Of a stretch of 40,860 bases of DNA, positions 1 through 40,860 are shown in pieces. Made by a program: the position numbers and the translations under genes. Origin of the DNA: an uncultured Selenomonadales bacterium (GTDB lineage Bacteria > Bacillota > Negativicutes > Acidaminococcales > Acidaminococcaceae); contig ONAV01000008.1 of assembly GCA_900315925.1 (NCBI GenBank), forward strand, positions 1-40,860. Reading direction: 5' to 3'. Position 1 is the first letter of the stretch, and each line of letters opens with the position of its first letter. The notes beneath the pieces are model-generated. The model made no database searches. It was not told the DNA's origin and saw only the letters and a list, made by a program, of their open reading frames with translations.

Positions 1-220
1 ACAGGTTCATCTCATCCAGTATGATAAACGACACGTCGTTCTTCATACTCATGTACACCGCGTCCTCGATGGTGTTGAACTGGATATCGTCCGGGTTGCT
101 GTAGTTCGATCCGTTCACGGCGTTGTACAGTGACAACGTCCACTCTTTGTTCTCAGGATTTCCAAAAATAAATTTAAATACTCTGTCTTTATACAAGCGA
201 TTTGCTTCGGTCAACTTCAT
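1..220 (-). CDS. Rpn/PD-(D/E)XK nuclease family protein, 3' part cut by window edge
   Basis: The first 73 residues are visible and the rest lies beyond position 1. They begin MKLTEANRLYKDRVFKFIFG and continue with motifs such as NPDDIQFNTIEDAVYMSMKN and DVSFIILDE. This is the conserved N-terminal part of the Rpn (recombination-promoting nuclease, YhgA-like) family of PD-(D/E)XK enzymes, usually annotated as a family transposase in Firmicutes. Known Rpn proteins are DNA nucleases that raise recombination, and many copies per genome are common. The start is ATG at 220 with an AGGAG box just upstream. A good promoter lies about 60 bases upstream. Function is inferred from the family only, since the C-terminal half is not seen. 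Confidence 0.75.
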   Translation of the reverse strand, partial: MKLTEANRLYKDRVFKFIFGNPENKEWTLSLYNAVNGSNYSNPDDIQFNTIEDAVYMSMKNDVSFIILDEMNL

Positions 221-283
221 TACTCCTTTTCTTTTCCTGTTGTCCTGAACAATGCTAATATAAAGAATATCTGGCTCATTTCT

Positions 284-312
284 ATTGTAAATCCAGACAC
301 CGTTGTTTGCAA
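284..312 (-). promoter_or_regulatory. Sigma-70 promoter of the Rpn-family gene
   Basis: On the minus strand a TTGCAA -35 box (307-312) is separated by exactly 17 bases from a TACAAT -10 box (284-289). This predicts a 5' leader of about 55 bases before the ATG at 220. Confidence 0.55.
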
Positions 313-365
313 GGTGATTTTCATTCATTTCTCTGAATTATCTGTGAAGCTTAGAGTCCTATATA

Positions 366-402
366 GTAAAAACTGCGGCCTGCCATTACTGACAGGCCAC
401 AG
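366..402 (-). terminator. Rho-independent terminator after the 5'-nucleotidase pseudogene
   Basis: A 10-bp stem (393-402 with 373-382, one G-U pair) closes a 10-base loop and is followed on the minus strand by a run of five T. It lies about 50 bases beyond the stop codon at 450. Confidence 0.8.
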
Positions 403-449
403 TGAAAACATTACCCGGTTTTTAATTTTTAACCTTGAATCCAGAAGAA

Positions 450-1959
450 TTATTGAATTTTAATCCTCCCTGCACCGTACGGGTCTTCATACCCTTCCTT
501 GATTTTAGCATCCAGATGGTTCTGTACATATTCCATGATGGCGTCCACATCGGTCATCACGGCGTCAAGGGTTATGTTGCAACCCTTAAACATGGCCATG
601 CCGCTTCCACCGTCTTTTAAAATATAGCTGGTGCCACCCACCTTATAGATTTTCTTCAAATCAACAGGCTGCCCGTTGATCATCACATCTTTGACCCGAC
701 GCGGACCTTTTACTTCGACAAAACCGCCCTTCACATCTTTCACTACGCCGGAAGGCACGGAAGAATCAATGGTGTACGTCAGTCCGGAAACATGCAGGAA
801 CCCGCCGCTTTCTTCCGGATAATTCACAACGCCCACTTCCAGCGCGTCTATAATCTGCTGACCGGTCGCTTCCACTACCGTACACATGTTGATAAAAGGA
901 AAAGCTTCCAGCAGGTCATTATAAGAAAAAACTCCCGGTTTAATGGTCTTGCGAATCGAGCCGCCGTTGACGATGGAAAGGTCGGTATTCAGCACAAAGC
1001 GATACGCATCCGCAACCAAGTCTCCCAAATTGGTTTCCCCGTTGCGCACCCGGCGTTTACCGGTAGTCGGGTCATCACTGGTAAGCGTTACCAGCGTTTC
1101 CCCCACCGGCTGGTTCAGAATCGCGTCAAACCGTTTGTTTTCCCTGGCAACCAGTGCCGTAACTTTGGAATCTGCAGCCGGCAGCTTTTTAATCAGAGTG
1201 GAAGAAAGGGTGCCGTCTTCCTGAATCACAAGCTGCCCCAACGCCTGCAGTTTAGTTCCTGTCTGGGTTACCAGCACCTCTTTGCCAATGGAATTGATAA
1301 CCTTATGAGGCGGTTCATATTGTTCATGGGAATGACCGTCGATTACTGCATCAATATTATATGTATGGGCCGCTATGGCTCCGCTGGACCATTTCGGCAG
1401 GGCACCGTTCGTTCCCAGATGACCGACGAGAATTACATAATCAGCCCCTTCTTTACGCACCCTGTCCACGGTCTCCTGCAACGCCTTGTACAGTTTCAGA
1501 CCGCTTTCATCTTCCAAAAAGCCGTAGATGAACTTCCCGTTTTTATCCTGAAAATATTTCGGTGTGGAACTGGTCAGTGTCTGCGGTTGTTTCCCAGCGC
1601 CAATATTTTGTAAGGCGGCAACACCAGTTTCCGGGTCTTGATATCAATCAGGTTGGCACAATAATAACCACATTTCATCCGGGAAGCAAGCTTCAAAAAC
1701 TGCTCCATGCCATAATCAAATTCATGGTTGCCCGGAATAGCAAAATCATAACCGGCTGCATTCATAATCGATACGATGGATTCGCCGTTTGAAAGTTTGC
1801 CGAGAGGAGTTCCCTGAACGGCGTCTCCCGCATCCACCAGCACAACGGGGTGCCCTTTTTTCTGCAGCTCTTTTTTGTATTGCGCGACCTTGTCGATCCC
1901 CAGGTTGTCGCTTACACCGCAATGGATATAAAACCAACGCGCTTTTTCAGGTCAAACAT
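450..1959 (-). pseudogene. Broken 5'-nucleotidase / 2',3'-cyclic phosphodiesterase
   Basis: Three reading frames together encode a UshA/YfkN-type 5'-nucleotidase. Frame one starts at ATG 1959 (AAAGGA box) and reads MFDLKKR before a stop. Frame two (about 1935-1574) holds IHCGVSDNLGIDKVAQ, VDAGDAVQGTPLG and PGNHEFDYG, the metallophosphatase metal-binding motifs. Frame three (about 1583-450) holds ILVGHLGTNG, DGHSHEQY and the C-terminal nucleotide-binding domain with NGGSIR and KDGGSGMAMF. The signal peptide and the usual TNDxH motif are missing from the first junction. About ten residues are missing at the second, between KILALGN and TLTSSTP. Two separate deletions with frameshifts argue for a true pseudogene. 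Intact relatives are exported enzymes that release nucleosides from nucleotides. Confidence 0.85.
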
Positions 1960-2057
1960 GGAATCATCCTTTCCCGTGTTCTAACTTCTTAATAAGAGCA
2001 GACACTCTGATATCATAACTTTCATTTTTTCTATGCCCGGAAAAACGTAACAACGAG

Positions 2058-2101
2058 CAAACAAAAACAGCCGCTCCCCCACATGTTACGGGAACAGCTG
2101 T
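2058..2101 (-). terminator. Terminator of the CCG-domain gene
   Basis: A 12-bp stem with two G-U pairs (2090-2101 with 67-78 of the same hundred, i.e. 2067-2078) has an 11-base loop. It is followed on the minus strand by TTTTTGTTTG, right after the stop at 2113. Confidence 0.75.
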
Positions 2102-2112
2102 CTCTTCACACT

Positions 2113-2763
2113 TTACGGAAACAGCAGCTCCGCCACATGGACTGCACGCTTTCCTTCCGGCAGCCCCTGCACCAGCCCGCTAAGGCAGGAGTTGCAGTAA
2201 CAGGCCACCCGTTCCGTTGTAAAACGCTGACAGTAATTTTTAAGATATGCGTCAATCTCTTCCGGAGATTTGGACTGCATATCCTTTTTAATTTCAGCAA
2301 AACGCATCGGCGCCAGCGTAAAATTGTCAGGACGCATGGAACCGAACAAAAAGCCGCCGTCAAAGTTGACCTCTTCTTCCGTACCCGGAAGTTCCACGAC
2401 TTCCACATTCATTTTGCGGAGTACGCTGCGCACCGCCGCCTTTTCCGTTTCTTTTGCTTTGGCGCGGTAGCAGTCCTGCAATGTGATGCGCTCCCCTTTA
2501 TAATCCGGGAACGGAAAATCCGGCAGGCTGTCGATGAATTCATACAGGCTGATCACCTTTGCAGCAGGCCGGTTTTCCCCGATAATTATGCTGCAGGTCT
2601 CGCAAATAGTGATTGCAATATCATTCCAGCCCGACAAAGCTTTATGCCCCGGACGGCAGCAACCCACCACGCGCACCCCTTTCGAGGCCATATAGCTTTT
2701 TACCTTTTCAGAAGTCTCCGGCCTCATCTGGGTAAACTTACAACTTGGAAAATAGTATTTCAT
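2113..2763 (-). CDS. CCG-domain (HdrB/GlpC-like) cysteine-rich protein
   Basis: A 216-residue soluble protein rich in cysteine. An N-terminal half has YYFPSCKFTQ, VVGCCRPGH and CETCSIII. The C-terminal half has a DCYRA stretch and ends ACYCNSCLSGL, then VHVAELLF. This pattern fits the CCG cysteine-rich domain of heterodisulfide-reductase HdrB and related Fe-S oxidoreductases, which bind Fe-S clusters and often act in thiol or redox chemistry. No substrate can be named. The ATG at 2763 overlaps the stop of the GGDEF fragment just upstream by four bases, so translation is probably coupled. A terminator follows directly. The family call rests on motifs only, and the protein is shorter than HdrB. 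Confidence 0.6.
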   Translation of the reverse strand: MKYYFPSCKFTQMRPETSEKVKSYMASKGVRVVGCCRPGHKALSGWNDIAITICETCSIIIGENRPAAKVISLYEFIDSLPDFPFPDYKGERITLQDCYRAKAKETEKAAVRSVLRKMNVEVVELPGTEEEVNFDGGFLFGSMRPDNFTLAPMRFAEIKKDMQSKSPEEIDAYLKNYCQRFTTERVACYCNSCLSGLVQGLPEGKRAVHVAELLFP

Positions 2764-3263
2764 TCTGCGTTCTTCTCTCTTTCCTGAGCCATACGCTTCT
2801 TGTAATTAACAATATCATTGAGAACTTCATCATAGAAGGTATATTGATTCCGTCCCTGTTCCTTGCTCCAATACATGGCATCGTCGCTCTGATGCAACAG
2901 CATATCCAGGTCGGCATGTTCATTTTCCGTTTTTGCAATACCGATACTCATAGACAGCGGACGCATCCGATCGTCACTCCGGAAATATTCCTTCAGGTCA
3001 TGCATCACATGTTCCATCTGTTCCCGGACCACGTTCCGGTCATTGACGTTAAACAGCGCCACCACAAATTCATCGCCGCCCATACGGGTGATAAACCCTT
3101 CGGTAAAGTTTTTACGCAACAGATTCGCTATTGCTTTCAGCGCCTCATCGCCTACCTGATGGCCGTACGTATCGTTTATATATTTGAAATGGTCCAGGTC
3201 GATGCAGCAAAGGGTCAAAAACGACTGGGATAGTACTCTTCCTTATGAGCTGATCAGCCGGTT
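2760..3263 (-). pseudogene. Truncated GGDEF protein remnant
   Basis: The open part (TTG 3218 to 2760, 152 residues) starts inside a GGDEF domain at CCIDLDHFKYINDTYGHQVG. It contains the active-site RMGGDEF and the C-terminal SMSIGIAKTE and DDAMYWSKEQGRN motifs. The usual DxLTGxxNR start of the domain and any sensor are absent. Reading further upstream in the same frame gives GRVLSQSF, a TAA stop at 3243-3245, then SNRLIS, which looks like the decayed domain start. No good ribosome site precedes the TTG. Intact enzymes make c-di-GMP from two GTP. This copy lacks part of the fold and is probably inactive. The remnant may survive because it leads into the coupled CCG gene. Confidence 0.65.
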
Positions 3264-3392
3264 TGACTGTATTTTGTTGCTGTATGCAACCACTTATAAA
3301 TATTATAGTATAAATCAGATTATAAATAAAGAGTCCATTGAGTGAATTTTATGCATATATCAGCAACCAGAAACATATCTGCCTTAACACAC

Positions 3393-4085
3393 CTACAGCA
3401 GCGTGGCAAACACCGAAGCCGCCACTACGGTCAGAATACCTGCCAGCGCAATGGACAGCGAACTCATGGCGCCTTCCACTTCCCCCATCTCCAACGCTTT
3501 CACGGTACCCATGGCATGGCTGGAACAGCCAATGGCAATCCCTTTGGCAATGGGTTCCTGAATGCCGAACATCTTGCAGACCGTTTCCGCAAACATATTG
3601 CCGAGAATACCGGATATGACGATGGAGGCTACCGTGATCGCCACATAACCGCCCAGTTCCTCAGCGACCCCAATGCCAATAGGAGTTGTAATGGATTTGG
3701 GCAGCATGGTCACATAGGCGGTGCGGCTCAGCCCAAAGAAACGGGAAAAGCCCAGCACCGAAACCATAGTAACGATAACGCTGGACGCGATTCCGAACAT
3801 GACAGCCTTAAAATTTCGTTTCAGTGCATCCAGCTGACGGTACAGTGGTACCGCCAGGCAGATGGTGGCCGGCGTCATCAGGTAGCTGATGTAATTCGCG
3901 CTGTTGTTGTATGTCTGGTATTCAATTCCGAAAACACGCAGGAACAAAATCGTAAAGACGATGGCTATCAGCAGCGGATTCACCAGCGTATGCTTCACCT
4001 TCTGTTTCAGAAACATGCCGACGCCATAAAAGAACAGCGTGATGAATATGCCAAAAAATGTGGAAGTTTGCCAGAATGTATTCAT
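3393..4085 (-). CDS. lrgB: LrgB family membrane protein
   Basis: A 230-residue, very hydrophobic protein with about seven membrane segments. The LrgB/CidB signatures are seen, namely MTPATICLAVPLYRQ, LPKSITTPIGIGV and AIGCSSHAMGTVKALEMGE. With LrgA it forms the LrgAB membrane system. This was first described as antiholin-like control of murein hydrolase activity and later as a pyruvate or small-acid carrier in Bacillus and Streptococcus (PftAB). The ATG at 4085 is preceded by AAGGAA. It lies 111 bases after lrgA on the same strand, and the gap carries a hairpin and a 14-bp tandem repeat. No LytTR-type response regulator lies next to it. Confidence 0.9.
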   Translation of the reverse strand: MNTFWQTSTFFGIFITLFFYGVGMFLKQKVKHTLVNPLLIAIVFTILFLRVFGIEYQTYNNSANYISYLMTPATICLAVPLYRQLDALKRNFKAVMFGIASSVIVTMVSVLGFSRFFGLSRTAYVTMLPKSITTPIGIGVAEELGGYVAITVASIVISGILGNMFAETVCKMFGIQEPIAKGIAIGCSSHAMGTVKALEMGEVEGAMSSLSIALAGILTVVAASVFATLL

Positions 4086-4098
4086 AAATCAGGTTTCC

Positions 4099-4126
4099 TT
4101 TATAGTTTAAGTTTTATAGTTTAAGT
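4099..4126. repeat. Perfect 14-bp tandem repeat before lrgB
   Basis: TTTATAGTTTAAGT occurs twice head to tail (4099-4112 and 4113-4126) just upstream of the lrgB ribosome site. It may be a regulator site or a simple slippage duplication. Confidence 0.6.
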
Positions 4127-4133
4127 ATTTCAG

Positions 4134-4167
4134 TAAAACGGTTCATCGTCTTCGCAATACCGTTTTA
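4134..4167 (-). promoter_or_regulatory. Hairpin between lrgA and lrgB
   Basis: A perfect 9-bp inverted repeat (TAAAACGGT with ACCGTTTTA) encloses a 16-base loop. No U-run follows on the minus strand, so it is more likely a processing or mRNA-stability hairpin, or an operator, than a terminator. Confidence 0.45.
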
Positions 4168-4196
4168 CAATTTGCGTTTCGTAATGACACACGCCA

Positions 4197-4565
4197 TTAT
4201 GTGTTTTCATCTGTGTACCTGCGGGAAAGGCGGAGGAACCACTGGGTGATCCGTCCCGTGGCGACCATGACAATCAACGTGACTGCAATGATAATCGTAA
4301 CGTACGCTGTCAGAGAAGACCGCAATTCATTCCAGGCATCGATCAGTCCCACTGCAGCAGGAATAAACAGCAGCGGCATAATGAAAATCAGAAAATCCGC
4401 TACTTCTTTCACATCATCCACTTGCAGGGTCTTCTGTTCCAACAGAAGAAACAACAGCAGAATACCATAAATGCTGGCCGGAATCGGAAATGGAATCAGC
4501 GCGTGCAGCACTTCGCCGATGAACGACAACGCAATAATAATAGTAAATTGTTTAAACAGTTTCAA
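4197..4565 (-). CDS. lrgA: LrgA/CidA family protein (TTG start)
   Basis: A 122-residue protein with four membrane segments and the LrgA/CidA motif IPFPIPASIYGILLLFLLL followed by FIMPLLFIPAAVGLI. It pairs with LrgB downstream. I chose TTG 4565 because GGAG lies 9 bases upstream and the resulting N-terminus, MKLFKQFTIIIAL, matches family length. The frame stays open to an ATG at 4742, but the extra 59 residues are charged, cysteine-bearing and unlike LrgA, and they cover a structured leader. The C-terminal end RRYTDENT is typical of the charged tail of these proteins. Confidence 0.85.
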   Translation of the reverse strand: MKLFKQFTIIIALSFIGEVLHALIPFPIPASIYGILLLFLLLEQKTLQVDDVKEVADFLIFIMPLLFIPAAVGLIDAWNELRSSLTAYVTIIIAVTLIVMVATGRITQWFLRLSRRYTDENT

Positions 4566-4674
4566 GGTGAACAGCTCCGTTCCTATTACACTTTTCAAGT
4601 TGTACCATTTTATCACAATATCGGCAAGATTTCCATGTTTGTCAGCATCTGTCTGGCAGATTTTGCCGATAAAA

Positions 4675-4704
4675 CAAGGTTGGTCGTAAAAACGACCAAC
4701 CTTG
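4675..4704 (-). promoter_or_regulatory. Strong hairpin in the lrgA leader
   Basis: A perfect 13-bp inverted repeat (CAAGGTTGGTCGT with its complement) closes a 4-base loop and is followed on the minus strand by TTTTA. It lies about 110 bases before the lrgA start. A second 9-bp inverted repeat (TATCGGCAA at 619-627 past 4000 and its complement at 4663-4671) sits between it and the gene. The layout could be a leader attenuator or the end of upstream transcription. Confidence 0.5.
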
Positions 4705-4753
4705 GTGTGCAAACACGCATGGTTACTGGGATTTTGCCCCACTACTTCTTAAC

Positions 4754-4759
4754 ATTATA
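4754..4759 (-). promoter_or_regulatory. Candidate -10 box for lrgAB
   Basis: TATAAT on the minus strand (ATTATA at 4754-4759) is the best -10 upstream of lrgA, but no good -35 is found at 17 or 18 bases. If used, the leader is about 180 bases and includes the 13-bp hairpin. Confidence 0.35.
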
Positions 4760-4983
4760 GGATAGACAATTTATATGTCTGTACAGGCGAAGCCGTCAGA
4801 TACAAATGTCGAACTGTATGAGAGTGAAGGCTCAGGTTTTCCCCGGTTTTCCACCCTATAAAATAACTCCCAAAATACATGGAAACGCATTCCGGGAATT
4901 ACTCACCTTCTTCCCATAATTTACGTAAAACCAGTCGTTATCAGTCGATTTTTATGGTAAAATTGATTGTAGTAACGCAAGCA

Positions 4984-5015
4984 TTAAAAAAGCTCTTCAA
5001 CCAGAGTTACAGAGC
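4984..5015 (-). terminator. Displaced original terminator of tRNA-Arg
   Basis: GCTCTGTAAC and GTTGAAGAGC form an imperfect stem followed by TTTTTT on the minus strand. It is the counterpart of the terminator now found at 12629-12660 next to the intact tRNA. Confidence 0.6.
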
Positions 5016-5027
5016 AGATTATCAGCT

Positions 5028-5072
5028 TGGTGCGCCTGAGACGAATCGAACGTCCGCACCCGGTTCCGGAGA
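5028..5072. other. attL: 45-bp core with tRNA-Arg 3' fragment
   Basis: Bases 5028-5072 equal 12672-12716, the 3' 45 bases of tRNA-Arg from CCA through the anticodon loop. The match stops after CGGAGA, where the element begins (GCATGCAG). A 7-bp inverted repeat (CATGCAG at 5074, CTGCATG at 5096) lies just inside and may be a recombinase or excisionase site. Confidence 0.9.
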
Positions 5073-5134
5073 GCATGCAGTTGTATCTCCTACCCCTGCA
5101 TGAATACTGTATTTGCTATCGCCTTCAAAACCTT

Positions 5135-5156
5135 GTGGCCCCGTTTTGTGGCCCCG
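5135..5156 (+). promoter_or_regulatory. Left arm-type integrase sites
   Basis: GTGGCCCCG occurs at 5135-5143 and 5148-5156, direct and 13 bases apart, about 63 bases inside the attL core. The same pair with the same spacing occurs at the right end. This fits arm-type sites bound by the N-terminal domain of the tyrosine recombinase. Confidence 0.65.
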
Positions 5157-5357
5157 TTTGATTGATATATATCGGCCTTTGGGTGTCTTTTAAGCAAAAA
5201 TCCCGTTCCTTTCTCTAAATACATTTTAGCACATTCCACTATTATTCTTCCCTGTACCACGACCCTAATCTCTGTCAATAAAAAAAAGAAGAACCAGGGG
5301 CAAATGCGACAGGAAGCAAAACAAAATTTTCATATCACCAAAAAGCTATTTTAATAC

Positions 5358-5392
5358 AATAACCGGTTAGGTATCGTACCCAACCGGTTATT
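5358..5392 (-). terminator. Terminator after the lipoprotein gene
   Basis: AATAACCGGTT (5358-5368) pairs with AACCGGTTATT (5382-5392), with an inner GGTA/TACC extension. It lies four bases beyond the stop at 5396. The downstream minus-strand sequence is AT-rich, without a pure T-run. Confidence 0.65.
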
Positions 5393-5395
5393 AAA

Positions 5396-6217
5396 TTATT
5401 TACAAAAGTCGGCGGATACCCAACCTTCTTTGCCATTCGCACGGCGAACCTTGTACCAACCATTTTTGCTTTCCAAAATAGCAACTTTTTCGCCTTTATC
5501 GAAATATCCTAATACGCTCGAATTAAGGTTGCCCGCATCACGCATACGTACTTCCGTACCTGTAATTACGCCTGTCTTATCGCCATTAACGGTTTCTGCT
5601 GTTTCGGCCTTTTGCGATTTGCTATCATTCTTTTTAGATGTTTCCTTCCAAGGCGCGTTCTCATCAGCAGGGGCGGTAAAGTCGCGGTTGTACCGAGACT
5701 CTTTATCTAACTCCGCATTAACCTCGCCTTTAAGAGCCTTTTCTCTTACATCTTTACGAACAACCTCTTTGTTCCAATTCCAGTCTTCTTTCGGCGCCCT
5801 GCCTTTAAAACCAGGTGTAGGTTCAACATAATGAAGCTGTTTTCCCTTTTCTTTGTTGAACATAACACGCCAGTCAGCAGCCCGCTTTATCCATTCTTTG
5901 TTATCGCTTGCTTTTGCTATCTTTTCAACTTTCTGAAGGGAAATTTCAGCATCAGGCACAACATCTTTTAACCTGTAAAAACGACGCAATGAGTCATTAT
6001 ACAGTGCTTCATTTTCACCGTTTCGCAAATGTTTGGACTCGTCTTTTTGCGTTTCCGTGTCTATAATAACTATCTCGCCCCAACGGTTCTCAAACTCCTG
6101 ACATGCCTTTTTCCATTCGTCCTCTTTGTTGGCACACCCGCTGAACAGAACAGACAGCACCATCATCATAACGCCCAACACTTTTACAACGGTTTTTGAA
6201 CTTCTTGTTGCTAACAT
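5396..6217 (-). CDS. SH3b-domain lipoprotein, cargo of the element
   Basis: A 273-residue protein. I start it at ATG 6217, which has an AAAGGAG box 8 bases upstream. An in-frame ATG at 6244 lacks one. The first 28 residues form a lipoprotein signal peptide with lipobox VLFSGC, so residue 28 is the predicted acylated cysteine. The middle is charged and probably helical, with a Lys/Glu-rich low-complexity stretch. Residues of about 205-273 form a bacterial SH3 domain (VRMRDAGNLNSSVLGYFDKG, then GWYKVRRANGKEGWVSADF). Such domains often bind peptidoglycan or peptides. It has its own promoter and terminator. Its role is unknown, and surface exclusion or cell-wall interaction are only guesses. Confidence 0.8.
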   Translation of the reverse strand: MLATRSSKTVVKVLGVMMMVLSVLFSGCANKEDEWKKACQEFENRWGEIVIIDTETQKDESKHLRNGENEALYNDSLRRFYRLKDVVPDAEISLQKVEKIAKASDNKEWIKRAADWRVMFNKEKGKQLHYVEPTPGFKGRAPKEDWNWNKEVVRKDVREKALKGEVNAELDKESRYNRDFTAPADENAPWKETSKKNDSKSQKAETAETVNGDKTGVITGTEVRMRDAGNLNSSVLGYFDKGEKVAILESKNGWYKVRRANGKEGWVSADFCK

Positions 6218-6339
6218 CTTTTTTACTCCTTTTGACATTAACACTATAAACTAATAATCACGGAAACGTATAATCTTCATATGCCGTTCGCAAAGCACCA
6301 TAATTACTCAAAAAGATATATACGTAACATTACATTATC

Positions 6340-6368
6340 ATTTTATTATTTTCATTATATGCTGTCAA
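6340..6368 (-). promoter_or_regulatory. Promoter of the lipoprotein gene
   Basis: A perfect TTGACA -35 (6363-6368) lies 17 bases from TAAAAT (6340-6345) on the minus strand, giving a leader of about 115 bases. The rest of 6218-6538 is AT-rich and shows no gene. Confidence 0.7.
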
Positions 6369-6454
6369 TTCATTTTAATATAAATTTTATCATAAATTAG
6401 ATAGAACACATACTTTTAGAATAGCCTATTCTCTTATTCTTCTTCTAAGTATTG

Positions 6455-6492
6455 ATAATAAAAAAGTCGAACGTGTTATATACGACCGACTT
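6455..6492 (-). terminator. Terminator after the relaxase gene
   Basis: AAGTCG/CGACTT with an inner CGT/ACG pairing forms a hairpin followed on the minus strand by TTTTTTATTA, about 50 bases beyond the stop at 6539. Confidence 0.7.
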
Positions 6493-6538
6493 CCTTTATT
6501 TGTTTTCATTCGTTATTCATTTCAACATTTTCTTATTT

Positions 6539-8056
6539 TTATTGACCCCTGTTTATCTCTATGTTGTCTCTTTGCATATGGCTACGACCACGTTTCAGTA
6601 TCTTATGACCAGCCTCTGCATCAAGACGGTCGTCAATATCAGGATACTGTTCCTTCAACAACTTCAGCTTAATGTCATCCTTTTTCTTCCGAACAACAGA
6701 TGATGAACCAAACTCAACATACAGTGCGTCCACTTCATTCCTTGCTTCCGCAACCAACTTTGATGCTTCACTACGGGCATCGTCACGAATCTTGTCCGCA
6801 TCGTGACGAGCGTTCTGCAGAACGGTCTTTACATCTGCAATCTGCCGTGCCAGTCTTTCTTTCTCCGTCCGGGCTTCATCTGCCAACCGCTTATAGCGCC
6901 TTTGCTCATCGGCATTCTGCAGCTTTGCTTTCAATAAGGCGACATCCGCCTGTTCAGAAGCCAATCTCTTTTCCCTTTCCTCTATAGCAATTTCCCGCTG
7001 TTTGAACTCATAATCCGTCCGCTTCTTCTGTTCCTTAATGCCAAATCCAGCACTGTGTACCATGGCCTCCAAGTTCTTTATCATAGCATCCTTAACGGCA
7101 GACTCTTTCAGCATATCCTTTATGATACCACGCACTTCCGATTCCGAATAATACACGCCCTTAAAAGGAATACTAATCCCCTGCACCATATCCAACGGAT
7201 TCTCTGCATTCTTCATCAGTTTACCGATTTCGCTCCGCAGAATCCGGTGACGCTTCCGATATTCCACCATAGACTCGCCCTTCGTCTTCTTGCCATCGAC
7301 CTCAAAGCTATCACCAGGGATTCGTTGTATACCGTGAACCAACATAATTGATTCCAGCATTCGGTCAAGGTCAGCATTGAAAGCCTGCTTAATGTTATCT
7401 TCCTTCTTCCGATTATACGGCACACCCACACGGTCCAACGCTTCGGCCAACGCATCGCAGAGCTTCACCTGCGTCCTCAACCCACGTTTGTTAGTATGAC
7501 AGAAAGGGACATATTGCAGTTGCAAATGAGGCGTACTTTCGTCATTATGGATTACAGCAAGCGTGACAACGAGGTTTGGATACCGTTCCTCGAACTGCTC
7601 AACAAATTCACGATACACTTCATTACTAATGACCGAAAGCTTTGGCTGGACCTTACGACCGTTATCATCAACAACCCACGACTCATTGGTATCCATATTG
7701 CCCATCTGCGTTGTTATATCATTCCACAGACGGGGTCTGGATGCACTGTTACCAGCACTTTCTCCCTTAACAATATCTGCCATATATCCCTCCACGCTCT
7801 TCAGCCTACCATGCCGACCTTCCGACAGTTGTTTTGCATTATAATCGTCAATGGCGCTGCCTACATGCTCCTGATATACGGACTGAACATTACGGTTCAC
7901 CAATACTTTATTCCAAATCGTCCTGTCCTTATCAATGTGTTGAGCATAATCCACATACGGAAGCCCCGTCTCCTCATCCATACGAAGGGCTTCCTTGCGG
8001 GTCGAACGCGGTTTATCGTTCTTGCTTAAACTATTACTCGCCGTCAACTGATACAT
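6539..8056 (-). CDS. MobV-family relaxase (Pre/Mob)
   Basis: A 505-residue relaxase that should nick oriT and pilot the element during mobilization by a helper conjugative system. The MobV metal and active-site motif is visible as HNDESTPHLQLQYVP at about residues 170-184, close to the family HxDExTPHxH. Here the last metal histidine position reads Gln (PHLQL), which is unusual. The C-terminal 180 residues are a long charged coiled coil, as in plasmid Pre proteins. I use ATG 8056, since AAAGGA lies 10 bases upstream. A GTG at 8065 is too close to that box. The upstream gap holds three hairpins that make a good oriT candidate, and a terminator follows. Confidence 0.85.
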   Translation of the reverse strand: MYQLTASNSLSKNDKPRSTRKEALRMDEETGLPYVDYAQHIDKDRTIWNKVLVNRNVQSVYQEHVGSAIDDYNAKQLSEGRHGRLKSVEGYMADIVKGESAGNSASRPRLWNDITTQMGNMDTNESWVVDDNGRKVQPKLSVISNEVYREFVEQFEERYPNLVVTLAVIHNDESTPHLQLQYVPFCHTNKRGLRTQVKLCDALAEALDRVGVPYNRKKEDNIKQAFNADLDRMLESIMLVHGIQRIPGDSFEVDGKKTKGESMVEYRKRHRILRSEIGKLMKNAENPLDMVQGISIPFKGVYYSESEVRGIIKDMLKESAVKDAMIKNLEAMVHSAGFGIKEQKKRTDYEFKQREIAIEEREKRLASEQADVALLKAKLQNADEQRRYKRLADEARTEKERLARQIADVKTVLQNARHDADKIRDDARSEASKLVAEARNEVDALYVEFGSSSVVRKKKDDIKLKLLKEQYPDIDDRLDAEAGHKILKRGRSHMQRDNIEINRGQ

Positions 8057-8090
8057 ATCATACACATCCTTTCGCTACGATTAACATCAT

Positions 8091-8159
8091 GCTTCCCTGT
8101 GAGGGAAGCCGCAATCCCCACAATGGCACGCCATTGTAGGTATGCGCCCCTCACGGGGG
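8091..8159. other. Candidate oriT: three adjacent hairpins upstream of mob
   Basis: Three inverted repeats follow each other: GCTTCCC/GGGAAGC (8091-8109), ACAATGG/CCATTGT (8120-8137) and CCCC/GGGG (8147-8158). They lie directly upstream of the relaxase, where MobV oriT sites usually lie. The nick site cannot be placed by eye. Confidence 0.45.
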
Positions 8160-8186
8160 AAATCACAATTCACTATCCATATACGA

Positions 8187-8540
8187 TTATTTACTAACAT
8201 CAGATGTTGTACTATCAGGTTCAGTACCCTGCAATCCTTTTACATGTAACGCAAACCTCTTCCTGCAATCAGCATCTGACAGAATCCATTGCAACGCAAG
8301 AGTCCTGACAGAATTCAAAGAAAGGCCATTCGTATTGCATTTAGCACTCCTCAATAGAGACATTGCAGCGTCACGGTCTCGTTTATCGAGCATCCGCTTA
8401 GTATTTTCCTTCTTTGCACGTGCAACGGCCTTATCCGCATCTTTCATCTGTTTCTGCATAAGCAAATTCCTCTGGTCTTCCGTAAGACCTTCCCACATAG
8501 CATTAAACATCTTTGAAAACTCTTTGTTATTCATATTCAT
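8187..8540 (-). CDS. Small charged protein of unknown function
   Basis: A 115-117 residue protein lying between the Rep and relaxase genes on the same strand. ATG 8534 has AAAGGTGG about 7 bases upstream and is the likelier start. An ATG at 8540 is in frame but very close to the box. The N-terminal half is rich in Lys, Arg, Asp and Met and probably helical (EDQRNLLMQKQMKDADKAVA). The C-terminal half has a leucine-rich helix and a Ser/Thr tail. No membrane segment, cysteine motif or known domain is seen. The position suggests a mobilization accessory protein or copy-control protein, but sequence alone does not show this. Confidence 0.65.
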   Translation of the reverse strand: MNMNNKEFSKMFNAMWEGLTEDQRNLLMQKQMKDADKAVARAKKENTKRMLDKRDRDAAMSLLRSAKCNTNGLSLNSVRTLALQWILSDADCRKRFALHVKGLQGTEPDSTTSDVSK

Positions 8541-8652
8541 TCCACCTTTCCATTAAACTATCATCATCATAACAAAAAGACCTGTTTTCTTTGAAATCAA
8601 ACTTTTTCCTTCACGGATAATACTCCAACGGTCCGTCCTCATCGGTCCTTAA

Positions 8653-8711
8653 TACACCCGACGCGGCGGGTGTACTTTTTCTTCATCGGGCCGATCCTAC
8701 GGAGCGGCCCG
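8653..8711. other. Two GC-rich hairpins between rep and the small gene
   Basis: TACACCCG/CGGGTGTA (8653-8674, 6-base loop) is followed on the plus strand by CTTTTTCTTC. CGGGCCG/CGGCCCG (8687-8711) has an 11-base loop. They stand out in an AT-rich element. The first could terminate plus-strand transcription although no plus-strand gene precedes it. Either could be a nick or single-strand initiation site. The rest of 8541-8763 shows no gene. Confidence 0.5.
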
Positions 8712-8763
8712 TCATCACATCCGAATCATGCGACACCATGAACAAGAAGTTCACTGGTCATGG

Positions 8764-10419
8764 TCAAACAACTTTTTCCTGTTTCAGGTATGCCCGTACC
8801 TTCATACTGATATAGGTATGTGCATTGAATTGTGTTTCCACTATGGCCATCGCTTGGCTCATATTCATATCGTCCTTCAAAAAGCCCTGCACTTGCTTAC
8901 AAAACTCCATTTTCATGGATTCATCTATAAGCTTCGCACTATTCTTATGCATCCACGAATCAACTGCCTGCTCGGCCGTAATAGGGCAAAACTCCTTCGG
9001 AAGCAATTGTGCCTCGTCAATCGCCGGCACCGTCGTCTCTTTTGGGATAGAATTGACAAGTAAAGTCATATTCTTGTGTTGTGCCTCTCTGTTATCGGAT
9101 TTAATCAGTGCGATAATATTATTATCAAGACGCTTTACGGTTTTAAAATCTTCAAACCCACGTGGGGTACCCAGGCCGTAGATACCCTCATTCACCATCA
9201 GTTCGTAGTCTGCCTCGCGGACGATAATCCACAGGCCAAACCTGCGCGTCACCTGCCGATAATCCTCCTCTACCGTCTCAAGTTGGTCCTTGGGTTTAGT
9301 TAGTTGGAGAGCGAACTCCCTAAAAGGAACCACGGAATTCATTATATTGACACAGTTCAACAGCTTTGTAGTTGCGTATTTGATGTTGTAGTCAAGGTCC
9401 TTTGGATGCGGGTCCAAAGCGGCAAAGGTAGCACCGCGACCACCAAACAGGGACATCAGTGCTCCTGGTCGTACATCCTCCCATATGACTATTTGTTGCC
9501 CATCATACCCTTGCAGACCCGAACGCGAATCACCGACACTGAAATACATCTCACGGTCCCGCACCTCATCGTAGTCGCTCCTATCAGGGTTCAACATACG
9601 CCAAAAGCATCGAGCTAGCATTATCGATAACGCCCCTTTACCGTACCCACCCAAACCCTCGATGTAAATATTGATTAGTTGCTCCGGAGGTCTCTGCTTG
9701 ATTAGGTACTCACCCCGCAGGCGCTTGAATATCGGACTGTATTGCGTATAAATCTCACGAACATGTTCGTCCTTATCAGCCCAACGTCGCAGAGCATCAA
9801 TGGTCATACCATCTTTGTACACAGCGGAACGCATCGAAATATATAATCGTTTTTCGTCATCACCGAAAGCCTTGCGTCTTTCCAAGTACTCATTAATGCG
9901 TTTTCGGAAGTCAAAATTCGCATGCACTTCATCATCGGCATAGACATGCTTCCCCAACATCTGCTGCTTCTCTTCTTCGTGTGTCAGATATCGAACGGCA
10001 TCAATGAAAGCGCCTTTTCCGTTTTTGATTTCTATCATATTTGCCGGCACACCGAACCACTTGGCAACATAACCGACATCCAACGCTTTACTACCGCCTG
10101 ATACAACGATATGCACATGCGGCTGTTTTAAATCCCCCACTACCCTCTTACCACTCACAACCTCGTCATCGGTATCAGTGTAAACATCTTTATCGTGCAA
10201 TATCCACGCATATTCTTTTATAGACCGTTTTGCTTCTAACACATTAGTGATTCTATTCTGCCTAATTCGATAGTCGTCCGCACGGAAGCGATATTCAGGA
10301 TTGGATTGCCGTCGTACCCATGCCTCTTCCGTATAAATTTGCGTTACAATTTCCAATACACGTCCACTAATGCTTTTCCCCTGTGCTTGTTTTTTTCCGT
10401 TTCCATTAGCATCATCCAT
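8764..10419 (-). CDS. Replication initiator with HUH nuclease and helicase domains
   Basis: A 551-residue Rep. Residues 70-150 carry the Rep_2-type HUH endonuclease motifs: motif 1 WILHDKDVY (72-80), the metal pair HVHIVV (101-106) and the catalytic tyrosine region AVRYLTHEEEK (Y144). Residues 250-400 form a P-loop ATPase like superfamily 3 helicases, with Walker A EGLGGYGKG (254-262) and Walker B VIWED (311-315). This order, HUH then helicase, is that of Reps of bacterial pCRESS-type plasmids and of CRESS-DNA viruses. It should nick a hairpin origin and unwind DNA for rolling-circle replication. ATG 10419 has GGAGG 8 bases upstream. The iteron and hairpin region lies just upstream. Confidence 0.85.
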   Translation of the reverse strand: MDDANGNGKKQAQGKSISGRVLEIVTQIYTEEAWVRRQSNPEYRFRADDYRIRQNRITNVLEAKRSIKEYAWILHDKDVYTDTDDEVVSGKRVVGDLKQPHVHIVVSGGSKALDVGYVAKWFGVPANMIEIKNGKGAFIDAVRYLTHEEEKQQMLGKHVYADDEVHANFDFRKRINEYLERRKAFGDDEKRLYISMRSAVYKDGMTIDALRRWADKDEHVREIYTQYSPIFKRLRGEYLIKQRPPEQLINIYIEGLGGYGKGALSIMLARCFWRMLNPDRSDYDEVRDREMYFSVGDSRSGLQGYDGQQIVIWEDVRPGALMSLFGGRGATFAALDPHPKDLDYNIKYATTKLLNCVNIMNSVVPFREFALQLTKPKDQLETVEEDYRQVTRRFGLWIIVREADYELMVNEGIYGLGTPRGFEDFKTVKRLDNNIIALIKSDNREAQHKNMTLLVNSIPKETTVPAIDEAQLLPKEFCPITAEQAVDSWMHKNSAKLIDESMKMEFCKQVQGFLKDDMNMSQAMAIVETQFNAHTYISMKVRAYLKQEKVV

Positions 10420-10440
10420 TATAGCAGCCTCCGTTTATAC

Positions 10441-10520
10441 TTTTTTATGTTTTTAGAACAAATACCTATATTATGTTGTGTTTAATTTATTATTAAACGC
10501 AATTTAATCAATTAAAAACT
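10441..10520. other. AT-rich stretch of the replication origin
   Basis: About 80 bases of very AT-rich DNA separate the iterons from rep. They would serve as an unwinding region and probably contain the rep promoter, but I cannot pick a convincing box pair. Confidence 0.35.
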
Positions 10521-10521
10521 T

Positions 10522-10678
10522 TTGGTACAGTTGGTACAGTTTTCTTCCGAAATGAAGAATCCATCAATCAAGCATATTCGGATATGTTTTTGGTACAGTT
10601 GGTACAGTCGCTACCCACAAGCCCAAGGGGTAGCGCCTGTGTGTATTCCGTATCATTTTTGGTACAGTTGATACATCA
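10522..10678 (+). repeat. Iteron pairs (TTGGTACAG) of the candidate origin
   Basis: The 9-mer TTGGTACAG occurs as tandem pairs at 10522-10539, 10590-10607 and 10659-10676. The second unit of the last pair is degenerate (TTGATACAT). The pairs are spaced 68 and 69 bases apart and lie just upstream of rep, which fits Rep-binding iterons. Confidence 0.75.
10609..10635. other. Candidate Rep nick hairpin
   Basis: A perfect 8-bp stem (CGCTACCC with GGGTAGCG) has an 11-base loop, ACAAGCCCAAG, directly abutting the middle iteron pair. This is the layout of a rolling-circle double-strand origin, with the nick expected in the loop. Confidence 0.55.
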
Positions 10679-10719
10679 TTATCCCAAAAATTCAGTAATT
10701 ACATTATTCTAAATATACT

Positions 10720-11076
10720 CTACTTGAACTTCTTCATGTCTTCCAAAAACTGCTGTTGCTGTTCTTTCTTCCCCTGCTGTACCTTTGGTTCCAGTTTCAC
10801 GTTACGATGTCGCCGGACGGTAAGGGTGTACAACTCATCTACAGCCCGGTCATAATCAATCAAAAATTTCTTGTCTCCATGGCGCCAACAGGTTAAATAT
10901 CCAGCCCTACAGTAGTCTCTTATCAACCGTAGCGGAAACCCCGTTTTCTCTGCGAACTCTTGAGTCGATACAATCTTTTTTTGTTGTTCATGCTGTTCCT
11001 GTTCATTTGATAAGAACCATTCAGCTTGGCATTTGCGACCAGGCCGTATATCCCTGTAGTTTTTCAGTTCTATCAT
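10720..11076 (-). CDS. Excisionase-like HTH protein
   Basis: A 118-residue protein. ATG 11076 is chosen because AAAGGTGG lies 8 bases upstream. An in-frame ATG at 11112 has no ribosome site. Residues of about 38-80 form a winged-HTH of the excisionase/MerR-like type (VSTQEFAEKTGFPLRLIRDY, then CRAGYLTCWRHGDKKFLIDY). The C-terminal 30 residues are rich in Lys and Gln. It is transcribed away from the integrase across a 200-base divergent promoter region. It is probably the directionality factor or a regulator of int, but could also regulate rep, which lies downstream on the same strand. Confidence 0.7.
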   Translation of the reverse strand: MIELKNYRDIRPGRKCQAEWFLSNEQEQHEQQKKIVSTQEFAEKTGFPLRLIRDYCRAGYLTCWRHGDKKFLIDYDRAVDELYTLTVRRHRNVKLEPKVQQGKKEQQQQFLEDMKKFK

Positions 11077-11220
11077 AGCCAATACCACCTTTCCAACATC
11101 TTTTGATTTCATAATATCAAAAAACCCTGTTTTTCTAAAAACTTGTCAACATAAAACGCAGCAACATTTCAAGAAAAACAGACTTTTTTGCTAAAATATG
11201 TAAAACGCAATAAACAGGCA

Positions 11221-11249
11221 TTGACGTCACTGGCTAAATCGCGTATCCT
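11221..11249 (+). promoter_or_regulatory. Integrase promoter
   Basis: TTGACG (11221-11226) is 17 bases from TATCCT (11244-11249). The predicted leader before ATG 11312 is about 55 bases. Confidence 0.6.
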
Positions 11250-11311
11250 AAAAAGGCCGCGACCTCGGATGGAGACAGATGTTAAAGCCCATCGGAAAGG
11301 AGAATAATACA

Positions 11312-12439
11312 ATGACTAGACGATATGGAACGGGAAAAGTTAAGCATGATACTGTCCGACATGTATATCGGGCACGGTGGAAAGATGAAACCGGGAAAGA
11401 ACATTCCAAGTCCTTTCCGCTTTCTCCAAAAGGATATGCAGACGCAAACGAATTTCTGGACTCACTTAATTTGCAAAAGAAACAAGGTTTCAGCGTTGGC
11501 ACAGCAAAAACATTGGGAGAAGCCATAACAGAACTGTTCGAAATTGAAAAGCAGGTCCGACCCGGATACCGACAGTCCAGCAGAACACGGGATGTGCAGG
11601 CGGCAGAAAAATTAGCTACACTATCAAGTATCCCGTTGGACAGATTGACTGACGATGACATCAATTCCCTCTATAACAAAATGCGTAATGGAGAAAAGCC
11701 ATTCCACAAAAAATACGCACCATCAACCATCAAAAAAACTCACATTATCCTAAAAGCCGTTTTTAAGCGTGCCTGTCGTGGAAAGAACAGGCTTTCATAC
11801 AATCCCATGGACAGCGTTTCCTGTCCTCAAATTCCCGAGTCGGAAGCTGATTTCTACACGGATTCTGACCTTGAAAAGATTTTCGCCGGATTGGACTTTA
11901 TTGCCAATAACAAGTACAACGGCAGCCAGCATAATTACTCTATTTTCTTTCGTTTACTTGCCACCAACGGTCTCCGCGTTGGAGAAGCTTGCGCACTGAT
12001 GTGGGAGGATATAAATTGGGATAACAGAACTATTTCCATCAAGCGTTCCTGGGATAAAACAAGACGCTGTTTCAATCCCCCAAAAACCAAACGTGGATTC
12101 CGCACCCTGCAAGTTTTTAGCGATAAGGTATGGTCATACCTTTTAGAACATCGACAGAAATCCGGACTGATTTTCCACACAAGAAATGACCTACCTTTGG
12201 GGTACACAAACATAAAAGACACACTCAAAAAGGCAAAGGACATTTCAGGTGTTAATCACGGCAACATCCACAGCTTCCGCCACACGGCTATAACCAATTG
12301 GCTATATCAAAACAATGGCAACATTTTAGAGGCGGCCGACATGGCTGGACATAAAGACCCAACAGTGACCGCAACCATATACCGCCATGTCTTACAGGAA
12401 ATCAATGCTAAAAACCAAACGAAGTACAGATGTGCATAA
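11312..12439 (+). CDS. Tyrosine recombinase (integrase) of the element
   Basis: A 375-residue phage/ICE-type integrase that should recombine the element at tRNA-Arg. The start ATG 11312 has AAAGGAG 9 bases upstream, which is better than the in-frame ATG at 11279. Residues of about 15-55 look like an arm-binding domain (YRARWKDETGKEHSKSFPLS). Residues 75-180 form the SAM-like core-binding domain (STIKKTHIILKAVFKRA). The catalytic domain has the Arg in TNGLRVGEA, a Lys near PKTKRGFR, HSFRHTA, AGHKDPT and the nucleophile in ATIYRHV. All five catalytic positions are present, so it looks active. A terminator and the right arm sites follow, then attR. Confidence 0.93.
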   Translation: MTRRYGTGKVKHDTVRHVYRARWKDETGKEHSKSFPLSPKGYADANEFLDSLNLQKKQGFSVGTAKTLGEAITELFEIEKQVRPGYRQSSRTRDVQAAEKLATLSSIPLDRLTDDDINSLYNKMRNGEKPFHKKYAPSTIKKTHIILKAVFKRACRGKNRLSYNPMDSVSCPQIPESEADFYTDSDLEKIFAGLDFIANNKYNGSQHNYSIFFRLLATNGLRVGEACALMWEDINWDNRTISIKRSWDKTRRCFNPPKTKRGFRTLQVFSDKVWSYLLEHRQKSGLIFHTRNDLPLGYTNIKDTLKKAKDISGVNHGNIHSFRHTAITNWLYQNNGNILEAADMAGHKDPTVTATIYRHVLQEINAKNQTKYRCA

Positions 12440-12447
12440 AATCAAAT

Positions 12448-12477
12448 AAGCCGTCCATACTGGACGGCTTTTCTTTT
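12448..12477 (+). terminator. Integrase terminator
   Basis: AAGCCGTCCA and TGGACGGCTT form a 10-bp stem with a 3-base loop followed by TTCTTTT, nine bases past the stop codon. Confidence 0.85.
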
Positions 12478-12553
12478 GTGGTCCCATTTTCGTTATCCTA
12501 TTATTTCCGTGTCGCATTTATACTCTGTTTCGTGGCCCCGATGTGTGGCCCCG
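12478..12553 (+). promoter_or_regulatory. Right arm-type integrase sites
   Basis: GTGGCCCCG occurs at 12532-12540 and 12545-12553, again 13 bases apart, with a weaker copy GTGGTCCCA at 12478-12486. Spacing and orientation match the pair at the left end. Confidence 0.65.
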
Positions 12554-12628
12554 TTTACCAAAAATAAAGTCGCAATTAGTCGTAATTAGTCGATTTTTAT
12601 GGTAAAATTGATTGTAGTAATGTGAGCA

Positions 12629-12660
12629 TTAAAAAAGCCCTGCAACCACAGTTACAGAGC
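12629..12660 (-). terminator. Terminator of tRNA-Arg, supplied by the element
   Basis: GCTCTGTAAC and GTTGCAGGGC pair over 10 bp with two G-U pairs, followed by TTTTTT on the minus strand. Its stem is more complete than that of the displaced copy at 4984-5015. Confidence 0.75.
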
Positions 12661-12671
12661 AGATTATCCGT

Positions 12672-12716
12672 TGGTGCGCCTGAGACGAATCGAACGTCCG
12701 CACCCGGTTCCGGAGA
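12672..12716. other. attR: 45-bp core at the tRNA end
   Basis: The sequence is identical to 5028-5072 and covers the tRNA 3' half up to the anticodon loop. The tRNA 5' part (12717-12747) is chromosomal. Confidence 0.9.
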
Positions 12717-12747
12717 CCGGTGCTCTATCCACTGAGCTACAGGCGCA
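12672..12747 (-). tRNA. tRNA-Arg (anticodon CCG)
   Basis: A 76-base cloverleaf on the minus strand. The acceptor TGCGCCT pairs with AGGCGCA, the anticodon loop is CTCCGGA (CCG), the T arm contains GTTCGATTC, and CCA is encoded. It is the integration target, and its 3' 45 bases are shared with 5028-5072. Confidence 0.95.
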
Positions 12748-12767
12748 TGTTAAATTGTACAAATGGT

Positions 12768-12796
12768 ATTATAGCACAGTTTGTCGTTTGTAGCAA
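12768..12796 (-). promoter_or_regulatory. tRNA-Arg promoter
   Basis: TTGCTA (12791-12796) lies 17 bases from TATAAT (12768-12773) on the minus strand, about 20 bases before the tRNA 5' end. Confidence 0.8.
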
Positions 12797-12809
12797 ATAT
12801 TTTTATTGT
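12781..12809 (+). promoter_or_regulatory. Candidate promoter of the ABC exporter operon
   Basis: TTGTCG (12781-12786) is 17 bases from TATTGT (12804-12809) on the plus strand. It overlaps the -35 region of the divergent tRNA promoter and would give a very short leader before ATG 12831. Confidence 0.4.
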
Positions 12810-12830
12810 TTTTTTTACTGAGGAAGCATT

Positions 12831-14936
12831 ATGTGGCAGTATGTTAAACGCTATGCGCATTTCGCGATTATCGCCGCGCTGTTCATGGGCGGCGAAGTGC
12901 TGATGGATTTAATTCAGCCGGGTCTCATGCGCCGCATAGTGGACGACGGGGTGCTGGGCCTGAACAATAACGGCGTGGGCAATCTGGAACTGATCTGGCG
13001 TTTAGGCGTCCAGATGATCGGCATGGTGCTCATCGGCTGCTGCTTCGGTTCCCTGAACAATGTGTTCGTCAACATGGCCAGCCAGAATATGGGCAACGAC
13101 CTTCGCAAGGACATGTTCCGGAAGATTATGACGTTCTCTTTCCCCCAGATCGATGCCTTCGGCGCCGGTTCTCTCATCACCCGCATCACCAACGACGTGA
13201 CCCAGGTGGAACGGCTCATCGCCCAGTTTGTACGGGGCATGGTACGCACGGTACTGATGACCATCGGCAGCCTGTATTTCATGTTCACCCTGAGCCCCGA
13301 TTTCGCCTTCATCGTGCTGGGCGCCCTGCCCTTCATCATCGGCGCCATGTATTTCGCTCTGCGCAAATTGAACCCGCTGTTTACCCTTCAACAGGAAAAA
13401 CTGGATGTTGTGAACGACATGCTGCAGGAGGATATCTCCGCTATCCGCATCATCAAGGCCTGCGTGCGGGAAACCTACGAGAAGCTTCGCTTCGGCAAAG
13501 CCAACGACGATTTGATTAAAACACAGCTGAAGGTTCTGCTGACCCTCGCCTTTCTGAATCCCCTTGTCAACATGGTAATGAACCTGAGCGTCGCGGCTAT
13601 CCTCTGGTACGGCGCCAGGGATGTGATGGAAGGCGCCGCTTCCCCCGGCAGTATCATGGCGGCCATCACTTACACGACACAGCTGTTAATGGGCATCATG
13701 ATGCTGATGATGCTGTTCCAGAACATTTCCCGCGGTTTCATTTCCTGGAAACGGCTGGCAACAGTGCTGCATCTGGAGCCGGAAATTCAGGACGGAAAGT
13801 TTGAAGACAAAGATTGCAGCAACGTTTCTGATTTTAGTTTTGAAAATGCTGACGCAGCTGGACAACGTTCAGAAAACACAACAAAAATAATAAACACACA
13901 GGGCCGCATCGAATTTGTAAACGTTTCCTTTACCTACCCCGGCAGCCAGAAACCGGTGCTAGAACATATCAATCTCACCATCAATCCGGGCGAAACCATT
14001 GCCATAATGGGTTCTACCGGCAGCGGGAAGACCACGCTGATCAATCTGATTCCCCGTTTTTATGACGTAACGGAAGGCAGCGTTCGCATCGACGGTGTGG
14101 ATGTTCGGGACTATAAAGTCAGCTCCTTGCGTCGTAGAATCGCTATCGCGCTGCAAAAGAGCGAACTCTTCAGCACCTCAATTAAAGAAAACATTGCCTG
14201 GGGCAGACGCGAATTGGATGAAACCAAAACCGAAACGGCAACAACTTGCGATAGCAACACCGGAACGGCAACAACTTGCGATAGCAAAACCGGAACAGCA
14301 ATAACTGATAAAACAAAAACCGGAACGGCATCGCCTGATGAATTGCGGGGCAATGTTTTCCAACCTAATGAAACGAATCTAACAGAAAGTGACACACAGT
14401 CAAATACTGCCGCTGACGCGGACATCGAACGCGCCGCCCGCATCGCCCAGGTCCACGAGTTCATCGCGCCGCTGGAACAGGGTTACGATACCGTTGTGGC
14501 CGAGCGGGGCATGAGCCTCTCCGGCGGACAGAAGCAGCGCATTGCGTTAGCCCGGGCCGTTTTGAAAGGCTCGCCCATTATGATTTTTGACGATGCCACC
14601 AGCGCACTGGATTTGAAAACGGAAGCCAACTTTTACAATGAGCTGGCAAAGACCAGTCCCCAAAGCACAAAAATTATCGTAGCGCAGCGCATCGCCTCCG
14701 TCCGTCGCGCCAATCGCATTTTAATTCTGGAAAGTGGAAAGATTGTCGCGGAAGGAACACACAGGGAATTATTAAAGAGCTGCGAAATCTATCAGGACAT
14801 TTACCAGTCTCAGGTCGGCGACATTGCGCAACACGAAAACGCAACGCAAACTGAAAACGCAAATACCACACAGCCAAAAGCAAACACTACAAGTAAAGAA
14901 GCGGATGCTTCTGCAAAAGGCGGTGAGCGGGCATGA
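12831..14936 (+). CDS. ABC exporter half-transporter, degenerate-site subunit
   Basis: A 701-residue type IV ABC exporter subunit, longer than the usual 580. Residues 1-310 are a six-helix membrane domain. The nucleotide-binding domain has Walker A GSTGSGKTT near residue 393, the Q-loop IALQKSELF, signature MSLSGGQKQR near 561 and Walker B IMIFDDATSALD. The catalytic Glu is Asp and the switch His is Gln (IIVAQR), so this is the degenerate half of a heterodimer like BmrC/D or TM287/288. Three low-complexity inserts are seen: one before the ATPase domain, one of about 65 residues between Q-loop and signature built on a 30-bp repeat, and a Thr/Asn-rich C-terminal tail. GAGGAA precedes the ATG. 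It overlaps the next gene by four bases. Confidence 0.9.
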   Translation: MWQYVKRYAHFAIIAALFMGGEVLMDLIQPGLMRRIVDDGVLGLNNNGVGNLELIWRLGVQMIGMVLIGCCFGSLNNVFVNMASQNMGNDLRKDMFRKIMTFSFPQIDAFGAGSLITRITNDVTQVERLIAQFVRGMVRTVLMTIGSLYFMFTLSPDFAFIVLGALPFIIGAMYFALRKLNPLFTLQQEKLDVVNDMLQEDISAIRIIKACVRETYEKLRFGKANDDLIKTQLKVLLTLAFLNPLVNMVMNLSVAAILWYGARDVMEGAASPGSIMAAITYTTQLLMGIMMLMMLFQNISRGFISWKRLATVLHLEPEIQDGKFEDKDCSNVSDFSFENADAAGQRSENTTKIINTQGRIEFVNVSFTYPGSQKPVLEHINLTINPGETIAIMGSTGSGKTTLINLIPRFYDVTEGSVRIDGVDVRDYKVSSLRRRIAIALQKSELFSTSIKENIAWGRRELDETKTETATTCDSNTGTATTCDSKTGTAITDKTKTGTASPDELRGNVFQPNETNLTESDTQSNTAADADIERAARIAQVHEFIAPLEQGYDTVVAERGMSLSGGQKQRIALARAVLKGSPIMIFDDATSALDLKTEANFYNELAKTSPQSTKIIVAQRIASVRRANRILILESGKIVAEGTHRELLKSCEIYQDIYQSQVGDIAQHENATQTENANTTQPKANTTSKEADASAKGGERA
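14229..14340 (+). repeat. 30-bp tandem repeat within the ABC exporter gene
   Basis: Units begin at 14229, 14259, 14289 and 14319 with a consensus near ACCGGAACGGCAACAACTTG. The first two are almost identical and the last two have diverged. The 30-base period keeps the frame and adds ten residues per unit (TGTATTCDSK-like). Confidence 0.85.
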
Positions 14937-16747
14937 GTAAAAACGTAAAGACCCAGACCCCGCAGCCCGGTATCGGCCCCCGCCGCGGCAACATGTTCTC
15001 GGAAACGGAATACGCGAAAGACATCAGCTGGACCCTGAAGCGCATCGGCCTCTATTTTGTAAAAGAGAAAAAACTGATCTTCGGTATGCTCACTGCGGTA
15101 CTGGGCGGCACCCTTGCGAGGATTTACGCCCCCATGCTGCAAAGCAACGCCGTGGATATCATCGCCGGACAACGCAGCGGCGACTTGCAAACAACCATTG
15201 CCTTTATGCTCGCCACTTATTTAATGATAAGTCTCCTGCGAATGGCCCAGGGCGTGTTCAGCGCAAAGCTGAGCCTGCGCATCGTCAGGCAGTTCCGGGA
15301 AGAACTGTTCGGCAAGGTCATCGACCTGCCCGTAAAGTATACGGATACCCATTCCCACGGCGACGTGATGAGCCGGATGACCAACGACGTGGAAAACATT
15401 TCCACTACCGTTTCCCAGGCCCTGCCCTCTTTGTTCAGCGGTGTGCTGACCATCATCGGCACGGCTGCCATCATGCTCTGGCTCTGCTGGCAGCTGGCCC
15501 TGTTAAGCTGCGGCACCATCTTCCTCACCGTAATCGTCACCCGTCTGTTATCGTCCTTTGTCCGCAAATATTCCAAAGAGCGCCAGACCTTATTGGGCAG
15601 TATGAACGGAACCGTGGAAGAAATCGTCAACGGGTACCGCACGGTTGTCGCCTACAATCAGCAGGACAAATCGGCGGAACGGTTCTGCGATGTTTCCGAC
15701 AAACTGACCAAAGCCGGTATCCGCACCGAAGTCTGCAGCGGCGTCATGGGTCCTGTGATGAACTGTATCGGCAACATCGGCTTTGTGGTCATCGCAGCCT
15801 TTGGCGGTTACTTCGCCATCCACGGCATGATCTCCGTGGGCGTCATCTCCGCCTTCATCGTGTACGCCAAACAGTTCAGCCGTCCCATCAATGAAATCGC
15901 CCAAATCTACGGGCAGCTGCAGTCCGCCATCGCCGGCGCGGAACGTGTCTTCCAGGTGCTGGACGAAACCAGCGAGGACCTGTACGGTCTGGTGTGGGAA
16001 GATCAGGAACGGGTCTCCGTACGTTTCGAAGACGTGGAATTCGGTTACGTGAAAGGCAAACCGGTACTGAAGAACTTCAACCTTACGATTCCGGCAGGCA
16101 AAAAAGTAGCGCTGGTGGGTTCCACCGGCAGCGGAAAGTCCACCGTGGTCAATCTGCTGATGCGTTACTACGATGCCGACAAAGGAGCTATCTGGATCAA
16201 CGACCAGAATGTGGAAGAAATCACCCGGGACAGCCTGCGGAAACATGTGGGCATCGTGCTGCAGGATACGGTTCTCTTCTCCGATTCCATCCATCATAAC
16301 CTGCAATACGCCAACGAAAATGCGACCGCAGAAGAGATTAAAAAAGCAGCGGAGATGAGCCGTTGCCATGAAATGATTGAACTGTTGCCGCAAGGATATG
16401 AAACTCTGCTGACGGGAGCCGGGGAAAACATCAGCCAGGGCCAGCGACAGTTGCTGGCCATCGCCCGGGCCTTCGTGGCAAATCCCCGCATCCTGATTCT
16501 GGACGAAGCCACCTCCAATGTAGACACAAGAACAGAAAAAGCCATCCAGGACGCCATGCAGGAAGTGATGAAAGGGCGCACCAGCATCGTCATCGCCCAC
16601 CGTCTCTCCACCATCCGGGACGCGGACCTGATCGTGGTACTGGATCAGGGACGAATCGTGGAACAGGGAAATCACGACGAACTGCTGGCCCGCAAGCAGA
16701 AATATTATGATTTATACATGACGCAATACGCCGGCTTCGCTACGTAA
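14933..16747 (+). CDS. ABC exporter half-transporter, catalytic subunit
   Basis: A 604-residue partner of the preceding subunit, started by an ATGA overlap. Residues of about 40-330 hold six membrane helices with the coupling helix motif RQFREELFGKVIDLPVKY. The ATPase domain has Walker A GSTGSGKST near residue 395, Walker B ILILDEATSNVD with the catalytic Glu, and switch His in IVIAHRLST. Its signature is altered, however (ENISQGQRQ in place of LSGGQ). Together with the first subunit's Asp and Gln, both defects fall in one ATP site, leaving one competent site, which is typical of heterodimeric multidrug exporters. The substrate is not shown. A strong bidirectional terminator follows. Confidence 0.92.
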   Translation: MSKNVKTQTPQPGIGPRRGNMFSETEYAKDISWTLKRIGLYFVKEKKLIFGMLTAVLGGTLARIYAPMLQSNAVDIIAGQRSGDLQTTIAFMLATYLMISLLRMAQGVFSAKLSLRIVRQFREELFGKVIDLPVKYTDTHSHGDVMSRMTNDVENISTTVSQALPSLFSGVLTIIGTAAIMLWLCWQLALLSCGTIFLTVIVTRLLSSFVRKYSKERQTLLGSMNGTVEEIVNGYRTVVAYNQQDKSAERFCDVSDKLTKAGIRTEVCSGVMGPVMNCIGNIGFVVIAAFGGYFAIHGMISVGVISAFIVYAKQFSRPINEIAQIYGQLQSAIAGAERVFQVLDETSEDLYGLVWEDQERVSVRFEDVEFGYVKGKPVLKNFNLTIPAGKKVALVGSTGSGKSTVVNLLMRYYDADKGAIWINDQNVEEITRDSLRKHVGIVLQDTVLFSDSIHHNLQYANENATAEEIKKAAEMSRCHEMIELLPQGYETLLTGAGENISQGQRQLLAIARAFVANPRILILDEATSNVDTRTEKAIQDAMQEVMKGRTSIVIAHRLSTIRDADLIVVLDQGRIVEQGNHDELLARKQKYYDLYMTQYAGFAT

Positions 16748-16796
16748 CTACCCATTACCGAAACAGGCATCAAAATCTTTTCGTTTTCAACATTAT

Positions 16797-16830
16797 AAAA
16801 CTCCGGACAGCTTCCGCGGTCCGGAGTTTT
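16797..16830. terminator. Bidirectional terminator between convergent genes
   Basis: AAAACTCCGGAC and GTCCGGAGTTTT form a 12-bp stem with a 10-base loop. It has T-rich tails on both strands and serves the ABC operon and the permease-GGDEF gene. Confidence 0.9.
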
Positions 16831-16930
16831 TCACGTTACGGTGTTTCCCGTTTATAACCTTTATGAATTCCCTTTTACCACACAGCAGCGTTCATGCCGT
16901 TTACAGAATGGCGCCGGTCAGACGAACCGT

Positions 16931-19180
16931 TCACGCCCTCGTCTTCGCGCCCATGGCTTTTAACTGCATCTTGCGTTTATACATCAGGGCATCGGCCCGT
17001 TCAAAGACGTCATGTACATTTTTGTCCTGTCCCGGCACAAAATCGGTAAGACCCACGGATACGACCACTTTTCCTTCTACTTTTACGTTTGCCTCTACCT
17101 GCCGGTTAAAAGCCTCCACACAATCATGGCGTCCTTCAAAACCCTGGTTCTCCAAAATCGCTACGAACTCGTCGCCGCCGGTACGGAACACCGGACTGTG
17201 TTTAAAGTTCTCACAAATCAACTTACTGGCAGCGCAGATGTATTCGTCCCCCGCCTTGTGCCCGTAGGTGTCGTTGATATGTTTCAGTCCGTTCACGTCG
17301 CAGACCAGCATGGCAAATTGCTTTATGGCTCCGGACCCGATCAGCTCGTCCAGCCGGCTCACCTCATCCACATACGCCTGCTTGCTCTTTACACCGGTCA
17401 TGGCATCCCGATAGGCCAGCTTCTGAACATGGCCCAGCTCGGCCTCTGTTTCCTCCGTTCTCCGCTGCACGATGGCATAATTGGTGAAAAACATGCCCAG
17501 AGAGAACATGATCAGTATCAGGACAACCGAATTTTTGCGGGACCCTCGGACGACGTAATCCTGCTTTTTTGAATTCATGAAATCTTCTTCTCCCATTTCA
17601 TAGGCGGCCGCATTGGCCTCGCCCCTGTAGAAACCGCGGATCTCCGACATGGTTTTTTCTGCAAAGTCCTGGTCCGACTGCCGCATCCAGCTCATGGACA
17701 TAAACACGATAATCGCCATCAGGGCAACCCAGGCCACCACAGAACGTCCGAAGACCTTGGCATAGTCGCGGTGCAGTACATTGCGCAGGAACAGAAAACC
17801 GCACACGGACCAGATAGTGATCAGGAAATAAGTCTCTGTTGCCAGCTGTTCAAAGTTGTTCAGTTCCGGGAAAAGCTGTAACAGGGCAAATACGGCCATG
17901 ATTGCCACGCCCACAAAACCTGTGCAGTGCTCCGTCCGGTCTCCCCGTTCCCCTGCCAGCTTATAGGCTGCAGCAGAAATCAGACCATACACAATGATGG
18001 CGGAAATGGTCAGCACGTCAACGATCCAGCCTACGGCGGTGCGGCCCAGCAGCGGAATCGGCAGCGACAGCAGCAGGACCAATTCCACGGCCCGCTCCGG
18101 ATTCCTGCGCTGGTTCAGTTCCGCAAACCGTTCAGGCAGGATGTCGTCCTTGGCTACACTGTAGAACAGACGGCTCAGCGCCACCGTGTTGCCGATGAGG
18201 CTGGTCATTACCAGAGAAAACAGCGCCGCCGCCAACAGGAACATGCCTGTATCTCCCAGATAATAATGGGCTGCGTAAAAGGCCGGCAGCACTTTTAAAC
18301 CGCCCCCCTGATCTGCCAGACGGTTAATATAATCCGGCCAACCGGTATACTGGGACGGGATTGCTGAAATGGAAAGCAGGATCACAAAAATGTACAGCAG
18401 CGTGGTGGTCACAACGGATACGGTTAATACGTTAAAGGTCTTCTTATGACTGAACTTGAATTCCCGGGCGGAATGAGAGATATTCTCAAAACCGATGAAA
18501 GCCCATGGCGCGATCAGCGCGATACCGGTCACCTGGGATAACGCGCTTTTACCGGAAATAAAGCCGGGGGTGAAAGGAAACGCAACCGCATCCCGATGCA
18601 GCATGGCCACGGCAAAACATACGGCTATGCAGACGGTAAAGGTCAGCGCCAGCACTTTCATAAGGTTTACGGCAATCCGCTCCCGCTTCATACACAAAAG
18701 TCCCATGAACAAAATGGCGGCCATGGTCAGCAGCACTTCGCCCAAATACACTTCGTAATCAAAAACGGTGTACATGTAGCCGAAACGGAATGTATCGCCC
18801 AGGAAATTACGGGCAAACAGCGGCAAGGAAGTCGCATTGGCCCACAGCATGGCCAGATAGGCCAGGCCCACATACCAGAAACTCAGGAAAGCCCGGTCAT
18901 AGCCGAATATCTTTTTTACATACCCGTACACACCGCCGGCGGAAGGATAATAGTTAATCAGGTAATGATAATTCCGGCTGATAAACAGCATAATGACCAT
19001 GCCCACCAACATGCCCAGCGCGCTTCCCAGCGGCCCCGCTTCCGACAGGTACAGGTTCGTGGTAAATACAAAGGAGCCCCATCCGATGGCAGTGCCCACT
19101 GACAACGCCCAGGCGCCCAGTGGCGTAAGATACGGTACCAGACCTTCTTCCCGCTCTTTGACTGAACCAAACTCTTCCAT
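16931..19180 (-). CDS. Amino-acid-permease-like protein fused to GGDEF domain
   Basis: A 749-residue fusion. ATG 19180 has GGAGG 8 bases upstream. The frame is open to 19210. Residues 10 to about 475 form an APC-superfamily transporter: TM1 SVGTAIGWGSFVF, then PSAGGVYGYVKK, the TM6-like region APWAFIGFENISHSAREF, and VGWIVDVLTISAIIVYG. A further helix (about 480-498), a 52-residue loop predicted outside (499-550) and another helix (551-571) lead to a GGDEF domain: DAMTGVKSK near 592, CDVNGLKHINDTYGHKAGDE and GGDEF at 668-672. The active-site residues are intact, and no RxxD inhibitory site is seen at the expected place. It probably couples amino-acid binding to c-di-GMP synthesis. It lies downstream of the paralogous kinase fusion on the same strand. 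Confidence 0.92.
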   Translation of the reverse strand: MEEFGSVKEREEGLVPYLTPLGAWALSVGTAIGWGSFVFTTNLYLSEAGPLGSALGMLVGMVIMLFISRNYHYLINYYPSAGGVYGYVKKIFGYDRAFLSFWYVGLAYLAMLWANATSLPLFARNFLGDTFRFGYMYTVFDYEVYLGEVLLTMAAILFMGLLCMKRERIAVNLMKVLALTFTVCIAVCFAVAMLHRDAVAFPFTPGFISGKSALSQVTGIALIAPWAFIGFENISHSAREFKFSHKKTFNVLTVSVVTTTLLYIFVILLSISAIPSQYTGWPDYINRLADQGGGLKVLPAFYAAHYYLGDTGMFLLAAALFSLVMTSLIGNTVALSRLFYSVAKDDILPERFAELNQRRNPERAVELVLLLSLPIPLLGRTAVGWIVDVLTISAIIVYGLISAAAYKLAGERGDRTEHCTGFVGVAIMAVFALLQLFPELNNFEQLATETYFLITIWSVCGFLFLRNVLHRDYAKVFGRSVVAWVALMAIIVFMSMSWMRQSDQDFAEKTMSEIRGFYRGEANAAAYEMGEEDFMNSKKQDYVVRGSRKNSVVLILIMFSLGMFFTNYAIVQRRTEETEAELGHVQKLAYRDAMTGVKSKQAYVDEVSRLDELIGSGAIKQFAMLVCDVNGLKHINDTYGHKAGDEYICAASKLICENFKHSPVFRTGGDEFVAILENQGFEGRHDCVEAFNRQVEANVKVEGKVVVSVGLTDFVPGQDKNVHDVFERADALMYKRKMQLKAMGAKTRA

Positions 19181-19242
19181 AATAGAGACCTCCACCGTGC
19201 CGCGGAACATTGCGGCATATATTATTTCAGCATATGTTTACA

Positions 19243-19270
19243 GAAACACTGATTAATCAGCGTCTCCTTA
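19243..19270. repeat. Palindromic remnant of the MITE-like repeat
   Basis: On the minus strand this reads TAAGGAGACGCTGATTAA and runs straight into TCAGTGTTTCT. It is the two terminal inverted repeats of the 29879-30044 element joined with no interior. It lies three bases beyond the kinase-fusion stop codon, in the 92-base gap before the GGDEF-fusion gene. Confidence 0.65.
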
Positions 19271-19272
19271 TA

Positions 19273-22188
19273 TTATTTTAGACACTCGCGCAACGTGGCC
19301 ACCATATCCGGAATATTGATAGGCTTGGCGATGTGCCCGTTCATACCCACGTCCAATACATGCTGGATATCCTCTGCAAAAGCATTCGCCGTCATTGCGA
19401 TAATGGGGATCCGGGACAGTTCCGGATCCGGCAGGGCACGGATCGCTTTCGTAGACTCGTACCCGTTCATCACCGGCATCTGGATATCCATCAGCACGCC
19501 GTCGTAATACCCGGGAGCAGACGCTGCCACTTTATCCAGGCCGATCTTACCGTCTTCCGCCGTTTCCACCTTGAATCCCAGTTCCATCAAAATCATCTGG
19601 GCAATTTCCCGGTTGATCACATTATCCTCTACCAGCAGCATCCGCTTATTTCTGAAGTCCGCCTGCTGTTTGACAACTTTGCTTCTCTCGTCGGTTTCGG
19701 CTTCCGGTTCCTCTGCCGCCAGGGGGAATCCCACCCGGATGATGAACTCCGTACCTTTCCCCTGCTCTGTTTCCACTGCAATGGTACCGCCCATCAGGTT
19801 TACAAGGCTCTTGGTGATGGCCATGCCCAGACCTGTGCCCTGTATGTTGTCCACCGCGGTCGTGCGTTCCCGTTCATACGCTTCAAACACTCTGGCTGCA
19901 AACTCCCTGCTCATGCCCATGCCGGTATCCTTCACCCGCAGTTCGTAGAACCCAGTTTTGGCATCGACGCCGGTTTGGCGCAGCGTAACGGAAATGTTGC
20001 CGCCCTGAGGGGTAAACTTGTAGGCGTTGCTGATCAGGTTCAGCAGAATACGGTTCAGGCGGCTTACGTCGCACATCACCGTTTTGTTCGTAATATCCAC
20101 CGCTGAAACGGTATAATGCAGTCCTTTTGTTTCCATCTGGGTCAGAAACATGTCGTGCACTTCGTTCATGGTCTTCACCAGATTGGTCTTTTTCGGCTCC
20201 AAGTCAATCTTTCCGCTTTCAATGCGGCTCATATCCAGTACGTCATTGATCAGCGCCAGGAGGTGCTGACTGGATGTTTCAATCTTGGTCAGGTACTCCG
20301 CCGTTTTCGGCGACAGGTTATCCTCTTTGCGGGCCAGCATTGTGTAGCCGATGATGGCATTCATGGGCGTGCGGATATCGTGGCTCATATTGGAAAGGAA
20401 CGTGCTCTTGGCCTGTGTGCTCCGCTCGGCCTCCAGTTTCTTCCATTCTGTCTCACGTTCCCGGTCCAGTATGAGACGGAAAACCATGAACAGGATCAGC
20501 ATCACGATGAGCGTCATGAAGAAAAACAACACCATGTTCCGGTTCAGTGTAGCAATCAGATCGACCCTTATTTCATTCGAAAAGAAATCGCGGTATTCCT
20601 GCCACTGCTGGAAATCCATGACAACACCGAAAGAACGCAGCTTGGTCGTATTGAAGAGATTGATGGTTTCCATGGCGTGTTCCGCCGCAATCTGGAACTC
20701 CTGCCGTACCCAGATGGTAGACGCGATGGTAATCAGGGATACCAGCCACAGCCAAACCTGCGTTGCTTTGCCCAGCCGCGCTTCCCTGTCGTTTCGCAGC
20801 AGGACCAGGAACAGCAGGGACCCCAGCACGGACCATAGAACGAACATCAGATAGGATTCCACGGACAGGGAATCGTCAAACAGGTATACGCTGAACAGGA
20901 TTGCTACTACCATACCTGTCAGGCCGGTTATCTTATACGTCAGACTGTTTTCTCTTTTTGCGCAAAGGTACGCCGTGTAACAAGTATACCCGTAAACAAT
21001 GGTAGCGCCGATGGTGGTCACGTCTACGATCCAGGCCACGGCCGTACGGCCAAAGAACGGAATCAGGCAGGAAAGCGCCATAATAAACAGGACCGCATTC
21101 CGGGGAACACCGTTACCGTTCAGTCTGCCAAACCAGCGGGGCAGCATCCGATCCTCCGCCATGGAGTACAGCAGACGGCTGGCCGCCACACAGTTGCCAA
21201 GAATACCGGTAAAGATAGCGCCCAGTACCGTAACGCCGATCAGCAGCAACCCGGATTCACCCAGAAGAGATTGGACCGCAAAAAAGGTCGGCAAACTTTT
21301 CATTCCAAACATAGATTTCAGATTGATAACATAGGCATACCAGGTCGTGTGGGCAAGCTCCGGCAGCACAGAAGCCGCCAAAATGGTAGTCATGATATAG
21401 GCCAGCGCTGCAGTAATAACTGCAGCCACCAACACAGACAGTGTCTTTTTCACCGGGAAACGGAATTCCGCCGCAGAATGGGACACCGATTCAAACCCCA
21501 CAAAGGCCCAGGGCGCCAGCGCAATAATTTCCAATGTGCCCGCCAGCGGCGAATTTTTAGGTGAAAAGGCCGGTTCAAAATGCCCCAGATTGCCGCCATA
21601 GCGTGACATGGCGGCTCCAAAACCGATACAGACGCCCGCAAAGAGGATCACGGCCATGATGATCTGCACCCGTTCCGTCAATTTACCGCCGCCCAGGCAG
21701 ACCAGCCCCATCAAGGCCAGGGCTGCCATCGACAACAACACCTCTCCGAAATACACGTCGTAACCTGCAACGGTGTAGTGAAAACCAAACTGCAGGGCAC
21801 CCTGCAGCAATCGACGGCCCAGCAACGCCAGTGCCGTGGCATTGGCCCAGATGATGGAAACATAGGTCAACATCAGGAACCAGGCGCTGAGAAAACCGTG
21901 GTCATAGCCCAGTTCTTTTTTTGTATAGGTAAAAGCGCCCCCGGCGTCCGGATAACGCTGCATCATATAATAGTAATTAACGCCAATCAGGATCATGATC
22001 GCAGCACCAATGAGCATAGCCAGTACTGTACCCAGCGGTCCCGCCTCGGGCAGGAACAAATTGCCTGGCATGACGAAAGCGCCCCACCCCACCGCACAGC
22101 CGAAGGCCAACGCCCAGGCGCCCAGCGGGGACAAATACCGATTCAGTCCGACCTGGTTCTTTGGTTGATTTGCTTCCCTTGCTGTCAT
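19273..22188 (-). CDS. Amino-acid-permease-like protein fused to hybrid histidine kinase
   Basis: A 971-residue fusion. ATG 22188 has GAGGAG 8 bases upstream. Residues 15 to about 470 form an APC-type transporter closely similar to the GGDEF fusion (FGCAVGWGAFVMPGN, RYPDAGGAFTYTKKELGYD, APWAFVGFESVSHSAAEF). A helix (475-493), a 57-residue outside loop and a helix (552-573) follow, then a short linker. The kinase has the H-box SHDIRTPMNAI (His603), N-box NLISNAYKFTP, and G-boxes DTGMGM and GTGLGMAI. A receiver domain (about 849-971) has LLVEDNVINRE, acceptor VLMDIQMP (Asp901), AMTAN and AKPIN. All catalytic residues are present. It is a likely membrane amino-acid sensor starting a phosphorelay. 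No HPt protein is encoded nearby. Confidence 0.93.
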   Translation of the reverse strand: MTAREANQPKNQVGLNRYLSPLGAWALAFGCAVGWGAFVMPGNLFLPEAGPLGTVLAMLIGAAIMILIGVNYYYMMQRYPDAGGAFTYTKKELGYDHGFLSAWFLMLTYVSIIWANATALALLGRRLLQGALQFGFHYTVAGYDVYFGEVLLSMAALALMGLVCLGGGKLTERVQIIMAVILFAGVCIGFGAAMSRYGGNLGHFEPAFSPKNSPLAGTLEIIALAPWAFVGFESVSHSAAEFRFPVKKTLSVLVAAVITAALAYIMTTILAASVLPELAHTTWYAYVINLKSMFGMKSLPTFFAVQSLLGESGLLLIGVTVLGAIFTGILGNCVAASRLLYSMAEDRMLPRWFGRLNGNGVPRNAVLFIMALSCLIPFFGRTAVAWIVDVTTIGATIVYGYTCYTAYLCAKRENSLTYKITGLTGMVVAILFSVYLFDDSLSVESYLMFVLWSVLGSLLFLVLLRNDREARLGKATQVWLWLVSLITIASTIWVRQEFQIAAEHAMETINLFNTTKLRSFGVVMDFQQWQEYRDFFSNEIRVDLIATLNRNMVLFFFMTLIVMLILFMVFRLILDRERETEWKKLEAERSTQAKSTFLSNMSHDIRTPMNAIIGYTMLARKEDNLSPKTAEYLTKIETSSQHLLALINDVLDMSRIESGKIDLEPKKTNLVKTMNEVHDMFLTQMETKGLHYTVSAVDITNKTVMCDVSRLNRILLNLISNAYKFTPQGGNISVTLRQTGVDAKTGFYELRVKDTGMGMSREFAARVFEAYERERTTAVDNIQGTGLGMAITKSLVNLMGGTIAVETEQGKGTEFIIRVGFPLAAEEPEAETDERSKVVKQQADFRNKRMLLVEDNVINREIAQMILMELGFKVETAEDGKIGLDKVAASAPGYYDGVLMDIQMPVMNGYESTKAIRALPDPELSRIPIIAMTANAFAEDIQHVLDVGMNGHIAKPINIPDMVATLRECLK

Positions 22189-22269
22189 TTTGCAGACTCC
22201 TCTTTTCACCCGCGCTGCATTGCGGAATACAGGCACGGCATTTAAAAATGTAGCGGTTTTTTTAATTGT

Positions 22270-22290
22270 ATTTAATCAGCGTCTCCTTAA
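22270..22290 (-). repeat. Solo end of the MITE-like repeat
   Basis: Read on the minus strand, the 21 bases starting TTAAGGAGACGCTGATTAA match the left terminus of the element at 29879. The copy lies in the 125-base gap between two kinase genes. No second end is found nearby. Confidence 0.65.
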
Positions 22291-22313
22291 ACGCGTTACA
22301 CGTATTGTCCGTA

Positions 22314-25208
22314 TTATTGTATCAGGCTCTCTAACGTGGAGAATAACGCGTCAGCTTCCACCGGTTTGCTGAGGTGGGCGTTGAGCCCCGCCTGCAGGCT
22401 TCGCTGAACATCTTCGTCAAAAGCATTGGCCGTCAAGGCGATAATGGGGATCGTTTTCGCGTCCTCCCGGTCCATTCCACGAATGACGTGGGTCGCCTCC
22501 AGTCCGTCCATTTCCGGCATCCGCATATCCATGAGGATCGCATCATAATACCCCGGTTCGTGACCTGCAAACTTATCCACGGCAATCTTTCCGTTTTCCG
22601 CCACGTCCGCTTCAATCTCCCGCATCTGAAGAACCATGACCATGATTTCCGCATTGACGGCCACGTCTTCCGCCAGCAGGACACGGCGACCGCGGAGGTC
22701 CGCCTTTTGATTCTGCATGACCGCGCGTTTCTTCTGGAGCGCGTTCCGGAATTCATCCAGCACCGTAGCCGCAAACAGCGGCTTGGGCACAAACGTGTCC
22801 ACACCGGCGTGAGCCGCTTCATCGGCAATATCGTACCAGTTGTAGGAAGTCAGGATAATGATGGTAGCATCCTCGCCAATGATGGAACGAATTTGCCGGG
22901 TGGTTTCCACCCCGTCCATTTCCGGCATCTTCCAATCTACCAGAATCAGGTTATAGGGTTCCCGGCGAGCGCGGCGCACCCGCACCATCTCCACCCCTTC
23001 CCTGCCGGACAGCGCTGTTTCGCAGTTAATACCAACCTGCCCCATTACTACTTTTGCGTGTTCGCAGGCAACGGGATCGTCGTCGATAACAAGCACGCGC
23101 ATATCCTGTGGCTGCAGGTGTTCCGTTTCTTTCTCCTCTGCTTTACGGCTCGAATCAGCCAGTGTAACGGTTACGGTGAACGTGGTACCCCTGCCCTTTT
23201 CACTTTCCACTTCAATATTACCGTTCATCAGCTTCACCAGGCTTTTGGTAATAGACATGCCCAATCCTGTACTGCCGTACTTGTTTGTAGACGAGGAATC
23301 CTCCTGGCTGAACGCGTCAAAAATTTTCGGCAGGTATTCTTTGCTCATGCCGATGCCTGTATCGCTGATGATAAAACGCAATGTGGAGTTTCCTTCAAAC
23401 CGCGCCACATTCTGTACAAGGAAGCGCACCTTTCCGCCCGCAGGCGTGAACTTCACCGCATTACCCAGAATATTGATCAGCACCTGCCGCAATTTCATAT
23501 CGTCGCCGATGTAATAATCATTGACATTTCCTATGATGCGGCATTCGTAATTCAGCCCCTTGTCCCGGCACTGGCCGCTGATCATGGTGTTGACCTGTTC
23601 CAGGGTCTGGGTGAAGTAAAACTCCTCCTGCCGGATCATCATGCGCCCCGACTCGATGCGGGACATATCCAGGATATCGTTGATAATACTCAGCAGATGA
23701 TGGGCGGACGCGCTGATCTTTTCCAGCGACTCCCTGGTCTTCGGGGAAAGATCCGGATTGTTCAGGGCAATATTGTCCAGGCCGATGATGGCGTTCATGG
23801 GCGTACGGATCTCGTGGCTCATGCTGGAAAGGAACGCCGTTTTAGCCCGGTTCGCCTGTTCCGCTGTAGCCAGCGCGTCATTCAGCGTCTGGGCGGTTTC
23901 CATATTCTTCCGGGTTTCCGCATCCACATCGGTAAAGCAGAGGCCCACCGCATGTACGATGTGGTCGTCCCGGTCTTCCGGATGGCGTACGCCGGCAATC
24001 TTGGTCATCTCATAGGTTTCCTTCCCGTTCCGGCTCACCATATACCGGAACGCAATGACCCTCTCCTCTTTCAGTGCTTCCCGGATCGCGTCCGGACAGG
24101 TAAAGCGCAGGAACTCCTCCCGGTAGGACTCTGTCACATATTTATTGGCATACTCGGTCACGGTGGCAAGGTACGCGAAACGTTCCCCCACCTTAAGGCC
24201 GTCTTTGATATCGGCATGGTCCTGGTAACAGACCCCTTCGTCTTTGTCAAGTTCGATATAATAGACGCTCCAGTAGTCGGAGGACAGCGCCGTAATCAGC
24301 TTATCCTGCCGTTCCCGCAGCAATTGCTGAGCCTGGAGCTGTTGCTGCAGCGCCTGCCAGTCCCGCACGTCTTCATCTACGTCCCTGAAACCCAGCACGA
24401 CCCCGATTCTGCCGTCAGGCATATTCGCCCGGGCCACTTCAATCCGGTAATAACGATGGCTGCCGTCCTTCATCAACCGCTGATAGCTGATGCTGAAATG
24501 GGGCCGTTCCTTCAGGCGGCTCAGGATCCGGTCCCGGGACAGTTCCGCCCGCAGGCGTTCCTGATCTTCCGGAACAACGGTATGGCGAATATAATACTCC
24601 CTGATTTCGGCATAATCCGCCAAACCCGTTCCGTTTAATTCCGGCTTGTCAGGGACAAGGATGCCTTCCTCATTGCGGATATAACGTTCATAATCATCCG
24701 ATTCCGGATCCTTGAGCAGCCAAAGGGCACGGTAGGATTCACTGAGGGCGTCGATGAGCGCCTGCTGGATGATCTTATCGGATTCCATCCGTTCGTGCTT
24801 TTCCGTAATATCGGAAATGAAAACGTAGTAAATTCCGCCGTAGGCTTCCGTATCCGTATAATGACCGTAGTCATCCACCCAGCGCACGGCGCCGTCCCTG
24901 CGGATGATGCGGTATTCCACATAATCCATAAATTCTTCGTTTTCCTGGACCTGACGCTGGATGGTTTCGGATACAGTATCATAATCATCCGGGTGCAGCA
25001 TGCCTTTGAATGTATAACCTGTAAGTTCTTTGAACTCTTCCAGGTTTTTACAGCCGAAAATATTCAGGACAGCGCGATTAGCATACAACAGCTCTTCCGG
25101 CATCTCCTTTTTATAAATAAAAAAGCCGCCGGGCATATGCCTTCCTATTTCTTCGACGATATGCATCGTTTCTTCATTCAGCTGGAAGCGTTTTCCGAAC
25201 ATTCCCAT
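22314..25208 (-). CDS. Soluble PAS hybrid histidine kinase with two receivers
   Basis: A 964-residue cytoplasmic protein without membrane segments. ATG 25208 has GGAGG 7 bases upstream. Three PAS-like domains occupy roughly residues 15-140 (with YVEYRIIRRDGAVRWVDD), 150-285 and 300-430. The kinase core has SHEIRTPMNAI (His465), ILGNAVKFTP, DTGIGM and STGLGMSI. Two receivers follow: the first with VIDDDP, acceptor Asp758 in ILVDWKMP, and KPL; the second with LLAEDVAVN, Asp894 in ILMDMRMP, and SKPVE. Both acceptors are intact. It heads a same-strand run with the two permease fusions (gaps of 125 and 92 bases), which suggests a shared operon and a shared relay. The output protein is not in the window. 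Confidence 0.93.
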   Translation of the reverse strand: MGMFGKRFQLNEETMHIVEEIGRHMPGGFFIYKKEMPEELLYANRAVLNIFGCKNLEEFKELTGYTFKGMLHPDDYDTVSETIQRQVQENEEFMDYVEYRIIRRDGAVRWVDDYGHYTDTEAYGGIYYVFISDITEKHERMESDKIIQQALIDALSESYRALWLLKDPESDDYERYIRNEEGILVPDKPELNGTGLADYAEIREYYIRHTVVPEDQERLRAELSRDRILSRLKERPHFSISYQRLMKDGSHRYYRIEVARANMPDGRIGVVLGFRDVDEDVRDWQALQQQLQAQQLLRERQDKLITALSSDYWSVYYIELDKDEGVCYQDHADIKDGLKVGERFAYLATVTEYANKYVTESYREEFLRFTCPDAIREALKEERVIAFRYMVSRNGKETYEMTKIAGVRHPEDRDDHIVHAVGLCFTDVDAETRKNMETAQTLNDALATAEQANRAKTAFLSSMSHEIRTPMNAIIGLDNIALNNPDLSPKTRESLEKISASAHHLLSIINDILDMSRIESGRMMIRQEEFYFTQTLEQVNTMISGQCRDKGLNYECRIIGNVNDYYIGDDMKLRQVLINILGNAVKFTPAGGKVRFLVQNVARFEGNSTLRFIISDTGIGMSKEYLPKIFDAFSQEDSSSTNKYGSTGLGMSITKSLVKLMNGNIEVESEKGRGTTFTVTVTLADSSRKAEEKETEHLQPQDMRVLVIDDDPVACEHAKVVMGQVGINCETALSGREGVEMVRVRRARREPYNLILVDWKMPEMDGVETTRQIRSIIGEDATIIILTSYNWYDIADEAAHAGVDTFVPKPLFAATVLDEFRNALQKKRAVMQNQKADLRGRRVLLAEDVAVNAEIMVMVLQMREIEADVAENGKIAVDKFAGHEPGYYDAILMDMRMPEMDGLEATHVIRGMDREDAKTIPIIALTANAFDEDVQRSLQAGLNAHLSKPVEADALFSTLESLIQ

Positions 25209-25331
25209 ACGTTTCCCTCCTTGCACAGGGCAGGATGTCTCCGCAATTCCTTAGCCCTGTTTGCATCGCTAACACCGTGTCAGGTAAAAACAAATCTGTA
25301 TCATTTTCATATAATTACAATAATTCAATTT

Positions 25332-25340
25332 ATTATACCA
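25332..25340 (-). promoter_or_regulatory. Extended -10 promoter of the signalling operon
   Basis: TGGTATAAT on the minus strand is an extended -10 box (TG-N-TATAAT). No good -35 is seen, as expected for this class. The start would lie about 115 bases before ATG 25208. Confidence 0.55.
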
Positions 25341-25388
25341 TATCAGTGGCATGAAATTCCACATAATTCTACGTATTATTATATTGGA

Positions 25389-25421
25389 AAAATAAAAAAT
25401 CCGGGCGATGATGCCCGGATT
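25389..25421 (-). terminator. Terminator after topB
   Basis: AATCCGGGC and GCCCGGATT form a 9-bp stem with a 6-base loop followed on the minus strand by TTTTTATTTTT. It separates topB from the kinase operon. The rest of 25209-25506 holds only the promoter above. Confidence 0.9.
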
Positions 25422-25506
25422 CTGATTCAATTAATATGTATCCTAAATCTTAAGCTAAGGAGAAAATGACGGTTCATTCGCAGGTACCCCGCTGAGGCTT
25501 TTGCGA

Positions 25507-27933
25507 TTATAATTTCGGTCTGCCTTTGCTGTCTTTATAAATCGTCCGGCACTGGGGACAAGACCAGAAGAAACCATACCGTCCTTTCTTCTTTTCCAGA
25601 ACCGCGTTGTCTTGCGGACAATGCTCGATCACCGGGTTCCCTTCTCTATCCACAGCATAGAATACAGTCTTTTTCGTAAGCGGTGACACACAGGTTTTAT
25701 CGTCACAAACGTAAAAATACTGTTTTGTCTTTGGAGAGTAATGGCGATTCAGGGTTTCTTTCCCGCAGACAGGGCAGGTAAAGGTCTGCGCCGGCGTTTC
25801 CTCCTGCCGTTTCATAACCGGCTGCCCGTTTTTGTCAACATCATAGTAGACAGGCTTGCCCGTGGCCGGCGATACACAGGCCTGGTTATCGCAGACGAAG
25901 AATGCTTTTTTCGTTTTCCGGGAAAAATGCTTCACCAGATTCCCCGTTTTGCAGAGGGGACATTTTTCCATTATGTAACCGGGAAATTGATGCGCTTCCG
26001 CGTACGCGATGTTGCGGTCAATGGTATCGTAAACATCCTGCCTGAATTTTTTCACGGACCCTTCCCCTGCCGCAATCTCCGCCAGGGCAAATTCCATCTC
26101 CGCCGTAGTGTCCGGTTTCGTCAGCGTCACATCCACGTTGTCAATAAGCTGGAAGCCCAGTTCCGTCGGAACCAGTTCCTTTTTCACCTTTTCCATAAAC
26201 GGCATCTGGGTCTGCCTGTTTCCGCGGATGCCTTGTAATTCGGAAATGATGGTGTCGCGGGTGGCAGGCGTACCGATGCCCTTTACTTCCTTCAGTTTGT
26301 CCCGGTTGGGATTCTTCGGGTCCATGAAACGGTAGATGTTGGCCATGGCCGCCAGCAGCGTACCTTCCGTAAAGCGCTTGGGCGGTTTCGTTTCTTTTTC
26401 CAACAGATCCACCGCATCGGGCTTGCCCAGGTTTTCCCCTTTGCTCAGGTTGGGCAGGGACAGGTTTTCGTCTGCCTGCGTTTCCGCTTCTTCGTCCTGT
26501 GCATTGTCTTCCCCTGTTGCCTTTTTCCGTTTGCCGGCAGCAGATACGACAGCTTCTTCACCGGACGAAGCGGCTGTGGTGCGACCGGCTGACGTCGTTT
26601 TCCCCTGTCCTCCGAACACCGCTTTGAAGCCCGGTTTTAATATGACCTTGCCGCTTCCTTTGAACAGTTCGTCCGCCAGCATGATTTCAAAGGTAATGGT
26701 TTCAAACTCACAGGGCGGATAGAACTGCATTACATACCGCTCCGCGATCATAGTGTAGATTTTTTCTTCCGTTGCGCTTAACTGCATCGGGATTTCGCCT
26801 GTGGGAATGATGGCGTGATGGGCCGTCACCTTTTTATCGTTCCAGGCCCTGGAAAACAGAGACACGTCTGCCCCGGCCGCGCCTCTCACATTACGGGACG
26901 CCAGTCTGTCCAAAATACGTAACGCGTCTTTGTGCTGGGCCCGGGGAATGTAGTTGCAGTCCGAACGGGGATACGACACGTACTTTTTCTCATACAGAGA
27001 CTGCACCGTGGACAAAGCCTGCTTGGGGGAAATGCCGAAGCGCGCGTTGGCTTCCACCTGCAGCGTGTCCAGTGAATACGGCAGAGGCGGCGCCTCCGTT
27101 CCTTTTTTCCGCGTTACCTTCTGCACCATGCCATCGGCAGGCAGTACTTTTTCCCGTACTGCCTCCGCAACCTGTTTGTCCAGCAGTCGTCCTTCCTCGT
27201 CAAGGGCTGTTTTCTTTTCATCCGGCTGCCACAAAGCGGTGAAACGTATCCCCTCTTTTGTAAAAGCAGCTTTCAGTTCGTAATATTTGCGTACCTTAAA
27301 ACTTTGTATTTCCTTTTCCCGGTTGACCACCAGCGCCAGCGTCGGCACCTTCACACGCCCGATGTTCCAGACGGCGCCCGGGGAAAACCTGGACGCATTG
27401 GTCGTATAGCAGCGGGTCAGGTTGATGCCCACCAGCCAGTCCGCCTGCTGCCGCGCCAGTCCTGCCGCATACAGGTTTTCATATTTTGCGTTGTCTTCCA
27501 CGGTCTCAAAGGCCCGCTTCATGCTCACGTCGTCCTTGGCGTTGATAAGAAGACGCTGCACCTTTCCTTTGTAGTTGCAATAATGCAGAATTTCCTCAAT
27601 CAGCAGCTGCCCTTCCCGGTCCGGGTCGCCCGCATGGATGACCACGTCCGCTGTTTTCAGCAGGCCTGACACTACCTTGAACTGAGCGGCTGATTTGGTA
27701 ATCACATCGTGTTTCCAGACTTCCGGAAAAATCCGGTAATTCTTCCAATTGGCGTACCGTTTTTCATATTCCTCCGGCGTCGCCAGTTCCAACAGATGTC
27801 CTACCGCCCAGGAAACAATAGTGTCGTCCTTCCGGTAATACCCTGTACATTTTTTATAACCTCCGGACGGCCACAGGTAATCTGCTATGGCGTTAGCTAT
27901 GTCCGGTTTTTCTGCAATATAAAGTGTCTGCAT
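25507..27933 (-). CDS. topB: DNA topoisomerase III
   Basis: An 808-residue type IA topoisomerase that passes single strands and decatenates DNA. The Toprim domain is at the N-terminus (LYIAEKPDIANAIADYL, HAGDPDREGQLLIEEIL). The catalytic tyrosine is in KKYVSYPRSDCNY near residue 318, where the usual Thr after Arg is Ser. A low-complexity acidic and Ala/Thr-rich insert (roughly 430-480) interrupts the core, and RFTEGTLLAAM and GIGTPATRDTII follow. The C-terminus has three cysteine zinc-ribbon repeats beginning CPLCKTGN, CPVCGKE and CPQDN. ATG 27933 has an AGGA box. It lies 45 bases after the LytS-like kinase, on the same strand, and ends in a strong terminator. Domestic or mobile origin cannot be told. 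Confidence 0.93.
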   Translation of the reverse strand: MQTLYIAEKPDIANAIADYLWPSGGYKKCTGYYRKDDTIVSWAVGHLLELATPEEYEKRYANWKNYRIFPEVWKHDVITKSAAQFKVVSGLLKTADVVIHAGDPDREGQLLIEEILHYCNYKGKVQRLLINAKDDVSMKRAFETVEDNAKYENLYAAGLARQQADWLVGINLTRCYTTNASRFSPGAVWNIGRVKVPTLALVVNREKEIQSFKVRKYYELKAAFTKEGIRFTALWQPDEKKTALDEEGRLLDKQVAEAVREKVLPADGMVQKVTRKKGTEAPPLPYSLDTLQVEANARFGISPKQALSTVQSLYEKKYVSYPRSDCNYIPRAQHKDALRILDRLASRNVRGAAGADVSLFSRAWNDKKVTAHHAIIPTGEIPMQLSATEEKIYTMIAERYVMQFYPPCEFETITFEIMLADELFKGSGKVILKPGFKAVFGGQGKTTSAGRTTAASSGEEAVVSAAGKRKKATGEDNAQDEEAETQADENLSLPNLSKGENLGKPDAVDLLEKETKPPKRFTEGTLLAAMANIYRFMDPKNPNRDKLKEVKGIGTPATRDTIISELQGIRGNRQTQMPFMEKVKKELVPTELGFQLIDNVDVTLTKPDTTAEMEFALAEIAAGEGSVKKFRQDVYDTIDRNIAYAEAHQFPGYIMEKCPLCKTGNLVKHFSRKTKKAFFVCDNQACVSPATGKPVYYDVDKNGQPVMKRQEETPAQTFTCPVCGKETLNRHYSPKTKQYFYVCDDKTCVSPLTKKTVFYAVDREGNPVIEHCPQDNAVLEKKKGRYGFFWSCPQCRTIYKDSKGRPKL

Positions 27934-27978
27934 AAAATCCTGTTACCCTTTCTGATTATTTATTGAAACACTAATAAT

Positions 27979-29253
27979 TTATGTTGTTTCAGGCAATATC
28001 ACTTTTACCACGGTCCCTCCCCCTTCGTGGGGCATCACCGTTAATTTACCGCCGCACATGATTTCCAGACGCTGCTGTATGTTCGCAAGGGCGATGTGCG
28101 GCTCACTGTCATCCGTATTGGCCTGCGCAAAACCGGGGCCGTTGTCTTCCACGGTAATTTCATGGCCGGCATCCGTTTCCCGGGTACGGATACAAATACG
28201 CAGAGGAGCAGAATCCGGGTCCATACCGTGCTTGACGGCATTTTCCACTATCGGCTGCAAGGTCAGAGGCGGCACGCGAAACCGGGTATGAGGCGTATCG
28301 TATTCAACGAAAAGGCTGTCTTCAAACTGTACCTGCTCAACGGCCAGGTAGGCGCGGGTGTGCTCCAGTTCATTTGCAAAGGGAATGGTATTCTCACTGG
28401 CAATCGCGGTAAAATTCTTACGCAGGTACGAAGTGAAATCCAGCGTGACCTGCTGGGCCTTTTTGGAATCCTGTGCGCAAAGGTAATAGATACTCATCAT
28501 GGTATTGAATATAAAGTGAGGCCGCATTTGCAGCACCATGATGCTGGCACGCTGATGGGCAATTTCCCGCTGCTGCCGTATATGCTGCTCGATCTGGTCG
28601 AACAGGATAATACCAAACATCGAAAGCATGGAGAAAATCTGGCCGACGACAACGAGCAGGGGCACAAAGATAACCGAATGGATGAGCGTAGCAACCGTCA
28701 TCGGCAGCAGGTGGATCAGGAAGGCGACATAGTATTTATTGGACAGCCTGTTCCGCCTTTGGATCACGCCGGCCAGGTTGAGGAGCATAATCGCAATGAT
28801 GGGAGCTGTCAGGAGCGGATGCCAGGGACCGCGGATAAACTGGTTATCCGGCGTAACGTAATACAGGAAGGTCGTACACTGGGCAACCCCCAGCAGGATG
28901 AAGTATATCCCCCACAAAACGGTTTCCATGCGGAAAAGCGTGCTCTTGCGCAGGTCTTCCCCGCAAGAGTGCAGCAGATAACCCGTAAACATGGGCATTG
29001 GCAGCGAGACGAGAAGGTATTGAAAATAGACGACAATCCGTTCTGCCAGCGCCATGTCCGGGAACTCGTATATGATCAGATCGACAATGAAGGCGACCAT
29101 AAGCAGAAAAAGAACGGTAAAAAGAACCGTGAAAAAACGCCGGTTCCAACGGTTCATACCGGGCATGACGGCAGAAATGCAAAGTCCAACCGCTGTCAAT
29201 GTCAGCATGGCGCTGCACAGTAAGTAACAGAATAACTCGAACCAGTCAATCAA
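27979..29253 (-). CDS. 7-TM LytS-like histidine kinase (TTG start)
   Basis: A 424-residue sensor kinase. TTG 29253 is chosen because AGGAGG lies 9 bases upstream and it overlaps the regulator's stop (TTGA). The frame is open to 29361 inside the regulator gene. Seven hydrophobic helices fill residues 1-215, without a known sensor fold. The His_kinase (LytS/AgrC-like) core has LQMRPHFIFNTMMSIYYL with the phospho-accepting His, LQPIVENAVKHGM (N-box) and VEDNGPGF (G-box). ANIQQRLEIMCGG lies near the end. It is co-transcribed with the XRE-receiver gene, which is its likely partner. The stimulus is unknown. A weak hairpin over the stop codon (TGAAACA/TGTTTCA) follows. Confidence 0.88.
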   Translation of the reverse strand: MIDWFELFCYLLCSAMLTLTAVGLCISAVMPGMNRWNRRFFTVLFTVLFLLMVAFIVDLIIYEFPDMALAERIVVYFQYLLVSLPMPMFTGYLLHSCGEDLRKSTLFRMETVLWGIYFILLGVAQCTTFLYYVTPDNQFIRGPWHPLLTAPIIAIMLLNLAGVIQRRNRLSNKYYVAFLIHLLPMTVATLIHSVIFVPLLVVVGQIFSMLSMFGIILFDQIEQHIRQQREIAHQRASIMVLQMRPHFIFNTMMSIYYLCAQDSKKAQQVTLDFTSYLRKNFTAIASENTIPFANELEHTRAYLAVEQVQFEDSLFVEYDTPHTRFRVPPLTLQPIVENAVKHGMDPDSAPLRICIRTRETDAGHEITVEDNGPGFAQANTDDSEPHIALANIQQRLEIMCGGKLTVMPHEGGGTVVKVILPETT

Positions 29254-29849
29254 TCGCCCGCACCTCCTGACGAAAAGGGATAGCGCAGGTTTTTGAGCTG
29301 GACGCGGACGCCGTCCGGCGTGATCGGCTTGAGCAAAAAGCCGCTGGCGCCGGTGCTCCATGCGTCATAGGAATACTCGACATAGGCAGTCAGGTACACC
29401 ACATTTGTCCGGGGGTTCAGGTCAAGCAGTGTACGGCAGAGATCAAATCCGCTGTTTTTTCCCATTTCAATATCCAGAAAAGCCAGCGCAACCCGGTTCG
29501 TTTTTGCATATTCAATCGCTTCTGACGGCCGGGTAAAGCCGGTGACCTTTGCATTCGGCATAACCTCTTCCAGAACAGGCAGCGCGCCGGAAAGGAATAT
29601 CTTTCCGTCGTCGACCATGATGACATTGGGAATGTTGTCACTTTCCGCCGCTATGCTCAGCAGGGTACTGAAATCTGTGTTGAAACAGCTGGAAAGTCTG
29701 GAAATCATTGCAGCGTCCGGCAGACGGCTTCCATTTTCCCAGCGGGCGACCGTGGAACGGGTTACGTACAAACGTTCTGCCAGTTCCCGTTGGGACAGCC
29801 CCTTTTCTGCTCTTAGTTTTTTCAGGGTTTCTGCAAAGATAACTCTCAT
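29250..29849 (-). CDS. Response regulator with N-terminal XRE HTH and C-terminal receiver
   Basis: A 199-residue regulator with reversed domain order. Residues 1-62 are a Cro/XRE-type HTH (LKKLRAEKGLSQRELAERL, then VTRSTVARWENGSRLPD). Residues 75-190 are a receiver domain (NVIMVDDGKIF, acceptor Asp126 in LAFLDIEMG, Thr154 in VYLTAY, Lys174 in FLLKPITP). Most regulators of LytS-type kinases carry a LytTR output after the receiver. Here the DNA-binding part is in front and of another family. ATG 29849 has GGAG 9 bases upstream. An ATG at 29864 lacks a box. It overlaps the kinase gene, so the two form a likely pair. The MITE-like repeat begins 30 bases upstream. Confidence 0.9.
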   Translation of the reverse strand: MRVIFAETLKKLRAEKGLSQRELAERLYVTRSTVARWENGSRLPDAAMISRLSSCFNTDFSTLLSIAAESDNIPNVIMVDDGKIFLSGALPVLEEVMPNAKVTGFTRPSEAIEYAKTNRVALAFLDIEMGKNSGFDLCRTLLDLNPRTNVVYLTAYVEYSYDAWSTGASGFLLKPITPDGVRVQLKNLRYPFSSGGAGD

Positions 29850-29878
29850 GGTTAAAAGCTCCATTCTGTATTGCTATT

Positions 29879-30044
29879 TTAAGGAGACGCTGATTAAATG
29901 AGTTTGTGCGATGACCGAGGGCTTTTTGCGACTGACAAGGAAATGACCCGAAGGCGCAGCCGTAGTTGCGTTGAGGGTCATTGACGCAGTCAGTCACAAA
30001 AAGCACCGGTCAGCGTGCAGACGAATTAATCAGCGTTTCCTTAA
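29879..30044. mobile_element. 166-bp MITE-like inverted-repeat element
   Basis: The ends are TTAAGGAGACGCTGATTAA and, inverted, TTAATCAGCGTTTCCTTAA, with one mismatch in 19. The interior is itself an imperfect palindrome (AATGACCC with GGGTCATT, CTTTTTGCGACTGAC with GTCAGTCACAAAAAG), so the whole unit can fold into one long hairpin. It has no coding capacity. Partial copies occur at 22270-22290 and 19243-19270. TTAA at both ends could be a target duplication. Confidence 0.8.
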
Positions 30045-30112
30045 GTGTAACCATGAACATCGACAAAATCAAGCGGCATTTTTTAAAACAGTGTGACTTT
30101 TTGGAACCCCCC

Positions 30113-30141
30113 TTGACGGTGATAGCGGATAGTAAGAAAAT
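30113..30141 (+). promoter_or_regulatory. Weak candidate promoter of the PAS-GGDEF gene
   Basis: TTGACG (30113-30118) is 17 bases from GAAAAT (30136-30141). The -10 is poor, and TATAAA two bases further would need a 22-base spacer. Confidence 0.3.
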
Positions 30142-30201
30142 ATAAAGCGAAAATGCAATATGATGAACATCGCATCACAACAATCATCCGGAGGTAAAAG
30201 A

Positions 30202-31662
30202 GTGCAGACAGAAAACAGCAATGCCGGGACTGAACGAAACGCCCTGTCAAATAAGAACATAACGACCAGAGAGTATGCCGACCTGCTGCAGGAGAACGAA
30301 CGGCTTCGAAAAGCCTGTAAAAAAGAACGGAGCAACGGCATTATTTATGCCCATATTGCCCATGCCCTTACCCGGGACTACACCGACTTATTCTACGTCA
30401 ATATGGACACGGATGAATATATCGAATACGTCACTGACGATGCGCGCGGTGTACTGGTCGAACGCAGGCGGGCTGCAGATTTTTTTGAAAGCTGCGGACG
30501 GGAGGCCAGGTTGTATGTGCATCCGGAGGATCAGGAAGCATTTGTGCACGCCATGAACCGGGATTTCCTCACTGAAGCGCTGGACCGGTCCGGGGTATTT
30601 GATATGACCTATCGCAGGATCAAGGACGGAAGGACGTTCTATGTGCAAATGAAGGTTTCCCGGATGAAAGACGATCCCCGCTTTATCGTTATAGCTGTTT
30701 CGGATATCGACGAGCTCGTGAAAAAGCGTCGCACAGAAGAACGGATAAGGGAGGAGCGCATGATTTACGCCCGTCTCCATGCCATCACGGGCAACTATAT
30801 TGTAATCTATGTTGTAGACCCGGATACCGATACCTACCGTGTATTCAGTTCAGTCACTGCGTATAAGGAAAACTCTTCGTTAGTAAGGAAAGGAAAGGAC
30901 TTTTTTGAGAAAGTCCGGGAAGTAGCCTGGCAATATTCCTACCCTGCAGACCTGAGTCGTTTTCTCGCAGTTTTCACCAAAGAAAACATTATGGCCGAGA
31001 TTGAACGCAGCGGCATCTTTACGCTGAGTTACCGCTACATGATGAAGGGCAAACCGATTCATGTCCAGATGAAGGCTGCGATGGTGGAAGAAAAAGAAGG
31101 TCCCCGCCTGATCGTCGGTCTCAATGATATTGATGTACAGGTCCGGCAGGAGAAGCTGATTGAAGAGCGCCTTGCAGAGGCGCAGGTTCAGGCCACTGTC
31201 GACGCTTTGACCGGTGTCAAGAACAAACATGCCTATCTGGAAGCAGAGTCACAGATGGACAGCCTGATTGCGGAGCACTGCGCACCGCTGTTTGCGATCG
31301 TGATGCTGGACATAAACGATTTGAAGAAGGTCAACGATACAGCCGGCCATCAGGCAGGAGACCAGTATCTTCGTGATGCCAGCAAAATTATCTGTGACAT
31401 TTTTAAACACAGTCCCGTGTTTCGCATTGGCGGCGACGAGTTTGCCGTAATCGCCCAGGGAACTGATTATGCCTGTCTCGAAGAAAGGCTTGGGAAAATG
31501 CAGGACCACAATGCACAGGCATTAGTATCCGGCGGTATCGTCATTGCCTGCGGAATGGCAAAATTCGAAAATGACACCTGCGTAGCCACGGTATTTGAAC
31601 GCGCCGATCATACCATGTACGAGAATAAGAGCAGACTGAAAGCGGAACGAAACGGTCAGTAA
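30202..31662 (+). CDS. Double-PAS diguanylate cyclase (GTG start)
   Basis: A 486-residue soluble protein. GTG 30202 has GGAGG 7 bases upstream and is preferred over ATG 30160. A short coiled coil (about 20-50) leads into two PAS-like domains that resemble each other (LFYVNMDTDEYIEYV in the first, VIYVVDPDTDTYRVFSSV in the second; both end with a VQMK...VGLNDID or VIAVSDID strand). The GGDEF domain has DALTGVKNKHAYLEAE, LDINDLKKVNDTAGHQAGD and FRIGGDEFAVIA. The catalytic residues are intact and no RxxD inhibitory site is present. It should make c-di-GMP in response to a ligand or partner bound by the PAS domains. Its GGDEF domain is close to that of the permease fusion (KHSPVFR before GGDEF). 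Confidence 0.9.
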   Translation: MQTENSNAGTERNALSNKNITTREYADLLQENERLRKACKKERSNGIIYAHIAHALTRDYTDLFYVNMDTDEYIEYVTDDARGVLVERRRAADFFESCGREARLYVHPEDQEAFVHAMNRDFLTEALDRSGVFDMTYRRIKDGRTFYVQMKVSRMKDDPRFIVIAVSDIDELVKKRRTEERIREERMIYARLHAITGNYIVIYVVDPDTDTYRVFSSVTAYKENSSLVRKGKDFFEKVREVAWQYSYPADLSRFLAVFTKENIMAEIERSGIFTLSYRYMMKGKPIHVQMKAAMVEEKEGPRLIVGLNDIDVQVRQEKLIEERLAEAQVQATVDALTGVKNKHAYLEAESQMDSLIAEHCAPLFAIVMLDINDLKKVNDTAGHQAGDQYLRDASKIICDIFKHSPVFRIGGDEFAVIAQGTDYACLEERLGKMQDHNAQALVSGGIVIACGMAKFENDTCVATVFERADHTMYENKSRLKAERNGQ

Positions 31663-31719
31663 CCGTCCGCTGTGCCAGAAACGCATATCCCTGAAACCGA
31701 AAAAGATGCAAATTAAAAT

Positions 31720-31749
31720 CCCCTCAAATCCTCCATCGGACTTGAGGGG
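31720..31749. terminator. Bidirectional terminator between GGDEF gene and tRNAs
   Basis: CCCCTCAA and TTGAGGGG form an 8-bp stem with a 14-base loop. It is followed by TTATTTTTAT on the plus strand and ATTTTAATTT on the minus strand, so it can end both the GGDEF gene and the tRNA cluster. Confidence 0.8.
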
Positions 31750-31759
31750 GTTATTTTTA

Positions 31760-31835
<76 letters not shown>

Positions 31836-31836
31836 G

Positions 31837-31912
31837 TGGAGCGGAAAACGAGACTCGAACTCGCGACCCCAACCTTGGCAAGGTTGTGCTCTACCAACTG
31901 AGCTATTTCCGC
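31837..31912 (-). tRNA. tRNA-Gly (anticodon GCC)
   Basis: A 76-base cloverleaf with acceptor GCGGAAA/TTTCCGC, anticodon loop TTGCCAA and CCA encoded. It is one base from its neighbour. Confidence 0.95.
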
Positions 31913-31913
31913 A

Positions 31914-31990
31914 TGGCGACCCGGACGAGACTCGAACTCGTGACCTCCGCCGTGACAGGGCGGCATTCTAACCAACTGAACCACCGGGCC
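31914..31990 (-). tRNA. tRNA-Asp (anticodon GTC)
   Basis: A 77-base cloverleaf with acceptor GGCCCGG/CCGGGTC, anticodon loop CTGTCAC, T loop GTTCGAGTC and CCA encoded. It is first in the cluster and follows its promoter. Confidence 0.95.
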
Positions 31991-32017
31991 GTTTGTCAGT
32001 TCACCTGACGTTTTAGA

Positions 32018-32046
32018 ATTATATCACAGGAAAACAAAATACGCAA
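32018..32046 (-). promoter_or_regulatory. Promoter of the tRNA Asp-Gly-Trp cluster
   Basis: TTGCGT (32041-32046) lies 17 bases from TATAAT (32018-32023) on the minus strand, immediately after the pyrE stop codon. Confidence 0.8.
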
Positions 32047-32047
32047 G

Positions 32048-32641
32048 TTATTTTTTAACCGGATTGTTTTTGCCGGTACTTCCCCGTTTGGTCAGCTCTA
32101 CTCCATCGTGGCACAGGGGGCAGTCTTCCGCTTTAAAGGTAGGCACGTCCAGATGCAGTAATGCTTCCGTCCGTACGCCGAAATCCACTTTGCCTCCGCT
32201 GCGGTCTACCAACAACCCCACGCCGATCACATTACCGCCGTGTTCCCTCACCACGTCCATCACTTCTTTCACGCTGCCGCCCGTGGTCACGATGTCTTCC
32301 ACTACCAGCACCCGACAGCCTTCCGGAATCTGAAAGCCGCGTTTCAGGGTCATCTTACCGTTTTCCCGTTCTGTGAAGATGGCGCGGGTTCCCAGCGCCT
32401 TGCCGGTTTCATGGGCCAGCAAGATACCGCCGGTGGTAGGCCCTACTACCAGTTCGATGTTGTCGTTGGCGTAGCGTGCGGCAATCTCCTTGCACAGTTT
32501 TTCCGTATAAGCGGGATGCTGCAGCACGTTAAATTTTTCCACATACATGGGGCTGTGCAGGCCGCTGGTCAGCAGGAAATGCCCGTGCAGGACAGCCTGG
32601 GTTTCTTCCAGCAGGTGCAGTACTTCTTTTTCGCTTAACAT
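32048..32641 (-). CDS. pyrE: Orotate phosphoribosyltransferase
   Basis: A 197-residue enzyme making orotidine 5'-phosphate from orotate and PRPP, the fifth step of UMP synthesis. The PRPP-binding motif reads VLVVEDIVTTGGSV near residue 125, and LVVGPTTGGILLAHETGKAL precedes it. The C-terminus has a CPLCHDG pair of cysteines, as in the Thermus/Clostridium-type PyrE. ATG 32641 has GGAGGAGA in front. A longer frame from 32680 has no ribosome site. It is the last gene of pyrBCKDFE, 101 bases after pyrF, and the tRNA promoter follows directly. Confidence 0.93.
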   Translation of the reverse strand: MLSEKEVLHLLEETQAVLHGHFLLTSGLHSPMYVEKFNVLQHPAYTEKLCKEIAARYANDNIELVVGPTTGGILLAHETGKALGTRAIFTERENGKMTLKRGFQIPEGCRVLVVEDIVTTGGSVKEVMDVVREHGGNVIGVGLLVDRSGGKVDFGVRTEALLHLDVPTFKAEDCPLCHDGVELTKRGSTGKNNPVKK

Positions 32642-32742
32642 GAATATCTCTCCTCCGATTATGCAATGATACGTTGTCAATGATTGTCACGGGTCGTTTC
32701 ATGGGTTGCGCTGCTATAATGCAACGCTCCGGAAAACTTAAA

Positions 32743-33462
32743 TTATTTTATGTTTTTTATTTCTTCTACAATAGCTGCGGCCGCCTGTTTCCGGTCCGCC
32801 GCTTTCATGATGGGACGCCCTACCACGATATGGGAGGAACCGTTGGCAAAAGCCTGTGCCGGTGTGGTCACGCGGCTCTGGTCGTCCAGGGCGCTGCCTG
32901 CCGGACGCACGCCGGGGGTTACGATCAGGAAGTCCGGCCCGCAGGCTTTACGGATCTCCTCCGCTTCTTTAGGCGACGCCACTACCCCGTCCAGTCCGGC
33001 TGCTTTGGCCAGCTTTGCCAAAGCCAAGACCTGCTCCGCAATGGTATTTCTATAATTTAAATCGGCAAACTGCTCCTCATCCATGCTGGTGAGGATGGTG
33101 ACCGCCAGCAGCTTCGGGCGTTCTATGCCAAGTTCTGCCGCTTTTTCTCTGATGGCAGCCGCTGCCGATTCCATCATTTTTTTTCCGCCTACGGCATGGA
33201 CGTTGATCATATCCACGCCCAGTTTCGTTTCTACTTTCAGGGCGCTGGCTACCGTATTGGGAATGTCCTGCAGTTTTAAGTCAAGGAATACTTTCTTGCC
33301 ACGCTCTTTCAGGAAACGGATCATCTCGTTCCCTGCCGCGTAGTACAGTTCCATTCCAACTTTATAATAGATTACCGCGTCCCCGATTTCTTCCACGGCC
33401 TGCTTCGCAGCTTCTGCCGTGGGAAAGTCCAGGGCGGCGATGAGTCTCGGATCGCTCTGCAT
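32743..33462 (-). CDS. pyrF: Orotidine 5'-phosphate decarboxylase
   Basis: A 239-residue TIM-barrel enzyme that decarboxylates OMP to UMP. It belongs to the bacterial type 1 family: IAALDFPTAEAAKQAV at the start, the catalytic Lys-Asp array in FLDLKLQDIPNT near residue 62, VTPGVRPAG, and the phosphate-binding IVVGRPIMKA near the C-terminus. GAGGTGA precedes ATG 33462. It lies between pyrD (65-base gap) and pyrE in the usual Firmicutes order. Confidence 0.95.
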   Translation of the reverse strand: MQSDPRLIAALDFPTAEAAKQAVEEIGDAVIYYKVGMELYYAAGNEMIRFLKERGKKVFLDLKLQDIPNTVASALKVETKLGVDMINVHAVGGKKMMESAAAAIREKAAELGIERPKLLAVTILTSMDEEQFADLNYRNTIAEQVLALAKLAKAAGLDGVVASPKEAEEIRKACGPDFLIVTPGVRPAGSALDDQSRVTTPAQAFANGSSHIVVGRPIMKAADRKQAAAAIVEEIKNIK

Positions 33463-33527
33463 GTTGTCACCTCTTTTGTACTCAAAAACCTTACGCTGCC
33501 ATCAGTGTTTTCCTAAAAACCGGAATA

Positions 33528-34463
33528 TCAGCACCGGCCCGGAAGTGCCAGCCCGATCATATCCTGTATCTTTTTGATATTGTGCCGGTCCATGTATTCC
33601 AGAATGTCAAGACTGATGGTCTCCGCAATGGCCGGGTTCACAAAGTTAGCCGTGCCCACGGCAATGGCGCTGGCTCCCGCCAGGAAGAATTCAATGGCGT
33701 CTTCCGCGCACATGATGCCGCCCATGCCGACAATAGGAACCTTCACCGCCTGGGCCACTTCATAACACATGCGCACCGCCACAGGACGGATGCAGGGGCC
33801 GCTGAGACCGCCGGTCACATTGCCCAGCACAGGACGCTGACGGTGGATGTCGATCTTCATGCCAAGCAGCGTATTGATCAGGGAAAGGGCGTCCGTCCCT
33901 GCATCTTCCGCCGCTTTTGCCATTTCCGTAATACTGGTCACGTTGGGGGAAAGCTTGGTGATGACCACCTTGGATGTATTCTTTTTCACTTCTTTGACTA
34001 CCTGGGCCATGCTTTTGGCGTTGGTGCCGAAAACCAGGCCGCCGTCTTTGATGTTGGGACAGCTTACGTTGATTTCCACCGCGTCCACGCCTTTCACATC
34101 CAGCTTTGCCGCCAGTTCCCCGTATTCCTCCGGACTGGAGGCGTCGATGTTGACGATGATAGGCACGTTATATTTTTTCAGTTTCGGCAGCGTCTCTTTT
34201 AAAAAGTAATCGCTGCCCGGGTTCTCCAGACCGATACAGTTCAGTATTCCGGAAGGGGTTTCCACCACCCGCTGGCCTTTATTGCCCGCCCGGGGCGCAA
34301 GGGTGGTGCCTTTCACCGTAATGGCTCCCACCTTTTCCAAGTCCAGAAAATCCGTAAATTCCAGACCGAAACCAAAAGTTCCGGAAGCGGTGGTCACCGG
34401 CGTTTTCATTTTCAGCCCGGCAACGTCCACGGCCAGACGGTTATGATACAGATACCTTACCAT
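33528..34463 (-). CDS. pyrD: Dihydroorotate dehydrogenase B, catalytic subunit
   Basis: A 311-residue FMN enzyme of class 1B that oxidizes dihydroorotate to orotate and passes electrons to NAD through PyrK. Seen are TTASGTFGFGLEF, NCIGLENPG, the active-site cysteine in VEINVSCPNIKDGG, and the FMN phosphate region VPIVGMGGIMCAEDAI with GASAIAVGTANF. The start ATG 34463 overlaps pyrK by seven bases. The frame continues upstream to 34595 but that part lies inside pyrK and has no family match. Class 1B fits the pyrK neighbour. Confidence 0.95.
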   Translation of the reverse strand: MVRYLYHNRLAVDVAGLKMKTPVTTASGTFGFGLEFTDFLDLEKVGAITVKGTTLAPRAGNKGQRVVETPSGILNCIGLENPGSDYFLKETLPKLKKYNVPIIVNIDASSPEEYGELAAKLDVKGVDAVEINVSCPNIKDGGLVFGTNAKSMAQVVKEVKKNTSKVVITKLSPNVTSITEMAKAAEDAGTDALSLINTLLGMKIDIHRQRPVLGNVTGGLSGPCIRPVAVRMCYEVAQAVKVPIVGMGGIMCAEDAIEFFLAGASAIAVGTANFVNPAIAETISLDILEYMDRHNIKKIQDMIGLALPGRC

Positions 34464-35230
34464 TCCGTCACCTCCTCCGCCCAGAACACAGGGCCGTCCT
34501 GACAGACCTTGACGCGCTTGCCGATGCCCTGGCAGCTGCAGGACAGACAGGCGCCCAGTCCGCAGGCCATATACCGTTCCAGTGAGACCTGGCACTTAAT
34601 GCCTTTTTCCAACACGGCAGCGGAGACCGCTTTCATCATGGGCGCAGGGCCGCAGACATACACACAGTCGTAAGGAATACGCCGCAGCAGCAACGGCAGT
34701 TCCGCCATAACGGTACCCTCCGTGCCTAACGACCCGTCGTCAGTGGTCAGGCCCATCCGTTCCACCAGATTCTGATACATATCTTTCCAGAACAGGTCGT
34801 CCGCCGTTCTTCCACCCATAAGCACATCCGGCCTGATGCCGGCTTCTGCCATACTTTCCGCCAGAAACAGCAGAGGCGCCAGTCCGGTACCGCCGCCTAC
34901 CAGCAGCGGATGTTTTGCGCTGCGGTCAAAGCCGTGGCCCAGGGGACCCACTACGCTGAGCCTGTCTCCATTGCAGACGTCACCCAGAATGTTCGTCGCT
35001 TCACCCACAAACCGGTAGACCAGACGCACCACGCCCCGCTTTCTGTCCACCCCGGCAACGCCCAGGGGACGGCGCAGCAACGGCGCGGTACGCCGGGAAA
35101 CCTGCACGTTGACAAACTGGCCCGGTATCGCTTCCGCCGCAATTTTCGGTGCAATCATGTCAAGTTCTCTTGTGACAGCGTTTAACACCCATTGTCCGAT
35201 CACTTTTGCTTCTTCGATATATTTAGTCAT
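34457..35230 (-). CDS. pyrK: Dihydroorotate dehydrogenase B, electron-transfer subunit
   Basis: A 257-residue FAD and [2Fe-2S] protein that carries electrons from PyrD to NAD. The FAD-binding RRPLGVAGV lies near residue 55, the NAD-binding LLVGGGTGLAPLLF near 110 and VYVCGPAPMM near 195. The cluster ligands are in CGLGACLSCSC plus a later Cys in KVCQDG. A GGAGGA box precedes ATG 35230. It overlaps pyrD by seven bases, in keeping with a stoichiometric complex. Confidence 0.94.
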   Translation of the reverse strand: MTKYIEEAKVIGQWVLNAVTRELDMIAPKIAAEAIPGQFVNVQVSRRTAPLLRRPLGVAGVDRKRGVVRLVYRFVGEATNILGDVCNGDRLSVVGPLGHGFDRSAKHPLLVGGGTGLAPLLFLAESMAEAGIRPDVLMGGRTADDLFWKDMYQNLVERMGLTTDDGSLGTEGTVMAELPLLLRRIPYDCVYVCGPAPMMKAVSAAVLEKGIKCQVSLERYMACGLGACLSCSCQGIGKRVKVCQDGPVFWAEEVTEW

Positions 35231-35310
35231 TCAAATCCTCCGGTATATTTCCGGTTTCAGATAAACAAATCCTGAAAGCTATTTTGCACAACCTTTGCCA
35301 GTATAGGGAT

Positions 35311-36603
35311 TTACTTTTCGCACACTGCGCCGTTTTTCATGACGAACTTGCCGGCTACCACCGTCGCAACAGCTTTGCCCTTGCACTGTTTTCCTTCAAA
35401 CGGTGTAACCTTGCCAACTGTGTAGAACTTTTTGGAGTCTACCGTCCATTCTTTATCCAGATCCAGAATGGTAATGTCCGCCGGGGCGCCTGCTTTTAAG
35501 GTGCCGGCTTTCAGGTTAAAGATCCGGGCCGGGCTGCAGCTCATCTTGTCAACGACCTGTTCCAGCGTCAGCACGTTCTTGTGATACAGATCCGTCAACA
35601 CAACGCCGACAGCTGTTTCCAGTCCGCAGAAACCGTTAGGAGCCTTGCGGAATTCCACGTCCTTTTCTTCCGGGGCATGGGGGGCGTGGTCTGTGACGAT
35701 CATATCAATGGTCCCATCCAGCAGGGCGGCCCGCATGGCGTCCACGTGATCCTGGCTCCGCAAGGGAGGAGAAACACGGGTAGCCGTGCTGTACCCCAGA
35801 CAGGCTTCATCCGTCAGGGTCAGGTGATGCACGGTGACCTCTGCCGTTACCGGATAGCCTTTGGCCTTGGCCTGGCGGATGATATCCGCCGCGCCTTTAC
35901 TGGCCACGTGGGCAATGTGAATATGGGCTCCGGTGTAACCGGCTACCAGCACATCCCTTGCTACCGCGATGTCTTCCGCTACGGAAGGCACGCCGGGCAC
36001 ACCGATCTTTGCAGAAACCGCGCCTTCGTGCATGTAACCGTCCGCGTTCAGTTCACTTTCAATGCTGTGGGAAATCAGGGGCGCGTCAAAGCTTGTCATA
36101 TATTTGGCCGCGTTCATCAGGAGGCGGCTGCTGTATACGTAATGACCGTCGTCGGAAAAAGCCACCGCGCCTTTTTCCAGCATATCGCCCATCTCCGCCA
36201 GTTCCTTGCCTTCTTCATCTTTGCTGATGGAGCCGATGACTTCCACGTTCACATAGCCTTCCTTCGCAGCCCGTTCTTTGATACCGCTGACCACAATAGA
36301 CGTGGAAATGGCAGGCTTCGTGTTTGGCATGCAGGCGATGGTGGTGATGCCGCCGGCCGCTGCCGCCATGGTACCGGTGCGGATGCTTTCCTTGGCTTCC
36401 AGACCCGGCTCCCGCAGGTGGGTATGCATGTCGATGAAGCCGGGAGCTACTACTTTGCCCGTAGCGTCATACGTCTCATCGGCTTTGTCCGTTATGCTCT
36501 TTGCAACTTTTGCGATCTTCCCGTCTTCTACCAGCACGTCGCAGATTTCATCCAGTTTCTGAGAAGGGTCTACCACCCGTCCGTTTTTAATTAGCAGCTT
36601 CAA
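35311..36603 (-). CDS. pyrC: Dihydroorotase (TTG start)
   Basis: A 430-residue zinc amidohydrolase that closes carbamoyl aspartate to dihydroorotate. It is the Bacillus-type (class I) enzyme, with GFIDMHTHLREPG near residue 60, CMPNTKPA, ISHSIE, HIHIAHVA and the late metal ligand in IVTDHAPH. The start is TTG 36603, with GGAGG 8 bases upstream, and it overlaps the end of pyrB by 17 bases. The weak start codon inside the upstream gene implies coupled translation. Confidence 0.95.
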   Translation of the reverse strand: MKLLIKNGRVVDPSQKLDEICDVLVEDGKIAKVAKSITDKADETYDATGKVVAPGFIDMHTHLREPGLEAKESIRTGTMAAAAGGITTIACMPNTKPAISTSIVVSGIKERAAKEGYVNVEVIGSISKDEEGKELAEMGDMLEKGAVAFSDDGHYVYSSRLLMNAAKYMTSFDAPLISHSIESELNADGYMHEGAVSAKIGVPGVPSVAEDIAVARDVLVAGYTGAHIHIAHVASKGAADIIRQAKAKGYPVTAEVTVHHLTLTDEACLGYSTATRVSPPLRSQDHVDAMRAALLDGTIDMIVTDHAPHAPEEKDVEFRKAPNGFCGLETAVGVVLTDLYHKNVLTLEQVVDKMSCSPARIFNLKAGTLKAGAPADITILDLDKEWTVDSKKFYTVGKVTPFEGKQCKGKAVATVVAGKFVMKNGAVCEK

Positions 36604-37546
36604 TTTGTTTACCTCCAGTCAGTGTCAGGAATAACAGCGCCATACGAACGGCCACACCGTTCTGCACTTCGTCGCGGATCGCCGCCTGGTCGCAGTAGCC
36701 TACGTCCCAGGAAATTTCCAGGCCCCGGTTCATAGGACCGGGATGCAGTACCACGCAGTCCGGTTTCGCCAGCTTCAGCCGCGCTTCGTTCAGACCGAAG
36801 ATGCGGGCGTACTCCCGGGGTGACGGGAACAGACCGCTCTTCTGTCGTTCCAGCTGGATCCGCAGCACGTCGATGACATCCGCGCCTTCGATGGCTTCTT
36901 CGATACGTTTGTGATAGGTCACGCCCAAACTTTCAACCGCGTAGGGCATCAGGGGACGGGGTCCCGCCACGTGCACATCCGCGCCCATCTTGTTCCAGGC
37001 CGCAATATTGGTGCGGGCCACCCGGCTGTACAAAATATCGCCCAGGATGACCATTTTCTTTCCTTTTAAATCTTTCAGTCCCTTTTCCCGCAGGGTAAAC
37101 ATGTCCAGCAGTCCCTGGGACGGATGGGCATGGGCGCCGTCGCCGGCGTTGATGATGACCGGCTTTGCCACGTCCGCAGCATAAACGGCAGCCCCCTCAA
37201 TGGGATGGCGCATGACGATGGCGTCGCAGCACATGGACTGCACGGTGAGAATGGTGTCCCGCAGGCACTCACCCTTTACCACGCTGGAAGTGGAAGTCGT
37301 AATGTTGACCACGTCCGCCCCCAGGTATTTGCCCGCCAGTTCAAAAGAAGTACGGGTCCGGGTACTGGGCTCGTAGAACAGGTTGATGATAGATTTGCCC
37401 CGAAGGGACGGTACTTTTTTGATGTCGCGTTTCATAATCTTTTTCATTTCCGCAGCTGTCTGCAGAACCAGATTGATTTCCTCGACGCTGAAGCTCTCCA
37501 GGTCAAGGATGTCCCTGCCCGCCAGGGACACAGTCGCTTTTGCCAT
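36587..37546 (-). CDS. pyrB: Aspartate carbamoyltransferase catalytic subunit
   Basis: A 319-residue enzyme that makes carbamoyl aspartate, the committed step of UMP synthesis. The carbamoyl-phosphate site is YEPSTRTRTSFELAG near residue 58. HPSQGLLDMFT and VVLHPGPMNRGLEISWDV are also seen. GGAGG precedes ATG 37546. No pyrI regulatory subunit is present, as is usual in Firmicutes. It is the first gene of the operon behind the PyrR leader. Carbamoyl phosphate must come from a carAB locus elsewhere. Confidence 0.95.
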   Translation of the reverse strand: MAKATVSLAGRDILDLESFSVEEINLVLQTAAEMKKIMKRDIKKVPSLRGKSIINLFYEPSTRTRTSFELAGKYLGADVVNITTSTSSVVKGECLRDTILTVQSMCCDAIVMRHPIEGAAVYAADVAKPVIINAGDGAHAHPSQGLLDMFTLREKGLKDLKGKKMVILGDILYSRVARTNIAAWNKMGADVHVAGPRPLMPYAVESLGVTYHKRIEEAIEGADVIDVLRIQLERQKSGLFPSPREYARIFGLNEARLKLAKPDCVVLHPGPMNRGLEISWDVGYCDQAAIRDEVQNGVAVRMALLFLTLTGGKQIEAAN

Positions 37547-37640
37547 TGCAGTTCCTCCTGTCTGATGTTGGAAAATCCGCCTGCCTTTTGTTTTGTCAGC
37601 CGGTTATGTCAACGCCGGACCTGAACATAGGCGGTTTTCC

Positions 37641-37684
37641 CAAAAAATAAAAGCCTTCTCGTCCCGCAGGATGTAAGAAGGCTT
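37641..37684 (-). terminator. Attenuator terminator of the pyr operon
   Basis: AAGCCTTCT (37676-37684) pairs with AGAAGGCTT (37651-37659) around a 16-base loop, followed on the minus strand by TTTATTTTTT. It lies between the PyrR element and pyrB, about 95 bases before the start codon. Confidence 0.9.
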
Positions 37685-37713
37685 AATTTCTTCCATAATA
37701 ATACTTTGCTAAG

Positions 37714-37748
37714 TCACCTTACAGCCTCACAGGACCGATTTAAAGGTA
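37714..37748 (-). promoter_or_regulatory. PyrR-binding anti-antiterminator
   Basis: On the minus strand ACCTTTAAATCGGTCC is followed by TGTGAGGCTGTAAGGTGA. This matches the PyrR RNA consensus (CCUUUA, then GUCC-N-GUGAGGCU, then AAGG), with the outer ACCTT/AAGGT stem. UMP-bound PyrR would hold this hairpin and let the attenuator form. Confidence 0.9.
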
Positions 37749-37768
37749 ATGCATATTTAGTTTTGTTA

Positions 37769-37797
37769 ATTATAACACGAAGCGTCCGGAGCTTCAA
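37769..37797 (-). promoter_or_regulatory. pyr operon promoter
   Basis: TTGAAG (37792-37797) is 17 bases from a perfect TATAAT (37769-37774) on the minus strand. Transcription should begin near 37762, about 15 bases before the PyrR element, giving a leader of about 215 bases. Confidence 0.9.
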
Positions 37798-37825
37798 CTA
37801 AAAATTCTGTATACATAAAAGCTCT

Positions 37826-39181
37826 TTACGAAATTTCCTTTATCAATTCCATATGCTGATCTGACAACAGCGAAGGAGTGACGACTTCCGTCATAAATTC
37901 CCACTGCTTACTGCTCCGGGAGGGCCGTGTGTTCCGCCAGTATTCCGCTGCCATCTGCAGAAACAGCCGTACCCGCTCTTTACGCCTGCTATTATCAGGC
38001 ACAGCAGAAAGCCACTCCCGCTGCCAGGAAACAAAGATTTCCCATTCGTCTTTCATCCGAAGCCGGGCACAGGCCGCTGCCATATCCCTTACGTTACGAA
38101 GAACAAAACGGATTAACTCCAGCGCCTCTTCCTTTTCACCCAGTACATTCATCTTTTGTTCCACCTGATCCAGAATTCCGGACTCCCGGATTTCCGTTTC
38201 CGCTTCCACGACGTTTTCAGACTGTAGAGCGTGACGGTAACGTCGCATGCCCCTCTGCAACAGGGCAAGAGAAAACAACTGACAGGGATAATACAGCCGG
38301 AACGCAATTTCAAAATTATCCCATTTGCTCTGCATCTGCATATGGATAGAGATATCCGCCATCACCTTTTTGATCAGCGCAACATCCCGCACGGAACCCA
38401 GACACAGGCACAGGTCTGTTAACAGTAGTCCGGTTTCTTCTTTCCAGTCCCGCTGTGCAATCTGCGCTGCCGTATTGCTCCATTCCATGACGAACTGCTG
38501 CCGTACGACCGGTTCTGCAGAACTGCGGCGCAACACGTTACGGCTGAGAGAGCACACTGTCACAAGAGCATTAGTCTGACGTCTATCCGCCGCCACAAAC
38601 AGCAAACCGGACAAAAGGCCAAGGAGCCCCGGCGTAACTGAAATTCGGTTATCTTTCCAGTAACGGTCCAGTGCGTTCACAAGCTCGCGGAAATCCTCTT
38701 CGTTACGAGAGCGCAAGGCTGTATTGGTCACATTCTTAAACTGCAGATATCCCTGCTCAATCAGTTCCTGATCTTCCTGTTTCAGCAGGCGCAGACCGCT
38801 GAGTACTGCTTCTCCGCATAAACGGCCCAGCAACGGAATGTCCCTCTTATAGGCCATGCATCCCAAAAAACCGGCCTGTTTAAATAACTCTTCCCGTACG
38901 GACGGATGGGACTGCAGCGTTCTCCGGAAGATGCCCATGTATTTCTCGACATTTTCTTCTTCCCTGCTCCGCAGGTAATACAGGCCTCCATCCTTCAGCT
39001 TCGCTGCCAGTTCCTGAGAATACTTCTCGTTTTCCACCATCATGTTGAGCAGCTTAAAGTTCGGTGCCTGCAACAGCAGTTGCCGGCGCCGTTCTGCCTT
39101 TTCTTCGTCCAGTTCCTGATCCAGCCGTTTATCAAAATCTGTATATATTTTTTTAAAAATGCGTTCTTCCTGATTTGCCAT
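37826..39181 (-). CDS. Unknown helical protein downstream of the etf genes
   Basis: A 451-residue protein that I do not recognise. It has no signal peptide, membrane segment or cysteine motif. The N-terminal 45 residues are strongly charged (KIYTDFDKRLDQELDEEKAE) and probably a coiled coil. The rest is dense in Leu, Arg and Glu and appears to be all alpha-helical, like an array of helical repeats. A motif SRSSKQWEFMTE lies near the end. ATG 39181 has a weak GGGAAG box. It lies 57 bases after the small DUF2007-like gene, on the same strand as etfBA, and ends about 30 bases before the pyr promoter. It may be a lineage-specific protein. Confidence 0.7.
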   Translation of the reverse strand: MANQEERIFKKIYTDFDKRLDQELDEEKAERRRQLLLQAPNFKLLNMMVENEKYSQELAAKLKDGGLYYLRSREEENVEKYMGIFRRTLQSHPSVREELFKQAGFLGCMAYKRDIPLLGRLCGEAVLSGLRLLKQEDQELIEQGYLQFKNVTNTALRSRNEEDFRELVNALDRYWKDNRISVTPGLLGLLSGLLFVAADRRQTNALVTVCSLSRNVLRRSSAEPVVRQQFVMEWSNTAAQIAQRDWKEETGLLLTDLCLCLGSVRDVALIKKVMADISIHMQMQSKWDNFEIAFRLYYPCQLFSLALLQRGMRRYRHALQSENVVEAETEIRESGILDQVEQKMNVLGEKEEALELIRFVLRNVRDMAAACARLRMKDEWEIFVSWQREWLSAVPDNSRRKERVRLFLQMAAEYWRNTRPSRSSKQWEFMTEVVTPSLLSDQHMELIKEIS

Positions 39182-39237
39182 AAACTTCCCTATTGCGTAC
39201 TGTTTCCCAGTACAGTTACTTCACAACACACTTCCGC

Positions 39238-39441
39238 TCATGGCCGAAAGCCATGCTCAGCCAAAACCTCGTAAGCCTCTTCCGCTTCCGAAACAGGCAC
39301 AGAGATTTCTATGGCGGCAGCCTTACCATTGCGATGCGAACCCACTGCCTTCAGCTGACACAGAAACCCGTTGTCAGCCAGCAGCTTTTTCAGACTTTCA
39401 GCCCGTTCCTGTGTCGGGGCAATATAAATCACTTTCCACAC
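39238..39441 (-). CDS. DUF2007-like small protein (GTG start)
   Basis: A 67-residue protein starting MWKVIYIAPTQERAESLKKL and ending with EAEEAYEVLAEHGF. The beta-alpha-beta-beta-alpha-beta pattern and the two half motifs (APTQERAESLKKLLADNGF, then VPVSEAEEAYEVLA) resemble DUF2007-type putative signal-transducing domains. The function is not known. GTG 39441 has GAGG about 9 bases upstream. It starts 11 bases after the etfA stop, so it is probably in the same transcript. Confidence 0.65.
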   Translation of the reverse strand: MWKVIYIAPTQERAESLKKLLADNGFLCQLKAVGSHRNGKAAAIEISVPVSEAEEAYEVLAEHGFRP

Positions 39442-39452
39442 AGAACCGTACC

Positions 39453-40538
39453 TCAGGATTCCTTATAAGCTTTGATCTTCTCAATCAGCTTGGGAATGAC
39501 GACATGCACATCCCCTACCAGGCCGTAATGAGCCACTTCAAAAATCGGCGCGTTCTCATCTTTGTTGATAGCCACGATCACTTCGGATTCTTTCATACCG
39601 CAAATATGCTGCAGCGCGCCGGAAACGGCACAGGCAAAGTACAGTTTCGGTGCGACGGTTTTGCCGGACTGCCCTACCTGGGAGGCATGGTCTACCCACT
39701 TTTCATCTACAGCCGCGCGAGACCCTGCAATCGCCGATTTTTCAAACAGGGCAGCCAGGTCTTCCAACACCTTGAAGCTTTCCTCGTCGCCGAAGCCACG
39801 ACCACCGGTGCAGATGACTTCCGCATCTTCAATCTTCAGCTTTCCGCCAGTGGACAGAGGTTCCTTCTTCAGAATCTCCACTTTGCTTTCCACTTTATTT
39901 TTGACAGTGTAATTGATTACTTCGCCCTGACGGCCGGCGTCCGGTTCCATAGGTGCAAAAATCTTGGGACGTACGGAGCCCATCTGGGGACGGATGTCGG
40001 AGCATACGATGGTGCCCATCAGGTTGCCGCCCAGCGCAGGCCGGGTCCATTTCAGAAGGCCGTTCTCGCCCATTTCCACTTCCGTGCAGTCCGCGCACAG
40101 GCCGGTTTTCAGGCGGGCTGCCACACGGGGCGCCAGATCCCGTCCGTCAATGGTAGCGCCGAACATGATGCCGTTAGGCTTGTACTCCTGCGCCAGTTCG
40201 CAGATTGCGTTGGTATACAGTTCCACATTATAATCCGCATATTCCTCACCCAGTACGGTGTAAACCACATCCGCGCCCTGAGCGATCAGTTTTTCCGCAT
40301 GCCCGTTGTTCTCCCTGGCGATCAGGATGACAGCGGTATTCTGCCCGACCGTGTCGGCCAGGCGGCGGGCCTGCCCCAGCAGTTCATAAGTCACGCCAAG
40401 GGTCTCGATGACAGCGGTATTCTGCCCGACCGTGTCGGCCAGGCGGCGGGCCTGCCCCAGCAGTTCATAAGTCACGCCAAGGGTCTCGCCATTTTCCAAC
40501 TGGGCTACTACCCAGATTGCATTTTCAGTCTTTGCCAT
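39453..40538 (-). CDS. etfA: Electron transfer flavoprotein alpha subunit with internal duplication
   Basis: A 361-residue flavoprotein subunit. The start ATG 40538 (MAKTENAIWVVAQLENG) has GGAGG in front. The frame open to 40610 runs inside the ferredoxin gene and is not used. The N-terminal domain includes IDGRDLAPRVAARL. The C-terminal FAD domain has CTGGRGFGDEESF, ACAVSGALQHICGM, and INKDENAPIFEVAHYGLVGD. Next to the start, 27 residues beginning ETLGVTYELLGQARRLADTV occur twice in tandem. Without the extra copy the protein would be 334 residues, the normal size. EtfAB carries electrons between acyl-CoA or hydroxy-acid dehydrogenases and NAD or ferredoxin. The fold of this copy may be disturbed. 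Confidence 0.93.
   Translation of the reverse strand: MAKTENAIWVVAQLENGETLGVTYELLGQARRLADTVGQNTAVIETLGVTYELLGQARRLADTVGQNTAVILIARENNGHAEKLIAQGADVVYTVLGEEYADYNVELYTNAICELAQEYKPNGIMFGATIDGRDLAPRVAARLKTGLCADCTEVEMGENGLLKWTRPALGGNLMGTIVCSDIRPQMGSVRPKIFAPMEPDAGRQGEVINYTVKNKVESKVEILKKEPLSTGGKLKIEDAEVICTGGRGFGDEESFKVLEDLAALFEKSAIAGSRAAVDEKWVDHASQVGQSGKTVAPKLYFACAVSGALQHICGMKESEVIVAINKDENAPIFEVAHYGLVGDVHVVIPKLIEKIKAYKES
40326..40487. repeat. Exact 81-bp tandem duplication in etfA
   Basis: Bases 40326-40406 are repeated without a change at 40407-40487, and one further base also matches. The period is a multiple of three, so the frame is kept. Confidence 0.97.
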
Positions 40539-40725
40539 TATTGAAATCCTCCCTCGGAAGAGTAATCGCGTCCATAGGACAATCATATATACACGCGCCA
40601 CACTCCACACAACTCTGTTTCTGCACTGTCGCTTTCCCGTCCGTTACACGGATAGCGCCCGTCGGGCAGATTGCCGCGCAGTTCTCGCAGCCTGTGCAGC
40701 GTGCAGCATCAACTCCAACTGCCAC
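40525..40725 (-). CDS. 2[4Fe-4S] ferredoxin between etfB and etfA (GTG start)
   Basis: A 66-residue ferredoxin with two full cluster motifs, CTGCENCAAICP and CVECGACIYDCP. GTG 40725 follows the etfB stop by ten bases with a weak GAG box. The stop lies 14 bases inside etfA. In CarE of Acetobacterium and the LctC-type EtfA proteins a domain of just this kind is fused to the EtfA N-terminus and passes electrons to the flavin. Here the domain is a separate reading frame. It is probably a dedicated partner of this EtfAB. A free ferredoxin role cannot be excluded. Confidence 0.92.
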   Translation of the reverse strand: MAVGVDAARCTGCENCAAICPTGAIRVTDGKATVQKQSCVECGACIYDCPMDAITLPREDFNNGKD

Positions 40726-40735
40726 GATACATCGC

Positions 40736-40860
40736 TCAGCGTTTTATCACGCCGGCTTCAATCAGTTTTGCCACCAGTTTGTCCACGGCCACATCCACAT
40801 CCTCTTCTTTGATGATCTGGGTGTCTACCTTATGCGCTTCCGGCGTAAACACTTTGATAA
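40736..40860 (-). CDS. etfB: Electron transfer flavoprotein beta subunit, C-terminal end
   Basis: Only the last 40 residues lie in the window. They read IKVFTPEAHKVDTQIIKEED, then VDVAVDKLVAKLIEAGVI, with TGA at 40736-40738. This is the conserved C-terminal tail of EtfB, which ends with a helix reaching over EtfA. It heads the etfB-ferredoxin-etfA run. Confidence 0.85.
   Translation of the reverse strand, partial: IKVFTPEAHKVDTQIIKEEDVDVAVDKLVAKLIEAGVIKR

Follow-up and report, generated by a model that had tools for sequence, protein, structure and literature searches.

Several bacterial sensors join a transporter to a signalling enzyme. In CbrA, a transporter fused to a histidine kinase serves nutrient sensing, an arrangement termed a transceptor, and it is reported to have an SLC5 domain of 13 helices with a cytoplasmic STAC bundle as coupler (PMC13022988). 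Ks-Amt5 of Kuenenia, an ammonium sensor histidine kinase, is likewise presented as a transporter domain fused to a kinase (PMC5764959), and the 5TMR-type membrane sensor heads are described with a wide range of exchangeable outputs, kinase and GGDEF/EAL among them (PMC11109136). Ammonium transporters are also found fused to cyclases: positions 531-731 of the profile of the family described below match PDB entries 8qj3, 8qj4 and 8qpf (E 1e-12), by their names an ammonium transporter with a GGDEF domain, for which our literature search found no paper. Together with Ks-Amt5, these structures indicate that the Amt head, too, occurs both with a kinase and with GGDEF.

Here we analysed a window, the whole stretch of 40,860 nucleotides, from an uncultured Selenomonadales bacterium. 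It encodes a soluble PAS hybrid kinase (S), a permease-histidine kinase-receiver (K) and a permease-diguanylate cyclase (G). Like CbrA and the SLC5/STAC kinases CrbS and RpuS, as these are described, K is a transporter domain fused to a histidine kinase. Unlike the SLC5 head and STAC coupler reported there for CbrA, however, the head of K and G is of the APC type and the coupler consists of TM13, an outer segment and TM14; and unlike in the SLC5/STAC kinases, the outputs of the K/G family also include GGDEF, HD-GYP and EAL. Only APC families matched the membrane part of K and G at E 0.001 in Pfam, with no match to SLC5/SSF, nor to any Amt family as would be expected of a Ks-Amt5-like head. The same scan gave no match to STAC, for which its library may contain no model; hydropathy shows the connector as a pair of helices with a segment between them. 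The LeuT fold is common to SLC5 and APC. G resembles the solved transporter-cyclase fusion with an APC instead of an Amt head, and the family resembles the 5TMR-type sensors in its exchangeable outputs, with a 12-helix APC permease core as head instead. The closest solved relatives of this head by sequence are GkApcT (which, from the entry names, we take 5oqt and 6f34 to be), CAT4 and other APC transporters. Unlike K and G, these transporters have no fused output, and in our alignment CAT4 has GAG in TM1 where the sensor family has GWG.

Transporter-sensor fusions are already known from CbrA and the Amt sensors. We found no paper on APC-family sensor fusions in the open literature, and the APC-headed family is undescribed as far as we searched. 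Known bacterial transceptor heads are few (SLC5, Amt), and the present family places one APC-type head on four kinds of output.

The S-K-G locus and its proteins

The three genes form one same-strand run in the order S-K-G, with the following features.

25396..25423, minus strand: terminator-like hairpin upstream of S, 11 pairs (terminator scan)
22314..25208, minus strand: S, soluble hybrid histidine kinase, 964 aa (ORF, Pfam, motifs)
24855..25088, minus strand: PAS_3 of S (Pfam 57.5 bits, cut-off 25.6)
23646..23846, minus strand: HisKA of S (Pfam)
23160..23507, minus strand: HATPase_c of S (Pfam)
22332..22682, minus strand: second receiver of S, the better-scoring of two (Pfam)
22272..22289, minus strand: single copy, in the S-K gap, of the dispersed repeat of the K-G gap (repeat comparison)
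19273..22188, minus strand: K, permease-histidine kinase-receiver, 971 aa (ORF, Pfam, K/G alignment)
20881..22134, minus strand: APC permease core of K (AA_permease 95.4 bits, AA_permease_2 83 bits)
20479..20763, minus strand: connector of K, TM13, outer segment (57 residues), TM14 (alignment, hydropathy)
20212..20412, minus strand: HisKA of K (Pfam; H-box SHDIRTP)
19732..20070, minus strand: HATPase_c of K (Pfam)
19291..19638, minus strand: receiver of K (Pfam; phospho-acceptor motif DIQMP)
19242..19270, minus strand: palindromic repeat in the K-G gap (sequence comparison)
16931..19180, minus strand: G, permease-diguanylate cyclase, 749 aa (ORF, Pfam, K/G alignment)
17876..19126, minus strand: APC permease core of G (AA_permease_2 95.4 bits, AA_permease 81.3 bits; AlphaFold2)
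17471..17755, minus strand: connector of G, TM13, outer segment, TM14 (alignment, hydropathy, AlphaFold2)
16964..17416, minus strand: GGDEF of G, active-site motif intact (Pfam 75 bits; GGDEF at 668-672)
16797..16830, minus strand: hairpin with T-run after G, 12-pair stem (folding; absent from the terminator scan's list for that strand)

An RBS-like site precedes each start (25208 for S, 22188 for K, 19180 for G), and these starts leave gaps of 125 and 92 bases, as the preliminary description had it. The hairpin after G lies between G and a convergent ABC-transporter gene. The terminator-like scan found 13 sites overall against 8.7 expected, including a weak one on the coding strand in the K-G gap (19207-19190); the promoter-like site at 19301-19272 comes from the same scan, in which such sites were at chance level (10 found, 8.7 expected). 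The palindromic repeat was not seen in the K-G gap of G012, a relative discussed below. An Rfam search within the locus gave no match, a c-di-GMP riboswitch search gave none either, but its controls were silent as well, and the viral contigs examined gave no lead.

Both K and G match APC families above the curated Pfam cut-offs (27 bits for AA_permease_2, 24.6 bits for AA_permease), followed in K by HisKA, HATPase_c and Response_reg and in G by GGDEF. Hydropathy gives G 12 core helices, and in its AlphaFold2 model (mean pLDDT 86.4) TM1 and TM6 are broken (helices 20-31/34-77 and 213-227/231-236), while one continuous helix, 531-589, connects the outer segment, by way of TM14, with the linker preceding GGDEF. 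The GGDEF domain of G has no RxxD inhibitory site. K and G show homology throughout their membrane parts, connector included (38.0% over 579 aa, E 3e-117), and TM13 and TM14 are 57 residues apart in both by hydropathy, which upholds the earlier view of a shared order of permease, helix, outside loop, helix and output.

K and S both have the makeup of hybrid histidine kinases, with HisKA, HATPase_c and a receiver with phospho-acceptor residues. For the acidic pair of the K receiver one search pattern gave no match, and VED is visible in the translation; likewise, the G2 box of S escaped the search pattern, and STGLG is visible. The H-box of S (SHEIRTP) and the Asp motifs of both its receivers were found by motif search. 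S had been described as a three-PAS, two-receiver kinase. Pfam confirms PAS_3, HisKA, HATPase_c and two Response_reg domains; the second PAS is a weak match (PAS_4: 24.6 bits in the full-length protein, cut-off 23.1, and 15.3 bits in a scan of that part alone) and the third N-terminal region matches no Pfam family above cut-off, so that the order reads PAS, probable PAS, unassigned region, HisKA, HATPase_c, REC, REC. As a side observation, this third region has a weak likeness to the tail of a protein on contig C23 (17 residues, E 0.002), which gave no lead; five proteins were matched by both queries.

Permease trees and the sensor family

The C23 protein is a third copy of the permease in this genome, with the output GGDEF-REC-GGDEF-EAL, and G resembles it (45% over 751 aa, including GGDEF) more closely than it does K. 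The preliminary description had proposed duplication of a sensing module with output exchange. K and G are indeed adjacent, on the same strand and homologous along the entire membrane part, as recent local duplicates in this lineage would be, yet besides the affinity of G to the C23 copy the trees speak against such an origin. The c-di-GMP-type permeases separate from K with support 99 in a 102-row tree and 100/100 in a 52-row tree, and forcing the G and K of the genus together in the latter worsened the lnL by 163 and was rejected by the AU test (p 1.4e-80). G falls among c-di-GMP-type permeases from several phyla, and K among kinase-type permeases. On these data we consider recent duplication scarcely credible; the kinase/c-di-GMP split predates the genus, and the exchange of outputs, the part of the proposal that stands, is real but ancient.

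In the 52-row tree, which contains 29 hand-picked c-di-GMP rows and from which L096_1855 was dropped for its long branch (it was kept in the 102-row tree and in one further tree), the sensor permeases group into a single clade (100/100) apart from their unfused sisters. One exception inside this clade, L180, is a 551-aa permease without output, on a long branch and beside kinase and receiver genes. Another locus, L181, has a kinase output and a permease that falls inside the c-di-GMP clade, and may represent a reversion to the kinase output. Holding the c-di-GMP rows together without L181 cost just 0.30 lnL (p 0.35), and the kinase types minus L181 as one clade gave p 0.02, which is no more than moderate evidence.

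Members of the family end in a kinase, GGDEF, HD-GYP or GGDEF-REC-GGDEF-EAL output, with homologous connectors, so the idea of one sensing module with different outputs extends beyond the two first noticed. A first tally of outputs had taken in the duplicate loci L116 and L118, which repeat L034 and L036, and the recount leaves both out. The layout of TM13, segment and TM14 recurs, with a median gap of 49 residues in 78 c-di-GMP-type proteins and gaps of 13 to 57 residues in the kinase-type proteins measured. Across 76 aligned proteins, TM1, TM3, TM6, TM8 and TM10 are best conserved (means 0.75-0.86), the outer segment is least conserved (mean 0.37), and the GGDEF motif is intact in 75. The 80 loci L034-L113 are the best matches to a G-led alignment, found with patterns holding GWG or PWAFIGF, so that the sample is poor in kinase types and overstates motif conservation. 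The conservation values led us to reject the outer segment as a conserved ligand site and point to the permease core instead. GWG in TM1 was also rejected as a mark of sensors, as unfused sister permeases have GWG or GFG too; it marks the subfamily, not the fusion.

A genome scan found at least 547 stretches encoding relatives, among which there may be unfused kin; a separate scoring of candidates took at most three per genome. The loci are labelled Bacillota, Actinomycetota and Spirochaetota, and their titles place most of them in ruminant guts (RUG, SIG and RUI being labels of rumen sets). It appears that some bacteria of gut and rumen have converted an amino-acid transporter into the sensor head of enzymes that make or break c-di-GMP, or of a histidine kinase.

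Signalling neighbours in relatives

The linkage of the three genes holds in some relatives. G012 has the identical order S-K-G at 90-93% identity, and the distant genome L096 has S-K with a divergent c-di-GMP permease, its S being 58.7% identical over 963 aa. Against our model, the site in G002 and G013 reads G'-G-K with no S orthologue beside K and G, and G007 encodes an S-like kinase (65%) and lacks a sensor permease.

Across phyla, the recurrent neighbours are PAS hybrid kinases, a separate REC-GGDEF-EAL gene and HPt genes (the labels PAS1-3 in the neighbour annotation denote pieces cut from S, not Pfam domains). In the 80-locus set, where genes were mechanical ORFs of at least 100 aa and 75 of the 80 loci kept the permease in the non-overlapping gene set, hybrid kinases made up 17/410 genes within 4 kb of the permease genes against 1/194 farther away (p 0.008), and REC-EAL genes 13/410 against 1/194 (p 0.03). 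HPt enrichment was not significant (3/410 against 0/194, p 0.31), these counts from local search being lower bounds, since the HPt of L042 was missed once and found by later scans. Of 28 short GGDEF permeases, 8 have a separate REC-EAL gene as immediate neighbour, against none of 21 long ones (p 0.007), and the long proteins already contain the REC-GGDEF-EAL part that stands alone near the short ones. A hybrid kinase directly adjoins 3/28 short and 0/21 long permeases (p 0.25), and for 16 of the 28 short ones the immediate same-strand neighbours include no signalling gene.

The preliminary description saw two signalling currencies in this cassette, which is probably wrong. In three genomes (L042, L178, L179), the order is HK-REC, REC-GGDEF-EAL, HPt, permease-HK-REC-REC, each HPt being above the Pfam cut-off, which makes c-di-GMP the probable end point of the kinase branch as well. 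HPt and REC-EAL genes also lie in one gene run with GGDEF permeases in L064, L074 and L106. Both currencies would then probably converge, the cyclase making c-di-GMP and the hybrid kinases acting via HPt on a REC-EAL phosphodiesterase. In the window's genome, the single HPt above cut-off lies on contig C38, directly after a REC-GGDEF-EAL gene, which makes the link from kinase to c-di-GMP indirect here, drawn from relatives and from unlinked genes; the assembly is just 88% complete, so further HPt genes may be missing. An S-like kinase on contig C18 adjoins another REC-GGDEF-EAL gene.

Proposed model and competing readings

From the architecture, homology, trees, recurring neighbours and catalytic motifs observed, we infer how ligand binding, direction of regulation, phosphate flow and final target might be arranged. 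K and G would be transceptor-like receptors with the APC-type permease core as ligand-binding head, and the amino acids named in the preliminary description would be candidate ligands. TM13, TM14 and the outer segment would pass the conformational state of the core to the cytoplasmic helix, and this to an output dimer, GGDEF in G and the HisKA kinase in K. G would make c-di-GMP in a ligand-dependent manner, while phosphate from K and S would reach the HPt protein of C38 and from there receiver-EAL phosphodiesterases, putatively the product of the adjoining REC-GGDEF-EAL gene and perhaps the receiver inside the long C23 permease protein. The locus would be one combination drawn from a toolkit of permease and PAS heads that govern c-di-GMP synthesis and breakdown. 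Connector homology, the recurring TM13-TM14 layout, conservation of the core, the continuous helix 531-589 and the neighbour enrichment support this model, which we regard as reasonably probable as a whole; the 20 EAL matches in the genome count against it, as they offer many possible targets, and so do the stretches viewed in G039, G399 and G284, which have no c-di-GMP gene near the kinase-type permeases. Should the permease core be the ligand site, these naturally occurring chimeras could be used to ask how the conformational cycle of a transporter is converted into enzyme activity, and a nutrient would be identified as an input to c-di-GMP signalling in anaerobes, for which, to our knowledge, hardly any inputs are known.

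K and G might instead still be working transporters whose fused domains serve only to adjust uptake or to report on flux. The APC core looks complete, with its 12 helices and broken TM1 and TM6 in G, and for CbrA of Pseudomonas both transport and kinase activity are reported (PMC7096432, PMC13022988). On the other hand, the three permeases above the PF13520 cut-off in the window's genome are all fused, which hints at a sensor role while remaining compatible with transport, and we consider this reading rather unlikely. We judge it unlikely, too, that the kinase branch is separate, with K and S regulating transcription via an unlinked response regulator and co-location reflecting a shared ligand only. 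No HPt or REC-EAL gene lies beside S-K-G in this genome, receiver proteins occur elsewhere in it, and kinase-type permeases of G399 adjoin a CheB-like gene; yet HPt and REC-EAL genes lie directly upstream of kinase-type permeases in L042, L178 and L179 and within the GGDEF-permease gene runs mentioned above. Finally, in a genome with 20 EAL matches and 21 places matching S, three signalling genes could be neighbours by chance, but the identical order in G012, the S-K pair with a c-di-GMP permease in distant L096 and the enrichment within 4 kb make this very improbable.

Beyond the favoured c-di-GMP model, a wider proposal strikes us as possible, though doubtful: APC-permease receptors, forming a broad family among gut and rumen anaerobes, may read an omega-amino acid or a sulfonate, for example taurine or beta-alanine, with interchangeable cyclase, phosphodiesterase and kinase outputs and dedicated HPt/REC-EAL proteins forming closed c-di-GMP circuits, and permease and PAS heads swapped on one kinase body. 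Some of the nearest unfused permeases adjoin taurine or omega-amino-acid genes.

The S-K-G gene run and its paralogues

Our annotation agrees with the preliminary description of three consecutive genes on one strand, separated by gaps of 125 and 92 bases. The permease sensors of this genome and the adjoining kinase are as follows.

25208-22314, minus strand: S, soluble hybrid kinase of 964 aa, with PAS_3, HisKA, HATPase_c and two receivers (Pfam)
22188-19273, minus strand: K, 971 aa, with APC permease, HisKA, HATPase_c and receiver (Pfam)
19180-16931, minus strand: G, 749 aa, with APC permease and GGDEF (Pfam)
L005 6573-10985, contig C23: X, a third permease sensor with a GGDEF-REC-GGDEF-like-EAL-tail output

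Pfam supports the proposed common permease head with differing outputs (kinase-receiver in K, GGDEF in G). The membrane parts and connectors, also predicted to be related, are homologous along 579 aa (38%), from the N-terminus through the two extra helices with their intervening outer segment. In the assembly (2.56 Mb, 100 contigs, 88% complete), PF13520 exceeds its cut-off in three proteins, K, G and X; since each carries an output, all three such members of the assembly are fused. X, of 1453 aa counted from the second ATG, has the long form: its permease and GGDEF are followed by a receiver, a GGDEF-like stretch lacking the motif, then EAL and a tail. G resembles X (45% over 751 aa) more closely than it resembles K. 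Genes resembling, by eye, homoserine kinase and homoserine dehydrogenase lie 5' of X on the same strand, and the 2.56-Mb genome holds 20 EAL matches over cut-off. We also compared the X tail (L005 6576-7004), S residues 297-445 and window 30136-31659, which possibly share one unassigned PAS-like domain, on weak evidence.

Given a terminator-like hairpin 5' of S and a hairpin with a T-run 3' of G, S-K-G could be a single transcription unit. The terminator scan, whose 13 observed sites against 8.7 expected are near chance overall, also called a weak site between K and G. The S-K and K-G gaps hold one copy each of a dispersed repeat. Short TAAGGAGACGCTGATTAA-like copies lie at window 19253-19270, 22272-22289, 29880-29897 and 30026-30043; the genome has 62 copies at no more than one mismatch, part of them as inverted pairs, and window 29880-30043 resembles a small element bounded by inverted ends. 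The palindrome of the window's K-G gap was not seen in G012, a related genome.

Family census and origin of the output exchange

Scanning one genome for each species yielded at least 547 stretches encoding relatives. By title, the best 80 of these comprise Bacillota (62), Actinomycetota (11), Spirochaetota (3), Pseudomonadota (2), Chloroflexota (1) and Thermodesulfobacteriota (1), most being, again by title, of ruminant origin. Some of these labels look misbinned. The loci L037, L068, L094 and L104 are titled Sutterella, Alphaproteobacteria, Chloroflexi and Desulfovibrio, and their permeases cluster with gut Bacillota and Actinomycetota permeases, a mismatch due to misbinning or transfer. We examined 104 permease reading frames in 89 sources. 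Without two duplicate loci (n=101), the outputs are GGDEF (45), long form (38), HK (8), HD-GYP (3, read from three sequences with Pfam confirmation for one) and none or truncated (7).

Among 41 genomes (this one and 40 relatives), 13 gave a match at E 0.001. Long, high-identity matches occur in 4 of the 14 genomes of the genus (this genome, G002, G012 and G013) and in G039, there up to position 507 of 583; G021 has broken pieces, and the remaining matches are weak. In a phylum set of 398 genomes, 19 match at E 1e-40, and fused forms, judged by frame length, were found in four (this genome, G039, G399 and G284). Additional kinase types were taken from the genomes of already known family members.

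In a 102-row tree, 86 rows group together (SH-aLRT 99), namely 85 c-di-GMP outputs and one truncated protein; the kinase types branch outside this group and ordinary permeases beyond them (98). In a 52-row tree with closer unfused permeases as outgroup, the 44 sensor-type permeases form one clade (100/100), and so do the c-di-GMP types (100/100), including one kinase-output row, L181; the remaining kinase types branch nearer the base. The preliminary description had suggested duplication of a sensing module with output exchange. A local duplication is rejected (lnL 163 worse, AU p 1.4e-80). Forcing the kinase types without L181 into one clade gave p 0.02; the same constraint on the c-di-GMP types without L181 was not rejected (p 0.35). 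The simplest reading is that the ancestor had a kinase output, that a single deep change led to GGDEF and two led to HD-GYP, and that the long form was gained or lost several times. One of the 44 members of the sensor clade is a 551-aa permease without fused output (L180 2073-3725, from the genome of L096), which adjoins divergent kinase and receiver genes and is possibly a split form.

Gene neighbourhoods and a possible phosphorelay

Among relatives, G012 keeps the order S-K-G (S 90.6%, K 90%, G 93%); G002 and G013 have G'-G-K, G' being an extra G-like permease, adjoining a topoisomerase-like gene as in the window. G' is broken in G002, and the topoisomerase-like gene is a fragment on contig C60 of G013. 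The sensor-gene assortment after the topoisomerase III-like gene (L036, L114, L115, L034, window 25507-27933) varies within the genus, the arrangements being S-K-G, G'-G-K and S-G-REC-EAL-S'-REC-EAL. On another G013 contig (C28; L119, 18000-25000), S and a broken K (its first 253 residues) match the window at 97.6% DNA identity over 3.9 kb. A further K in that genome is intact (74% identity), and the C28 copy could reflect transfer or assembly contamination (given as 6%). At L096, S (58.7% over 963 aa) precedes a kinase permease, as in the window, and a long-form permease lies in divergent orientation. S relatives share a gene run with GGDEF permeases at L035, L036, L058, L064, L074 and L110. 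An S-like kinase (65%) occurs in G007 without a sensor permease, so such kinases extend beyond sensor-bearing genomes.

Within 4 kb of the permease, at 75 loci from the best 80 of at least 547, we found hybrid kinases at 15, REC-EAL at 13 and HPt at 3. By gene, hybrid kinases (17/410 versus 1/194 farther out at the same loci, p 0.008) and REC-EAL (13/410 versus 1/194, p 0.03) are concentrated nearby; HPt counts were 3/410 versus 0/194 (p 0.31). Of 28 short GGDEF permeases, 8 have a separate REC-GGDEF-EAL gene directly alongside, as against none of 21 long ones (p 0.007), and the long form therefore looks like a fusion of two neighbour genes. The corresponding figures were 3/28 and 0/21 for hybrid kinases (p 0.25), and 1/28 and 2/21 for HPt.

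Three loci (L042, L178, L179) show the order HK-REC, REC-GGDEF-EAL, HPt, permease-HK-REC-REC, all three HPt proteins exceeding the Pfam cut-off. The L042 permease protein matches the kinase-receiver-receiver part of S (55% identity over 522 aa), which makes S look, by sequence, like the same kinase body under a PAS head. The one HPt found over cut-off in our genome (C38) lies directly 3' of a REC-GGDEF-EAL gene, a pair also present in L064; on C18, an S-like kinase adjoins a different REC-GGDEF-EAL gene. A possible c-di-GMP target is a PilZ protein resembling, by eye, a glycosyltransferase (L182 1291-3210, contig C45 of this genome); its neighbour is a polysaccharide deacetylase-like gene. In G399, a CheB-like gene just below the model cut-off (L176 11422-12534) lies directly 5' of two tandem permease-kinases.

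Permease head, coupler and possible ligand type

Other transporter heads offer precedents: CbrA and Ks-Amt5 join a transporter to a kinase, and PDB 8qj3 is an Amt-GGDEF fusion. Our searches of open PubMed Central papers listed none on APC permease-GGDEF or APC permease-kinase proteins.

Across 76 aligned proteins, TM1, TM3, TM6, TM8 and TM10 are the best-conserved helices (0.75-0.86) and the outer segment is the least conserved part (0.37). The GGDEF motif is intact in 75 of the 76, and none carries both R and D where the RxxD inhibitory site would be. Modelled with AlphaFold2 (mean pLDDT 86.4, pTM 0.75), G has broken TM1 and TM6 and a helix, 531-589, that passes through TM14 toward GGDEF. Among solved structures, CAT4 and entries 5oqt/6f34 are nearest to the head in sequence.

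We viewed the surroundings of the nearest unfused permeases (480-532 aa) in four genomes. Near one pair are genes for an aminotransferase and for a sulfoacetaldehyde acetyltransferase (772 bits against a cut-off of 676), a trio lies near an aminotransferase and an alanine dehydrogenase, and another set lies near a methylmalonate-semialdehyde dehydrogenase-like gene (440.9, just below the cut-off of 448.5); by eye, the neighbours in the fourth genome included nothing telling. As a lead, these neighbouring genes suggest that the ligands may be omega-amino acids, e.g. taurine or beta-alanine.
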